Translations under genes and position numbers: made by a program
Notes under the pieces: model-generated
Told to the model about the DNA's origin: nothing
Databases searched by the model: none
What the model saw: the letters and a program-made list of their open reading frames with translations, nothing else
In this document: in pieces, positions 1-54,162 of the stretch
Numbering within the stretch: the stretch's first letter is position 1
How the letters are laid out: each line of letters begins with the position of its first letter
Origin: Dyella sp. ASV24
GTDB taxonomy: Bacteria; Pseudomonadota; Gammaproteobacteria; Xanthomonadales; Rhodanobacteraceae
Assembly (NCBI RefSeq): GCF_016428905.1
Contig: NZ_JAELTQ010000018.1
Location: forward strand, 1 to 54,162
Reading direction: 5' to 3'
Length of the DNA stretch: 54,162 bases

Positions 1-1
1 G

Positions 2-430
2 CTTCGATTGCTGCAGGGCGTTGGTTTCAGCGTGGACCAGAGTCTGCAGATGGTGGCTGACCGTTTTAGGGAAGCGATGCCCTTGCTAAGCCGCGAAGTC
101 GGCGACGCGAACGCGCTTTACCTGCGTGGCCGCACGCGCCTGCAATCGCTGCGTCGCCTGTGCGAGTTCGACAACGATGGCCTGAAAAGCCTGGTGCAGA
201 TTCTGGTTCAAGTGCACGAGCACGGCGGCGCAGTACAGGAGCCGCTTCGTCAATTCGCTGATCGCCTACGCGAACAGCGCAAGCTGCACATGAAGGAATT
301 GGCCGGCAAGCTTTCCGTGAAGATGACGGTGGTGATGATGCTCACACTGATACCGGCGCTGCTCCTCGTGCTCGCCGGCCCGGCCGTCATATCCCTCGCC
401 GCCAGCGTTACCAAACTGCAAGGACATTGA
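2..430 (+). CDS. tadC: Tad pilus inner-membrane platform protein TadC (5' end cut off)
   Basis: This is the C-terminal ~142 residues of a type II secretion F-domain protein; the reading frame is open to the left edge, so the real start lies outside the window. TadB and TadC form the inner-membrane platform on which the TadA ATPase assembles Flp pili. Visible are the soluble helical F domain (LLQGVGFSVDQSLQMVADRF ... LVQVHEHGGAVQEPLRQFAD) and a C-terminal hydrophobic segment (MTVVMMLTLIPALLLVLAG), the usual end of TadC. The assignment to TadC rather than TadB rests on gene order: tadD follows after 2 bp, with DUF3613 and tadG genes behind it. TadC is inferred; the F domain is clear. Confidence 0.85.
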   Translation, partial: LRLLQGVGFSVDQSLQMVADRFREAMPLLSREVGDANALYLRGRTRLQSLRRLCEFDNDGLKSLVQILVQVHEHGGAVQEPLRQFADRLREQRKLHMKELAGKLSVKMTVVMMLTLIPALLLVLAGPAVISLAASVTKLQGH

Positions 431-432
431 TC

Positions 433-1275
433 ATGGTCTATCGCGCCCTTGTTCGCCGCTGGATCATCGCTACCCTGACCTGTGTAGTACTCGCAGCCTG
501 TGGCAAGACCCTCGGCGGCTATCCCAACCACACACCGACCGCCTCATTGGTCGCGCCGAGTTCCGGTGCACATGACGACAAGACGGTGTACATGGATCTG
601 ATTCGCCAGATGCAACAGCAAGGCGCGTATTACGCCTCACTTGCGCATATCGACGCCTATCGGCAACGCTTCGGCGCCACCCCGGAGCTACGTCGTCGCC
701 AAGCGGATGCGCTGCGCGCCACGGGACAGCTGGACGCGGCACGCACCATCTATCGCAGCCTGCTCAGTGGCGATCAGGCGGCCCCCGCGTGGCATGGACT
801 GGGTCTGGTCGAGGCGCAATCCGGCAACGGAGCGGCGGCCGATGAGGCTTTGCTCAAGGCTACGGAACTGGAACCGGTGAACGCGTCGTACCTCAGCGAT
901 CTGGGCTACGCGCGCCTGTGCGACGGACAAACCGCGATCGCCAAGGACCCGCTGGCCATGGCCGCCGAGCTTGACCCGACCAATGCCAAGGTGATCGCCA
1001 ATCTCGCCCTGTGGGCCATGTTGACCGGCGACACCACGCGTGCGGACGCCATCATGCAACGCGGCCAATTACCGGCCGACAGCCAGAACGACGTCCGCCG
1101 ACTGGCGGTGCAGCTCGCCTCGCGCCGACCGCGCGTAACAACGTCGGTCAATACCCCGTCTACGCCTTCTGCGCCGACGAAGAAAGCGGCAGGCACGCCC
1201 ACCCCGACGGATGTACCCGCCGGCATGCTGCAGCGCTTCACCACCAGCGCCACCGCCTACGAGGCACAACCATGA
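433..1275 (+). CDS. tadD: Tad pilus assembly lipoprotein TadD (tetratricopeptide repeats)
   Basis: A 280-residue lipoprotein of the Tad/Flp pilus system. The N-terminus has a signal peptide ending in a lipobox (VVLAAC, Cys near residue 23), so the protein should be anchored in the outer membrane facing the periplasm. Residues ~55-220 are helical tetratricopeptide repeats (for example PAWHGLGLVEAQSGNGAAAD and NAKVIANLALWAMLTGDT). In known systems TadD works as a pilotin-like partner of the RcpA secretin. The tail is rich in Pro, Thr and Ala and looks disordered. The ATG at 433 is preferred over a TTG two codons upstream. It follows tadC by 2 bp and its stop overlaps the next start (ATGA). Confidence 0.88.
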   Translation: MVYRALVRRWIIATLTCVVLAACGKTLGGYPNHTPTASLVAPSSGAHDDKTVYMDLIRQMQQQGAYYASLAHIDAYRQRFGATPELRRRQADALRATGQLDAARTIYRSLLSGDQAAPAWHGLGLVEAQSGNGAAADEALLKATELEPVNASYLSDLGYARLCDGQTAIAKDPLAMAAELDPTNAKVIANLALWAMLTGDTTRADAIMQRGQLPADSQNDVRRLAVQLASRRPRVTTSVNTPSTPSAPTKKAAGTPTPTDVPAGMLQRFTTSATAYEAQP

Positions 1276-1691
1276 TGCCCTCCACGCTCCGTTTTCCGCG
1301 ACTCGCTCTTGCCGCGCTAATCGCTTGCGCAACGTCCTTGGGCGTCAATGCACAACAGACACCAATCACCGGACAGATGGGTGCGCCGACATCGGCTCCG
1401 TCGGCCACGCAGGCTCCTGCCGACGCACCGACTTCCGCCGCGCAGCCCATGCCCAGCGCTGACGCGCATGCGGACTCCGAAGTAGGCGATGTGACCAGAC
1501 AGTTGGTAAGCATGCAAAGACAAGGCACTCATGCCGGCAAGGCATTGCCGATACCGGGCCAGGAGGCCTCGGCCAGCTATCTGCGCTACCTGAAAAGCTT
1601 TGAGCACCCGATTCCCGAGTTCTATGAGGGAGCGGTCTCCAAGAACGTCGGCGGAAGCGGCAATACCTCGGGCACATCCGGCTCGCCATGA
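1272..1691 (+). CDS. DUF3613 exported protein of the tad locus
   Basis: A 139-residue exported protein. Residues 1-29 are a cleavable signal peptide (hydrophobic LALAALIACATSLGVNA), followed by a Pro/Ala/Thr-rich linker. The conserved block lies at about residues 76-120 (DVTRQLVSMQRQGTHAGKAL ... SYLRYLKSFEHPIPEFYE), which I recognise as the DUF3613 pattern often found beside tad genes in Burkholderia and Xanthomonadales relatives. Its biochemical role is unknown. A periplasmic accessory role in Flp pilus assembly is inferred from position only. The ATG overlaps the tadD stop and its own stop overlaps the next start (ATGA both times), so translation is probably coupled. A second ATG at 1275 is equally possible. 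Confidence 0.78.
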   Translation: MMPSTLRFPRLALAALIACATSLGVNAQQTPITGQMGAPTSAPSATQAPADAPTSAAQPMPSADAHADSEVGDVTRQLVSMQRQGTHAGKALPIPGQEASASYLRYLKSFEHPIPEFYEGAVSKNVGGSGNTSGTSGSP

Positions 1692-3853
1692 TACTCGTGC
1701 CATCCAACTTCACCGCGCGCTCTCCGTGGCGCCAGTCACGTTCCGCGCAACGTGGTGTCACCGCCGTCGGTATGCTGCTGATAATGCTGTTCCTGATCAG
1801 CATGCTGGGCATCGTCGAGGTGGGCTATCTGTACTGGGCCAAGCGCGACACGCAGAAGGTGGCGGATCTGGCTGCACTGGCGGGCGCCCAGCTGATGAGC
1901 GCCTGTATCTCAGGCAACGGGGACAACACGGCCGCGCGCGGCAACGCCGTTACCGAGAATGGATTCAACGGTGCGTCGTGGGCCTTGCAGATCACCTGCG
2001 GCACCTGGGATCCGGTGGCCAACAGCGGCATTACTGATCATTTCTCCGCTACGGCAAGCGGAGGCACACCCAACGCCGTGAAGGTCATAGCTCAACGCCC
2101 AGTGCTGCCGATCTTTGGCCTTGCAGGCACCTTACCGAACGTCAGCGCCGAAGCCGTCGCTGCCAGCGAGAGCCCTATTGCCGTGTTCAGCGTAGGCAGC
2201 ACGTTGGCTACGGTGACCAACCAGTCCACGCTGGGAGGCCTGCTCACCGCCATCGGCATTTCCATTCCGCAGGCATCACTGGTCGGATACAACGGCCTGG
2301 CCACCGCCACCGTGACGCCAGCGGGACTACTCAATCAGCTCGGGATACAGGTGCCGGCAAACGTCACGGTCGGCCAGCTCAACACGCTGCTGGCGACGTC
2401 GGCCAATGCGCACGCCCTGATCGACGTGCTCAACGCCACTGTCATCGCCGCCGGCCAGCAACAGCTGCTGAGTGCCAACGCCACGCTGGTCAATGCGATC
2501 ACCACAGCGGTCGGCACCACGCCAGGCATGGTGACGCTGGGTTCCAGCGGTGCGACGCCAACGGGCCTTTTCGCCCAGATCACCGCGCCCGATTCGGCGG
2601 CGCAGTCCGCGCTCAATGCGCAGGTAAATGCGCTGCAGCTGGTCAGCACCGCCATCGGTGTAGCAACCGGCCAGCATGCGATCAACGTTCCCAGTCTCGC
2701 GGTCAACATTCCACCCAACGTGGTGACCACGACGGCGACGGCCAGCGTGATCGAGCCACCGGCTATTGGCATTGGTGGCGTGGGCACAACGGCTTTCACG
2801 TCGCAGGTGCGCGCCTTCGTCCAGATCGGCGTGAATTCCAACAATGCGCCGCTGGTCGGCGGCCTTTTGAAAACGCTCAACACCCAAATCCAGCTCAACG
2901 TACCCATCGCCATCGACCTGGTGAACGCCAAGGCGACCCTGACCGGCCTGTGTACGAGCAAGGATTCCAGCGGCAGGGATCTGGCGACCATCCAGGTGAA
3001 TTCCTCGGTGCTAAAGACCTGCGTCGGCGCTTTCAACCAGTCCGCTGCGTTCTCCACCAGCGGTGACTGCACCAGCGTGCCTGGCGCGAACACCAACCAG
3101 CAGCTGCTCAACATCACGGTCGCTGGCGCGTCGGTGGCGAACGTGAACACGCATTTTTCACTCAGCGCACTCGATGCCAGCGGCTCGGCGTCGTTTTATC
3201 CGGGGCAGCAACAGAACCTGCCGACGAACGGCACGCCGCTCACGATAGGCACCACGGTCAGCAACATCTTCACCGCCATCACCACGCTGCTGCTCAATGG
3301 CGTGGTCAACACGGCGAGCAACAACAATAGTGTCGTGAGCAACCTCGCTTCTGACCTGTGGTACGCCAATGCATCGTCCGGAGGCGGCAATCTGGGGCAA
3401 TTGCAGGCGAGCCTGAATCAGCTGGCAGGGGCTAACGGCACACTACAGGGCTTCCTGCAGAACCTGCCCCAACAGGTCACCAGCATCCTTGGCAGCGCCC
3501 TCACCCTTAACGTGAACGGGCTGCTCAGTGGCGTCGGCGGTCTGCTCAATGGCGTAACCAACCTGTTGACGGGGATATTGAATGGCACGTTGGGCCAACT
3601 CGCCTGCGCGCTTGGCGGGGCGACGGCCTGCATTCCCGTCATCCAGGGCACCATGAATGGCACTTCCAACGGCATCCCCAATGGCCTGCTTGGATTGCTT
3701 TCCTTCGTGATCCAGCAACTGCAGGCGCCGCTCAACAGCCTGGGCACGGGCGTGCTGACCCCGGTGCTCAACAACACCCTGGGCATCGACCTGGGCGTGA
3801 GCACGGTGAACCTGCAGTCATTGCAGTGTCACGGTGTGCAGTTGGTCTACTAG
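1688..3853 (+). CDS. tadG: TadG-like Flp pilus protein (TadE/G family, large)
   Basis: A 721-residue protein with the TadE/TadG N-terminus: a basic leader, then RGVTAVGMLLIMLFLISMLG with one membrane segment (residues ~23-45), followed by the family's DTQKVADLAALAGAQ helix. TadG-type proteins are membrane-anchored and take part in Flp pilus assembly or anchoring. After residue ~60 the sequence is a long periplasmic region rich in Asn, Thr, Gly, Leu and Ala, with a C-terminal stretch of LLNGV/LLTGI/ILNGT-like units at residues ~570-710 that may form repetitive beta or amphipathic structure. Cysteines are few. It closes the tad transcription unit (ATGA overlap with the previous gene). It lacks an obvious von Willebrand A domain (no clear DxSxS seen), which many TadG proteins carry. 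Confidence 0.8.
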   Translation: MILVPSNFTARSPWRQSRSAQRGVTAVGMLLIMLFLISMLGIVEVGYLYWAKRDTQKVADLAALAGAQLMSACISGNGDNTAARGNAVTENGFNGASWALQITCGTWDPVANSGITDHFSATASGGTPNAVKVIAQRPVLPIFGLAGTLPNVSAEAVAASESPIAVFSVGSTLATVTNQSTLGGLLTAIGISIPQASLVGYNGLATATVTPAGLLNQLGIQVPANVTVGQLNTLLATSANAHALIDVLNATVIAAGQQQLLSANATLVNAITTAVGTTPGMVTLGSSGATPTGLFAQITAPDSAAQSALNAQVNALQLVSTAIGVATGQHAINVPSLAVNIPPNVVTTTATASVIEPPAIGIGGVGTTAFTSQVRAFVQIGVNSNNAPLVGGLLKTLNTQIQLNVPIAIDLVNAKATLTGLCTSKDSSGRDLATIQVNSSVLKTCVGAFNQSAAFSTSGDCTSVPGANTNQQLLNITVAGASVANVNTHFSLSALDASGSASFYPGQQQNLPTNGTPLTIGTTVSNIFTAITTLLLNGVVNTASNNNSVVSNLASDLWYANASSGGGNLGQLQASLNQLAGANGTLQGFLQNLPQQVTSILGSALTLNVNGLLSGVGGLLNGVTNLLTGILNGTLGQLACALGGATACIPVIQGTMNGTSNGIPNGLLGLLSFVIQQLQAPLNSLGTGVLTPVLNNTLGIDLGVSTVNLQSLQCHGVQLVY

Positions 3854-3880
3854 TTGGCGGTCGTTGTAAGCCCTCGCCCC

Positions 3881-3908
3881 TTGACCGCCCCGGGCAGACC
3901 CTTAGACT
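3881..3908 (+). promoter_or_regulatory. Candidate sigma-70 promoter before the DUF2968-like gene
   Basis: TTGACC (3881-3886) and TAGACT (3903-3908) are separated by 16 bp, 83 bp upstream of the ATG at 3991. The pair would let this gene be transcribed independently of the tad operon. The match is good but was judged by eye. Confidence 0.5.
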
Positions 3909-3990
3909 GTCCCGGATGGCCCGGCCATGGAGGGGAGATGCGCGCCCTAGCGCGCCCCGGGGCCGGCCACGATCAGAGGGGAAAGACCGG

Positions 3991-4737
3991 ATGAAGGCTT
4001 TGACTCGCAGCGCGAGCCCACGATGTGTGCTGTTCGCCATCGGCACCATGGTCCTCATGGCCACGTCGGCTTGCGCCAGCGCACCCGCCACGGCCAACAA
4101 TCCCATGCCCCAGGCGGTGGCCGCTCCGGCGGCTGCCACACCGCCTCGCGTGCCGCTGACCACGGTCGAGAGCCTGCGCCAGCTGATCGACAACCATCAA
4201 CTCACCGAAATGCGCACGACGTATAACAGCACCTTTGGCGCCAGCCTGCTGTTCCGTCCGGAAACGCTGGGCTATTACGTGGTGCTGTTCCACGGCAAGG
4301 AGTTCTGGCGCGTGATGCAGACCGACTCCTTCGACGATGCCGAAAGCCTCTACCGCACTTTTGTAGCGCAGACGCAAACGCTGGGTCAGGTCGAAATCGA
4401 CACCCTGCGCCTGGATGCCGGCAACAAGTACGCCGAACACATGATCTCGGTGAACGAGGCCAAGCTGCGCAGCCTGCAGCAGGATGCGAATAACCAGCAA
4501 CAGCAGGCTCGCCAGGTGGCCGAGGCGCAGGAGCAGTCGCGCCAGCAGGCCGTTACGCTCAGCAGCGATCTGCACAACACCAACGCGCAGCTCGATGCGG
4601 TGAAACAGCAGATCCGCGCACTGGAAGCCATGCAGGCCAACCCGGCGCTCGTGCTGCCCACGCCGGCTCCCGCGCCGGCGAGCACTACCGCAGCGCCAAC
4701 GACAACGCCGCAACAGCAGCCGCCAGCCACGCCCTGA
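3991..4737 (+). CDS. DUF2968-like exported envelope protein with coiled coil
   Basis: A 248-residue protein with an N-terminal signal peptide (FAIGTMVLMATSACASAPA) that may be cut by signal peptidase I; the TSAC sequence is only a poor lipobox. Residues ~50-150 hold a compact domain (TVESLRQLIDNHQLTEMRTT ... SLLFRPETLGYYVVLFHGKE) that I recognise as resembling DUF2968, a family without known function. Residues ~155-215 are Gln-rich heptad sequence predicted to form a coiled coil (NNQQQQARQVAEAQEQSRQQ), and the tail is Pro/Ala/Thr-rich. The start is supported by a GGGG-type ribosome site (3977-3982). The gene stands alone between a promoter and a strong terminator. Family assignment is from memory; function unknown. 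Confidence 0.65.
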   Translation: MKALTRSASPRCVLFAIGTMVLMATSACASAPATANNPMPQAVAAPAAATPPRVPLTTVESLRQLIDNHQLTEMRTTYNSTFGASLLFRPETLGYYVVLFHGKEFWRVMQTDSFDDAESLYRTFVAQTQTLGQVEIDTLRLDAGNKYAEHMISVNEAKLRSLQQDANNQQQQARQVAEAQEQSRQQAVTLSSDLHNTNAQLDAVKQQIRALEAMQANPALVLPTPAPAPASTTAAPTTTPQQQPPATP

Positions 4738-4762
4738 TTCGTCGGCAATAAGTTGCTCTTTG

Positions 4763-4800
4763 AAACCGCCGCTGTCGTGCTGACGCGGCGGTTTTATTTT
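4763..4800 (+). terminator. Rho-independent terminator
   Basis: A perfect 10-bp stem (AAACCGCCGC 4763-4772, GCGGCGGTTT 4785-4794) with a 12-nt loop is followed by TATTTT. The A/T ends allow it to work in both directions, serving the DUF2968-like gene and the opposing phosphoesterase gene. Confidence 0.85.
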
Positions 4801-4850
4801 GGGGCCACGCAGCCGTTGGCATGAAGCAAACGGCTTTGAACCGCATGGTG

Positions 4851-6341
4851 TCAGTGATGACGGAGAGAAGCGCGATGCTGGTCCAGGCGATCCAGCACGC
4901 CCTGGATGTAATCCAGACTCTCCTTGTTGGTCTTTACCGAGGTTTCCGGTAGACGAATTTGCTCCAACACGAGAGGCGCGGCTTGTGCCGCCTGACCATG
5001 CCTCAGCGCAATGTCAACGCTCGCTGCAATACGGGTGAAACCCGCAAGCGCGGGATCGGGCGCCGCATCAGGATCCGCAGGAACGGGGGCGACTGCCATG
5101 GCTTGAAATGCCGGGGCGTTGAGCTTCATCGGTGCCTGCATGTCGCTGACCCTGGGGTCTGAGCGCGTGAGCACTGGCAAAAGAGAGGCCGCTGCGGCAT
5201 CGCGATGGGTCAATGGATTGAGCTGGAAGATCTCTTCCAGCGTCTTCAGCACAGAGGTGTGATCAAACAGATCATGGCTCACGCCTGCATCGACCCATGG
5301 AGACACCAGCACCGCAGGCACGCGAACGCCGTAGCGGCAGAAGTCGAAGGGATAGGGATGGGACGCATGACTTGAGTTCAGGTCCGCATCGCCCGGGGCA
5401 TCACATGTTGGCGGAATAACGTGATCGAAGAATCCACCGTGTTCGTCATAGGTGATCAGCAGCAGCGACTCTTCCCACACAGGCGACTGACGGATCGTCT
5501 CGTAGACATACTTGATCAATGCTTCTCCGCTGGAGACCGTGCCCTTGGGATGTTGCGAGTTGCCGCCGGCCATGTTGGACAGGAGGTTGTAGTCGGGCTC
5601 GATGAAGGCGTAGGCGACGTCGTATTGCCCGGACTGGAGCTGTGTTGCGAAAGGGTCGTTCGGATTGCCGGGACTGATGGAGGCAAAGTTCGTGCTGCTG
5701 CCAATGAATGGCATGACGTGGCGTTTGACCGCCAGCACCTGGGGTAATGCGTCGCCATGGAAAACTCGCCACGACACGCCTTTCTCGTCGAGACGGTCAT
5801 AGATGGATCCGTTTTCAAAGCTGAAGGCGGCTTCATCGATGGTGACGCCTGCGAGCGAGGTCAGTCCTCCCGGGCTGTTGGTCAACCCTCCCGATGATCC
5901 CGCGTGCACGAAGAACCGGTTTGGCCACGTAGGACCCGGCATGGATGAGTGCCAGTTGTCGAACACGGTGAACAGCTGCGCAAGCTGCGTGAGAACAGGC
6001 ACGCCAGCCTGAGAGAAACACGACATCGTCTCTGCGCCACCACTGGCCACAAACCCCTGCATCGTTGGTACTTGTGAGGAGTCGCCCGTAAAACCATTCG
6101 CCAATGGCAGCAGCGTCGCGTAAAGCTGCTGCCAAACGTTTTCGAATTCGTGTCCAGGATCTGACGTCGGCCGATCCGCTGCCCCGTTACTGGCTTGCAC
6201 GGATGGCAAATGGGGAGCCGAGGGATCTGGATTGCTCATCTCTGCAGTTACGCCATCCACGCCCGGCATATAACCAAGCATGTGATCGAATGAACGATTC
6301 TCCAGCATGAGTACAAAGACGTGTTTGATGGTCGCAGGCAT
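4851..6341 (-). CDS. Phosphoesterase family protein (phospholipase C / acid phosphatase superfamily)
   Basis: A 496-residue member of the PF04185 phosphoesterase superfamily, which includes bacterial phospholipases C and acid phosphatases that cleave phosphate esters at a metal centre. The family N-terminal motif is right at the start (HVFVLMLENRSFDHMLGY, residues ~7-24; Glu-Asn and Asp are metal/substrate residues). The second motif is ITYDEHGGFFDHV (residues ~298-310), followed by a DHTSVLKTLE segment. Unlike secreted relatives it has no signal peptide, although the start is well supported by AGGAG six bases before the ATG. It may be cytoplasmic or exported by another route. Substrate cannot be told from sequence. 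It is followed by the bidirectional terminator at 4763-4800. Confidence 0.85.
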   Translation of the reverse strand: MPATIKHVFVLMLENRSFDHMLGYMPGVDGVTAEMSNPDPSAPHLPSVQASNGAADRPTSDPGHEFENVWQQLYATLLPLANGFTGDSSQVPTMQGFVASGGAETMSCFSQAGVPVLTQLAQLFTVFDNWHSSMPGPTWPNRFFVHAGSSGGLTNSPGGLTSLAGVTIDEAAFSFENGSIYDRLDEKGVSWRVFHGDALPQVLAVKRHVMPFIGSSTNFASISPGNPNDPFATQLQSGQYDVAYAFIEPDYNLLSNMAGGNSQHPKGTVSSGEALIKYVYETIRQSPVWEESLLLITYDEHGGFFDHVIPPTCDAPGDADLNSSHASHPYPFDFCRYGVRVPAVLVSPWVDAGVSHDLFDHTSVLKTLEEIFQLNPLTHRDAAAASLLPVLTRSDPRVSDMQAPMKLNAPAFQAMAVAPVPADPDAAPDPALAGFTRIAASVDIALRHGQAAQAAPLVLEQIRLPETSVKTNKESLDYIQGVLDRLDQHRASLRHH

Positions 6342-6449
6342 ACTTGGCTCCTACTCGATAGAGATGTGCGATGCGCACCCGATGCTGCGCTTGCTGACGA
6401 AATAGCGACGGCCTTTCTTGCCCTGCGCGCCCGTACTTATGCATCCGAC

Positions 6450-6599
6450 TCACATCGCTTTGAATACGTTGCGTACTGCCTGTAGCAAGAACCACGCGAC
6501 TATGGCGAGCAGGGAACGCGTGGCGATGATGCTGAGCGTGGACACCACATAGCGATCGTGGCTATCGAGATACACGTCGAAATACCGGAGGTCGCTCAT
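6450..6599 (-). CDS. Small single-pass membrane protein, 49 residues
   Basis: A short gene supported by a strong ribosome site (GGAGAGG about 4-5 bases before the ATG at 6599). The product has a charged N-terminus (MSDLRYFDVYLDSHDR), one membrane helix (STLSIIATRSLLAIVAWFLL, residues ~20-39) and a basic C-terminus. The frame runs 36 codons further upstream, but that part has no ribosome site and reads as random sequence. I do not recognise a family. It lies between the phosphoesterase and DUF6624 genes on the same strand, about 110 bp upstream of the phosphoesterase, and could share its transcript. Real gene status is likely but unproven. Confidence 0.5.
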   Translation of the reverse strand: MSDLRYFDVYLDSHDRYVVSTLSIIATRSLLAIVAWFLLQAVRNVFKAM

Positions 6600-6740
6600 C
6601 GCCCTCTCCGTATCCAGATAGCACCCCGAAGTATTGGCAGGAGGCTTGCGGCTGTCGCTAGACCATTGGTGATACCGAAACGAAGTCGGATGCACCGCTG
6701 ATATCACGGTACCACCGCATCGCCAGGCATCGTGGCTGTC

Positions 6741-7451
6741 CTACTTCGATATAGGGTCGGTCGCATACATCGCGTGCAGCGAGCACTCATAGTCGCGCAT
6801 GGGCATCAAGCCCATGTGCGCGCGACGTTCGTCCAGATGCGCCGGGTCTTCCACCGGTGATTGATGCATGTCGCTGGGCTTCGCGGCGTCGCCGACAAAC
6901 TGGGAACCATAGAGTTGCGGCTTGCCCTGATTGATGCGCACGCGATCTACCAGCATGGCGTAATCCGACGCGCGGATGGTGCCATCGTGCGCGCGAGGCT
7001 CCAGCAGGCCAAGCATGCGCGACTGAAACGCCGGATCACTGTCCGCGTGCTGCACTAGCAACCAGGCATCGGTGACGCCCTGTATGCCGACCTGCTCCGG
7101 CGTGGGAAAACCCGAGCGAGCGATTACGCTCTTCAGCCAGGCGAGGTTGCTTGCATCGACCTGCTGCATCGCCTTCCCTTCTTTGCTTTGCAAGACCATG
7201 CCAGCGGCCATCCAGGCATCGCGCACCTGCTGATCCCGATCGGCGCGCTGATGCAACGTTGTACGTAGCGCGGGCTCGGAGAACGTACGACCGCTGTCAC
7301 GGCTCGCGGCCTGCTGCACACCATTGGCCTTTATCCAGGCCGCCGCTGCCGGGCAGGATGCCGCTACCCGCGCCATTACATCGTCCTCCTCTGCCCTCGC
7401 GGTACCGCAAGAAACCGCTGCAAGCAGCACCAGCACCGTCCATGGCCTCAT
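6741..7451 (-). CDS. Exported DUF6624-domain protein
   Basis: A 236-residue protein with a signal peptide (MRPWTVLVLLAAVSCGTARA, residues 1-20). The body resembles DUF6624, a family of unknown function: a helical segment with the ADRDQQVRDAWMAAGM motif near residues 67-82, then SGFPTPEQVGIQGVTDAWLL (~113-132), the NQGKPQLYGSQF motif near 175-186, and a C-terminal HLDERRAHMGL block. The same three blocks recur, partly duplicated, in the 382-residue protein at 15007-16155, so the two are paralogues in one hydrolase neighbourhood. It is divergent from the first S10 peptidase gene; the 152 bp between them hold an AAAAGTA dyad that may regulate both. Function unknown. Confidence 0.7.
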   Translation of the reverse strand: MRPWTVLVLLAAVSCGTARAEEDDVMARVAASCPAAAAWIKANGVQQAASRDSGRTFSEPALRTTLHQRADRDQQVRDAWMAAGMVLQSKEGKAMQQVDASNLAWLKSVIARSGFPTPEQVGIQGVTDAWLLVQHADSDPAFQSRMLGLLEPRAHDGTIRASDYAMLVDRVRINQGKPQLYGSQFVGDAAKPSDMHQSPVEDPAHLDERRAHMGLMPMRDYECSLHAMYATDPISK

Positions 7452-7510
7452 CCTCGCTCTCCCTGCGTGTGATCTTGCGTCGATACTACCGCGGGAAATT
7501 TTCGTCAGCC

Positions 7511-7534
7511 AAAAGTAAGTCTCCCAGTACTTTT
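7511..7534. promoter_or_regulatory. Dyad AAAAGTA-N10-TACTTTT in a divergent intergenic region
   Basis: A perfect 7-bp inverted repeat (7511-7517 and 7528-7534) with a 10-bp spacer lies 60 bp from the DUF6624 start and 70 bp from the S10 peptidase start. Position and one-turn spacing fit an operator for a dimeric regulator. It is not followed by a T-run, so a terminator is less likely. Confidence 0.4.
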
Positions 7535-7603
7535 GTCACGGTCATCCGTCGGCCTTCCTACGCATACTCGGGCTTACATCGATCCAAAGCCCTGGGGAGT
7601 TCC

Positions 7604-9148
7604 ATGCGTCGCCTTTTGACCCTGCTGATGGCCAGCAGCCTTGTGCTGTTGCCGTGTTCCATGAACCTGGCCAAGGATGCGCCCGCGGACAAGAAAGCCA
7701 CCGCCACCAAGGATGAGGACATCCAGGCGCCCAGCACCGAGACGGCGGTGCGCACCAAACACAGCGTGAGCGTCAATGGTCGCTCAGTGTCGTATACCGC
7801 CACGGCGGGCACGGTGATCATCCGCGACGACAAGGGCGAGCCCCAGGCCAGCGTGTTCTACGTGGCCTATACGGTGGATACCGGCAAACCCGAGAAGCGC
7901 CCGGTGACCTTCCTTTACAACGGTGGCCCGGGCTCGTCGTCGATGTGGCTGCATATGGGTTCGTTTGGCCCGGTGCGCATCGCCACCGCAAGCCCCGCGG
8001 CCACTGCACCCGCGCCGTACAAGCTGGTGCCGAACAGCGACAGCCTGCTCGACAAGACCGACCTGGTTTTTATCGATGCGGTTGGCACGGGTTATTCGCG
8101 TCCTCTCGGCAAAAACGAAGGCAAGGATTTCTGGGGGGTGGATCAGGACGTGTCGGCGTTCTCGCGCGCCATCCAGCGTTACGTGACCATCAACAACCGC
8201 TGGAATTCGCCGAAGTTCCTCTACGGTGAGAGTTACGGCACCACGCGCTCCGGCGCGCTGGCCGACGCGCTGCAGGACAAGGGCATGTCACTCAACGGCG
8301 TGATCATCATGTCGTCCATCCTCAACTACGGCGTGCGCAATCCCGGTTACGACGAGATGTATATCGGCTATGTGCCGAGCTACGCCGCGGCCGCGTGGTA
8401 TCACAACAAGCTGGCCAACAAGCCCGCGGATCTGAAGACCTATCTCGATCAGGTACGCGCTTTCGCCCGTGGCCCGTACGCCACCGCGCTTGCCAAGGGA
8501 CAAGATGTGCCGCCTGCCGAAGCCGATGCCGTGGCACGCCAGCTTGCTGCGTTTACTGGCCTTTCCGCCGAGTACATCAAGGAAGCCAATCTGCGCGTGG
8601 ATCCCTCGCGCTTCCGCAAGGAACTGTTGCGCAACGAACGTCGCACCATCGGCCGCTATGACGCGCGCTTCGAAGGTGTGGACGAGGATTCCGCCGGCGA
8701 AACGCCTGACTACGACGCCTCCGACACGGGCATCAGCGGTGCCTTTGTCACCGCGTTCCATGATTACGTGAGCAACCAGCTCAATTACCACAGCGATCTC
8801 GACTACCGCCCGACCTTCGGCGACATCGGCAAGGCGTGGGATTGGAAGCATCAGGCCGCGGGCATCAAGCGCCCGCTGCAAACAGCCTACGTGGCAGGCG
8901 ATCTCGCGCATGCCATGCGCACCAACCCGAACCTGCAACTGCTGTCGATCAACGGCTACTACGACTTTGCCACGCCGTTCTTCATCACCGAGTACGACAT
9001 CTCGCACATGAACCTGGAGCCGTCGCTCCGCAACAACGTGCATTTTCTGTATTACCCATCGGGCCACATGATTTACCTCAACACCGAAGCGCTGCAGCAG
9101 CTCAAGGGCGACCTGGCACGCTACTACGACGCCACCACCCACTCCTGA
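7604..9148 (+). CDS. Exported S10 family serine carboxypeptidase-like peptidase (first of a tandem pair)
   Basis: A 514-residue alpha/beta-hydrolase-fold peptidase of family S10, which releases C-terminal amino acids from peptides, usually at acidic pH. A signal peptide is present (residues ~1-24). The family substrate-binding motif NGGPGSSS is at residues ~106-113, the nucleophile is Ser210 in GESYGTTR, and the other triad members are Asp454 (GYYDFATP) and His488 (YPSGHMIY). The region between the signal and residue ~45 is Lys/Asp-rich and probably a flexible linker. The start at 7604 is chosen for its GGGGAG ribosome site (7594-7599) and immediate signal peptide. It is followed 21 bp later by a close paralogue. 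Likely periplasmic or secreted. Confidence 0.9.
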   Translation: MRRLLTLLMASSLVLLPCSMNLAKDAPADKKATATKDEDIQAPSTETAVRTKHSVSVNGRSVSYTATAGTVIIRDDKGEPQASVFYVAYTVDTGKPEKRPVTFLYNGGPGSSSMWLHMGSFGPVRIATASPAATAPAPYKLVPNSDSLLDKTDLVFIDAVGTGYSRPLGKNEGKDFWGVDQDVSAFSRAIQRYVTINNRWNSPKFLYGESYGTTRSGALADALQDKGMSLNGVIIMSSILNYGVRNPGYDEMYIGYVPSYAAAAWYHNKLANKPADLKTYLDQVRAFARGPYATALAKGQDVPPAEADAVARQLAAFTGLSAEYIKEANLRVDPSRFRKELLRNERRTIGRYDARFEGVDEDSAGETPDYDASDTGISGAFVTAFHDYVSNQLNYHSDLDYRPTFGDIGKAWDWKHQAAGIKRPLQTAYVAGDLAHAMRTNPNLQLLSINGYYDFATPFFITEYDISHMNLEPSLRNNVHFLYYPSGHMIYLNTEALQQLKGDLARYYDATTHS

Positions 9149-9169
9149 TCCCCGCCGGAGACGACTGAC

Positions 9170-10735
9170 ATGCGCCAGCTTCCGTTTGCTTCGCTCGCCC
9201 TCGCCACCCTCCTCGCGTTGGGCACCCTGCCGCTACACGCCGCCGACACGCCGAAAGATGCGCCCAAGGCCGAACAGGCCGACAAGGACAAAGACAAGAA
9301 CGCCGAGGACATCAGCCAACCTGCGCCGCCCGAAACAACGTCGGTCACCAAGCACAGCGTCCGCGTGGGCAATCGCAATATCAGCTACACCGCAACCGCT
9401 GGCCGCCTCACCATTCGCGATGAGAAGGGCAAGCCCACGGTGAGCTTCTTCTACGTTGCTTACACGGCAGACGGTGGCAAAAACAGCAAGCGCCCGGTGA
9501 CGTTCTTCTACAACGGCGGCCCGGGTTCGTCGTCGATGTGGCTGCATATGGGTTCATTCGGTCCGGTGCGCGTCGCCAACGATGGCGACAAGCCGATTCC
9601 GCCTGCGCCGTACCATTGGGTGCCCAATGACCAGAGCCTGCTGGACAAGAGCGACCTGGTGTTCATCGACGCACCGGGCACCGGTTACTCGCGCCTGGTC
9701 GGCAAGACCGAAGGCAAGGATATTTGGGGCGTGGACCAGGACGCCGATGCGTTCACCAAGTTCATCACCCGCTACGTCAGCGTGAACAATCGCTGGAACT
9801 CACCGAAGTTCCTGTTTGGCGAAAGCTACGGCACCACGCGCTCTGCGGTGCTGGTGAAATCGCTGCAGGACAGCGGCATGGAGTTCAACGGCGTCATCCT
9901 GATGTCGTCGATCCTCGACTTTTCCGTCGCTGCGCCGGGCATCGACCACGGCTATATCGTGAACCTGCCCACTGAGGCAGCGATTGCGTGGTACCACAAC
10001 AAGGTGCCGAACAAGCCGGCCGACATTAAAACCTTCCTCGATGAGGTTCGCCGCTTTGCGTCGGGCGATTACACCTTGGCGCTGGCCAAGGGCGATGCCA
10101 TCGACCCGGCAGAGGCCGATCGCGTCGCCAACCAGATGAGTCGCTACCTTGGCATCTCGCCGCAGTACATCAAGGAAGCGAACCTTCGCGTGAACCCGAG
10201 CCGGTTCCGCAAGGAACTTTTGCGTGATCAGCGTTTGACAGTGGGCCGTCTGGACGGCCGTTTCCAAGGCATCGACCCGGATGCGGCTGGCGAGACGCCC
10301 GACGGCGACACCGCCAGCGACGCAATCACCGGCGCCTACGTGGCCGCGTTCAACCAGTACGCCGCATCCGAACTGAAGTTCACCGACGACCGCCCGTATC
10401 TGCCCAACAACTACGCCGCCATTGGCAGGAACTGGGACTGGAAGCGCAAGAAGAACGGCGGTTGGCTGCAAGCCACCTATGTGGGTGACGACCTGGGCGA
10501 CGCCATGCGCCGCAATCCGCACCTGAAGGTGTTCTCGGCAAACGGTTACTATGACCTGGCCACGCCGTTCTACGCGACCGAATTCGACCTCACCCACCTT
10601 GGGCTGGAGCCGGCGGAACGCAAGAATGTCTCCTACGGCTTTTATCCGTCCGGTCACATGATCTATCTGGACCAGACGTCGCTGCAGGAGACCAAGGCGG
10701 ACCTGTCCCGTTTCTATGATGATGCAGCACCGTGA
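9170..10735 (+). CDS. Exported S10 family serine carboxypeptidase-like peptidase (second of a tandem pair)
   Basis: A 521-residue paralogue of the preceding gene, with matching architecture: signal peptide (FASLALATLLALGTLPLHAA), Lys/Asp-rich linker, NGGPGSSS substrate-binding motif, and triad Ser219 (GESYGTTR), Asp462 (YYDLATPF) and His496 (YPSGHMIY). Long identical segments (for example YNGGPGSSSMWLHMGSFGPV) show a fairly recent duplication. The charged linker and the segment around residues 375-420 differ most, which suggests altered specificity or localisation. Its stop codon overlaps the GTG start of the Tat-exported phosphoesterase (GTGA), so the two are translationally coupled. The role is probably peptide scavenging outside the cytoplasm; this is an inference from family and signal peptide. 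Confidence 0.9.
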   Translation: MRQLPFASLALATLLALGTLPLHAADTPKDAPKAEQADKDKDKNAEDISQPAPPETTSVTKHSVRVGNRNISYTATAGRLTIRDEKGKPTVSFFYVAYTADGGKNSKRPVTFFYNGGPGSSSMWLHMGSFGPVRVANDGDKPIPPAPYHWVPNDQSLLDKSDLVFIDAPGTGYSRLVGKTEGKDIWGVDQDADAFTKFITRYVSVNNRWNSPKFLFGESYGTTRSAVLVKSLQDSGMEFNGVILMSSILDFSVAAPGIDHGYIVNLPTEAAIAWYHNKVPNKPADIKTFLDEVRRFASGDYTLALAKGDAIDPAEADRVANQMSRYLGISPQYIKEANLRVNPSRFRKELLRDQRLTVGRLDGRFQGIDPDAAGETPDGDTASDAITGAYVAAFNQYAASELKFTDDRPYLPNNYAAIGRNWDWKRKKNGGWLQATYVGDDLGDAMRRNPHLKVFSANGYYDLATPFYATEFDLTHLGLEPAERKNVSYGFYPSGHMIYLDQTSLQETKADLSRFYDDAAP

Positions 10736-12432
10736 CCAAGCTTCCTCCCCCGCATTCCCCTGATGCCGTTGAAGAACAACAACCCGTAGATCCCACCCGA
10801 CGCCGCCTGCTGGGCGGCCTCGCGTTGGGTGGCGCCGCACTCGCGTTAGGCGGCACCGAGGCGATAGCAGCCGGCAAACCCGGCGCACCGTCGCCCGTGG
10901 CGCCGGCCGTGATCGACGAAGCGTTGCGCAAGCAGATCCAGAAAGTGGTGGTGATCTATCTGGAGAACCGCAGCTTCAACAACCTGTTCGCCAATTTCCC
11001 CGGCGTAGAGCAACCACTCAGCGCGCTCAAGCCCGAGGAATATCAGCAGCGCGACCGCGACGGCTCGCTGCTCACGAAGCTGCCGCCGATCTGGCACGGC
11101 CTGGCGCCGCACCAGCAGACGGTGAACCACCGCACCTACCAGGTGATGCAGGACGACATTACCGGCCTGCCAAACGCACCATGGGCCTTGCGTACCGGCA
11201 GCGGCGAACCCTTGCCGCATGGCGTGGTGACGCGCGATCTGGTGCATGCGTTCTACGAGAACCAGCGGCAGATCAACGGCGGCAAGAACGACGGCTTCGT
11301 TGCTTGGGGCGACACCGGCGCCATGGTGATGGGCCACTACGACGACAGCGCCGCGAATCTGCGCCTATGGCAGCTCGCACGCCAGTACACGCTGTGTGAC
11401 AACTGGTTTATGGGTGCGTTTGGCGGTTCGTTCCTCAACCATCAGTACCTCGTTGCCGCGCAGCCACCGTTCTATCCGGATGCGGACAAGAGCCCGGCGC
11501 AGTTCAACATCGCGGTGACCGAAAGCGGCAAGGCGGATGATCCGCGCCTGAAGCTATCCGACGAATCGCCAGCCAGCGCCATGCAGGGCAAGCCGAAGTT
11601 TGCTTCGCGCAGCCAGCTCACGCCCGATTTCTGGGCGGTGAACACCATGATGCCGCCGTACCAGCCGACCAGCACGCAATCGGGCAAGGACGAGGATCTC
11701 GCCTCCGAAGACAGCCCCAACACGCTGCCGCCGCAAGTACACAAGAACATCGGTGACATGCTGTCGGCCAAGGGTGTGGACTGGGCGTGGTATGCGGGTG
11801 CGTGGCAACTCGCACTGGACGGCAAAGGCGATGGCGACGAACACCAGTTCCCGCAGCGCCCCAATTTCCAGATCCATCATCAGCCGCTGAACTACTTCAA
11901 GAGTTTCGCCCCCGGCAGCACGGCACGCGCAAAACATCTGCGCGACGCTGGCATCGGCGAAACGGCGAAGACCAACCATTTCCTCGCCGACATCGAAGCC
12001 AACCGCCTGCCCGCCGTGAGCTTCTACAAGCCAGAGGGCGATCTGAACATGCACGCCGGCTATTCGGACGTGGATGCGGGCGACCGCCATGTGATGACCA
12101 TCGTTCATGCGTTGCAAAAATCCGCGGCATGGAAGCACACGCTGGTCGTCATCACGGTCGACGAGAACGGCGGCTGGTGGGACCACGTGGCGCCGCCCAA
12201 GGGCGACCGCTGGGGGCCGGGCTCGCGCATTCCGGCACTGATCGTGTCGCCGCTGGCAAAGAAGGGCTACGTGGACCACACCATTTACGACACGGGCTCC
12301 ATCGCCCGCTTCCTCACGCGCCGCTTCGGGCTGGAGAAGCTGCCGGGCCTGACCATGCGCGAAGAGGCCATGGTGGCCGCTAGCGGTCCGCCGCCGGGCG
12401 ACCTGACCAATGCGCTGGAACTGGGCGCGTAA
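10732..12432 (+). CDS. Tat-exported acid phosphatase / phosphoesterase
   Basis: A 566-residue phosphoesterase of the same superfamily as the gene at 4851-6341, here with a twin-arginine signal (TRRRLLGGLALGGAALALGG, residues ~22-41). It would therefore be folded, possibly with its metal, before export. Catalytic motifs are YLENRSFNNLFANFPGVEQP (~residues 75-94) and VITVDENGGWWDHVAPP (~473-489), typical of the AcpA acid phosphatase / phospholipase C group. The GTG start overlaps the stop of the S10 peptidase gene, so the phosphatase and peptidase are probably made together. Substrate is unknown: phosphate scavenging or phospholipid cleavage are both possible. Confidence 0.87.
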   Translation: MTKLPPPHSPDAVEEQQPVDPTRRRLLGGLALGGAALALGGTEAIAAGKPGAPSPVAPAVIDEALRKQIQKVVVIYLENRSFNNLFANFPGVEQPLSALKPEEYQQRDRDGSLLTKLPPIWHGLAPHQQTVNHRTYQVMQDDITGLPNAPWALRTGSGEPLPHGVVTRDLVHAFYENQRQINGGKNDGFVAWGDTGAMVMGHYDDSAANLRLWQLARQYTLCDNWFMGAFGGSFLNHQYLVAAQPPFYPDADKSPAQFNIAVTESGKADDPRLKLSDESPASAMQGKPKFASRSQLTPDFWAVNTMMPPYQPTSTQSGKDEDLASEDSPNTLPPQVHKNIGDMLSAKGVDWAWYAGAWQLALDGKGDGDEHQFPQRPNFQIHHQPLNYFKSFAPGSTARAKHLRDAGIGETAKTNHFLADIEANRLPAVSFYKPEGDLNMHAGYSDVDAGDRHVMTIVHALQKSAAWKHTLVVITVDENGGWWDHVAPPKGDRWGPGSRIPALIVSPLAKKGYVDHTIYDTGSIARFLTRRFGLEKLPGLTMREEAMVAASGPPPGDLTNALELGA

Positions 12433-12446
12433 GGCGTTGTTCGGTT

Positions 12447-12476
12447 CTGTAGGGGCGCATTTATACGCCCCTACAG
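12447..12476. repeat. REP-like palindrome (CTGTAGGGGCG type)
   Basis: A perfect 11-bp inverted repeat (12447-12457 and 12466-12476) with an 8-nt AT-rich loop sits just after the phosphoesterase gene. It resembles the GTAGGAGCG...-type repetitive extragenic palindromes of gammaproteobacteria. There is no T-run. Only one copy was seen in this window. Confidence 0.55.
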
Positions 12477-12557
12477 GATGGCTAGGCGTTGCCCGAACGA
12501 ACTGCTCACATCCCCGGTGACATACTCCGCCCGCCTTTTCTGGGAGAGACACTCACC

Positions 12558-12872
12558 ATGCGCCACACCGTTCTCATCATTGCCGCACTCGCCGCCTTTG
12601 CCGTCACCGCCAGCCACGCGCAAACCGGCCTCGGCGCCATCGCCAACCAGGCTCAGAATTCGATGAAGAACTTCGACATCGCCGACAAGAACAAGGACGG
12701 CCTGTTGACGAAGGAAGAAGCTGAGAACGGCCCGGTGCCCTTTATCCGCGCGCATTTCGACGCCATCGACAAGAACCACCGTGGTGTGGTGTCCAAGCAG
12801 GACGTGGTTGATTACGTGAAGTCGCTGCAGCATCCGCAGACAGCGCCTGCAGTGGCGGGTTCGACGCACTAA
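12558..12872 (+). CDS. Small exported EF-hand protein
   Basis: A 104-residue protein with a signal peptide (residues 1-21, cleaved after SHA) and a pair of EF-hand-like motifs. The first loop (DKNKDGLLTKEE, residues ~43-54) fits the canonical calcium-binding pattern with Asp, Asn, Asp and a final Glu. The second (DKNHRGVVSKQD, ~73-84) has Arg in place of the central acidic residue and is probably weak or inactive. A single competent site suggests a calcium-responsive or structural periplasmic protein rather than a buffer. The ATG at 12558 has a GGGAGAG site upstream. It lies between the phosphoesterase and the M1 aminopeptidase; a partner role there is speculative. Confidence 0.78.
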   Translation: MRHTVLIIAALAAFAVTASHAQTGLGAIANQAQNSMKNFDIADKNKDGLLTKEEAENGPVPFIRAHFDAIDKNHRGVVSKQDVVDYVKSLQHPQTAPAVAGSTH

Positions 12873-12926
12873 TTTTTGGTGCACTGCCGAGTAGCGCGTT
12901 ACCCCTCTATATAGCTACCCATCCAC

Positions 12927-12954
12927 CGTCATCCCGGCCTACGCCGGGATGACG
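12927..12954. repeat. Extragenic palindrome, CGTCATCCCGGC family
   Basis: A perfect 12-bp inverted repeat (CGTCATCCCGGC, CTAC loop, GCCGGGATGACG). The same element recurs at 21532-21559, and divergent forms build the long hairpin at 38956-39097 and occur inside the repeat region at 35477-36535. Confidence 0.75.
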
Positions 12955-13061
12955 GGCCAGCGCTGAGGCCGCGTCCGCCTTGCACCAGGGTGACCATCCA
13001 CACCCGCGGCGACCCACCCGCCAATGGCATACTCGGCATTCCTGCTTTTGGAGTGACCCCG

Positions 13062-14918
13062 ATGCGTCCGTCCCATCTCCTCGCCGTCGGCGCGCTTGTG
13101 CTGCCGCTGAGCGCCCTCGCCGCCGACCCGCATTCCTATGCCCAGCCCGACCAGGTCCGCGTAACGCACCTGGATCTGGACCTGAAGGTCGATTTCCCGC
13201 ACAAGCAGCTGGATGGTCAGGCCACGCTGAAGCTGGACTGGAAGGATGCGAAGGCGAAGTCGCTGGTGCTGGACACGCGCGAGCTGAAGATTGCCAGCAT
13301 TGAAGGCATCGATGCCGCTGGCAAGGCCACCGCGCTGAAATACGCCCTGGCCCCGAATGACAAGGAACTGGGCAGCAAGCTCACCATTGCCACCCCGCAG
13401 CACCCGTCACAGGTACGCATCGTTTACACCACCGTACCGACGGCCTCGGGCCTGCAGTGGTTGACGCCGGAACAGACGGCCGACAAGAAGCTGCCCTTCA
13501 TGTTCTCGCAATCCGAATCCATCCACGCGCGTTCGTGGGTGCCGCTGCAGGATTCGCCGGCCATTCGTTTCACCTACAACGCCCACGTCACCGCACCGAA
13601 GGACGTGCGCGTGGTGATGAGCGCGCTGAACGATGCCAACCATCCGCTCGATGGCGACTTCAGCTTCAGCCAGCCGCATCCGATTCCCTCGTACTTGCTC
13701 GCCATCGCCGCAGGCGACATCGCGGCGAAGGAAACCGGCCCGCGTTCGGCCGTCTATGCGGAACCAAGCATCGTCGGCAAGGCGGCGAAGGAGTTCGAGG
13801 ATACCGACAAGCTGATCAAGACCGCCGAGTCGCTGTATGGCCCGTATGCCTGGGGCCGCTACGATCTGCTGGTGCTGCCGCCCTCATTCCCGTTCGGTGG
13901 CATGGAAAACCCGAACATGACCTTCGCCACGCCGACGCTGCTGGTGGGCGACAAGAGCCTGGTGTCGGTGATTTCGCATGAGCTGGCGCACTCCTGGTCT
14001 GGCAACCTCGTGACCAGCGCCGCATGGCGTGACATCTGGCTCAACGAGGGTTTCACGACCTACGTGCAGGGTCGCATCACCGAGGCCGTCTACGGCAAGA
14101 CGCTGGCCGACGAGGAAGCGCTGATCTCCGCGCGCGGCCTCGAGAAGAACATCAAGGATATTCCGGAGAACGCGCAGCGCCTTGCGCCCAAGCCGGGCAT
14201 TGGCGCAGACGATTCGATTTCCGAAGTGCCGTACGACAAGGGCAGCTGGTTCCTGCGCACGCTGGAACAGCGCTTCGGCCGCGAGACCTTCGACGCCTAC
14301 CTGAAAGGTTATTTCGCGCATTTCGCTTTCCAGAGCATCACCACGGAGCAGATGCTCGATTACCTGAAGGCGAATCTGTTCGACAAGAATCCCGGCAAGA
14401 TGAGCTGGGATGAAGTGAAGCAGTGGGTGTATGACCCGGGCATCCCCAAGAATGCGCCGCTGCCGGATTCCCCGCGCTTCAACGCCATCGACAAGGAGCG
14501 CGCATCGTTCCTCGCCGGCTCGCTCGCCGCTGACAAGCTGGACGCGAAGAGCTGGAACACGCAGGAATGGATGTACTTCCTCGACGGCCTGCCGGACGTC
14601 ACGCCGCTGGACAAGATCAAACAGATCGACGCCGCATGGCACCTCACCGGCACGCCCAACGCCGAGATCGGCATGCGCTGGTACAGCCACGCCATCGCCG
14701 CGGGCGACAAGGATGTGTGGCCGGCCGCTGCCGAACACATGACGCGCATCGGTCGCCTGTACCTGACCATGCCGCTGTACCGCGCCTTTGTGAAGACGCC
14801 GGACGGCCTGGCCTACGCACAGCAGGTGTATGACAAGGCCAAGAGCGGCTATCACCCGCTGACGCAGCAAGCGGTCGAGACGCTGATCGAAAAGGCCAAG
14901 AAGAACGGCAGCAAGTAA
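13062..14918 (+). CDS. Exported M1 family aminopeptidase (leukotriene A4 hydrolase-like)
   Basis: A 618-residue zinc aminopeptidase. Residues 1-21 are a signal peptide. The N-terminal beta saddle domain (~25-215) precedes the catalytic domain, which carries the exopeptidase motif GGMENPN (~residues 280-286) and the zinc site HELAH at 306-310 with the third ligand Glu329 (WLNEGF), a perfect HExxH-18-E spacing. The helical C-terminal domain (~470-610) is like that of leukotriene A4 hydrolase. The enzyme removes N-terminal amino acids from peptides in the periplasm or outside, complementing the S10 carboxypeptidases nearby. The start at 13062 is preferred to an upstream in-frame ATG because only it gives a signal peptide; TGGAG (13049-13053) is the ribosome site. 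Confidence 0.9.
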   Translation: MRPSHLLAVGALVLPLSALAADPHSYAQPDQVRVTHLDLDLKVDFPHKQLDGQATLKLDWKDAKAKSLVLDTRELKIASIEGIDAAGKATALKYALAPNDKELGSKLTIATPQHPSQVRIVYTTVPTASGLQWLTPEQTADKKLPFMFSQSESIHARSWVPLQDSPAIRFTYNAHVTAPKDVRVVMSALNDANHPLDGDFSFSQPHPIPSYLLAIAAGDIAAKETGPRSAVYAEPSIVGKAAKEFEDTDKLIKTAESLYGPYAWGRYDLLVLPPSFPFGGMENPNMTFATPTLLVGDKSLVSVISHELAHSWSGNLVTSAAWRDIWLNEGFTTYVQGRITEAVYGKTLADEEALISARGLEKNIKDIPENAQRLAPKPGIGADDSISEVPYDKGSWFLRTLEQRFGRETFDAYLKGYFAHFAFQSITTEQMLDYLKANLFDKNPGKMSWDEVKQWVYDPGIPKNAPLPDSPRFNAIDKERASFLAGSLAADKLDAKSWNTQEWMYFLDGLPDVTPLDKIKQIDAAWHLTGTPNAEIGMRWYSHAIAAGDKDVWPAAAEHMTRIGRLYLTMPLYRAFVKTPDGLAYAQQVYDKAKSGYHPLTQQAVETLIEKAKKNGSK

Positions 14919-14930
14919 AACGAATCTCCG

Positions 14931-14959
14931 CCCTTCCCCTCGCAAAGCGACGGGAAGGG
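14931..14959 (+). terminator. Hairpin after the aminopeptidase gene
   Basis: CCCTTCCC (14931-14938) pairs with GGGAAGGG (14952-14959). There is no T-run, so it may be a weak terminator, an mRNA-stabilising hairpin, or a degenerate copy of the CCCTCTCCC-type dispersed repeat seen at 35477. Confidence 0.35.
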
Positions 14960-15006
14960 TATGGAGGACATCACCAGATCGTTTCCAACACCGACAGGAA
15001 GACGGC

Positions 15007-16155
15007 ATGGCACACGGAAGGTTCGCATGGCTTTGGCCGATCGCACTGGGCCTTTCGTTACCGGCTCTCGCCGGTGCGCCGAAGGCAAGTGGTGATTTGG
15101 CCCAGGATTCGTTCGATGCCGGCTTGCATGACGCACTGATTGCCATGGACAAAGCGTCGCCGGGTCCATTGGATGCAGCATCCGTCGCCAAACTCAAAGT
15201 GCTGATTCACGACGATACCTGGCCCAGTGCGGCGCGTATCGGCCGCGACGGCGTTGATGCGGCGGGACGACTGGTGGAACGCGCCGGCATCGATCCGGCC
15301 TTCCAGGAAACCATGGAACACGCCATGCGTTCTCACATCGGTGTCGACGTCGATGCTCATGGCTACGCAGCACTATGCGACCGCATCGACGTGTCGCACG
15401 GTCAGCCACAGGAGTACGGCACACTGTTGGCACTGAAGAATGGCAAGGTCGTTACCTCGCCCTTCGTGACCACCGCCAGCGCCACGGAGTCACGCGACTC
15501 GATCGGCCTATCCTTCATGGACGCCCGCCTTGCCGAAGCGCAGACGGCCTTGAAGGCCGGTCAATCGCTCGACGACATCAACCGCATGCCGCCGCTCTCG
15601 ATGGCGCCGCAATGGCCCAGCGAGCCTGCGCTTCGACAAGAACTGCGCGACATGTTCAAGGCGGACCAGGAGGTTCGTCGCAGCTTCGTGGCGAGTGGCA
15701 TGAAGCAGGGGTCGCCGCAGCAGAAGGCGGTGATCGATATTGATGCCAAACATATCGAGCGCGTCCGGACCATCCTCGACCAGTACGGTTTCCCCAGCCC
15801 CGCCATGGTCGGGCGCAATGGATCGGCTTACATGCTGTTGCTGGCCGACCACATCGAGAATGACGACGCCCTGATGGGACGCGTGCTGGAACTATCCCGT
15901 CCTTTGGTGGACAAAAGTCAGCTATCCCACGCCCTTTACGCTACGGTGGTCGACCGGCACCTTGTTTTACAGCATAAACCCCAAATCTACGGCACCCAGG
16001 CCACCCTGAAGGACGGTCACAGCGTGCCCTTGCCCATGGTGGACCCCACCCATCTGGAGGCGCGCCGCGCCGCGATGGGCATGGAGCCCGAAGCCGACTA
16101 CCTGAAAGAGAACGACGAGGCCTACCAGGCCGACTCGACACAGAGCAAACACTGA
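15007..16155 (+). CDS. Exported protein with two DUF6624-like halves
   Basis: A 382-residue protein with a signal peptide (WLWPIALGLSLPALAGAP). It is internally duplicated. In the first half, RIGRDGVDAAGRLVERAGID is followed by HGQPQEYGTLLALKNGKVV. In the second half, MVGRNGSAYMLLLADHIEND is followed by QHKPQIYGTQATLKDGHSVP and an EARRAAMGME block. Both halves match the single unit of the paralogue at 6741-7451, and only the second half keeps the DQEVRRSFVASGM motif. This indicates duplication within the gene with decay of the first copy. DUF6624 has no established function. The gene ends 2 bp before the alpha/beta hydrolase start, so they are surely co-transcribed. Confidence 0.72.
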   Translation: MAHGRFAWLWPIALGLSLPALAGAPKASGDLAQDSFDAGLHDALIAMDKASPGPLDAASVAKLKVLIHDDTWPSAARIGRDGVDAAGRLVERAGIDPAFQETMEHAMRSHIGVDVDAHGYAALCDRIDVSHGQPQEYGTLLALKNGKVVTSPFVTTASATESRDSIGLSFMDARLAEAQTALKAGQSLDDINRMPPLSMAPQWPSEPALRQELRDMFKADQEVRRSFVASGMKQGSPQQKAVIDIDAKHIERVRTILDQYGFPSPAMVGRNGSAYMLLLADHIENDDALMGRVLELSRPLVDKSQLSHALYATVVDRHLVLQHKPQIYGTQATLKDGHSVPLPMVDPTHLEARRAAMGMEPEADYLKENDEAYQADSTQSKH

Positions 16156-16157
16156 CC

Positions 16158-17153
16158 ATGGCAACCAAGACTCCGACCACCCCCTCTTCTCGTCCGCTGT
16201 GGCAGCGCCTTGCCCTGCGCCGACTCAAATTCCTTGGCTTCGTCGCCATCGTGCTCGCCGTCGTGCTCGGCGGGTCGTACCTGTTTGCACCGCAGTGGCT
16301 GATGAGCGCCGACATCAAGCGACAGGCCATGGCCGCGCATGTGGAGAAGCACTCGGTGCAGGTGGGCGACACGACCTGGTCGTACTACGAGGGCGGCGAA
16401 GGGCCCACGCTGCTCTTGCTGCACGGCTTCGCCGCCAGCAAGGAAGTGTGGCTGAAGCAGATGGAGCAACTCACGCCGCATTTCCACGTGATCGCACCGG
16501 ATCTGCCGGGCTGGGGTGAATCCACGCGCGTGGACGGCGCCAGCTACAACGTTGACGCGCAGGTCGCCCGCTTGCAGGGCTTTGTCGACACGCTGCACTT
16601 GCCCAAGTTTGTGCTTATCGGCCACTCCATGGGTGGCGCGATCGCTGGCGTCTACGCTGCCGAACATCCGGAGCACGTCGCCGAGCTCGCGTTGCTTGAC
16701 TCGTTCGGTCTGAAGGCCAACGAGAACGAATTCTCGCGTGAAGCCATGGCCGGCAAGAACGTATTTATCTTCGACAATCGCGAGCAGTTTGCCAAAGCCA
16801 CCGCCTGGGCCTTCGTCAAGCCGCTGAGCATTCCCGGCCGCTTTCAGGATGTGCTGATCGAACGTAACCAGAAGGACCGCGCCTTCCTCGACCACACGTT
16901 CAACGAGCTGCTCGATCCCTCGCAGTACCTCTCGCTACAGAACCGCCTGGATCAGCTCCAGATGCCGGTGCTCGGCCTGTGGTGCCACGACGACAAGATC
17001 ATCGACATCTCCGCATTGGATAGCCTGCGCAATGGTCTCAAGAACGCCAGCGCCATCAGCACCAGCATGCTGACAGGTTGCAACCATATGCCCAATGTCG
17101 AGAAGCCTGACGAGACCGCGCGCATCATCACGCAGTTTGCGCTGTCGCACTGA
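16158..17153 (+). CDS. Membrane-anchored alpha/beta hydrolase
   Basis: A 331-residue alpha/beta hydrolase. An N-terminal membrane segment (FVAIVLAVVLGGSYLFAP, residues ~25-42) probably anchors it with the catalytic domain in the periplasm. The oxyanion region is LLHGFAASKEVW (~residues 89-100), the nucleophile is Ser157 in GHSMGG, and the acid and base are likely Asp in CHDDKIID (~residues 275-282) and His in GCNHMPNVEKP (~310-320). Family members include lipases, esterases and epoxide or ester hydrolases, and the sequence does not settle the substrate. It follows the DUF6624 gene by 2 bp and ends before a GC-rich hairpin at 17184. Confidence 0.88.
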   Translation: MATKTPTTPSSRPLWQRLALRRLKFLGFVAIVLAVVLGGSYLFAPQWLMSADIKRQAMAAHVEKHSVQVGDTTWSYYEGGEGPTLLLLHGFAASKEVWLKQMEQLTPHFHVIAPDLPGWGESTRVDGASYNVDAQVARLQGFVDTLHLPKFVLIGHSMGGAIAGVYAAEHPEHVAELALLDSFGLKANENEFSREAMAGKNVFIFDNREQFAKATAWAFVKPLSIPGRFQDVLIERNQKDRAFLDHTFNELLDPSQYLSLQNRLDQLQMPVLGLWCHDDKIIDISALDSLRNGLKNASAISTSMLTGCNHMPNVEKPDETARIITQFALSH

Positions 17154-17183
17154 TGAAGAACGCGGCCGCCGCGTGATCGATAT

Positions 17184-17211
17184 GCGTGCCGCCGCGTAAG
17201 CGGCGACACGC
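17184..17211. terminator. Hairpin between convergent genes
   Basis: GCGTG-C-CGCCGC pairs with GCGGCG-A-CACGC around a GTAA loop. It lies between convergent genes, followed by AATCTTATC on the plus strand. Likely a terminator, although without a clean T-run. Confidence 0.55.
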
Positions 17212-17235
17212 AATCTTATCGGGCACCCGGCCTCG

Positions 17236-17802
17236 TCAGTCTGCAAACCCGAGATTCACCGGCGCACCAGGCAAAGTGTGTGCCGCATCGTCAGTGACCG
17301 GCACGTCCTTGCCCACCACTTCGAACTTCAGGCCATCGGCCCAGACTTGCCCTTTGTTCTGCAATAGCGCGCCGAAGGCGATGTCGCGCGCGTCGTTCGG
17401 CACGTCGAGCACGATGTCATAGCGTTGCCAATCGTGATCACCCTGCGGCGCTCGAAGCTCCATGTTGTCGAAGGCGACGCTCTTGCGGTCAGCACCGTCG
17501 ACGCGCATCCACAACTGTCCCTTCCCTGCGCCCTTGGTACGTAGATAGCCGGAAAGGCGCACGCGCTTGCCGTGGTAGGCAGTGGCGTCGATGGTCTGCA
17601 TCACGCTGCCGAAACCCGTGTTTTCTTCCTTGGCTCGCAGATAAACGCTGGTGCTGCCCGATACCCGCGCGCCATTCTCCGTACCGATCTCGTAGTCGCT
17701 GGCCGCTGAGCCAGTGACAAACCAGCCTTTGGGGACCGCCGCATGTGCGGCGCTCGCCAGCAGACCACTTAGCAACAGCATAGAAACGAAGCTTTTTTTC
17801 AT
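17236..17802 (-). CDS. Exported protein of an ECF sigma operon (beta-sandwich-like)
   Basis: A 188-residue protein with a signal peptide (SFVSMLLLSGLLASAAHA). The body is predicted to be all-beta, with a jelly-roll-like pattern (RVRLSGYLRTKGAGKGQLWM, SVAFDNMELRAPQGDHDWQR, VWADGLKFEVVGKDVPVTDD) that resembles carbohydrate-binding or galactose-binding-like folds. I cannot name a family. It is the third gene of a minus-strand unit (sigma, anti-sigma, this gene), and its start overlaps the end of the anti-sigma gene. It is therefore probably an envelope protein under the same control as the sigma factor. A sugar-binding role is only a guess. Confidence 0.6.
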   Translation of the reverse strand: MKKSFVSMLLLSGLLASAAHAAVPKGWFVTGSAASDYEIGTENGARVSGSTSVYLRAKEENTGFGSVMQTIDATAYHGKRVRLSGYLRTKGAGKGQLWMRVDGADRKSVAFDNMELRAPQGDHDWQRYDIVLDVPNDARDIAFGALLQNKGQVWADGLKFEVVGKDVPVTDDAAHTLPGAPVNLGFAD

Positions 17803-18161
17803 GGCGCATTCCTTGGGTCAGGTGTGGAATTCACGGGGGACGTACTCAGCAGAAAGCGGTCCAGATCGCTGGGCGGCGGCATAACGTCCATGCGCAGCAA
17901 TTCGGCACGGGTGCGTCCAGCATCCAGTCCAGCATTCGCGGTGAGGGGGAGATCTACGGCGTGGGGTGGGCGGTTTGCCACGACCCAGACCAGCAGTAAT
18001 GCCGCGGCAGCCAATGGCCACACGGCACGATGACCGATCCGGCGCATCGTGGCGACACGGTCGGCGGCGCGCAGGATACGTGCGTCCGCAAGCGGCTGCG
18101 GCACCTCCCGGGCCGTGCGCCGATAGATCGACAGCAATTCGTCCATGGCATCGTCACTCAT
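17799..18161 (-). CDS. Putative anti-sigma factor with one membrane segment
   Basis: A 120-residue protein with a short acidic cytoplasmic part (DDAMDELLSIYRRTAREVPQ), one membrane helix (AVWPLAAAALLLVWVVA, residues ~45-61) and a short periplasmic tail. Size, topology and position directly after an ECF sigma gene are those of an anti-sigma factor. It has no HxxxCxxC zinc motif, so it is not a ZAS-type anti-sigma. The ATG at 18161 is chosen because it overlaps the sigma stop (ATGA) and has GGAG eight bases upstream; an ATG at 18167 is too close to that site. It should hold the sigma factor at the membrane until an envelope signal arrives. The role is inferred from context. Confidence 0.68.
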   Translation of the reverse strand: MSDDAMDELLSIYRRTAREVPQPLADARILRAADRVATMRRIGHRAVWPLAAAALLLVWVVANRPPHAVDLPLTANAGLDAGRTRAELLRMDVMPPPSDLDRFLLSTSPVNSTPDPRNAP

Positions 18162-18832
18162 CGCCATGGCTCCAGCGCGTCGCGCAACTTTTGCTGCGCA
18201 TAGCGCAGACGGCTTTTCACCGTCTCTCGGGTGGTGCCGGTGGCCGTAGCGATTTCCTCCAGACTCAGTTCGCCTTCCGCTTTCATCAGGAAGGCCTCGC
18301 GTTGCGGAAGCGGCAACGCCTGCACGGCCTCGATCAGCGCATGCCCCAAGGCGTCGTTGTGTAGCAGGCGATCCGGCGCATGCATGGGTGATGCAGCGTG
18401 CTGCTCAAGCGCTTCTCCGTCACCACACGCATCGATCGCGTCTGGCGCATGCCGGCCAAGTACGCGCCAGCGATCCGCGGCACGCCGATGCGCAATACCG
18501 AACAGCCATGCCGCGAACGATGCCTCCGGCTCATAGCGATCCTTGCCGTGCACGACAGCCATCCACACGTCCTGGAAGATCTCCTCCGCCTCGCTGGACC
18601 GACCAGCCAGGCGCAACGCGTAGCGGTGCAGCTTGTCGCGATAGCGTGCATACAGAACGCGGAAGGCCTGGGCATCGCCCTGCCGATAACGCCGCATGCA
18701 CTCGGCGTCGCTCCATACCGATGCATTCGGGATAGGCTCGGCCCGAGGCTGCGCCCATTGCTCTTGCAAGTGAGCCAGCGCATGCGCGCAAGCCTGCGTC
18801 CAGTCCAGGGACGGTGCGATGGTGGCCGACAT
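18158..18832 (-). CDS. ECF-type RNA polymerase sigma factor
   Basis: A 224-residue extracytoplasmic-function sigma factor. Region 2 is at residues ~45-115 (YARYRDKLHRYALRLAGRSS followed by EAEEIFQDVWMAVVHGKDRY, then FAAWLFGIAHRRAADRWR), and region 4 is at ~160-220 with the helix-turn-helix LSLEEIATATGTTRETVKSR. The N-terminus has an extra ~40 residues rich in Trp, Ala and Gln that typical ECF factors lack. It directs polymerase to a small regulon and probably to its own promoter. The operon order is sigma, anti-sigma, exported protein, with overlapping genes. The 138 bp upstream contain GTTAACCCC followed by GATTATG, a possible promoter for it. Confidence 0.9.
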   Translation of the reverse strand: MSATIAPSLDWTQACAHALAHLQEQWAQPRAEPIPNASVWSDAECMRRYRQGDAQAFRVLYARYRDKLHRYALRLAGRSSEAEEIFQDVWMAVVHGKDRYEPEASFAAWLFGIAHRRAADRWRVLGRHAPDAIDACGDGEALEQHAASPMHAPDRLLHNDALGHALIEAVQALPLPQREAFLMKAEGELSLEEIATATGTTRETVKSRLRYAQQKLRDALEPWR

Positions 18833-18970
18833 GGCGTCCTTTCCGTTGGCGATACTTCCATAATCGCCGGGAATGCCGAAAAGGGGTTAACGCGGCGACT
18901 CCGATTGCATGATCACGCAGTATGCGCTCACGCACCAAAGGCCCAGACCCAATGGCACACAAAAGTAGGG

Positions 18971-19549
18971 CTACAACACGCCGGGAATTAGCGCCTTGGT
19001 CCGCTGCATGTATTGCTCGTAAGCAGCACCGAAGTTGTCCTGCATCCAGCGCTCTTCCAGTCGAAGCTTGAACCAGAACGACACCCCGACGATGACTACG
19101 CCAATGAGCCCGCGCCATTCGCCAATGGCCATCCCGGTACCGAAGAAGGCGAGCAATAGTCCTGTGTAGATCGGGTGGCGTACGAAGCGATAGGGGCCAC
19201 GCTGAATCAACTCGTGGTCCTGCTTCACCTGCACCACGGAACTCCAGTTGCGTCCCAGCACGTAGCGCGCCCAGCAGGCGAAGGCGACGCCAGCCCACGC
19301 GAGCAACGCGCCAAGCAGCGCGGTTCCAAGCCACGCCGGATACATGCGCTCGCCCAGCCACGTTCCCTGGAACCAGCGGTCCGGTCCGATCAACCACACG
19401 GCGACCGCCAACGGCAGCCAGTATTTGAGGATGCGAGGCAGCACGCGCTCCGCGCGCTGAGCGCTCTTCACGCGCCGCCATCCCCACAGCCAGTAAAGCC
19501 CGAACACCACCCAGGCGGCTTTGATGATTCCTTCAATGGGCAACGCCAT
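18971..19549 (-). CDS. Isoprenylcysteine carboxyl methyltransferase family membrane protein
   Basis: A 192-residue integral membrane protein with about five hydrophobic segments. Its C-terminal half carries the ICMT/PEMT family signature: ELIQRGPYRFVRHPIYTGLL (residues ~113-132) and LEERWMQDNFGAAYEQYMQR (~163-182), which bind S-adenosylmethionine at the membrane face. Bacterial members methylate unknown lipids or small molecules, so the substrate is open. I place the start at 19549, because GGGGAG lies six bases upstream; the ATG at 19555 directly abuts that site. The preceding 120 bp hold no visible signal. It sits downstream of the YgjP-type gene in the same orientation. Confidence 0.83.
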   Translation of the reverse strand: MALPIEGIIKAAWVVFGLYWLWGWRRVKSAQRAERVLPRILKYWLPLAVAVWLIGPDRWFQGTWLGERMYPAWLGTALLGALLAWAGVAFACWARYVLGRNWSSVVQVKQDHELIQRGPYRFVRHPIYTGLLLAFFGTGMAIGEWRGLIGVVIVGVSFWFKLRLEERWMQDNFGAAYEQYMQRTKALIPGVL

Positions 19550-19670
19550 GGCCATCTCCCCGGTGGACGGATGGCTAAAGACTCGGGCGTAAGCAGGACA
19601 CGAGCAAGTGACAGCCGTCACGCCGTCCATCTGCACGATCTCATACGCCACACGGGTTCGGACGGATTCG

Positions 19671-20441
19671 TCAGTCCGCCACGTCGGCGATCAGTCGATC
19701 CAGCTCCGTCTTCAACCACGCACCATTAAGGCGCAGCCAGTCGCGCTGTTCACGCCACTCAGGGAACAGGCCTTCGACCTGCTGCCAGAAGCGTGGCGCG
19801 TGACTACGCACTTTCAGATGGCAAAGCTCGTGCGCGAGCACGTACTTCAACGCATTGGGTGGCGCGAGTGCCAAGGCGAGATCGAGGTTGATGCGATCGC
19901 GCGTGTCGAGGCTGCCCCATAGGCTTTTCATGGGGCGCACGCGCAACGCGGTGGGCGCAAGACCGAGTTGTGGCACGTAGCTCGCGAGCCAACGCGACAC
20001 ATCACGACGGATCTGCGATTCGAAGTACGAGGCAAGCAGACCACGCGCCACCGGCAGCGCGCGTGTGTGCGGTCGCGGAATCACCAGGGTGAGTGTGCCC
20101 TCGCCTGCTTCGACTTTGGGATACGGACCTTCCGCCCAATCGAGCTGTACGGTTTCACCGCGCAGGGGAAATTCCGTCGGCGTACCAACGCGCAGCGGCG
20201 GCAACGGTTTGACGATGAGGTGCAGCTCGTCGAGCTTGCGCTCGAGCCAGTCCGCATGATGACGAAGGAAGGCGCTGACTTGCGCCGGATGTGTGCCGTG
20301 CGGATACGACACGCGCGCACCCTTGGGCGTAACGGTCAGGCGCAAACGGCGCGCGCGCGGATGCGCCGCCTTGAGCACACGGATAGTGCTACCGCTTGCG
20401 GTGGCCAGTTCAAGCCAATCGCCTTCGAGGTGCTGCGTCAT
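19671..20441 (-). CDS. YgjP-type (SprT/DUF45-like) zinc metallopeptidase domain protein
   Basis: A 256-residue protein of the YgjP / M48-like DUF45 family. The zinc motif HELCHLK lies at about residues 204-210 (preceded by PPNALKYVLA), with a likely third ligand in SHAPRFWQQVEGLFPEW. The upstream SLWGSLDTRDRINLDLALAL block is also typical. The N-terminal ~90 residues form the conserved beta region (HPRARRLRLTVTPKGARVSY). Members are predicted cytoplasmic metalloproteases; the physiological substrate is not known. It stands alone on the minus strand, with rdgC upstream across a 145-bp gap that contains a GC-rich hairpin. Confidence 0.85.
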   Translation of the reverse strand: MTQHLEGDWLELATASGSTIRVLKAAHPRARRLRLTVTPKGARVSYPHGTHPAQVSAFLRHHADWLERKLDELHLIVKPLPPLRVGTPTEFPLRGETVQLDWAEGPYPKVEAGEGTLTLVIPRPHTRALPVARGLLASYFESQIRRDVSRWLASYVPQLGLAPTALRVRPMKSLWGSLDTRDRINLDLALALAPPNALKYVLAHELCHLKVRSHAPRFWQQVEGLFPEWREQRDWLRLNGAWLKTELDRLIADVAD

Positions 20442-20586
20442 GTTCCACCCTGCTACGACTACGAGTGGCGTCCAGGCCCACTAGTGTCCCAAAGGGAATG
20501 TGGGGGGAGCATGCAGGCTTCGCAAGACGGGCCTGTGACCGCCCGGACCATACGGTCAGGGCGGCGGAGGCTGAACAGGAAGGGGC

Positions 20587-21504
20587 TCAGGCCTCGGCGG
20601 GACGCGGCAGGCCGAACCATTCCTCCAGCTTGCCCAGCAGGCGCTCGACCTCAAGGGTGAGCAGGGCGAAGGTGGCGTCGGCCTCAGCGGCGGCATCAGG
20701 GTGGCTGTCACCCAGTTCGTCGACGACCACGTCGAGGAACTTGAGTTTGCGGACAATCAGGTCCTCGCCCAGTACGAAGCTCATACGCTCATCGAAGGTG
20801 AGACCAAGCTGGAACACCTGTTTGCCGTTGCGCAGGTGCTCCTTCACTTCCTCGCCATCCAGGTCCTGACGACGGCATTTGGCGATGGCGCCAGTGGCCG
20901 AGGCGGGGTCTCGCAGCTCCACCTCGTCGCCCAGAGCGAGGCCTGCCGGCAGGTTGCCGTTGGCCAGCCAGTCGGTCATGAGCACGCGCGGACCCTCTTC
21001 CGGTGCCAGCGGCACGGCCGGGAAGCTGCCGAGCGCCTCGCGCATCTGGGTAAGGGTGTTCTCAGCGGACTTGCGACTGGAGGTATCCAGCACCAGCCAG
21101 CCGTTTTTCTTGTCCACATAGGCGCGCTGACGCGAGCTGCGGATGAAGGCGCGCGGCACCAGTTCGTTGAGCACGTCTTCCTTCAGGCGCTTGCGCTCGC
21201 GGCCGCCGACCTTGCGGCCTTCTTCCTCGGCGATCTTCTGCACGCGGCGGTGAAGTTCGTCGTTCACCACGACACCCGGCAGAAGTTTGTCCTCACTGCC
21301 TACAGTGACCATGGTGCAGGCGTTCACGGCGTGGGTGAGCGCGGCTTCCTCGCCACGGCCCACGGGCGGCACGAAGCCCTTGGTACCCATTTCCATCGGG
21401 CCACAGGGGCGCAAGCGATAGTCGCCCAGCACCTCATCGAGGCGGTTCAGGTCGTCGGAAACGTTGGAGGAAAAGCGGAACAGCGTGAGGTTGCGGAAGA
21501 ACAT
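20587..21504 (-). CDS. rdgC: Recombination-associated protein RdgC
   Basis: A 305-residue RdgC, near the family's usual length of about 300. RdgC forms a ring-shaped dimer around double-stranded DNA and limits RecA loading, affecting recombination and replication restart. Recognisable blocks are the N-terminus MFFRNLTLFRFSS, GPMEMGTKGFVPPVGRG (residues ~35-51), the charged central part EEGRKVGGRERKRLKEDVLN and the C-terminal DATFALLTLEVERLLGKLEE. No good ribosome site precedes the ATG at 21504, but the N-terminus fits the family exactly. A CGTCATCCCGGC palindrome lies 28 bp upstream of the start, between rdgC and the aminotransferase gene. A hairpin at 20539-20564 follows it. Confidence 0.93.
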   Translation of the reverse strand: MFFRNLTLFRFSSNVSDDLNRLDEVLGDYRLRPCGPMEMGTKGFVPPVGRGEEAALTHAVNACTMVTVGSEDKLLPGVVVNDELHRRVQKIAEEEGRKVGGRERKRLKEDVLNELVPRAFIRSSRQRAYVDKKNGWLVLDTSSRKSAENTLTQMREALGSFPAVPLAPEEGPRVLMTDWLANGNLPAGLALGDEVELRDPASATGAIAKCRRQDLDGEEVKEHLRNGKQVFQLGLTFDERMSFVLGEDLIVRKLKFLDVVVDELGDSHPDAAAEADATFALLTLEVERLLGKLEEWFGLPRPAEA

Positions 21505-21531
21505 TCGATATCCGTGCTATTTGCTTTTGGC

Positions 21532-21559
21532 CGTCATCCCGGCGCAGGCCGGGATGACG
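21532..21559. repeat. Extragenic palindrome, CGTCATCCCGGC family (second copy)
   Basis: A perfect 12-bp inverted repeat with GCAG loop, same arms as the copy at 12927-12954. It lies in the 80-bp gap between rdgC and the aminotransferase gene. No T-run follows. Confidence 0.75.
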
Positions 21560-21584
21560 AGCTATAGGTTCAGGCGTAACTGGA

Positions 21585-22784
21585 TCAGCGGCTGACCGCG
21601 GCCACCGCGTTCACCACCGTATCGAGGTTGACGCGGTTGAGCGCAGCGACGCAGATGCGGCCGGTGCCGACAGCGTAGATGGCGTACTCATCACGCAGGC
21701 GGTCCACCTGAGCTTTGGAAAGGCCCGAATAGGAGAACATACCGGCCTGCTCCTGGATGAAGCCAAACTGCGGCGAGCCGGCAGTCGCAAGCTTCTCCAC
21801 CATGCCGGCACGCATGGCGTGGATGCGTTCGCGCATTTCGCCCAGCTCCTGCTCCCACATAGCCTTCAGCTCCTTGCTGGTGAGCACGGCCGAGACCAGC
21901 GCGCCGCCGTGGGTGGCCGGGCTGGAGTAGTTGGAGCGGATGGTGCGCTTGACCAGCGACTGCACGCGCAGTGCTTCGTCACGATCCTTGCCGATAACCG
22001 ACAGCGCACCCACGCGCTCGCCGTAAAGCGAGAACGACTTGGAGTACGAGTTGGCGACCACGAACGCGTCGATGCCCGAGGCGGCGAACAGGCGCACGGC
22101 GATGGCGTCGGCGTCGATGCCTTCGTCAAAACCCTGGTAGGCCATGTCGACGAACGGCATCAGGCCGCGGTCCTTCACCAAGTCCACCACCTGCTGCCAT
22201 TGCTCGGCGTTGAGGTCCACGCCGGTCGGGTTGTGGCAGCACGCGTGCAGCAGCACAACGGTGCCAGGCTCAAGCTTGCCCAGGTCCGCCAGCATGCCGG
22301 CGAAATCCAGGCCGTGCGTGGCGGCGTCGTAATAGGCGTACTCCACCACGTCGAAGCCGGCCGCAGTGAACACCACGCGATGATTTTCCCAGCTCGGGTT
22401 GCTGATGGCGATCTTGGCCTTGGGCAGCACCTTCTTCAGCAAGTCGGCGCCGATACGCAGCGCACCACTGCCGCCGATGGTCTGCGAGGTGGCTACGCGG
22501 CCAGCGGCCAGCAGCGGCGAGTCTTCGCCGAACACCAGCTTCTGCGTGGCGCTGTTGTAGGCCGGCATGCCATCGATGGGCAAATAGCCGCGCGGCTTGG
22601 CTTCCAGCGCCAGCGATTTCTCCACCTCGTGCACAGCGCGCATCAGCGGGATGCGGCCCTGCTCGTCGTAATAAATGCCCACGCCCAGGTTGACCTTGCC
22701 CGGACGGCTGTCGGCCAGATAGGCCTCGGTGAGTCCCAGGATCGGATCGCCCGGGGTCATTTCAACGGATGCAAAGAGGGACAC
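21585..22784 (-). CDS. Class Ia aminotransferase (aromatic / aspartate aminotransferase)
   Basis: A 399-residue PLP-dependent class I aminotransferase close to E. coli TyrB/AspC. It transfers the amino group between aspartate or aromatic amino acids and 2-oxo acids. Visible are the N-terminal DPILGLTEAYLADSRPGKVN, the GGSGALR block, HACCHNPTGVD (substrate and PLP contacts), and the PLP-binding lysine in NSYSKSFSLYGERVG. TyrB and AspC specificity cannot be separated by eye. The start is taken as the GTG at 22784, which gives the usual family N-terminus (SLFASVEMTPGDP) and lies 4 bp after the ttcA stop; an in-frame ATG 33 codons upstream would lie inside ttcA. It is co-transcribed with ttcA. 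Confidence 0.9.
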   Translation of the reverse strand: MSLFASVEMTPGDPILGLTEAYLADSRPGKVNLGVGIYYDEQGRIPLMRAVHEVEKSLALEAKPRGYLPIDGMPAYNSATQKLVFGEDSPLLAAGRVATSQTIGGSGALRIGADLLKKVLPKAKIAISNPSWENHRVVFTAAGFDVVEYAYYDAATHGLDFAGMLADLGKLEPGTVVLLHACCHNPTGVDLNAEQWQQVVDLVKDRGLMPFVDMAYQGFDEGIDADAIAVRLFAASGIDAFVVANSYSKSFSLYGERVGALSVIGKDRDEALRVQSLVKRTIRSNYSSPATHGGALVSAVLTSKELKAMWEQELGEMRERIHAMRAGMVEKLATAGSPQFGFIQEQAGMFSYSGLSKAQVDRLRDEYAIYAVGTGRICVAALNRVNLDTVVNAVAAVSR

Positions 22785-22788
22785 GGCG

Positions 22789-23676
22789 TTACTCGGCTGT
22801 TTTTTGTTGGAGTGACGACTCGTCGGACGACCCGGCAAGCCACTGGCGCGCATCGGCGCGGGCAATACCTTCGCGTGCGCCAAGCGACGCGAAGTCGAAC
22901 AGGTTGCGATCGGCGAGCTGGGAGGGTGCCACGTTGCCCAGCGCGCGGAAAATATTCTCGGCGCGGCCGGGCTGGGTCTGCTCCCAGTCCTCCATCATGC
23001 GCTTAACGGCCTTGCGTTGCAGGTTTTCCTGCGAGCCGCAGAGATTGCACGGAATGATCGGAAACTCGCGCTCTTCAGCATAGGCGGCGATATCGCTTTC
23101 CTTGCTGTAGGCCAGCGGGCGAATCACCACATGCCGGCCGTCATCCGAGCGCAGTTTGGGTGGCATGGCCTTGAGCTGCGCCTGGTAGAACAGGTTCAGG
23201 AAGAACGTGCCGAGGATATCGTCACGGTGATGACCCAACGCGATCTTGGTGACGCCATTCGCCGCCGCCCAGTGATACAGCGCGCCGCGCCGCAGGCGCG
23301 AGCACAGGCTGCACATGGTCTTTCCTTCCGGAATGACACGGGTGACGGTGCTGTAGGTGTCCTGCTCGATGATGTGGAACGGCACACCGCGTGCGGTCAA
23401 GTACTCGGGCAGCACGTGCGCTGGAAAGCCCGGCTGCTTCTGGTCCAGATTCACCGCGACGATCTCAAACCGCACGGGCGCCTTGGCCTGCAGCGACAGC
23501 AGGATGTCGAGCAGGGTGTAGGAGTCCTTGCCGCCGGAGAGGCACACCATGACCTTGTCGCCGTCTTCGATCATGTTGAAGTCGGCAACGGCCTGGCCCA
23601 CCTGATGACGCAAGCGCTTGGCCAGCTTGGCGGCCTCGTAGTGCTGCTTGCGGGTGGCTTCGGGCTGGGCGGACAT
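22789..23676 (-). CDS. ttcA: tRNA 2-thiocytidine(32) synthetase TtcA
   Basis: A 295-residue iron-sulfur tRNA-modifying enzyme that converts cytidine 32 of certain tRNAs to 2-thiocytidine. The PP-loop SGGKDS is at residues 47-52. The cluster-binding cysteine pairs are Cys122/Cys125 (MCSLC) and Cys210/Cys213 (PCNLC), and [17 protein letters not shown] is the conserved central block. Length and all key residues fit an active enzyme. The start at 23676 gives the family N-terminus; longer frames upstream read as random sequence. TACAAT on the minus strand (plus 23703-23708) is a plausible -10 box, which would give a leader of about 20 nt. The aminotransferase gene follows by 4 bp. Confidence 0.95.
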
Positions 23677-23803
23677 GGGTGCGATCGGGCGGGACGGCCT
23701 CCTATTGTAGCGGGCCCGTCGCCGGGCTGCCCTTGCTGAACAGCGCATCCGCACCCCGGCGGCGGTACACTGTTGGGGTTTCCCTCCGAAGCCCTTCGCC
23801 ATC

Positions 23804-24010
23804 ATGCAGGTCCAGGACCAAGCCGAGATCGCCCATCTGCTGGCCGAGTTGCGCGTTGAACACCGCGACCTCGACGTGGCCATCGAGCACCTCGCCTCCA
23901 CGCTCAGCCGCGACGAGCTGCAGGTCACCCGGCTGAAGAAGCGCAAGCTGTTGTTGAAGGATCACATTGCGCGGCTGGAAAGCAAGCTGATCCCCGACCT
24001 GGACGCTTGA
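23804..24010 (+). CDS. YdcH family (DUF465) small protein
   Basis: A 68-residue, highly charged, entirely helical protein of the YdcH/DUF465 family: [14 protein letters not shown] in the N-terminal half and [19 protein letters not shown] in the C-terminal half form a helical hairpin. The family is widespread in proteobacteria and has no firmly established function. TACACT at 23766-23771 could be its -10 box. It is divergent from ttcA and precedes a GNAT gene by 24 bp, so those two probably share a transcript. Confidence 0.85.
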
Positions 24011-24034
24011 GCGTCTACTTTTGCTGGAGTCCCG

Positions 24035-24631
24035 ATGTCCGCGCTGACGCCTGTCCTGCTGGAAGACGCCTTTGTCGCGCTTGAACCCCTGACGCTTGAA
24101 CACGCCGCGGCTTTCGAGGCCGCCGCAGCTGACGGCGAGCTGTGGAAGCTATGGTTCACCAGCGCCCCGGCACCGGGCGAGGCCCTGGCGTATATCGCCA
24201 AGGCGCTGGACGGGCAGAAAGCCGGCCTGATGCTGCCGTTCGCCGTGCGCGAAAAGAGCAGCGGCGATATCGTCGGCACGACCCGGTTCTACGATTTCGT
24301 TGACGACCCGCGCCGCGTCGCCATTGGTTACACCTGGTACGCCAAACGCTGGCAGAAAAGCCATCTCAACACCGCCTGCAAGCGGCTGCTGTTCCAACAT
24401 GCCTTTGAGGCGCTCGGCTGCGTCGCGGTGGAGCTGCACACCGACCACCGCAACCTCGACTCGCAGCGCGCCATTGAGCGCCTGGGCGCCGTCCGCGAAG
24501 GCATGCTGCGTAATCACAAGCGCCGTCCTGACGGCACGCTGCGCCATACCGTGTGCTTCAGCGTGATCGATAGTGAATGGCCGGACGTGGCGCGCTGGTT
24601 AGCCATGCGACTGGAACGGCTGGCGGGCTAA
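24035..24631 (+). CDS. GNAT family N-acetyltransferase (RimJ/RimL-like)
   Basis: A 198-residue acetyltransferase of the RimJ/RimL-like GNAT subgroup. The start follows the subgroup pattern (VLLEDAFVALEPLTLEHAAA); central strands GTTRFYDFVDDPRRVAIGYT and the region WQKSHLNTACKRLLFQHAFE provide the acetyl-CoA site, and the C-terminal ELHTDHRNLDSQRAIERLGA with VREGMLRNHKRRPDG is the classic end. Members acetylate ribosomal proteins or small molecules; the substrate is not deducible. It probably forms an operon with the ydcH-like gene and is followed by a terminator hairpin at 24666-24701. Confidence 0.87.
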   Translation: MSALTPVLLEDAFVALEPLTLEHAAAFEAAAADGELWKLWFTSAPAPGEALAYIAKALDGQKAGLMLPFAVREKSSGDIVGTTRFYDFVDDPRRVAIGYTWYAKRWQKSHLNTACKRLLFQHAFEALGCVAVELHTDHRNLDSQRAIERLGAVREGMLRNHKRRPDGTLRHTVCFSVIDSEWPDVARWLAMRLERLAG

Positions 24632-24665
24632 GAGCCCCGCCCTCGTTCTGCCTTTTCCCGGCCAC

Positions 24666-24701
24666 GAAGTCTGCTGTCCTTCGGCGCAGACTTCCGGTTT
24701 T
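24666..24701 (+). terminator. Rho-independent terminator after the GNAT gene
   Basis: A perfect 9-bp stem (GAAGTCTGC 24666-24674, GCAGACTTC 24686-24694) with an 11-nt loop is followed by CGGTTTT. It separates the GNAT gene from the YdcF-family gene. Confidence 0.7.
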
Positions 24702-24723
24702 GGCCCTGCAGGAGCGCCATGGA

Positions 24724-25347
24724 ATGGCCCGTACCCGCTCACGTTTTCGCTGGCTACGGCTTATCGGCTGGGCTATGGCGGCCTGGACAATCGCCGCAGC
24801 CACTATCGCCATCAATGGCTTGCTGACCCGGCCCACGCATGCCGACCTGGCGCTGGTGCTGGGCAACACCGTGACCCGCAGTAATCGCCCGATGCCACGA
24901 CTGGAGGCCCGCCTGCAGGCCGCGCAAGCCCTGTATGCCCGCGGCGGTTGCACCACCATCATGGTCAGCGGCGGCATTGAATCGCATGACGGTCGCAACG
25001 AAGCCGCCGGCATGAAGCAGTGGCTGGTGGAGCACGGTGTGCCGGCGCAGGCCATCGTCGAAGACCCCTACGGAAACAACACGCGTGAGTCGGCGTGGCA
25101 TGCACAAGCGTGGCTCGCTGCACATCACGGACGCAGCGTGGTAGCCGTGTCGCAGTTTTTCCATTTGCCGCGCACCCGACTCGCACTGCGTCAGGCGGGC
25201 GTGCTCGACGCAGGCGGCGATTATCCTCGCCACTGGTTTGGTCGGGATATCTATTCGGTTTACCGCGAAGTACCGGGCTTTCTGGCCTATTGGTTGCAGC
25301 TGGATCAGAGCCGCCCGATTGCTCCTATCAGAGCAATCGGCCGATAA
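24724..25347 (+). CDS. YdcF/ElyC family (DUF218) membrane-anchored protein
   Basis: A 207-residue DUF218 protein. One N-terminal membrane segment (LIGWAMAAWTIAAATIAING, residues ~13-32) precedes the DUF218 domain. That domain has the motifs LALVLGNTV (~42-50), GGCTTIMVSGGIESHDGRNE (~79-98), an acidic NNTRESAWHA block, and VAVSQFFHLPRTRLALRQAG. ElyC-type members affect envelope polysaccharide or lipid carrier metabolism in E. coli, while others have unknown roles. The start has GGAG nine bases upstream. It converges on pssA and the two coding sequences overlap tail to tail by 20 bp. A second family member is cut by the right edge of the window (53559). Confidence 0.82.
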   Translation: MARTRSRFRWLRLIGWAMAAWTIAAATIAINGLLTRPTHADLALVLGNTVTRSNRPMPRLEARLQAAQALYARGGCTTIMVSGGIESHDGRNEAAGMKQWLVEHGVPAQAIVEDPYGNNTRESAWHAQAWLAAHHGRSVVAVSQFFHLPRTRLALRQAGVLDAGGDYPRHWFGRDIYSVYREVPGFLAYWLQLDQSRPIAPIRAIGR

Positions 25348-26722
25348 GGCTATCCAGCCGCACGCGGCGCAAACGGAGCAGCAGCTTGCGTACTTCGGGC
25401 GGATAGCTGCGCGCGCCCGGCAAATCGTGATAGTGCGCCACGCGCGTGGCATGACTGCGTAGCGACTGCCATTCCGCTTCGTGCTGCGCGACGAGCTGGC
25501 GCGACTGATCGCGCAGCAGCAGGCCATTTTCTAGATCCAGCGCCCACGCACGCGGATTGAGGTTGTTGCCGGTGAGCACGGCAATCTCCTCATCCACGAA
25601 CAAGCCCTTGAGGTGATAGGTGTTGTCGCCGTCGCGCCATAGCCACAGATTGAGCTGACCGCTGTCGATGGCGCGCTGGTGCGTGCGCGCGAAGCGGCGC
25701 AGGTTGGCCTCGTACAGATAGGGCAGCAGGCCAATGCGACTGAACGGCTGCTCGGGTGGAATATAGAAATCGTTGGCGGTCTTGTCGCCAACCATGATGT
25801 CCAGCTGGCAACCGCGGCGCAGCAGTTGGCCAATCACGGTGCGCACCGGGCGCGGCAAGTTGAAGTACGGCGTCAGCAGGATCACGCGGCGTTGCGCGCC
25901 ACGCAGAAGGTCCAGCAGGGATTCGTTGAGCACGTTGTCCACGCGCCCGAAACCGGCGAGTGGAATCACGATAACGTCGGCGTGGCGAGGGGCTTCGCTA
26001 TTGCCCGCATACTGCGCCTCTTGCAGCGACTGACGCAGGCGACGAATCGGCTCCTGCAACTCGCGTGAACGCGGCTGTGGCAGGCGATCCAATCGCGGCA
26101 CGGCATCACTGTCGCCAAACTGCTGGTGTACGAAAGCAGCCATGCTGTCCGCCAGCGGCTGGTGGCGAATCAGGTGGTAGCGGTCCAGCCGGTAGCGGCC
26201 ATGCTTCGCGAGGTAGACATCGTTGAGGCTGGCGCCGCTGTAGAGCACCGCGTCATCGATGATGAAGCCTTTCAGGTGCAGCACGCCGAACAGTTCGCGC
26301 GTCTGTACCGGCACGCCACGGATCACCACGCCATCACCGAAACGCTCGGCGTATTGGCGATACATGGCGGCATTGCCTTCGCTACTGCCCTTGCCGATCA
26401 GGCCGCGACGGGCGCGGTGCCAGTCAACGTAGACCTCGATGGAAAGCCCAGGCCGCGCCGCACGGGCAGCGTGCAACGCTTCAAGCACTTCCCGCCCGGC
26501 TTCGTCGTCCTGCAGATACAGAGCCACCAGCACGATGCGCTGCTGTGCCCCTGCGATCAGCGAAAGCAGCGTTTCGCGGAAAGACGCGGGGCCCGCAAGT
26601 GTGGTGATCGCCTCCGCCGGTACAGCGAAATTCGCGTGCGCGGATAAGTCGGGGCCATGCCGCCCGCGCAGGGAGAGCAGTCGGCGGGCAAGGCCGCGTG
26701 GCGAGGGTAACGGTCGATTCAT
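25328..26722 (-). CDS. pssA: CDP-diacylglycerol-serine O-phosphatidyltransferase PssA (PLD superfamily)
   Basis: A 464-residue enzyme closely matching E. coli PssA across its length (DWHRARRGLIG, YSGASLNDVYL, DRYHLIR, GDKTANDFYIP, NNLNPRAWALDLEN). It makes phosphatidylserine from CDP-diacylglycerol and serine, the first step to phosphatidylethanolamine, on the inner face of the membrane. It belongs to the phospholipase D superfamily and has two HxK motifs: HLKGFIIDD in the first half and YHLKGLFVD in the second. Both copies look intact. The ATG at 26722 lacks a clear ribosome site; a TTG six codons upstream is an alternative. It overlaps the opposing YdcF-family gene by 20 bp. Confidence 0.95.
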   Translation of the reverse strand: MNRPLPSPRGLARRLLSLRGRHGPDLSAHANFAVPAEAITTLAGPASFRETLLSLIAGAQQRIVLVALYLQDDEAGREVLEALHAARAARPGLSIEVYVDWHRARRGLIGKGSSEGNAAMYRQYAERFGDGVVIRGVPVQTRELFGVLHLKGFIIDDAVLYSGASLNDVYLAKHGRYRLDRYHLIRHQPLADSMAAFVHQQFGDSDAVPRLDRLPQPRSRELQEPIRRLRQSLQEAQYAGNSEAPRHADVIVIPLAGFGRVDNVLNESLLDLLRGAQRRVILLTPYFNLPRPVRTVIGQLLRRGCQLDIMVGDKTANDFYIPPEQPFSRIGLLPYLYEANLRRFARTHQRAIDSGQLNLWLWRDGDNTYHLKGLFVDEEIAVLTGNNLNPRAWALDLENGLLLRDQSRQLVAQHEAEWQSLRSHATRVAHYHDLPGARSYPPEVRKLLLRLRRVRLDSLIGRLL

Positions 26723-26822
26723 GGGGCGCCATGGTATCAACCCTCCCCCTCATTGGAGGAGCGTGCTCACGCACGGCCCTCGCACCCATGCCGAAGGAGC
26801 CCGTTCCTGAAGGGTTCCTGCA

Positions 26823-27851
26823 CTACTTCTGCGCTTGTTCGTTATCCGACGCGCGGCTCGGTTGCACGTCGATGCTTGCCGTCATGCCGGCCGCCAGAAT
26901 CACGCCCTTGGGCACGCTGTCCTCTTCAATCTCGATGCGTACCGGCACGCGCTGCGCCAGCCGTACCCAGTTGAAGGTGGGATTCACGTCCGCCAGCAGG
27001 TCACGGCCAGTCGGGTTGTCACGATCGGTAATGCCTCGCGCAACGCCCACGATACGGCCCTTCAGGCGCGTGCCGCCGCTCATCAGGCGAATGTCTACGG
27101 TGTCGCCGATGCGCAGGTGCGGCAGCTTGGTTTCCTCGAAATAACCGTAGATGTAGTAGCTGTGCCGATCGATCAGGGCCAGGCGTGGGCTGCCGGTGGC
27201 CGCATAGTCGCCGACGCGCACGTCGAGGTTGGTCACATAGCCGTCCACCGGCGCGCGCACTTCGGTGCGCTCCAGGTCCAGCTTGGCGCGATCCACGGCG
27301 ACTTGCGCCTGCACCACGGCCGCCTCGGCCTGCTCGCGCGACGCATTGGCTTGATGGCCGCTGGCCTGTGCCTGCTCCCAGATGGCGCGCGCGGTCACAG
27401 CCGCCGACTTGGCATCGGTGCGCTCTTCCTTGGGCACCACGTCCGCCAGCTCCTGGCGACGCTGCGCCTGCTCCTGGCGCATGTCGTACTCAGCCTTCCG
27501 CGCGGCGGCACTGGCCAGCACGGCGTCGATGTTGGCGCCGGCGGCCCGCGCCGCAGCCTTGGCGGAGTTGAGGTTGGCCTCCGCCTGCTCCAGTGCGATC
27601 TGATAGCGCTGTGGGTCGATCTCGAAGAGCACGTCGCCCTTCTTCACTTCCGCGTTGTCGATGACCGGCACGCGCGTAACGAGACCGGAGACATCTGGCG
27701 CGATACGCACCACCTCTGCACGCACGCGACCGTCGCGCGTCCATGGCGAGTACATGTAATGCCGCCACAGAAGATGGCAGAGCACGAGCGCCACGATCAC
27801 GACGACCGCGGTGATGGCAAATCGAAGCAGGGCTTGGGGCTGAAATTTCAT
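26823..27851 (-). CDS. HlyD/EmrA-type periplasmic adaptor (membrane fusion protein) of an efflux pump
   Basis: A 342-residue membrane fusion protein related to AaeA. It has one N-terminal membrane anchor (FAITAVVVIVALVLCHLLW), the family motif SPWTRDGRVRAEVVRIAPDV (residues ~34-53), lipoyl half-motifs VDNAEVKKGDVLFEID-like and ERTEVRAPVDGYVTNLDVRV, and a long Ala/Gln/Glu-rich helical hairpin between them (~85-195). It would connect the FUSC-family inner-membrane component to an outer-membrane channel. Gene order (marR, FUSC, DUF1656, HlyD) matches aromatic-acid efflux systems such as AaeXAB. Substrates are inferred to be aromatic acids or drugs. The previous gene ends 9 bp upstream. Confidence 0.9.
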   Translation of the reverse strand: MKFQPQALLRFAITAVVVIVALVLCHLLWRHYMYSPWTRDGRVRAEVVRIAPDVSGLVTRVPVIDNAEVKKGDVLFEIDPQRYQIALEQAEANLNSAKAAARAAGANIDAVLASAAARKAEYDMRQEQAQRRQELADVVPKEERTDAKSAAVTARAIWEQAQASGHQANASREQAEAAVVQAQVAVDRAKLDLERTEVRAPVDGYVTNLDVRVGDYAATGSPRLALIDRHSYYIYGYFEETKLPHLRIGDTVDIRLMSGGTRLKGRIVGVARGITDRDNPTGRDLLADVNPTFNWVRLAQRVPVRIEIEEDSVPKGVILAAGMTASIDVQPSRASDNEQAQK

Positions 27852-27860
27852 ATGGGCGAC

Positions 27861-28061
27861 TCAGGGATACAACAACAGGCCAGCCGCGCCGAACAGCACG
27901 AAGAACACGGCCACGCGGAACAGGGACGGATGCCAGACATAGCGGTACAGGCCATAGCGGCCGACGATGGTGTCGACGACCCAAAGCACAAGCAGGCAGC
28001 CCAGGTAGACCAGCAACATGCCGGGTACCAATGCGTCACCAAGGGCGACTTCAAGAGGCAT
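27861..28061 (-). CDS. DUF1656 (AaeX-like) small membrane protein
   Basis: A 66-residue protein with two membrane segments (GMLLVYLGCLLVLWVV and VAVFFVLFGAAGLLLY) and the DUF1656 pattern RYGLYRYVWHPSLFR between them. AaeX-like proteins always accompany FUSC/HlyD efflux pairs; the function is not defined. Its start lies 11 bp inside the FUSC gene and it ends 9 bp before the HlyD gene, so the three are translated from one message. Confidence 0.87.
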   Translation of the reverse strand: MPLEVALGDALVPGMLLVYLGCLLVLWVVDTIVGRYGLYRYVWHPSLFRVAVFFVLFGAAGLLLYP

Positions 28062-30192
28062 GATCGGTCTCCGATACCTTGACGATGTAAGGGGCGAGCG
28101 CGGACTCGTCGTCGCGCAGCGCTGTACGCAACTGCAGTAGATGCGCCAGCGCCGGCTGGCAGCTTGCGCGGGCTTGCGGCAGCGTCTGCCTGGTCAATGT
28201 AATGGCGTGGTCAACGTCGAGATCTGCCGCCTGCCAACGTGCCTTGTCGGGTGCGTCGTAAAGCTGGGCCAGCGAGTGCACGGCGCGCTGCATGACTTCC
28301 ATGATCGGCGGCGGCAGTTCGGCGTGCAGCATGTCCTGACGCAACTCGATCACTGCGCGACCGGAGTCATGCACGGCCAACGCCCACGACAGCTGGCAGC
28401 GCGACTCGTCGCTACCGGGCTTGGTGTACTGCACGATCTGATGAAGCAGGTCACGATTCTCGCTCTCGAATCGGTACACCAGCCCTTCGAGCGGCGCGGT
28501 GGCCGCTATCGTCACTTGGCGGCGCAGTTGCTGCAGCTGGCGCCTGCGCAGCCATTCCGTACCGATCACGGCAGGAATGATCATGAATGCCACGCCGCAC
28601 ATGATCAGGCCGAACAACGATGCAATGGCATCGTTGAATAGCCGATCCGGCGCGTAAACCATGGGGTTCTTCAACGCCAGGATGGTGGCGAAACCCAGCA
28701 TGTAGCCGGAGCCGATACCCGGCAACGTTGCGTTGCGCGTCGTCAGGTACGGGCCGATCATCAGCAAGGGTCCGCTGGCGAGTATCAGCATGAGGAAGCC
28801 ATCGCTGCCGGGCAACACCCAGAGCACCACGATGAAGGCGGCCAGCATGCCCAGTGCAACGCCGATCCACATATTGACCGTTGCCGCGATCGGTCGCGGC
28901 GATGTCGCAAGCAGTCCACTGAAGACCGTGGCCAGCAGCATCGCCGTAGTTCCAGACGGCCAGTTCGTCACAAGCCAGAACGTGCTGAGCGCAGCCAGGG
29001 TGAGGAACGTGCGGACCACCGCGATGGCTGGTGCGACGAACTCGTTGGCGCGACGGAAGCTGATCCGCTCCACCGTGCCACCCAATGTACCCTGCGTCTC
29101 GCGCAAGGTGGCTTCCAGCGCCGTGAAGTCACGGAGTTCCCTCACAAAGCGATAGAGCAGCGCGGCGCCGCTATCAAACTCCAGCAGCAGCTCCGGATCC
29201 TGGCGCAGCTCCTCACGCAATTGAGCGGCCAGTGCCGGCAACTTGGGCTCGCAAGCTTCCAGACGCGTGGCCATCAGCCGTGGCAAGTGCTGCTCGTCGG
29301 CAGGCGGCGACAGCGCTTCGCCCACGGGCGCATAGAGCTTGATCAGCGCGCCGGCCGTTCGAGGGTGGTTGGTTCGCTGCAAGCGGTTGATCAAGTGGTG
29401 CAGCGACTGAAAGCTGGTGGCCGCCGCCATGTAGCGCACATTGAGCAACTGCATGCGGCTACTGCGTGCACGGGCTTCCGGGTCTTCGAAGATCACCGTG
29501 GAACGCAGGTCTTCGATCTCCACGGCAGCGCGCACAAAGTGAAGATGCGCCTGCTCCATGTCCTCGCGCGGAATGGCGCCACCCAGGCTGCCGCGAGCGA
29601 AATCGATGAAGTGCCCGTAATGCTCCCGCGCCCTGCGTCGCAGCACCTGGCGCAGACGCTCCGGCAAGACCATGTCGCTGACCAGACCCGCCACGACGAT
29701 GCCGAGCATCACCTCGCTCACGCGCATCACGGCCGAATTGAACACTGCGTACGGGTTGTCGATGGCCGGCAGTATCACGATCACGGCGGTATAGCCCGCG
29801 AGCACGAAACCGTAGGACATGAAGTTGCGGTACAGCACTGCACCGCCCGCGCACAGGCCCACCCACAGCGAGAGACTGAACAGGAAAAGCTCACGCTGCT
29901 GCGGAAATACCGTCATCAACAGCAGTGCAAACAAGCTGCCGGTACAGGTACCGATCGTGCGGTAAAAGCTCTTGGCCAACACCATGCCGCTTTGCGGATG
30001 CATCACGATGGATACCGTGATCATGGTGGTGGACGGCTGCTCCAGCTGAAACACCATCGTCAGCCATGCGGCGAGGTAGAACGCCAGCATGCACTTGAAG
30101 ACGAAGATCCAGCCTTGGCGTTCGCCGACGAGAAAATCCCGCAGCCACGGCCAGCGTTGTCGGATCGAAAGATCGGAAGGTACGGCCGACAT
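28051..30192 (-). CDS. FUSC family inner-membrane efflux component (AaeB-like)
   Basis: A 713-residue inner-membrane protein of the fusaric acid resistance / AaeB group. Two membrane bundles can be seen: residues ~30-175 (for example LAFYLAAWLTMVFQLEQPST) and ~395-545 (GVALGMLAAFIVVLWVLPGS). A cytoplasmic helical domain lies between them (~180-385), and a second one follows (~550-700). The duplicated 6-helix-plus-domain plan is typical of FUSC transporters, which export aromatic acids. It lies 3 bp after the marR-type gene and overlaps the DUF1656 gene by 11 bp. The absence of an outer-membrane factor gene here means a shared TolC-like channel is needed. Confidence 0.9.
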   Translation of the reverse strand: MSAVPSDLSIRQRWPWLRDFLVGERQGWIFVFKCMLAFYLAAWLTMVFQLEQPSTTMITVSIVMHPQSGMVLAKSFYRTIGTCTGSLFALLLMTVFPQQRELFLFSLSLWVGLCAGGAVLYRNFMSYGFVLAGYTAVIVILPAIDNPYAVFNSAVMRVSEVMLGIVVAGLVSDMVLPERLRQVLRRRAREHYGHFIDFARGSLGGAIPREDMEQAHLHFVRAAVEIEDLRSTVIFEDPEARARSSRMQLLNVRYMAAATSFQSLHHLINRLQRTNHPRTAGALIKLYAPVGEALSPPADEQHLPRLMATRLEACEPKLPALAAQLREELRQDPELLLEFDSGAALLYRFVRELRDFTALEATLRETQGTLGGTVERISFRRANEFVAPAIAVVRTFLTLAALSTFWLVTNWPSGTTAMLLATVFSGLLATSPRPIAATVNMWIGVALGMLAAFIVVLWVLPGSDGFLMLILASGPLLMIGPYLTTRNATLPGIGSGYMLGFATILALKNPMVYAPDRLFNDAIASLFGLIMCGVAFMIIPAVIGTEWLRRRQLQQLRRQVTIAATAPLEGLVYRFESENRDLLHQIVQYTKPGSDESRCQLSWALAVHDSGRAVIELRQDMLHAELPPPIMEVMQRAVHSLAQLYDAPDKARWQAADLDVDHAITLTRQTLPQARASCQPALAHLLQLRTALRDDESALAPYIVKVSETDHAS

Positions 30193-30195
30193 CGC

Positions 30196-30690
30196 TCAGT
30201 CCCGCTCCAGCTGTGTCAGGAATCGCTTTAGCAGACGCTCCAATTGCACCATTTCGCGAGGTTGCATGCCACCAACCTGTCGCACCAGCAAGGCGCAGAC
30301 ATCGGGCAGGAAACTTTCGATCAAGGCCACGCCGTCCTTGGTCAGCGTGAGCGCCACCTTGCGGCGGTCTTCGTCACTGGCATGACGCGCGATAAGCCCT
30401 TTATCGCACAGCTCATTGGTAAGCCGGGTGATGTTGGCCGACTTCTCGCCCGCTGCATCCGCCAGCTCCGTGGGATGCAAGGTGTAACCCTCGGTCCCGT
30501 ACAACATCATCAGCAGGTTGTACTCGGGGTGATTGATGCCGTAGGGGCGCAGCATGGCGTTCGCGTCGTCGTGCACACGCTTGAAGATGTGCTTGATCAG
30601 CCGGATGAGCACGGCCGCATCCCGCGGGAAGGCGGGATAACGCTGGCGCGTGACCGCCAGTCGCTGTTCGGTGGGGAGAAAGCTGCTCAT
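30196..30690 (-). CDS. MarR family transcriptional regulator of the efflux operon
   Basis: A 164-residue MarR-type winged-helix repressor. The DNA-binding core is at residues ~60-125 (LHPTELADAAGEKSANITRL, wing DEDRRKVALTLTKDG); flanking helices form the dimer interface. It is the first gene of the unit, 3 bp before the FUSC gene, which implies autoregulation together with the pump. The start at 30690 is chosen because the frame upstream reads through the AT-rich promoter, with its many Tyr/Ile codons. Directly upstream lies TACATATATGTA (30709-30720), a likely binding site. The inducer is probably an aromatic compound, as usual for MarR; this is an inference. Confidence 0.9.
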   Translation of the reverse strand: MSSFLPTEQRLAVTRQRYPAFPRDAAVLIRLIKHIFKRVHDDANAMLRPYGINHPEYNLLMMLYGTEGYTLHPTELADAAGEKSANITRLTNELCDKGLIARHASDEDRRKVALTLTKDGVALIESFLPDVCALLVRQVGGMQPREMVQLERLLKRFLTQLERD

Positions 30691-30708
30691 GACGCGGCGC
30701 CCAAATAG

Positions 30709-30731
30709 TACATATATGTAATATATATATG
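30709..30731 (-). promoter_or_regulatory. AT-rich palindromic operator/promoter of the marR-efflux operon
   Basis: TACATATATGTA (30709-30720) is a perfect 12-bp palindrome, and ACATATAT (30710-30717) with ATATATGT (30724-30731) forms a second, wider dyad. The AT-only stretch is striking in this GC-rich DNA. On the minus strand TTCACA followed after 17-19 bp by TGTACTAT could be the promoter. It lies 19 bp before the MarR start codon. Confidence 0.6.
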
Positions 30732-30785
30732 TGAATTTTATGCCTCTCCCCGGCGGGCATGCAAGAGCGTCGACCTGCGCACGTG

Positions 30786-30810
30786 AAAAAGGCGCCACGA
30801 AGGCGCCTTT
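30786..30810 (-). terminator. Rho-independent terminator after the lipoprotein gene
   Basis: A 9-bp stem (AAAGGCGCC 30788-30796, GGCGCCTTT 30802-30810) with a 5-nt loop; on the minus strand it is followed by a run of five T. It ends the DUF4156-like gene before the marR promoter. Confidence 0.8.
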
Positions 30811-30887
30811 GGGATGATGCTAGTGAGCGGCCCGCCGCTCACCCCGGCAGAACCGGGGCGACGATGACGGCGTCGCGACGCGATCGG

Positions 30888-31313
30888 TCAGTTGCCCTTG
30901 ACCGGATACGTCTCGAACGCGCCAGGCGCCGCCGTGCCCGACGGGGCCGGGCTCGGGTTCGCCGGGTTGGCAGGGCGAGCTGACGGCGCCAGTTGGGCGT
31001 TGCCGCACTGGTAAGCGCCCCATGGCTGCGAGCCGTCCTTCGGATCGGCCAGCGGCTTGACGGTATCGGCGTGCATCTTGGCGGCTTCGTTGCGCGCCAT
31101 CACTTCCAGCTCGTCGCGCACCTTGATGTCGTTGCGATTGACCGGGCCCACGTGATCCATCACGGACACGGTGACCTTGCCCAGGTCATGGCATGAAGAC
31201 ACATCGCCGCTCCAGGCCGTGCGGACGTTCTTCCCGGCATCGTCCAGCGTGATGCCATAGGTGCACGCGCCGAGCAGCGCGATGGGAACGAGCAACAGCA
31301 GGGTCTTGCGCAT
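30888..31313 (-). CDS. DUF4156-like lipoprotein
   Basis: A 141-residue lipoprotein. The signal peptide ends in a lipobox (PIALLGAC, Cys17). The mature part has the pattern TLDDAGKNVRTAW, SCHDLGKVTVSV with a second Cys, then VRDELEVMARNEAAKMHADT, which resembles DUF4156, a family of small outer-membrane lipoproteins without known role. A third cysteine occurs in YQCGNAQL, so a disulfide is possible. The C-terminal ~35 residues are Pro/Ala-rich. The start has GGAG seven bases upstream. The M16 protease gene lies upstream on the same strand but a terminator (31330-31364) separates them. Confidence 0.75.
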   Translation of the reverse strand: MRKTLLLLVPIALLGACTYGITLDDAGKNVRTAWSGDVSSCHDLGKVTVSVMDHVGPVNRNDIKVRDELEVMARNEAAKMHADTVKPLADPKDGSQPWGAYQCGNAQLAPSARPANPANPSPAPSGTAAPGAFETYPVKGN

Positions 31314-31329
31314 GGATAACTCCGCGACA

Positions 31330-31364
31330 GGGAAATAAAGAAGCCGGGCGGTCCCCCGCCCGGC
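31330..31364 (-). terminator. Rho-independent terminator after the M16 protease gene
   Basis: An 8-bp perfect GC stem (GCCGGGCG 31343-31350, CGCCCGGC 31357-31364) is followed on the minus strand by TTCTTTATTT. Located 49 bp after the M16 stop codon. Confidence 0.75.
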
Positions 31365-31412
31365 CTCCATCCTAACTCGGGGACGTGAACCGGTCCCCAC
31401 AGAATCTCACGA

Positions 31413-34295
31413 TCACTTCGACGGCTTGGCCGACACGGGGTTGCCGTCGCCATCGATCACCTGCACGTCGCCCAGCTTCAACGCGCGCACCGGGGCCTCG
31501 ATCTTCTTGAGATCACCCACAATCACCCATGTCAGGGCGCTGGGCTTGATGATCTCCTTGATCGCATCCTCAGCCTGCGGCTGGGTCACGGCTTCGGTAC
31601 GGGCTTTGAGCGTCTGCACGTAATCATCCGGATGGTCGTACTGGACGATCTCGCTCATCGCGCCGAGCACCTCAGAGGCGGTCTCGAAGCTGCCGGGCAG
31701 ACCACGGACATTGGAGTCCTTGATCTTGTCCACTTCCTGCTGGGTCAGCGGACGGGCGGCAATGACCTCGTTGGCTTCCTTGGCCACTTCATGAGCGGAC
31801 TCGGCCGTCTTGTCGGTCTGCACTGGCGCATACATCAGGAACGGACGCTGGCCGATCGCATCGCGCATGAAGCTGAAGGCGCCATAGGCCCAACGCTTGT
31901 CTTCACGCAGGTTCATGTTGAGACGCGAGGTGAAGCTGCCGCCAAACGCGCCGTTGGCGACGTCGATGGCCAGCTCGTTCGGCGCTTTGCTCGAGGGTGC
32001 GAGCAGGCCGGCGAGGATCAGCGATTGCGGCGCATCCGGCTTATCGATGAGGAACACGCGCGGCTTGGCCTGGTCGGCCACGGTGGCGATGTTCTTCTTC
32101 GGCACGGCGCTGGAGGGCGCCTTCCAGTCGCCAAAGGCGGCATCGAGCTGCGGGATGATCTGCTGCAGCGTGGTATCGCCGGCGACCAGGATCTTCACGT
32201 TATCCGGGCGCAGCCAGTCACGCTGGAAGGTGGAGAGGTCCGACGCCTGCATCGACTTGATGGCCTCCTCCGTACCTGAGCCGGTGAACGGAATGCCGTA
32301 AGCGTGGTGAGCGCCGTACAGCAGCGGCGGTAGCGTACGCAGAGCCAACGCGGTCGGCTGGGTCTTCTCCTGCGCGATGCCGGCCAGCCATTGGCCACGG
32401 ATGCGCTCGATGTCGTCCGACTTGAAGGCCGGATTGCGCACGATGTCGGCAAACAACGCCAGCGATGGCTGCAACTGGTCGTTCAAGGCATTGAGCGAAG
32501 CGGAGCACGCATCGAGACCACAACCGATGCGGGTGATCGCGCCCAGACGCTGCTTGCGCTTGGCCACTTCCACGGAGTCGAGATCCTTGGTGCTCTCGTT
32601 CATCAGCGTGGTGGTGAAGCTCGCGGTACCGAGCTTGCGGCCTTGGTCGGCCGCATAACCGGCATCGAACATCAGCTGCACGTGCGTTACCGGCACCGTG
32701 TGGCGCTGCGCGAGGATCACTTCGATGCCGTTCTTGAGTTTGCCGCGCTCAAGCTGAGGGAATTTCAGATCCGGGAACTGCGCTACCTGCGGCACACCCT
32801 TGCTGCGATCCACTTGGCTCTTGCCGACGACGTACTCGTGCTTGGCCGGCATCTTGGCCGCTGGGCGGCCTTCCTCCGGCCCCAGCGCGGCGACCTTGGC
32901 GTCTTCGGTATCCGGGTTGAAGTCGTCACCGGCGGGCAACACGGTCAGCAGATAGTCGCCCTTGCTGAGCCACTTGTCGGCGGCAGCTTTGACGCTCGCT
33001 GGCGTAGCCGCGTTGGCGCGCTCCAGATCCTTCTTGTAAGCGCCCGGGTCGCCGCGATAGACCTGACCTTCCGCCAGGATTACCGCCTTGCCGCCGGAGC
33101 CACCCACCTTTTCAAGACCGCGCACGAAGCCGGCGCGGTTACCGATCTTGGCGCGCTCGAGTTCGTCAGCGGTCGGGCCTTCGGCAAGGAATTTCTTCAC
33201 TTCTTCCGCGATGACCGCTTCAACCTTGGCCTGATCCACGCCCTCCTTGATGTCGGCCTGGATCTGGAACTGGCTGGCCAACGCGAACGGCGAAATGCTG
33301 GCGGAGACGTCATCGACCAGCTTGTCCTGATAGACCAAGCGCTGATACAGGCGCGAGGTCTTGCCACCGCCGAGCACGGTGGAGGCAAGATCAAGCTGGA
33401 TGGAATCATCGGTGCCCAGCTGCGGCACCACCCAGGTGCGGTAGATGCGCGGCTGCGCCACATGGTCGTGCTGGATGCCACGCGTGGACTTCTCCAGCGG
33501 CGTGATCCAGGCCTGCTGGCGCGGCACCGGCGGACCGGCCGGGATATCGCCGAAATACTTCTCGGCCTTGGCTTTGGCTTCCGCGACGGTGATGTCGCCG
33601 GCCAGCACCAACGTGGTGTTGGCGGCGCCGTAGTAATCGTGGAACCACTGCTTCACGTCAGCCAGCGAGGCTGCGTTGAGGTCTCCCATCGAACCAATGG
33701 TGTCGTGCTGGTACGGGTGGTTGCCCGGATAGGTGTTGGACAAGATGTTCTGGTCCACGCGCCCATAGGGGCGGTTCTCACCCTGGCGCTTTTCGTTCTG
33801 CACCACGCCGCGCTGGGTATCGAGCTCCTTCTGGCCGATAGCGCCGAGCAGGTGGCCCATGCGGTCCGACTCCATCCACAGCGCCATATCCAGCGCGGTG
33901 GTCGGCACGGTTTCAAAGTAGTTGGTGCGGTCGAACCAGGTGGTGCCGTTCATGTCGGTGGCGCCCGCCAGCTCGAACGGCTGAAAGTAGGTGCCCTTGT
34001 GGTTTTCGGAGCCCGAGAACATCAGGTGCTCGAACAAGTGCGCGAAACCGGTCTTGCCCTTGGGTTCGTCGCCCGAACCCACGTGGTACCAGATGCTTAC
34101 CGCGACAACGGGAGCCTTGTGATCCTCGTGCACCACCACGGTCAAGCCGTTGGGCAAGGTGAAGCGCGTGAAAGCGATATCCGGAACGGCCTGGGTGGAT
34201 TCGGCAGCGGCAGCCTGGGGCATCGCGACCGCAGGCAAGCCGGCCGACACGCTGAGGACGCCTGCGACAAGCAGGGCGAGGGGCTTTCTTGCCAT
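31413..34295 (-). CDS. Exported two-domain M16 family zinc protease
   Basis: A 960-residue insulinase-family protease with a signal peptide (LALLVAGVLSVSAGLPAVA). The first M16 unit has the inverted zinc site HLFEH at residues 86-90 (GKTGFAHLFEHLMFSGSENH) with the third ligand in VVQNEKRQGENRPYG. The second half (from ~residue 505, ERGKLKNGIEVILAQRHTVP) repeats the fold without a zinc site, as expected for the inactive partner domain. M16 proteases enclose and cut short peptides, so a periplasmic peptide-degrading role is likely. The ATG at 34295 has AGGAG seven bases upstream. It is divergent from the sigma-54-controlled small peptide gene. No known partner is adjacent. Confidence 0.9.
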   Translation of the reverse strand: MARKPLALLVAGVLSVSAGLPAVAMPQAAAAESTQAVPDIAFTRFTLPNGLTVVVHEDHKAPVVAVSIWYHVGSGDEPKGKTGFAHLFEHLMFSGSENHKGTYFQPFELAGATDMNGTTWFDRTNYFETVPTTALDMALWMESDRMGHLLGAIGQKELDTQRGVVQNEKRQGENRPYGRVDQNILSNTYPGNHPYQHDTIGSMGDLNAASLADVKQWFHDYYGAANTTLVLAGDITVAEAKAKAEKYFGDIPAGPPVPRQQAWITPLEKSTRGIQHDHVAQPRIYRTWVVPQLGTDDSIQLDLASTVLGGGKTSRLYQRLVYQDKLVDDVSASISPFALASQFQIQADIKEGVDQAKVEAVIAEEVKKFLAEGPTADELERAKIGNRAGFVRGLEKVGGSGGKAVILAEGQVYRGDPGAYKKDLERANAATPASVKAAADKWLSKGDYLLTVLPAGDDFNPDTEDAKVAALGPEEGRPAAKMPAKHEYVVGKSQVDRSKGVPQVAQFPDLKFPQLERGKLKNGIEVILAQRHTVPVTHVQLMFDAGYAADQGRKLGTASFTTTLMNESTKDLDSVEVAKRKQRLGAITRIGCGLDACSASLNALNDQLQPSLALFADIVRNPAFKSDDIERIRGQWLAGIAQEKTQPTALALRTLPPLLYGAHHAYGIPFTGSGTEEAIKSMQASDLSTFQRDWLRPDNVKILVAGDTTLQQIIPQLDAAFGDWKAPSSAVPKKNIATVADQAKPRVFLIDKPDAPQSLILAGLLAPSSKAPNELAIDVANGAFGGSFTSRLNMNLREDKRWAYGAFSFMRDAIGQRPFLMYAPVQTDKTAESAHEVAKEANEVIAARPLTQQEVDKIKDSNVRGLPGSFETASEVLGAMSEIVQYDHPDDYVQTLKARTEAVTQPQAEDAIKEIIKPSALTWVIVGDLKKIEAPVRALKLGDVQVIDGDGNPVSAKPSK

Positions 34296-34434
34296 CACGA
34301 CACTCCTGGTTTTTAACGGATGAACGCACCGAGGCTAGCCACGCCCCGGAACCTTGGCAAATGACCAATGGCATGGTGGACAACCCTGGAAGCGCTTCGT
34401 TCGCCGCGAGGGTGTGACAGCAGACCCCAGCCCC

Positions 34435-34491
34435 CGTCCGCAGGGTGTCCGCACCCTGTCCGGCCGCGGCCGGTCGCTGTCCGCGGACAGC
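34435..34491. promoter_or_regulatory. Phased TGTCCG half-sites and palindromes (candidate enhancer-binding sites)
   Basis: TGTCCG or CGTCCG occurs at 34435, 34446, 34457 and 34478, with spacings of 11, 11 and 21 bp, all on one DNA face. The last is part of the perfect 16-bp palindrome GCTGTCCGCGGACAGC (34476-34491). Two more dyads are AGGGTG-TCCG-CACCCT (34442-34457) and CCGGCCGCGGCCGG (34460-34473). The array ends about 90 bp upstream of the predicted sigma-54 start site, the usual distance for an enhancer-binding activator. Confidence 0.65.
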
Positions 34492-34556
34492 GAAACGTCT
34501 TAAGTGGCCCACGAAGATATCTAGCAAATACAGTCACTTGATGACGCAAAGGAGGT

Positions 34557-34573
34557 TGGCACGGGGCTTGCCA
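34557..34573 (+). promoter_or_regulatory. Sigma-54 (RpoN) -24/-12 promoter
   Basis: TGGCACG (34557-34563), four bases, then TTGCCA (34568-34573). The invariant GG (34558-34559) and GC (34570-34571) are exactly 10 bp apart, and the -24 element is a perfect consensus. The predicted start of transcription is near 34583, giving a 36-nt leader before the ATG at 34619. Confidence 0.8.
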
Positions 34574-34618
34574 TATCTACCGTGCAGGACCTACCCCACT
34601 TTCATCGGAGACATGATC

Positions 34619-34828
34619 ATGAAATTCGAAGCCCTGATGCTGCGCAGCCTCTTCGTTGCCTGCCTGTTGGTTTGCGGACTCGTGCTGGGTGCCATGGTGA
34701 ACGCCTCGCCCCAGGCCATTCGCCTCGCCGCTGCCGGTACCGCCGGCCAATTGATTGCCACCCCAACCGCCACCGCCTGCGCGCTGCCGCCCGATGGCGT
34801 GGTGTGCCCCCGCATCACCAACGGCTGA
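34619..34828 (+). CDS. Small exported peptide with a cysteine pair, under a sigma-54 promoter
   Basis: A 69-residue product with a clear signal peptide (hydrophobic LMLRSLFVACLLVCGLVLGA, residues ~7-26; cleavage probably near NASPQA). The mature part of roughly 38 residues is Ala/Thr-rich and ends in ACALPPDGVVCPRITNG, where two cysteines nine residues apart could form one disulfide loop. The start at 34619 is supported by GGAG eight bases upstream; an ATG at 34613 is too close to that site. I recognise no family. Sigma-54 control and the divergent peptide-degrading M16 protease make a secreted signal, toxin or stress peptide conceivable, but this is inference. trmL follows 63 bp downstream. 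Confidence 0.65.
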   Translation: MKFEALMLRSLFVACLLVCGLVLGAMVNASPQAIRLAAAGTAGQLIATPTATACALPPDGVVCPRITNG

Positions 34829-34879
34829 GCAAGGAAGCTCGCCGTTCCGCGGCCATTTCGCGGGTGATGGGAGAACCCT

Positions 34880-34885
34880 GATAAT
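34880..34885 (+). promoter_or_regulatory. Candidate -10 box for leaderless trmL
   Basis: GATAAT ends 6 bp before the trmL ATG at 34892, so transcription would begin at or next to the start codon. No ribosome site precedes the ATG at usable distance. No clear -35 box was found. Confidence 0.4.
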
Positions 34886-34891
34886 GGCCGG

Positions 34892-35359
34892 ATGCTGCAT
34901 GTCATCCTCTTTAGACCGGAAATACCCCCCAATACCGGCAACGCGATCAGGTTGTGCGCCAACACTGGCGCCTCGTTGCACCTGATCCGCCCCTTGGGGT
35001 TCGAACTGGACGATGCCCGCCTGCGCCGCGCAGGCCTGGACTATCACGAATACGCGCAGCTGGCCGTGCATGACGACCTCGCCAGCTGCCTCGAGAGCAT
35101 CGGCCAACCCCGTGTCTTCGCCTTCTCCACGCGCGGTCGCGTGGCTCATGTCGACGCCCGCTTCGTGGAGGGCGATGCGCTGTTGTTTGGCTGCGAAACT
35201 GCCGGATTGCCTGGCGAGGTGCTCGATGCCATTCCGGAGGCGCAACGTTTGCGGCTGCCGATGCGGCCGGACAGTCGGAGCCTCAATTTGTCCAATACGG
35301 TGGCGATTGCGGTGTATGAGGCGTGGCGGCAGATGGGGTTTGTTGGCGCGGCGGGGTGA
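34892..35359 (+). CDS. trmL: tRNA (cytidine(34)-2'-O)-methyltransferase TrmL
   Basis: A 155-residue SPOUT-fold methyltransferase that methylates the 2'-O of wobble nucleotide 34 in tRNA-Leu isoacceptors. The N-terminus [20 protein letters not shown] is diagnostic. The C-terminal trefoil-knot motifs are [11 protein letters not shown] (residues ~105-115) and [20 protein letters not shown] (~128-147), the S-adenosylmethionine site. E. coli TrmL has GPETRGLP in the first of these, so Pro-to-Cys and Arg-to-Ala changes are notable but not obviously harmful. The gene appears leaderless: GATAAT lies just before the ATG. The large repeat region follows it. Confidence 0.95.
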
Positions 35360-35873
35360 TGTTTTCTCCGCGTGGATGGGGTGATGGGCGATCCGGGCTC
35401 GTCGCTTCGTATCCGCGGTTAGTTCGGCGTGCATTCGAAGGATGCACGCGCGGAGTGCAGTGGGCGCCTCCGTTCTGCTCCCTCTCCCTTCGGGGAGAGG
35501 GTTGGGGTGAGGGGTGAGTGCTCGCCGCATGGCTTCATCTTTAGCCGTCACCCCGGCGCACCCCGCAAAAGGGGGCAAGGGCCGGGGTCCAGTGGCGTCA
35601 GTGGTCGGCTGTCGCCTCGGACGTTATCGCGACCTGGCCGCTTACGCAGCGGGCGTTTCGATCGTCTGCCGACGCTCGAGTCACTTTTCTTTTGCTGGCC
35701 CAAAAGAAAAGTAACCCAAAGAAAATGGCCGCAAAGCCAACGCCCGCAGCATCACGATGGGATAAGCCCGAACGGGTGAGGAATCGTGTGGCTTGGCAAC
35801 CTCCACCTCTACACAGCGGGTACGCCGTAGCGCTTCGCAACGCGCCATGGCCTAGAGGACTTAAAGCAGCTTT

Positions 35874-36025
35874 CGCTACGCTTCCCGATCGCTGAGGCTA
35901 GGGAGAGAGGACGCTACGCTTTCCTACCGCCGAGGCAAGGTAAAGGGAGCGCTACGCTTTCCCTCCACTGGGGCAAGGTAAAGCAGACGCTACGCTTCCC
36001 GACCGGTGGGGAGAACTCGCCACCA
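35874..36025 (+). repeat. 38-bp tandem repeat, four units
   Basis: CGCTACGCTT begins at 35874, 35912, 35950 and 35988, exactly 38 bp apart each time. Units 2 and 3 are the most alike (each also ends with GGCAAGGTAAAG), and the outer ones are degenerate. There are no spacers, so this is not a CRISPR array. It lies in the centre of the composite inverted repeat. Confidence 0.75.
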
Positions 36026-36191
36026 AACGGCATCGTCTTTGTCTTCTGCCTTGGCTTTGTGCACTTAGAGCAAGAGCAACGCGACCTGCAGCGATGCGAT
36101 GTGCAGCTCCGCTGCACGAGCCGTCCGCTTTCGCTCTTGATCTTCCGGGCCCCGTATGAGGCGGCGGGCGGGTGGAGAAAAGGCCCGCAGG

Positions 36192-36219
36192 GGAATCGGC
36201 AGGGATGCCGATTCCTTTT
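36192..36219 (+). terminator. Terminator-like hairpin inside the repeat region
   Basis: A perfect 10-bp stem (GGAATCGGCA 36192-36201, TGCCGATTCC 36206-36215) with a GGGA loop is followed by TTTT. It could end a plus-strand transcript of the repeat region, or simply be a part of the dispersed repeat. Confidence 0.5.
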
Positions 36220-36632
36220 CGCCGGGGCAGGAGCCCCGTCGAAAAGCCCGGAACCCGACCGCGTACCTGGAGGGCGACAGCCCGGAAGGCGACTCATCCG
36301 GGGGGCCCTTTCTTTGGGTTACTTTTCTTTGGGCAAGCAAAGAAAAGTGACTCGGCCTTCGGCAGAAGGGCGAAACGCCCGCCGCGTAGGCGGCCAGATC
36401 GCGATAACGCGACAATCAAACACCGAGGCTCTGGACCCCGGCCCTTGCCCCCTTTTGCGGGGTGCGCCGGGGTGACGGCTAAAGATGAAGGCACGAGGCG
36501 AACACCCTCCCCTTTACCCAAAGGGGAGAGGGAGCAACAAGCCACCGCGACAACCACGCCCCACATCAACACACACCCACACATTCTCCACCCCATCAGA
36601 AGCCCCAACACCGACCCCACAACTCGAGCGGC

Positions 36633-36638
36633 TACAAT
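36633..36638 (+). promoter_or_regulatory. Candidate -10 box for leaderless ubiJ
   Basis: TACAAT ends 6 bp before the ubiJ ATG (36645), so the message would start at the ATG. No ribosome site is present. No clear -35 box was found. Confidence 0.45.
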
Positions 36639-36644
36639 GACCCG

Positions 36645-37298
36645 ATGACCGCCCCATCCCTCCAGTCATTGCTCCCCCGCCCGCTGCGCGCCCTCGCCGG
36701 CCGCGCGCTGGAAACCGCGCTCAACCACACCTTGTCGCTCGACCCGGAAACCAAGACCCGGCTGTCCGCACTCGACGGTCGCAGCGTGCAACTGCACCTG
36801 CGCGGCCCAGAACTGGCCCTATCCGTGACAGTGGAAGGCGACCAACTGAAAGTCGGACCAGCACAAGACGACAACCACCTTCGCGTCGCCGCCACGCCGG
36901 GCAGCCTGCTCGCCATGCTGGTGAAGCGTGACGACGAGGGTGTAGCGCCGGGTAAGGTGGAGATCGCCGGTGACGCCGACCTTGCGCGTCGACTGGAAAA
37001 ACTCGCCAGCAAGTTCGCACCCGATTTCGAAGAGGCCTTCGCGCGCACCTTCGGAGAAGTGCTCGGGGTTCCGCTGGCCAAGGCCGTACGCAATGGTCTG
37101 GCCCATGCGAAGGAAACGGCCAGCCATCTCACCACCGATACGGCCGACTGGCTGCGCGACGAAGCGCGTGTCGCCGCGGCGCCGGGCGAGGTCGAAGGCT
37201 TTCTCGACGGCGTCGATGACCTGCGCGAACGCGCCGATCGCCTCGAGGCACGCCTGGCCCGGCTGGAGCAGCGTCTGAAGAAGGGGCCCGTCGCGTGA
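36645..37298 (+). CDS. ubiJ: Ubiquinone biosynthesis accessory factor UbiJ (SCP2 domain)
   Basis: A 217-residue UbiJ: an SCP2-type lipid-binding domain at residues ~20-115 ([49 protein letters not shown]), then a helical part ending in a coiled coil ([20 protein letters not shown]). UbiJ binds ubiquinone intermediates and, with UbiK, organises the Ubi enzyme complex under aerobic conditions. The following ubiB overlaps it by 4 bp (GTGA). In E. coli ubiE precedes ubiJ; here a repeat region replaces it. The partner gene ubiK is in this window at 49553. The start is probably leaderless. Confidence 0.93.
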
Positions 37299-38944
37299 GG
37301 GTTCCGTTGAAGGTTGTACCGCGCGTGATGCGCGTGGCTTCTGTACTGTTGGCTTATCGCCTCGACGAACTGGTCGATGCCGCGCACCTGTTCCGACCGT
37401 TGAAGCTGGTGCGTCCATTCGTCGCGCGTCCGCGCACGGACGTTACCAGTCTCTCTCGCGGTGCACGCCTGCGTCTGGCACTCACCGAATTGGGCCCGAT
37501 TTTCGTCAAGGCTGGTCAGGTGCTGTCCACGCGCCGCGATCTGGTGCCGGCGGACATCGCCGACGAACTCGCGCAGCTGCAGGATCAGGTGCCGCCTTTC
37601 CCGGGCGCTCAGGCGCGCACCATCATCGAGCAGGAGCTGAAGGCGCCGGTCACGTCGTTGTATACGAGCTTCGACGAAACGCCGCTCGCTTCCGCATCCA
37701 TCGCGCAGGTACACGCTGCCACGCTGCAGGATGGCAGTGCAGTTGTAGTGAAAGTACTGCGCCCCGGCATCGACAGGCAGATCGAGCGCGACGTGAAACT
37801 GCTGCGCTCACTGGGTGAACTGGCGCAGCGCTGGCACCCCAACGCCGACAAGATCCGTCCACTCGACGTGGTCGCCGAAGTCGAGAAGATGCTGGAGAAC
37901 GAGCTGGATCTGCAGCGCGAAGGCGCCAGCGCCAGTCTGCTCCGCCGCAATTTCGAAAGCGGCGAAGACCTCTACGTACCCGCCGTGCACTGGGATCTCA
38001 CCAGTGCGCGCGTGCTCACGCTGGAGCGCGTCTATGGCGTGAGCTGCGACGACATAGCCTCCATCGACGCCGCCGGCATCGATCGCAAGGCGCTCGCCGT
38101 GAAGGGCGTGCGACTGTTCTACGAACAGGTGTTCCGCGACAATTTCTTCCATGCGGACGCACACCCCGGCAACATCTGGGTGGATACATCGCGGCCGAAC
38201 GACGCGCGCTTCATCGCGCTGGATTTCGGCATCATGGGTTCGCTGCCGGAACAGGATCAGTACTGGCTGGCGCAGAACTTCATTGCGCTGTTTGAACGTG
38301 ACTACGCACGCATCGCTCAGTTGCATGTGGACGCTGGCTGGATGCCATCGACCGTACGCATCGACGAGCTGACCGCCGCTGTCCGCACCGTGTGTGAGCC
38401 GTACTTCACCCGCCCGCTGTCGCAGATTTCACTGGCCGAACTGGTGGTGAAGCTGTTTCAGACTGCGCGGCGCTACGAGCTCACGCTGCAGCCGCAGCTG
38501 ATTCTGTTGCAGAAGACGCTGCTCAATATCGAAGGCGTCGGCCGCATGCTCGATCCGGAAATCGACATCTGGGCCGTGGCGCATCCGGTGCTTCGGCGGA
38601 TCCTGCGCGAGCGCTACAGCCCTCGCCGCACGCTGCGTGAGTTGCGCAAGCACCTGCCGGAATGGTTCCACGCCGCGCCGCAGTTCCCCGAACTGGTGCG
38701 CAATGCCTTGCAGCAGGTCGCCACGGGCGAACGCCGCACCATCAGTGATCCCCGCGAATTGGAACAGCAACGCGAAGAGGCGCAACGTACGCGTCGCGCG
38801 CTGTCGTTCGGGCTGCTGGGCAGCAGCTTGCTCGTCGGCAGCGCCGTGCTGTGGACGTTGGCGCCAGCGCATGGTGCATGGCATGCAGCAGCGGTTGGCG
38901 TGGCTGGATTGATCGCTTTTGTCGCTGGTTGGCCTCGACGCTGA
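37295..38944 (+). CDS. ubiB: Ubiquinone biosynthesis regulatory protein kinase-like UbiB
   Basis: A 549-residue UbiB, an atypical kinase-like ATPase that supports ubiquinone synthesis at the inner membrane. The diagnostic KxGQ motif is at residues 72-75 ([14 protein letters not shown]). An Ala-rich nucleotide loop ([11 protein letters not shown]) replaces the usual Gly-rich one. The ATP-site lysine is in [10 protein letters not shown], the catalytic loop is [10 protein letters not shown] and the metal site is LDFGIMG. Two C-terminal membrane helices (~500-545: [16 protein letters not shown] and [15 protein letters not shown]) anchor it. The GTG start overlaps the ubiJ stop. Length matches E. 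coli UbiB (546). All key residues are present. Confidence 0.95.
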
Positions 38945-38955
38945 TTTGTCCTCAC

Positions 38956-39097
38956 CGTCATCCCGGCGAAGGCCGGAGGCGCTTTTCAACAGCCGAATGG
39001 CTGGTCATCCAGAGCCGCAGGGCACGCTCAAGCGGTAACGCTACTGGATGACCAGCTTCGCTGTTGTAAAACACCTCCGGCCTGCGCCGGAATGACG
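38956..39097. repeat. 142-bp long-hairpin repeat element
   Basis: The left arm (38956-39012) and right arm (39044-39097) are inverted copies with a few mismatches and small gaps: CGTCATCCCGGCGAAGGCCG ... GCTGGTCATCCAG against its complement. The outer ends belong to the CGTCATCCCGGC palindrome family. A 31-bp loop separates the arms. It fills most of the gap between ubiB and truC and would fold into one long hairpin in DNA or RNA. Confidence 0.75.
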
Positions 39098-39144
39098 ACA
39101 TTGATGGATGGCGCTGTATCTTCGCGCCGTTCTGGATAGTGATA

Positions 39145-39846
39145 GTGCTAGAAATCCTCTACCAAGACGACGCCATCATCGCGGTGAACAAGCCCGCGGG
39201 CCTCGCCGTGCACCGCTCCAAGATGGTCGGCAACGCCGAGGAATTCCTCATCGACCTGCTGCGCGAGCAGGTCGGCGGCACCACGTATCTCGCACACCGG
39301 CTTGATCGCGCCACCAGCGGCGTGTTGCTGGTGGCGCGATCTTCCGAGATCGCCGCCGCACTCGGTGAGCAATTCATGGGCCGGGATGTGCACAAGCAGT
39401 ATCTCGCCGTGGTGCGTGGCTGGCCGGAGCCGGAAGTGGCGCTGATCGACTACGCCCTGCCCGGCTCCCGCGACACCGGGCCGCGCCGCGAGGCAAGCAC
39501 CACGTATCGCCGGCTTGCCACCGTAGAAGTACCTATCGCGCTCGGTCGCTACCCGCAACAACGCTATGCGATGGTGCTGGCCGAGCCGCACACCGGCCGT
39601 TTTCGGCAGATTCGCAAGCACATGGCACACGTGCATCACCCGATCATCGGCGACTGCCAGCATGGGCGCGGTGACCATAACCGCCTGTACAAGCAGTACT
39701 TCAGCTGTCACCGCATGCTGTTGCACGCTTGGCGATTGAGCTTTGCGCACCCGGTCACCCGCGAGCCCATGCGGCTGGAAGCGCCGCTGGATGCGGCGTA
39801 CCAGGCATTGCTCGAGCGCTTCGGCTGGTCGCTTCCGGCGCTCTGA
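39145..39846 (+). CDS. truC: tRNA pseudouridine(65) synthase TruC
   Basis: A 233-residue RluA-type pseudouridine synthase, closest to E. coli TruC, which makes pseudouridine 65 in the tRNA acceptor stem. The start EILYQDD, NKPAGLAVHRSKM, the catalytic HRLDRATSGVLL with Asp54, and EPHTGRFRQIRKHMAHVHHP are diagnostic. Starting at the GTG of 39145 puts the catalytic Asp at 54, as in E. coli; a GTG two codons upstream is possible. There is no ribosome site, and GATAGT (39135-39140) just upstream could be a -10 box of a near-leaderless message. Confidence 0.9.
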   Translation: MLEILYQDDAIIAVNKPAGLAVHRSKMVGNAEEFLIDLLREQVGGTTYLAHRLDRATSGVLLVARSSEIAAALGEQFMGRDVHKQYLAVVRGWPEPEVALIDYALPGSRDTGPRREASTTYRRLATVEVPIALGRYPQQRYAMVLAEPHTGRFRQIRKHMAHVHHPIIGDCQHGRGDHNRLYKQYFSCHRMLLHAWRLSFAHPVTREPMRLEAPLDAAYQALLERFGWSLPAL

Positions 39847-39882
39847 TGCGCTGCGTCGTGGCGGCCTGTCACGCGCGCCCGC

Positions 39883-39888
39883 TAAACT
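39883..39888 (+). promoter_or_regulatory. Candidate -10 box for leaderless arfB
   Basis: TAAACT ends 7 bp before the arfB ATG (39896), the same arrangement as for trmL and ubiJ. No ribosome site is visible. Confidence 0.4.
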
Positions 39889-39895
39889 TCGTCAC

Positions 39896-40318
39896 ATGCT
39901 CACGATCAGTCGATCCATCGTCCTGCCCGAGACCGAGCTGACTGAGCGTTTCCTTCGCGCAGACGGCCCCGGCGGGCAACACGTCAACCGTACCGAAAGC
40001 GCCGTGGAGCTGCGTTTTGACGTGGCGCACTCGCCCTCGTTGCCGGAACCCTTGCGCGCGCGTCTGCTCGCCCGCCGTGATCGCCGTCTGACGGACGACG
40101 GTGTGCTGGTGATCCAGGCACGACGCTTCCGCGACCAGAGCCGCAACCGCGAAGACGCACGCGATCGCCTGGTCGAGATCATTCGCGCCGCACTCATCGT
40201 GCCCAAGGCGCGCATTGCCACCAAACCCACCCGCGGCTCGAAAGAGCGGCGTCTCGCCGGCAAGCAGCAGCGCGGCAAAATCAAACAAACGCGGTCGCGT
40301 GACTGGAGTCGTGAATGA
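39896..40318 (+). CDS. arfB: Alternative ribosome-rescue factor ArfB (peptidyl-tRNA hydrolase)
   Basis: A 140-residue ArfB (YaeJ). It releases nascent chains from ribosomes stalled on mRNA without a stop codon. The catalytic GGQ is at residues 26-28 (DGPGGQHVNRTESAV). The C-terminal basic tail (ERRLAGKQQRGKIKQTRSRD) inserts in the empty mRNA channel and is intact. Length matches E. coli ArfB (140). The stop overlaps the next start (ATGA), so the acyltransferase gene is coupled to it. The ATG is probably leaderless. Confidence 0.94.
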   Translation: MLTISRSIVLPETELTERFLRADGPGGQHVNRTESAVELRFDVAHSPSLPEPLRARLLARRDRRLTDDGVLVIQARRFRDQSRNREDARDRLVEIIRAALIVPKARIATKPTRGSKERRLAGKQQRGKIKQTRSRDWSRE

Positions 40319-40911
40319 GCATGCCCATGCTCCCCCCTGCCCCACCCGAGGCACCGAAGCTCAACAGCAAGTTCTGGCCGTGGCTCGCCCGCTGCCTGTT
40401 GCGCCTGTCCGGCTGGCGGTTGCTGGGCGAATTGCCGAACGTACCCAAGCTGATCATCATCGGCGCCCCGCATTCGTCCTATTGGGATGGCTATTACGGC
40501 CTTCTGATGAAGATCGGCCTGGGCGTGGACATCAACATCATGATCAAGCGCGAAGTTCTCGATGGCCCGCTGGGCATCATCCTTCGCCCCATCGGCATGA
40601 TCGCGATCAACCGCAGCGCGGCGCTCAATGTCGTGGGCCAGATGGTCAAGCGGTTCGAGGAAAAAGACCGGATGTGGCTGGGCATCACGCCAGAAGGCAC
40701 GCGCAAGAAGGTCGTGCACTGGAAGTCAGGCTTCCTGCGCATTGCGCATGAGGCCAACGTGCCGATCCAGACGCTGTTCCTCGACTATCCGAGCAAGACA
40801 TTCACGTTCGGCCCGGTCGTGCATGCCACCGATGATCCTGATGCGGATATGGCAAAGATCCGGGCGTTGTTTACGCCGTATCGTGGCAAGCACCGCAACG
40901 CGAACGACTGA
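40315..40911 (+). CDS. PlsC-like lysophospholipid acyltransferase family protein
   Basis: A 198-residue acyltransferase. The catalytic HX4D motif is His53-Asp58 (APHSSYWDG), the glycerophosphate-binding part is PEGTR (~residues 123-127) and the substrate region is RPIGMIAINRSAA. There is no strong N-terminal membrane segment, only an amphipathic helix. Short members like this acylate lysophospholipids or related acceptors, and the exact acceptor is unknown. It overlaps arfB by 4 bp and precedes a LysE-type exporter gene by 5 bp. Confidence 0.85.
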   Translation: MSMPMLPPAPPEAPKLNSKFWPWLARCLLRLSGWRLLGELPNVPKLIIIGAPHSSYWDGYYGLLMKIGLGVDINIMIKREVLDGPLGIILRPIGMIAINRSAALNVVGQMVKRFEEKDRMWLGITPEGTRKKVVHWKSGFLRIAHEANVPIQTLFLDYPSKTFTFGPVVHATDDPDADMAKIRALFTPYRGKHRNAND

Positions 40912-40916
40912 TCCGC

Positions 40917-41552
40917 ATGAGTGCACTCGGCATCCAGCATTTCGATGCGTTTCTGCTTGCGTGTGTCGCATTGAACCTGACGCCCGGGCTGGATACGTTC
41001 TACATCCTGACGCGCAGCGGGCGTGAAGGACGTGGCGTGGGCGTCGCCGCGGCGTTGGGCATCAATGCCGGCTGCATCGTGCATACGCTGGCGGCGGTGC
41101 TTGGCATCTCCGCGATCCTCATGACGTCCGCCCTCGCCTTCAGCGTGCTCAAGTACGTGGGTGCGGCGTACCTGGTGTGGATTGGCCTGCGCATGCTGTT
41201 GACGCGCAGCGGAACACGTCAGGCTACCGTGACGCGAGGCCAGGGGCTGGCGGCCACGTTCCGTCAGGGCATGCTCACCAATGTGCTCAACCCCAAAGTC
41301 GCGCTGTTCTTCCTGGCCTTCCTGCCCCAGTTCGTATCCATGCAGGCCACGCACCCGCAACTGGGCTTGCTCGTGCTTGGGCTGAGCTTTATTGGCACGG
41401 GAACCGTGTGGTCGATGGTGTTGGCGTTGCTTGGTGGACACATCCACCGCGTTCTTACTACGCGCCCGCGCGTCGGCCAGTGGATGGACCGCATCTGCGG
41501 CATGGTGTTGCTGGGTTTTGGCGTGAAGCTGGCGCTACAGCGCCCGTCCTGA
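40917..41552 (+). CDS. LysE/RhtB family amino-acid exporter
   Basis: A 211-residue membrane protein of the LysE/RhtB family with six hydrophobic segments. Diagnostic blocks are FLLACVALNLTPGLDTFYIL (residues ~12-31, with the family NLTPG motif), GINAGCIVHTLAAVLG (~48-63), YLVWIGLRMLL and QGMLTNVLNPKVALFFLAFL (~119-138). Members export neutral amino acids, homoserine, threonine or related compounds; the substrate is unknown. It is the third gene of the arfB unit and converges on the LysR gene, with only 23 bp between them. Confidence 0.9.
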   Translation: MSALGIQHFDAFLLACVALNLTPGLDTFYILTRSGREGRGVGVAAALGINAGCIVHTLAAVLGISAILMTSALAFSVLKYVGAAYLVWIGLRMLLTRSGTRQATVTRGQGLAATFRQGMLTNVLNPKVALFFLAFLPQFVSMQATHPQLGLLVLGLSFIGTGTVWSMVLALLGGHIHRVLTTRPRVGQWMDRICGMVLLGFGVKLALQRPS

Positions 41553-41575
41553 CGTCCGCGCTTGCCACGTAAAAC

Positions 41576-42610
41576 TCAACGTTCCGAGTGACCCGACTCG
41601 TCGTAGTCGCGATGGGTCAGCAAGCCGGGTTTCACCAGATCGATAAATGCCCTCGCCTCCGCGCTAAGAAACTTGCCTTTGCGCATCACCACGCCGTAGC
41701 TACGGGGCGGAAAGTACTGCTTCATGTTGCGGACGGCCAAACGCCCACGGTCTGCCTCGGTAATGCAGATACCGGTGACGATGGAAATGCCCAAGCCCAT
41801 CGCTACGTACTCCTTGATCACGTCCCAGCCGCCTACTTCGATGGCAACGCGGTAAGGCACCTGTTGCTGCTGGAACACGAGATCTACCAGCCGATACGTC
41901 GACAGGCGCTGCGGCGGAAGGATGAGGCCGTAGGGAGAGAGATCCTGCAATGTCACCGTGGCTTTGCCCGCCAAGGGATGGTCGGGCGGCATGATCAGCA
42001 TGGGGTCGTAGTGATGCACTGGCGCCCACGCGATGTCGTTGGGCACGTCGAGCATGGAGCCCACGGCGAAATCCGCCTCGTCCGCGCGCAATAGCGCCAG
42101 GCCGTCCTTGCCGGTGACATTGGCCAGTTGCAGCTGCACCTCGGGAAAGCGCTCGCGATAGCGTCGAACCAGATCGGGCAGCAGATACTGGATGGTCGAG
42201 CTGCCGGCAGCGATGGTCAGCCGCCCACCCTGCAAGCCCTTCACCTTGGCGTGGAAGTCGCGGTCAAGGTGCTCCCAGCCCTCCACCAGCGGGCGGGCCA
42301 GCTCATACAGCGCCTCACCCGCGTCGGTGAGGTTGATACGGCGCCGACGACGCTCCAGCAGGCTCACGCCCAGCTCCCGCTCCAGCGCTTGAAGCTGGAG
42401 GCTCACCGTTGGCTGAGACAGAAAAAGAGCCTCCGCGGCGCGAGTCAGCGTGCCGAGCTTCACCGTGTAGACGAAGGCCCGCATCTGCTTCTGCCGGTTG
42501 CCCTTGTAATAGAAACGCCCTGGCTCATCGGCTCGACCATTCGCAGACGTACGGCGCTTGATCACCTTGGAACGCGATTTTTTTGGCTGATTCAGGGGTT
42601 TCTTGGCCAT
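41576..42610 (-). CDS. LysR family regulator divergent from the glyoxylate-shunt genes
   Basis: A 344-residue LysR-type regulator. The helix-turn-helix is at residues ~43-100 (AFVYTVKLGTLTRAAEALFL, SQPTVSLQLQALERELGVSL), followed by the co-inducer domain (~125-330; SSTIQYLLPDLVRRYRERFP). The protein has an unusual ~40-residue Lys/Arg-rich N-terminal extension (KKSRSKVIKRRTS) before the helix-turn-helix, which could add DNA contacts. Divergent placement from aceB-aceA implies control of the glyoxylate shunt. The 131-bp gap contains TTGA-N13-TCAA at 42669-42689, a typical LysR site. Confidence 0.9.
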   Translation of the reverse strand: MAKKPLNQPKKSRSKVIKRRTSANGRADEPGRFYYKGNRQKQMRAFVYTVKLGTLTRAAEALFLSQPTVSLQLQALERELGVSLLERRRRRINLTDAGEALYELARPLVEGWEHLDRDFHAKVKGLQGGRLTIAAGSSTIQYLLPDLVRRYRERFPEVQLQLANVTGKDGLALLRADEADFAVGSMLDVPNDIAWAPVHHYDPMLIMPPDHPLAGKATVTLQDLSPYGLILPPQRLSTYRLVDLVFQQQQVPYRVAIEVGGWDVIKEYVAMGLGISIVTGICITEADRGRLAVRNMKQYFPPRSYGVVMRKGKFLSAEARAFIDLVKPGLLTHRDYDESGHSER

Positions 42611-42668
42611 TTTTGTGCCTTACAACTCAATAGGTTGCTAGAATCATTAAAAAAGACAATAGCAAAAA

Positions 42669-42712
42669 TTGAAACATTTGCTTTGTCAAAGCCAATTTCC
42701 GTGACCTAGTGT
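42669..42712 (+). promoter_or_regulatory. LysR-type site and candidate aceB promoter
   Basis: TTGA-N13-TCAA (42669-42689) is a LysR-style dyad. It overlaps TTGTCA (42683-42688), which with TAGTGT (42707-42712) after 18 bp could form the aceB promoter. On the other strand the same bases give a perfect TTGACA that may serve the lysR gene. The AT-rich block is out of character for the surroundings. Confidence 0.5.
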
Positions 42713-42741
42713 CATCCCATCGTCATCACGGAGATTTCCCC

Positions 42742-44337
42742 ATGGCCGTTCCCAAGGAACGCATTGCGCTCTCCCCGGCCCAGGTCCACGGCGCTACGCG
42801 CCGGGAGCACGCCGCCATCCTCACCCCCGAGGCGCTGACCTTCCTGGCTGAGCTCCACCGCCAGTTCGATGCCCGCCGCCTGGATCTGCTGACCGCGCGT
42901 GAGGCACGCCAGGCCCGATATGACGCTGGCGAGCTGCCGGACTTCCGCGCCGATACCGTGGCCATCCGCGAGGGCAGTTGGACCGTGGCGCCGATTCCCC
43001 TGGCCCTGCGTGATCGCCGCGTGGAAATCACCGGTCCGGTGGAGCGCAAGATGATCATCAACGCGCTCAACTCCGGCGCGAAGGTGTTCATGGCGGATTT
43101 CGAAGATTCCTCGGCCCCCACCTTCGCCAATCAGATCGACGGCCAGATCAACCTGCGCGATGCAGTGGGCGGATCGATCGAGTACACCTCGCCCGAGGGC
43201 AAGCACTACCGTGTCAACGGCAACCCGGCCGTGCTGATCGTGCGCCCGCGCGGCTGGCACCTGCCGGAGCGCCACATCACCGTCGACGACGAGCCGATGG
43301 CCGGCGCACTGGTGGACTTCGGCCTGTTTGCCTTCCACAACGCTCGCGCGCTGCAATCCCGCGACCGCGGTCCCTACTTCTACCTGCCCAAGCTGCAGGC
43401 GATGGAAGAGGCCGCGTTGTGGGACGACGTGATGGCCGCCGCCGAAGCCGCGCTCGACCTGCCGCCCGATTGCATGAAGGCCACCGTGCTGATCGAGACG
43501 TTGCCGGCGGTGTTCCAGATGCACGAGATCCTGCATGCATTGCGCGGCCGTGTGGTCGGCCTCAATTGCGGTCGCTGGGATTACATCTTTTCGTACCTGA
43601 AGAGCTTCCGCGGCCATCGCGATCGTTTGCTGCCGGACCGCAGCCAGGTGTTGATGACGGTGCCGTTCTTGAAGGCGTATTCGGAACTGCTGATCCAGAC
43701 CTGTCATCGCCGTGGCGCATTCGCCATGGGTGGCATGGCCGCGCAGATTCCGATCAAGGGCGACGACGACGCCAACGAGGCCGCGCTCGCCAAGGTGCGC
43801 GCCGACAAGCTGCGTGAAGTGCAGGCCGGCCATGACGGTACCTGGGTAGCACATCCCGCCCTGGTGCCGGTGGCACAGGAAGTATTCGACAAGTACATGC
43901 CTTCGCCCAACCAGCTCAACGTCACGCGCAGCGATGTGAAGGTGTGCCGCGATCAGCTGATCGCACCGTGCAGCGGCACCATCACGCGCGCCGGCTTCGA
44001 CAACAACGTGGAAGTGGCGCTGCGTTACACCGCGTCGTGGCTGGACGGGCAGGGCTGCGTGCCGATCCATCACCTGATGGAGGACGCCGCCACCGCGGAA
44101 ATCGCACGCTCACAGCTCTGGCAGTGGCTGCATCGCGGCCCACTGGAATTCACCGACCACGCGCCGATCGACTTCGCCTTGTTCGATCACGCGCTCACCA
44201 AGCACACGCACCGGTTGATCGAAAGCAACGGCCCGTATGCGCATCGCGCCGAACAGGCCGCAACGCTGCTCAGTCAACTCACGCATGCCGACGAACTCGG
44301 CGATTTCCTCACTCTGGCGGCCTACCAGCAGCTCTGA
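42742..44337 (+). CDS. aceB: Malate synthase A
   Basis: A 531-residue malate synthase of the A type (E. coli AceB has 533). It condenses glyoxylate with acetyl-CoA to malate, the second step of the glyoxylate shunt. Conserved blocks are [40 protein letters not shown] (active-site Arg region), [35 protein letters not shown] and [20 protein letters not shown]. The start has a CGGAG ribosome site nine bases upstream. aceA follows after 61 bp on the same transcript. Confidence 0.97.
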
Positions 44338-44398
44338 AGCCCGCTCTGTCATCACGCATCACGGACATGCTCATCCAAGACATGCAGGAGTCATCACC

Positions 44399-45703
44399 AT
44401 GAAGAACACGCTGCCTACCGCCGAACAGATCGCGCTCGACTGGACCAACAACCCCCGCTGGAGCGGCATCCAGCGTAACTACAGCGCGGAGGATGTGGCG
44501 CGCCTGCGCGGTACAGTGCCCGTGGAGCACTCGCTCGCACGTCGCGGCGCAGAACGCTTGTGGAAGTCGCTGCACAAGGAAGATTTCGTCAATGCACTCG
44601 GTGCACTCACCGGCAACCAGGCCATGCAGCAGGTGAAGGCCGGCCTGCAGGCCATCTACCTGAGCGGCTGGCAGGTGGCGGCCGATGCGAACGTGGCTGG
44701 CGAGATGTATCCCGACCAGTCGCTGTATCCGGCGAACTCCGTGCCGCTCGTGGTCAAGCGCATCAACAACACGCTGCTGCGCGCGGACCAGTTGCATCAC
44801 GCGGAAGGGCAGAATGATATCGACTGGATGGTGCCGATCGTCGCCGACGCGGAAGCCGGCTTCGGCGGCGTGCTCAACGCGTTCGAACTGATGAAGGCGA
44901 TGATCGAAGCAGGCGCCGCCGGTGTTCATTTTGAAGATCAGCTCGCCTCAGTGAAGAAGTGCGGCCACATGGGTGGCAAGGTGCTGGTGCCGACGCGCGA
45001 AGCCGTGGACAAGCTCAACGCCGCGCGCCTCGCCGCCGACGTGCTCGGCGTGCCCACGCTGATCGTGGCGCGCACCGATGCCGACGCAGCTGATTTGCTC
45101 ACCTCCGACATCGATGACAATGACAAGCCGTTCATCACCGGCGAACGCACCGTCGAAGGCTTCTTCCGCGTGCGCCCCGGCCTGGATCAGGCCATCAGCC
45201 GTGGCCTTGCCTATGCGCCGTATGCTGATCTCGTGTGGTGCGAGACCAGCAAGCCCAATCTGGACGAAGCACGCAAGTTTGCCGAGGCCATCCACGCCAA
45301 GTACCCCGGCAAGCTGCTGGCCTACAACTGCTCGCCCAGCTTCAACTGGAAGAAGAACCTGGACGACGCCACCATTGCGAAGTTCCAGAAGGAACTGGGC
45401 GCCATGGGCTACAAGTTCCAATTCATCACGCTCGCCGGCTTCCACAGTCTTAACTACGGCATGTTCGATCTGGCTTATGGTTATGCCCGTCGCCAGATGA
45501 GCGCATTCGTGGAGCTGCAGGAGAGGGAATTCGCCGCCGCCGAACGTGGCTTCACTGCGGTGAAGCACCAGCGCGAGGTGGGCACGGGTTACTTCGACGC
45601 GGTGACGCAGGCCATCCAGCAGGGGCAGTCGTCCACCACTGCGCTCAAGGGATCCACCGAAGAGGCACAGTTCCATGCCTCGCGTCAGGCCAGCGCGGCC
45701 TGA
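44399..45703 (+). CDS. aceA: Isocitrate lyase
   Basis: A 434-residue isocitrate lyase, same length as E. coli AceA. It splits isocitrate to succinate and glyoxylate, opening the shunt for growth on acetate and fatty acids. The catalytic Cys188 is in the signature [17 protein letters not shown]-type metal binding appears as [17 protein letters not shown], and the C-terminal lid includes [21 protein letters not shown] nine bases upstream supports the start. It is followed by two hairpins in the gap to the convergent antiporter gene. Control by the divergent LysR gene is inferred. Confidence 0.97.
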
Positions 45704-45743
45704 TCTTCGACTGCCTCGCGTAAGCCGACAGGATGTCGGCGCG

Positions 45744-45781
45744 TGCGTGGGGAGCGCGGCCCTGTCCAGCGCCCCCACGCA
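45744..45781. terminator. Hairpin between convergent aceA and antiporter genes
   Basis: TGCGTGGGGAGCGC pairs with GCGCCCCCACGCA, with a single bulged A and an 11-nt loop. A smaller perfect hairpin (GCCGACA-GGA-TGTCGGC) lies at 45724-45740. There are no T-runs; they probably act as terminators or transcript-end stabilisers. Confidence 0.5.
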
Positions 45782-45814
45782 TGCACGCAGGGAATGCGCC
45801 GAACGTCGCAACCG

Positions 45815-47605
45815 CTATGACGTCGCCTCTGGCGGCACCAGCGCAATCACCGTCCAACCAGGACGCGGCTCCAACTCGCGCTTCACCGATGCCACGCGCA
45901 GTGCGCCTTTCTCCTCGACGCCAAACAGCAGTACCGTGGGCGAGCCGTATTGCTCGATGAAGTTTGGCCAATCGAACGTTGTCGTCAATCGTGTCGACTT
46001 GATGCGCCAGCCTTCCGCAAGTCGCTCGAGAAAGCGCTCATGTGTCATCTCCGCCTCGAACAATGCCGGTGCGCCCAGACCACCGCTGAGCTGCTCGCGA
46101 CCGCCGGTCGTTTGACCGTCTTCATTGGCAAGCCGGTACACCTTGCCACGGCCCAATTCCTGCCGGTAATACACACAAGCGAGTGCATTGCGCTCGCGAT
46201 GGATCGACATGGCCAGCAGACGGCCAATGCCCGTGAGATCGAGATGACGCTCGGCGTATGACGACGCCGGGAAGCCGAAGAAGGTTTGCAGCCCCTCCAT
46301 GCGCGCCTGCTTGACGTCATGCCACTGTTCGTCCGCGACGATCACGTGGAATCCCGCGTCCGCCAACGCGCGAGCAACTGCGCGTGCGCCTTGGTCGGCA
46401 CCGTAGATAAGCACGCCGGCGGGATCGGGCTCGGCCACCTTCAGCCAGCGTGCAAGCGGACGCGCCGTCGCGCTTTGCAGCACCACCGTGCCAATGATCA
46501 AGATGAAGACCAGCGGCACCAGCGCCTTTGCACCCGCCATACCCAGTGCATCCAGCTTCAGTGCGAATAGGGCGGACACCGCTGCCGCCACAATGCCGCG
46601 CGGTGCAATCCACGCAATCAGAGCCCGCTCGCGCCAGCTCAATGCGCTGCCTATGCTCGCGATCACTGCCGTTACGGGACGCACGATCAGTTGCGCCACC
46701 AGGAAGATGGCGATGCCTGACCACAGCATGCCATCCGGCAGCGGCCAGCTCAGGCGAGCCGCCAGCAAGATAAACAGGGTGGACACCAGCAGCGTGGTGA
46801 GGTTTTCCTTGAAGTCGAGAATGTCGTCGATGTGCACGCCACGCATGTTGCCGAGCGCGATGCCCATGACCGTAACGGTCAACAAGCCCGATTCATGTGT
46901 GATCGCGTTCGATAGCGAGAAAGCGAGCACCACCGTGACGAGCGTGCCGTAGTTCTGCAGGTATTCCGGAATCATCTGCCGACGCAGCAGGGAAGCGAGC
47001 ACCCACGCCGCCAGCAAACCCACCACGACACCGCTGGCGACTACGGCAAGGAAGACACCGATGGTGTGCCCTTGATGGCGGGACACGATGGCCTCGTACA
47101 CCAGTACACCAAACAGAGCGCCCAGCGGATCGATCACGATGCCTTCCCAGCGCAGCGTGTTTGCGATGCGTGCGTTGGGACGTACGGTGCGAAGCATCGG
47201 CGCAATCACGGTCGGGCCGGTCACACAGGTCAGTGCGCCAAACAGCAACGCGACCTCCCAGCTCAGCCCCGCGAAGTAATGCGCCGCCACACCGAGCATG
47301 AACACGGCGATCACTGCACCGTAGGTCACCAGACCACGGACGGCGCCGCCGATCTCACGCAGTTCACTGAAGCGCAGCGTCAGGCTGCCTTCGAACAGAA
47401 TCACCGCCACCGCCAGCGATGCCACGGGAAACAGCAGAGGGCCGAGCAACTTGTCCGGGTTCAGCAGACCCGCGACAGGCCCCATCAGGATGCCGGCAAG
47501 CAGAAGGAACAGGATCGCCGGCAATCTCACTCGCCAAGCCAGCCATTGGGCGAGGAAACCGACACCCAGGATGCAAACCAGCAGCAGTCCAAGATCGAGT
47601 GTCAT
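45815..47605 (-). CDS. Cation:proton antiporter with C-terminal NAD-binding-like regulatory domain
   Basis: A 596-residue monovalent cation:proton antiporter of the CPA superfamily. Residues ~1-395 form about 12 membrane helices, with GALTCVTGPTVIAPMLR (the unwound-helix region, ~124-140), EGIVIDPLGALFGVLVYEAI (Asp likely at the ion site) and ARLSWPLPDGM near the end. From ~407 a Rossmann-type domain begins (GVLIYGADQGARAVARALAD), like TrkA-N/KTN regulatory domains, followed by a C-terminal part. Na+ or K+ preference is unknown. AAGGAA lies upstream of the ATG. A strong promoter at 47808-47835 gives a leader of nearly 200 nt. Confidence 0.88.
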   Translation of the reverse strand: MTLDLGLLLVCILGVGFLAQWLAWRVRLPAILFLLLAGILMGPVAGLLNPDKLLGPLLFPVASLAVAVILFEGSLTLRFSELREIGGAVRGLVTYGAVIAVFMLGVAAHYFAGLSWEVALLFGALTCVTGPTVIAPMLRTVRPNARIANTLRWEGIVIDPLGALFGVLVYEAIVSRHQGHTIGVFLAVVASGVVVGLLAAWVLASLLRRQMIPEYLQNYGTLVTVVLAFSLSNAITHESGLLTVTVMGIALGNMRGVHIDDILDFKENLTTLLVSTLFILLAARLSWPLPDGMLWSGIAIFLVAQLIVRPVTAVIASIGSALSWRERALIAWIAPRGIVAAAVSALFALKLDALGMAGAKALVPLVFILIIGTVVLQSATARPLARWLKVAEPDPAGVLIYGADQGARAVARALADAGFHVIVADEQWHDVKQARMEGLQTFFGFPASSYAERHLDLTGIGRLLAMSIHRERNALACVYYRQELGRGKVYRLANEDGQTTGGREQLSGGLGAPALFEAEMTHERFLERLAEGWRIKSTRLTTTFDWPNFIEQYGSPTVLLFGVEEKGALRVASVKRELEPRPGWTVIALVPPEATS

Positions 47606-47801
47606 GCACGTTCCTTCGAGCGATCGCGGTGAGGCTATCGGACCACGGGCGCAAGCCTAACGTCCATGGCGAATGGAGCGAATCGGTGCAGGGGAAAGAC
47701 GCGACGACGAGAGGAAGGGCCAAGCCCCGGTATCGGACGGGGGGAGGGGGAGGGAGTACCGATACCGGGGTGGCAGGCTGAGTTCAATGCAGAACTAGCG
47801 G
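47606..47801 (-). promoter_or_regulatory. Long leader of the antiporter mRNA with a 12-bp hairpin
   Basis: From the predicted start near 47801 to the ATG at 47605 the message has ~196 untranslated bases. They include a perfect 12-bp stem (CCCCGGTATCGG 47725-47736 and its complement at 47759-47770) around a 22-base G-rich (plus strand) loop. No known riboswitch was recognised. No T-run follows the stem. Confidence 0.4.
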
Positions 47802-47861
47802 GTACAGATAATACGCCTGGACCGATCCAAGTCAATACCCGCGAGTACAAAAATTACCCGC
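47798..47861 (-). promoter_or_regulatory. Strong sigma-70 promoter with GCGGGTA boxes
   Basis: On the minus strand TTGACT (plus 47830-47835) and TATTAT (47808-47813) are 16 bp apart. GCGGGTA occurs at 47855-47861 and again at 47836-47842, abutting the -35 box, 19 bp apart. Its inverse TACCCGC covers the predicted start site (47798-47804). The three boxes look like operator half-sites. Confidence 0.6.
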
Positions 47862-47888
47862 AAGGGCCATCAGGCATATGCCGTCGTC

Positions 47889-49388
47889 TCAGAAGCGGCG
47901 ATACATCAAGGCTTCGGCCAAATGGGTTCGGTCCAGCAACGCGGCTCCACCATCCAGGTCGGCAATGGTCCGGGCCACTCGCAGGGTGCGGTGATAGGCG
48001 CGCGCTGACAGGCCGAGGCGCTCAAGTGCAGCTTCAAACCACTGGCGCTCCGCCTGTCCCAGAGCGCAATCCCGCTCCAGTTCGCGGGTGGTGATCTCGG
48101 CATTCGCCCGGCCGGCCCGCATCAGCCCATGCTGGCGGGCTTTCACCACGCGGGCACGAACGGTGGCCGAATCCTCGTCGTTGGCTCCTCGCGACAGGCC
48201 AATTTCGCCTATCGGGATTCTTGGCACTTCAATGCAAAGATCGATGCGGTCGATCAGTGGCCCGGAAATGCGGCCCCGATAACGCTGGATCTGATCGGGC
48301 GTGCAATGGCAGCGCTGGCGCGGATCGCCCGCATAGCCACACGGACATGGATTCATCGCGGCCACCAGTTGGAACTGGGCCGGGAAGGTCGACTGGCGCG
48401 CCGCACGGGAGATCACGATGTGGCCCGACTCCATCGGTTCGCGCAACACATCCAGCACGTGCCGCCCAAATTCCGGCAGTTCGTCGAGGAACAGTACGCC
48501 GTTGTGGGCCAGCGAGATCTCCCCGGGCCGCGGCAACGCACCGCCGCCGACCAGCGCAACAGCTGAACTCGTATGGTGCGGAGCCCGGAAGGGGCGTCGC
48601 CGCCACAGCCTCGGATCCACGTCTTGCCCAGCCACGGAGAGCACCGCGCAAGTTTCCAGTGCTTCCGACTCGCTTAGCGGCGGCAGGATGCCGGGCAAGC
48701 GTTCCGCGAGCATGGTCTTGCCCGTGCCCGGCGGACCGAGCAGCAATAGGTGATGGCCACCCGTGGCGGCAATCTCCAGCGCGCGCCGGGCCTGCAGCTG
48801 GCCGCGCACGTCTGCCAGGTCCGGCCCGATGGTTTCATCGAAGATGCCCGCCGCCTCGCCGGGCGGCGCCAGATCCTGCGCACCGCGCAGCCATCCGCAT
48901 ACATCGGCCAGCGTGTCGGCAACCAGCACCTCTGCATCGGAGACCAGCGCAGCCTCGGCCGCGTTGGCGCGCGGTACCACTACGCGTCGGCCGCGAGCCC
49001 GCGCACGCAACAGGGCAGGCAACACGCCGGACACCCCGCGCAAAGCGCCGGACAGGGCCAGTTCGCCAAGGAATTCGCAGTCATCGAGCTTTTCGCGCGG
49101 CACTTGGCCGCCTGCGGCGAGGATGCCCAGCGCGATGGCAAGGTCGAAGCGGCCGCCATCCTTGGGCAATTCCGCGGGCGCGAGATTCACCGTGACCTTG
49201 CGGTTCGGATATTCGAAAGCCGTGTTCTGGATAGCCACGCGAACGCGGTCGCGCGCTTCGCGCACGGCGGCTTCAGGCAATCCAACGATATTGGTGCCGG
49301 GCAGGCCGCCAGACAGGTGGACTTCCACCATGACCTGGGGCGCCGCTACACCTTCCTGGGCTCGACTGAGGGTGACGGCAAGGCTCAT
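47889..49388 (-). CDS. comM: ComM (YifB family) Mg-chelatase-like AAA+ ATPase
   Basis: A 499-residue YifB/ComM protein. ComM is a hexameric helicase that promotes branch migration during natural transformation. It has an N-terminal Lon-like ChlI domain (~1-165: VEVHLSGGLPGTNIVGLPEA), then the AAA+ core: Walker A GPPGTGKTML (~residues 219-228), RPFRAPHHTSS, Walker B VLFLDELPEF, and the Cys-rich NPCPCGYAGDPRQRCHC typical of the family. The Mg-chelatase C-terminal helical domain ends it. The start MSLAVTLSRAQEG fits the family. The frame extends upstream to a GTG at 49544 but that part includes a terminator hairpin. Confidence 0.93.
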   Translation of the reverse strand: MSLAVTLSRAQEGVAAPQVMVEVHLSGGLPGTNIVGLPEAAVREARDRVRVAIQNTAFEYPNRKVTVNLAPAELPKDGGRFDLAIALGILAAGGQVPREKLDDCEFLGELALSGALRGVSGVLPALLRARARGRRVVVPRANAAEAALVSDAEVLVADTLADVCGWLRGAQDLAPPGEAAGIFDETIGPDLADVRGQLQARRALEIAATGGHHLLLLGPPGTGKTMLAERLPGILPPLSESEALETCAVLSVAGQDVDPRLWRRRPFRAPHHTSSAVALVGGGALPRPGEISLAHNGVLFLDELPEFGRHVLDVLREPMESGHIVISRAARQSTFPAQFQLVAAMNPCPCGYAGDPRQRCHCTPDQIQRYRGRISGPLIDRIDLCIEVPRIPIGEIGLSRGANDEDSATVRARVVKARQHGLMRAGRANAEITTRELERDCALGQAERQWFEAALERLGLSARAYHRTLRVARTIADLDGGAALLDRTHLAEALMYRRF

Positions 49389-49460
49389 GACGCTCGCACA
49401 AGTCGGGCGCGGGAGTAGCTGCCAGTTTGAAACACGGAGCAACTCCCTCAAGCGGCCTGC

Positions 49461-49519
49461 AAAGAAAAATAGCCGCCCCCGATCGTTCTCGGGGTGAGGG
49501 TGACGGATCGGGGGCGGCT
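49461..49519 (-). terminator. Rho-independent terminator after ubiK
   Basis: A perfect 14-bp stem (AGCCGCCCCCGATC 49471-49484 and its complement 49506-49519) with a 21-nt loop is followed on the minus strand by ATTTTTCTTT. It separates ubiK from comM. Confidence 0.85.
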
Positions 49520-49552
49520 CCCGGGACGTGGGCCCGTGCCGCACCTCGTCTG

Positions 49553-49801
49553 TCAGGTGCCGGCACCAGCCTCTAGATCTGCGATTCGCTTCTCCAGGGC
49601 CTCGACCTTGGCACGGGTGCGTGCCAACAGCTGGCTCTGGACTTCAAACTCCTCGCGGGTGACTAGATCAAGGCGGCGCAATCCCTGCGCCAGAACATCG
49701 CCGAAGTTGGTGCGCAAATCCTGTTGCGCCTGAGCCAATCCTGATGGAACCAACGAAACAAGACGCTGGGCAAGTTGATCGATATCCTGCCTATCCATCA
49801 T
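49553..49801 (-). CDS. ubiK: Ubiquinone biosynthesis accessory factor UbiK (BMFP domain)
   Basis: An 82-residue protein of the UbiK/YqiC family. The N-terminal amphipathic helix (DQLAQRLVSLVPSGLAQAQQ) can associate with membranes. The middle NFGDVLAQGLRRLDLVTREE and the C-terminal coiled coil (RTRAKVEALEKRIADLEA) are typical. UbiK pairs with UbiJ, encoded at 36645 in this window, to support ubiquinone assembly. Two adjacent ATGs (49801, 49798) are possible, and GAGG lies eight bases before the first. A strong terminator follows. It is divergent from the PII gene. Confidence 0.92.
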   Translation of the reverse strand: MMDRQDIDQLAQRLVSLVPSGLAQAQQDLRTNFGDVLAQGLRRLDLVTREEFEVQSQLLARTRAKVEALEKRIADLEAGAGT

Positions 49802-49878
49802 GGATAGCACCTCGAGCTCGTCGGAAGAGAGTTTAGGTTGATTGGTTTAGGCGACACTATCGGCATGCTCCACTTCTA

Positions 49879-49898
49879 TCTGTAGGCATTTTCCTACA
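49879..49898. promoter_or_regulatory. Small dyad between ubiK and the PII gene
   Basis: CTGTAGG and CCTACAG (7-bp perfect) flank CATTTT in the 191-bp divergent gap. It could be an operator. No sigma-54 promoter, common for PII genes, was found here. Confidence 0.3.
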
Positions 49899-49929
49899 GC
49901 GCGCCTAAAGGCGACAGTTACCGCCCTGA

Positions 49930-50331
<402 letters not shown>

Positions 50332-50337
50332 ATCGCC

Positions 50338-50859
50338 TTAAGTGGCCAGCTGGGCCCGCTCGAAGCGGCGGTGATGCACCAGCAGGCCGGCGAAGTAGCA
50401 GATGTAGTAGCCGATCATCAGCCCGAAGATGGCGAGCGTTAGCGGGCTGTTGCCCATGGCCGGCGCCGAATGGGCCATGGCCGGGTCCTGCAGTTGCGGC
50501 ATCGCCACGAGGAAGCGCCAGGCCAGTCGGCCGATCAGCAACACCGTGAGAAGCCCGCCGATCCAAGCGTTGGGAATATACAAGTCCTGGCCGGCGGCAT
50601 CGCGCTCGAAGCGTGTCAGGCGCAGACCCACCGTACCCAGCGCTGCGCCAGCCAACACACCGCCCAGCAAGCCTTCCAGCAGGTGCAGGTTGTGCAGGCC
50701 ACTCAACGCCAGCAAACCGCCGATAACACTGAAAGTGACGATGCGGGCGATCATCCGCTTACGGCGGATTGGCTGGCGCCCGAAGCTGCCACGCACGCGC
50801 CGCCAAACGGCGAAAGCCATCAGCGGAATCATGAGTGCATAGATCATGTTCGGGGTCAT
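50338..50859 (-). CDS. CcdC/DUF1453-like multipass membrane protein
   Basis: A 173-residue membrane protein with about five hydrophobic segments (MIYALMIPLMAFAVW, FSVIGGLLALSGL, LLGGVLAGAALGTVGLRL, AWIGGLLTVLLIGRLAWRFL, LAIFGLMIGYYICYFAGLL). The layout with ...LYIPNAWIG... and RLAWRF resembles the CcdC/DUF1453 family, whose function is unclear. The ATG at 50859 has GAGG eight bases upstream. It converges on the PII gene, ending 6 bp after it. Assignment is tentative. Confidence 0.65.
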   Translation of the reverse strand: MTPNMIYALMIPLMAFAVWRRVRGSFGRQPIRRKRMIARIVTFSVIGGLLALSGLHNLHLLEGLLGGVLAGAALGTVGLRLTRFERDAAGQDLYIPNAWIGGLLTVLLIGRLAWRFLVAMPQLQDPAMAHSAPAMGNSPLTLAIFGLMIGYYICYFAGLLVHHRRFERAQLAT

Positions 50860-50933
50860 TGCTGTCGCCTCGCCTTGGAATGCATGCAGCTTATCGACCC
50901 GGCACGGTCCGCACGACTGACGGGCCGCAGCCA

Positions 50934-50959
50934 TCGCGGATGACGCGTGTCATCCGCGA
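50934..50959 (-). terminator. Hairpin after gpmA
   Basis: A perfect 11-bp stem (TCGCGGATGAC, GCGT loop, GTCATCCGCGA), 15 bp beyond the gpmA stop. There is no T-run, so termination strength is uncertain. Confidence 0.55.
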
Positions 50960-50973
50960 CTGGCAAAACTTTC

Positions 50974-51717
50974 TTACTTCGCCTTGCCCTGATTGGCCAC
51001 GGCGGCCATCTTCGCTGCGATGGCGTCGGCGTCGCCCAGGTAGTAGTGACGCAGCGGCTTGAGGTTCTCATCGAACTCGTACACCAGCGGCACCCCGTTG
51101 GGGATGTTCAGTTCGACGATTTCATCGTCGGACACATTGTCCAGGTACTTCACCAGCGCACGCAGCGAGTTGCCGTGGGCGGCCACCACCACGCGCTGGC
51201 CAGAGCGGATGGCCGGAGCCAGCACGTCGTGCCAGTAAGGCACCACGCGATCCACGGTGTCCTTCAGGCACTCGGTATCCGGAATCATCGACGCGTCGAG
51301 GTTGGCGTAACGCGGATCGGTCACCGATTCATTGCTGGCGCGATCCAGCGGCGGCGGCGGGATGTCGTAGCTGCGACGCCACACTTTGACCTGGTCCTCA
51401 CCGTACTTGGCTGCGGTCTCCGCCTTGTTGAGGCCGGTGAGGCCACCGTAGTGGCGCTCATTGAGGCGCCAATCGGTAACCACCTGCAGCCACATCTGAT
51501 CCATCCCATCCAGCACGCCCCACAGGGTGCGCACGGCGCGCTTGAGCACGGACGTGTGCGCAATGTCGAAGCTGTAGCCCTCAGCCTTGAGCAGGCGCCC
51601 GGCCTCGGCGGCTTCCGCCTTGCCCTGTTCGGTGAGGTCCACGTCGGCCCAACCGCTGAAGCGGTTGTCGAGGTTCCACTGGGACTGGCCGTGACGGATA
51701 AGTACGAGCTTGTACAT
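50974..51717 (-). CDS. gpmA: 2,3-bisphosphoglycerate-dependent phosphoglycerate mutase
   Basis: A 247-residue dPGM-type mutase interconverting 3- and 2-phosphoglycerate in glycolysis and gluconeogenesis. The phosphorylated His9 is in [40 protein letters not shown] and the second catalytic His in [12 protein letters not shown] are all present. Length matches E. coli GpmA (250). The ATG at 51717 gives the family start [10 protein letters not shown], and no ribosome site is visible. It is divergent from the beta-solenoid gene. Confidence 0.96.
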
Positions 51718-51862
51718 GGCGGGAATTCGTGGCGGGAAACCTGTGATGGTGAGGCCCCGCCCCGGCCTCGTCAAATCAGCGGCGGCCCCTGTCGAAGGTC
51801 ATGCTAAACCCCAGCCCGTGCTGGCGCATCCTAAGGGCATTACCACCCACATGGAGTTCATC

Positions 51863-52525
51863 ATGCGTCGTCATCTACTTGCCATCGCCCTCGCGCTGAC
51901 CCTGCCCGTCCTGGCCCAGGCCGCCGACGGCGACATCGACAAGGTTAATGGCACGGTGCGCGTGGATGCCGGCCAACACGCCGGCAATGTCAGCACGGTC
52001 AATGGCGCCGTCCGCGTCAGTGACAACGCCGTCGTGCAGAAGGCCAGCACCGTCAACGGCGCAGTGGAGCTAGGCGACCACGTGCAGGCCGCGGCGATCG
52101 ATACCGTCAACGGTGGCGTCACCGTGGGTTCCAACAGCCGCGTGGCAGGCACGGTCAGCACGACCAATGGCGGCGTGCGGCTGGGCAAGAGCGCCGACGT
52201 GGTCGGCAAGGTCGGCACAGTGAACGGCACCATCAACCTGGACGCAGCCCACGTGGGTGGCGGCCTGCAGACCTCCAACGGCGACATCTTCGTGGGTGCC
52301 AACTCGCGCGTTGAAGGCGGCATCCTGATGGAGAAGCCGGGCGGCTGGTTCAACTGGAACAGCAACAACCGTCTGCCGCATGTGGTGATCGGCCCGCATG
52401 CCGTGGTGCAGGGCACGCTGGAATTTCGCCGCGAGGTGGTGCTGCAGGTAAGCGACAGCGCGCAGATCGGCCCGGTGAAGGGCGCCACGCCGGTGAAGTT
52501 CAGCGGCGATGCGCCAACGGAGTAA
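51863..52525 (+). CDS. Exported beta-solenoid repeat protein
   Basis: A 220-residue protein with a signal peptide (residues 1-20, cleaved after AQA). Residues ~22-155 are about seven repeats of 17-20 residues built on TVNG-x-V-x-V/L-G-x-x-A-x-V (for example KVNGTVRVDAG, TVNGAVRVSDNAVV, TVNGGVTVGSNSRVAGTVST, TVNGTINLDAAHV). This pattern predicts a narrow right- or left-handed beta-solenoid, similar in style to bactofilin or polymer-forming repeats but exported. The C-terminal part (FNWNSNNRLPHVVIGPHAVV) continues the fold. There are no cysteines. The start has GGAG six bases upstream. Function unknown; it may be a periplasmic scaffold or cell-surface protein. Confidence 0.75.
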   Translation: MRRHLLAIALALTLPVLAQAADGDIDKVNGTVRVDAGQHAGNVSTVNGAVRVSDNAVVQKASTVNGAVELGDHVQAAAIDTVNGGVTVGSNSRVAGTVSTTNGGVRLGKSADVVGKVGTVNGTINLDAAHVGGGLQTSNGDIFVGANSRVEGGILMEKPGGWFNWNSNNRLPHVVIGPHAVVQGTLEFRREVVLQVSDSAQIGPVKGATPVKFSGDAPTE

Positions 52526-52534
52526 GTCCGGGAA

Positions 52535-52564
52535 ATGAATGCGCCACGCCGGTGGCGCATTCAT
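52535..52564. terminator. Perfect hairpin between convergent genes
   Basis: ATGAATGCGCCAC (52535-52547), GCCG loop, GTGGCGCATTCAT (52552-52564): a 13-bp perfect stem between the solenoid gene and hemF. It serves both directions; T-runs are absent. Confidence 0.6.
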
Positions 52565-52567
52565 GGC

Positions 52568-54162
<1,595 letters not shown>

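What the first reader, a model, noticed from the sequence alone, without database searches (positions are those of the whole stretch)
34435..34828. Enhancer-dependent (sigma-54) unit driving a tiny exported cysteine-pair peptide
Seen: a -24/-12 element TGGCACG-N4-TTGCCA with exact GG-N10-GC spacing, 36 bp before a 69-codon gene that has a ribosome site and signal peptide. Established: sigma-54 promoters need an activator bound about 80-150 bp upstream. Here an array of TGTCCG half-sites and a 16-bp palindrome sits about 90-150 bp upstream of the predicted start. Inference: a secreted small peptide (mature part ~38 residues with ALPPDG between two Cys) is switched on by an unknown bacterial enhancer-binding protein. 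I know no described family for the peptide.
Basis: partly seen in the sequence, partly recalled or inferred. Interest (0 to 1): 0.78.

Follow-up and report, generated by a model that had tools for sequence, protein, structure and literature searches.

The report
Tiny membrane peptides switched with exporters
A very small bacterial gene carries a switch shared with a pump operon that also encodes the likely master regulator, and comparison with relatives suggests that its product is a tiny membrane helix working with that pump and sensor rather than a freely secreted peptide.

Summary
A near-consensus sigma-54 promoter (34557-34571), a TGTCCGCGGACA palindrome 67 bp upstream and extra TGTCCG half-sites precede a 69-codon gene (34619-34828) in a Dyella genome. 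The peptide is found in 20/20 genomes of its genus, 13/17 others of the family (two marginal) and 0/24 of other families, and is under purifying selection. Palindrome plus promoter occurs in 113/147 family genomes (reversed control 0/147) and in 0/142 elsewhere in the class. The 'unknown enhancer-binding protein' can be nominated: an NtrC-type regulator and a histidine kinase at the end of a MacB/FtsX-type ABC exporter operon carrying the same promoter. In three genomes with every listed site read, 18/18 sites precede exporter genes or this peptide family. The 'secreted peptide' part is doubtful: the N-terminal helix is its most conserved part, some relatives are only 27-28 residues, and no cleavage site is conserved. 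Most likely it is a one-helix membrane peptide modulating the kinase or exporter, somewhat as MgrB does PhoQ. The regulon is well supported; the peptide's action is inferred. No experiment.

The parts
34436..34462 (+). array of TGTCCG half-sites (GTCCGC 34436-34441; TGTCCG 34446-34451 and 34457-34462)
   Evidence: over 172 distinct sites TGTCC clusters about -21, -32 and -12 from the palindrome
34476..34491 (.). 16-bp palindrome GCTGTCCGCGGACAGC, core TGTCCGCGGACA: putative enhancer (activator) site
   Evidence: core present in 29 of 30 orthologous loci; 4 copies in the own genome
34490..34556 (+). 67-bp spacer; an IHF-like site sits here in many relatives but is weak in the window (2-3 mismatches)
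34557..34571 (+). sigma-54 type -24/-12 promoter TGGCACGGGGCTTGC
   Evidence: 29 of 30 loci
34607..34610 (+). ribosome-binding site GGAG, 8 nt before ATG 34619
34619..34828 (+). 69-codon gene (range includes the stop): N-terminal membrane helix (about residues 2-29) and tail with C54-ALPPDGVV-C63
34892..35359 (+). trmL (tRNA methyltransferase), downstream neighbour
   Evidence: a trmL-like frame also follows many relatives
31413..34298 (-). M16-like zinc peptidase, divergent neighbour, not known to belong to the unit (family name recalled from the sequence, not scanned)

Best explanation
The gene encodes a one-helix inner-membrane peptide with a periplasmic Cys-pair tail. It belongs to a family of tiny membrane peptides in the regulon of a two-component system: a histidine kinase with a very short outside loop and an NtrC-type sigma-54 activator, both encoded at the end of a MacB/FtsX-type ABC exporter operon. 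On envelope stress (for example an antimicrobial peptide sensed through the permeases) the phosphorylated activator binds TGTCCGCGGACA, DNA bending (IHF) brings it to the -24/-12 promoter, and exporter and peptides rise together. The peptide's helix then modulates the kinase or the permeases, most simply as feedback, with the tail as a possible redox or ligand input. Shown by sequence: conserved promoter and operator, shared regulon, helix conservation, purifying selection. Inferred: activator binding, stimulus, topology, partner, sign of the effect.
For: Composite site in 113/147 family genomes, control 0/147, and 0/142 elsewhere in the class, where the activator ortholog is in 1/142. In 49 of 50 genomes where a listed site and the activator gene share a contig, a site lies 5.1-26.0 kb upstream of it on the same strand. 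The operon, read in full in G002, encodes HlyD-type adaptor, ABC ATPase, MacB_PCD/FtsX permeases, then response-regulator/Sigma54_activat/HTH_8 and HAMP/HATPase proteins; the own genome has the same regulator and kinase on C91. All 18 listed sites of three genomes lie before peptides, permeases or adaptors. Activator in 82/83 and composite site in 82/83 peptide-positive genomes (tallied by eye). K2, E4, L8, C19, M26 near invariant in 131 peptides; 27-28-aa members with GGAG-type ribosome sites. Helix 2-29, pLDDT about 79-95. About 23 residues between the kinase's two hydrophobic stretches. rpoN present.
Against: No experiment. Co-occurrence is confounded by phylogeny: the peptide is confined to part of one family, while exporter, kinase and activator are wider, so the circuit does not need the peptide. 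A signal-peptidase-like VNA|SP site exists in the window peptide and most same-genus orthologs in A1. The model's tail is unreliable (pLDDT 41-54). The helix counts come from peptides picked with a helix profile. No sequence link to MgrB or another small membrane protein was found. G148 has site and activator on one contig, but its one listed site is not linked (further rows were not listed). Two of four exact palindromes in the own genome have no -24/-12 nearby. The regulon is not only exporter and peptides: hydrolases, DUF4440 and unclear genes also follow sites in other genomes.
Confidence: 0.55

Rival explanations
1. The first 29 residues are a cleaved signal peptide, and the ~40-residue disulfide-bonded peptide is released and exported by the co-regulated MacB-type pump as a toxin, signal or decoy.
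For: Most same-genus members have VNA|SP at a plausible cleavage position; both Cys, D59, G60 and P64 are invariant in the 16 aligned sequences; an exporter is in the same regulon. That MacB-type pumps can act on periplasmic peptides is recalled, not tested.
Against: The helix is more conserved than the tail; acidic E4 near invariant; 27-28-aa members lack any mature part; several sequences do not fit a cleavage site (LTY in L024, LGD in L027); of 39 distinct peptides without a trmL-like frame downstream only 2 have the Cys pair.
Confidence: 0.25
2. The peptide is a subunit or stabiliser of the FtsX/MacB permeases (AcrZ-like, name recalled) with no role in signalling.
For: The regulon holds many permeases, including permease genes away from the main operon under the same promoter; several helix paralogs in many genomes.
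Against: Genera with the exporter operon but no peptide match exist, so the pump does not generally need it; the partner was not tested.
Confidence: 0.15
3. The sigma-54 unit is real, but its main output is trmL or another downstream gene, the small ORF being a leader.
For: A trmL-like frame follows the peptide gene in many loci.
Against: Paralogs with the same promoter stand before unrelated genes; amino-acid constraint, pN/pS about 0.2.
Confidence: 0.05

Closest known systems
MgrB (PhoQ/PhoP feedback peptide of E. coli and relatives; PMC8404706 passages read; PMC2789325 and PMC10576120 seen in the listing only)
   Same: Very small one-helix membrane protein induced by a two-component system; short periplasmic tail with two conserved, functionally important cysteines plus important D and G residues; a conserved Cys within the helix.
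   Different: No Pfam family is shared (0 families); here sigma-54/NtrC-type control, several paralogs, some with no tail at all, and co-regulation with MacB-type exporters. Contact with the kinase is untested.
BceRS-BceAB peptide-sensing modules of Firmicutes (PMC7828314, passages read)
   Same: Kinase lacking an outside sensor domain, associated with an ABC transporter whose genes the regulator induces.
   Different: Gram-negative; HlyD-type adaptor and many MacB-type permeases; NtrC-type activator with sigma-54; tiny peptide family added; a sensing role of the permeases is inferred.
MacAB-type tripartite exporters (recalled as a family; domains)
   Same: HlyD-type adaptor, ABC ATPase, MacB_PCD/FtsX permeases.
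   Different: ATPase and permeases are separate genes, with many tandem permeases, under a sigma-54 type promoter.

Membership tests
sigma-54 (-24/-12) promoters | GG-N10-GC with TGGCAC/TTGC context | tested here: met
   29 of 30 loci
sigma-54 (-24/-12) promoters | conserved upstream site and an RpoN gene in the genome | tested here: met
   palindrome 67 bp upstream; PF04552 match in the own genome. Binding is not testable here
NtrC-type response regulator (proposed activator) | receiver + AAA+ with GAFTGA loop + Fis-type HTH | tested here: met
   domains; loop reads GAYTGA in P0001 and in 6 of 7 loci L261-L267, GAFTGA in L110 and L264
NtrC-type response regulator (proposed activator) | binds TGTCCGCGGACA and activates the window promoter | not testable with these tools
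   only linkage and co-occurrence
intramembrane-sensing histidine kinase (proposed) | two membrane helices with a short extracytoplasmic loop, no sensor domain | tested here: met
   hydropathy stretches at residues 10-31 and 55-76, about 23 residues between; Pfam shows HAMP and HATPase domains only. Hydropathy only, one protein
MgrB | sequence family membership | tested here: not met
   0 Pfam families at E<=10; an analogy only
MgrB | inhibits its sensor kinase | not testable with these tools
   none
secreted peptide with signal peptide | conserved cleavage site and mature part | tested here: inconclusive
   plausible in most same-genus sequences, not conserved across A1; 27-28-aa relatives; no signal-peptide predictor was available
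BceRS-BceAB modules | transporter needed for kinase signalling | not testable with these tools
   gene content only

The most novel reading that the evidence does not exclude
A previously undescribed family of interchangeable one-helix membrane micro-peptides, as short as 27 residues and multiplied within genomes, acts as modulators of a sigma-54-controlled kinase-exporter stress module. Variable tails (with or without a Cys pair) plug different inputs into one conserved helix: a Gram-negative sensing-and-efflux system with its own peptide 'adapters'.
Probability: 0.35. Interest if true: 0.85.

Novelty: new variant of a known kind. Interest (0 to 1): 0.7.

Why it matters
It turns an isolated guess into a defined, testable regulon: one operator-promoter signature links a kinase and sigma-54 activator, MacB-type exporters and a family of helix-only micro-peptides. 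It offers a way to ask how two-component systems without sensor domains are tuned, and it supplies natural 27-28-residue candidate membrane proteins in several genomes. The peptide has no Pfam or NCBIfam family, and the operator string is in the held papers only once, in an unrelated human-gene study.

Tried and rejected
Literature: the operator sequence is in one unrelated human-gene paper. Searches on Dyella with sigma-54, Lysobacter, Rhodanobacter, Stenotrophomonas/MacB/NtrC and FtsX or intramembrane-sensing combinations listed nothing on this system (listings only). Only open-licence papers are held, so absence there is weak.

Anti-phage defence: PADLOC gave no hit for peptide or kinase; the hits of activator, ATPase and permease look like generic AAA+, ABC and FtsX/LolE similarity. 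Lipoprotein reading: the FVAC box comes too early and has a poor -3 residue (my reading, no tool).

Exact palindromes at C229 and C318 of the own genome have no -24/-12 element in the 3 kb read; C318 lies in an adhesin-like frame (my reading). G065 has a site but no activator; its site has an odd 56-bp spacing before a frame that looks like a transposase (recalled, not scanned), read as chance. G065 does have a weak peptide match (E 2.6e-9).

Structure: mean pLDDT 64.6, only the helix is reliable, so no fold search was run.

Biases: the 172 distinct sites come from loci partly fetched through the peptide, and the pattern itself fixed most promoter letters, so their class counts (116 peptide, 30 adaptor, 10 permease, 16 other) are not frequencies. 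By eye the 16 'other' are 5 adaptor variants, 2 permeases, 3 alpha/beta-hydrolase-like, 2 DUF4440-like and 4 unclear. From the motif-only loci L066-L095, 21 sites not already seen elsewhere gave 8 adaptor, 4 peptide, 1 permease, 8 other by script; by eye those 8 are 4 adaptors, 2 permeases and 2 unclear. The helix profile was built by hand, so one search counts only peptides that resemble it. One 24-residue hit (L180) may be a decayed copy.

Full report
WHAT IS THERE. The window lies in a Dyella genome: its closest relatives in the named collection are Dyella species, and the own assembly has 5.6 Mb in 635 contigs. Between a divergent M16-like peptidase (name recalled) and trmL lies a 69-codon gene, 34619-34828. 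Before it stand a 16-bp palindrome GCTGTCCGCGGACAGC (34476-34491), further TGTCCG half-sites, and a -24/-12 element TGGCACGGGGCTTGC (34557-34571) with correct spacing. Sigma-54 itself is encoded in the genome (PF04552).

IS IT MORE THAN CHANCE. The peptide matches 33 of 61 relatives at E<=0.01: 20 of 20 of the genus (own included), 13 of 17 other genomes of the family (two of them, G020 and G023, only at E about 0.009), 0 of 24 from other families of the order. Over 20 same-genus orthologs, uncorrected pS is 0.33 and pN 0.065; for alignment columns 1-27, 0.22 and 0.026; for the tail, 0.39 and 0.093 (sequence pairs are not independent). In 30 loci, 29 keep TGGC-N7-TTGC and 29 keep TGTCCGCGGACA. 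Where a related small gene stands just upstream, the promoter sits before the first gene of the pair (L021, L022, L024, L027). The composite pattern is in 113 of 147 family genomes and 23 of 26 genera, with 0 of 147 for the reversed pattern, and in 0 of 142 other genomes of the class.

ARCHITECTURE. Among 172 distinct sites in the loci held, the gap from palindrome to TGG is 64-69 bp in 167, 67 being commonest (87), and extra TGTCC half-sites cluster near -21, -32 and -12 (the pattern allowed gaps of 54-80). An IHF-like match (WATCAANNNNTTR, consensus recalled) with at most one mismatch occurs in the spacer of 56 of 116 peptide promoters, against 5.5 expected from base shuffles, 52 of them 37-39 bp after the palindrome; 15 of 30 adaptor promoters against 1.0. 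In the window itself it is weak, 2-3 mismatches.

WHO SWITCHES IT. In the own genome a relaxed pattern finds four sites: the window gene, the C341 operon, a second peptide gene on C585, and on C603 a gene resembling the alpha/beta hydrolase of L133. The operon, read in full in G002, encodes an HlyD-type adaptor, an ABC ATPase, many FtsX-type permeases (two scanned: MacB_PCD and FtsX), a DUF885 protein, a PDZ protein, an NtrC-type regulator, a 112-residue unknown and a HAMP/HATPase kinase. The own genome has its first part on C341 and permease end, DUF885-like gene, regulator and kinase on C91. The regulator has a receiver, a sigma-54 interaction domain with GAYTGA in place of GAFTGA, and a Fis-type HTH; the own copy is 99% identical to that of G002. 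Of 59 genomes with listed sites, 49 have a site 5.1-26.0 kb upstream of the activator gene on the same strand; 8 have the two on different contigs; G065 has no activator; G148 has both on one contig but no linked site among the listed rows (one search did not list all rows). The activator is found in 141 of 147 family genomes at E<=1e-75, two of them (G096, G117) with much weaker matches, probably paralogs, and in 1 of 142 outside at E<=1e-120. By eye, of 83 peptide-positive genomes 82 have the activator (not G065) and 82 the composite site (not G082); 31 of the 64 peptide-negative genomes have the composite site too. Five of seven loci from genera without a peptide match (L261-L265) show, before an adaptor with the RDT[SA]AQD motif, TGTCC half-sites and a TGGC-N7-TTGC element, one of them (L265) the full palindrome. 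In L266 and L267 no such adaptor was seen; L267 holds a palindrome and promoter before a variant adaptor. So the kinase-exporter circuit looks older than the peptide.

THE REGULON IS NARROW. In G168, G131 and G118 I read every site listed: 18 of 18 lie before peptide genes (9), permeases (6) or adaptor operons (3). In other genomes the same site also precedes alpha/beta-hydrolase, DUF4440 and unclear genes. Some micro-peptide genes stand before beta-lactamase-family genes (L117, L122).

WHAT THE PEPTIDE IS. One search took 135 distinct peptides downstream of sites with a hand-built helix profile. Of 96 with a trmL-like frame in the stretch read, 83 have a Cys-pair tail; of 39 without, 2 do, one of them L002, a 97%-identical ortholog, so the trmL label is imperfect. 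Among 131 N-termini, K2 is kept in 127, E4 in 128, L8 in 127, C19 in 122 and M26 in 127. Members of 27-28 residues that stop just after this helix occur in at least two groups: 27-residue ones in L024, L188, L195 and L271 (L188 and L195 are Luteibacter), and 28-residue ones in L054, L117, L127 (two in tandem), L130, L139, L225, L227 and L273 (L225 and L227 are Dyella). All lie downstream of a composite promoter and have a GGA-type ribosome site. AlphaFold gives a helix 2-29 at pLDDT about 79-95 and an unreliable tail. These facts fit a membrane-anchored peptide better than a secreted one, but do not exclude cleavage of the Cys-pair form.

HOW IT PROBABLY WORKS. The kinase has two hydrophobic stretches with about 23 residues between them and no recognised sensor domain. 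BceS-type kinases, which lack an outside sensing domain, form a sensory complex with their ABC transporter (PMC7828314, passages read). Small membrane proteins induced by a two-component system can act back on the kinase: MgrB, whose two periplasmic cysteines and D31 and G37 matter for activity (PMC8404706, passages read). I therefore propose that the helix binds the kinase or the permeases and tunes the response. This step is inference; partner and sign are open.

LIMITS. Everything is sequence comparison. Nothing on this system was listed in the open-licence library under the searches made, which does not prove it unpublished.

Noticed in passing
window 35874-36005: Three imperfect direct copies of a 56-nt unit at 38-nt spacing between trmL and the UbiJ-like gene.
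   Followed up: no
L034 1501-1760 (G000:C341): A long GGCTTT/GGCTTC hexanucleotide run lies close upstream of the operator of the exporter operon.
   Followed up: no
L117, L130, L139, L122: Helix micro-peptide genes (28 aa; 47 aa in L122) under the same promoter are followed by serine-hydrolase-like genes, Pfam Beta-lactamase for L117 and L122.
   Followed up: partly
L096 15538-16872; L110; L264: The sigma-54 activator has GAYTGA instead of GAFTGA in P0001 and in 6 of 7 loci L261-L267; GAFTGA in L110 and L264.
   Followed up: partly
L048 (G000:C603:7605-7698), L133, L143: An alpha/beta-hydrolase-like gene has a related operator and -24/-12 element in several genomes (Pfam on L133 only).
   Followed up: partly
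L118, L119, L125, L126, L129, L136, L138: Permease-like genes at sites other than the adaptor operon carry the same composite promoter.
   Followed up: partly
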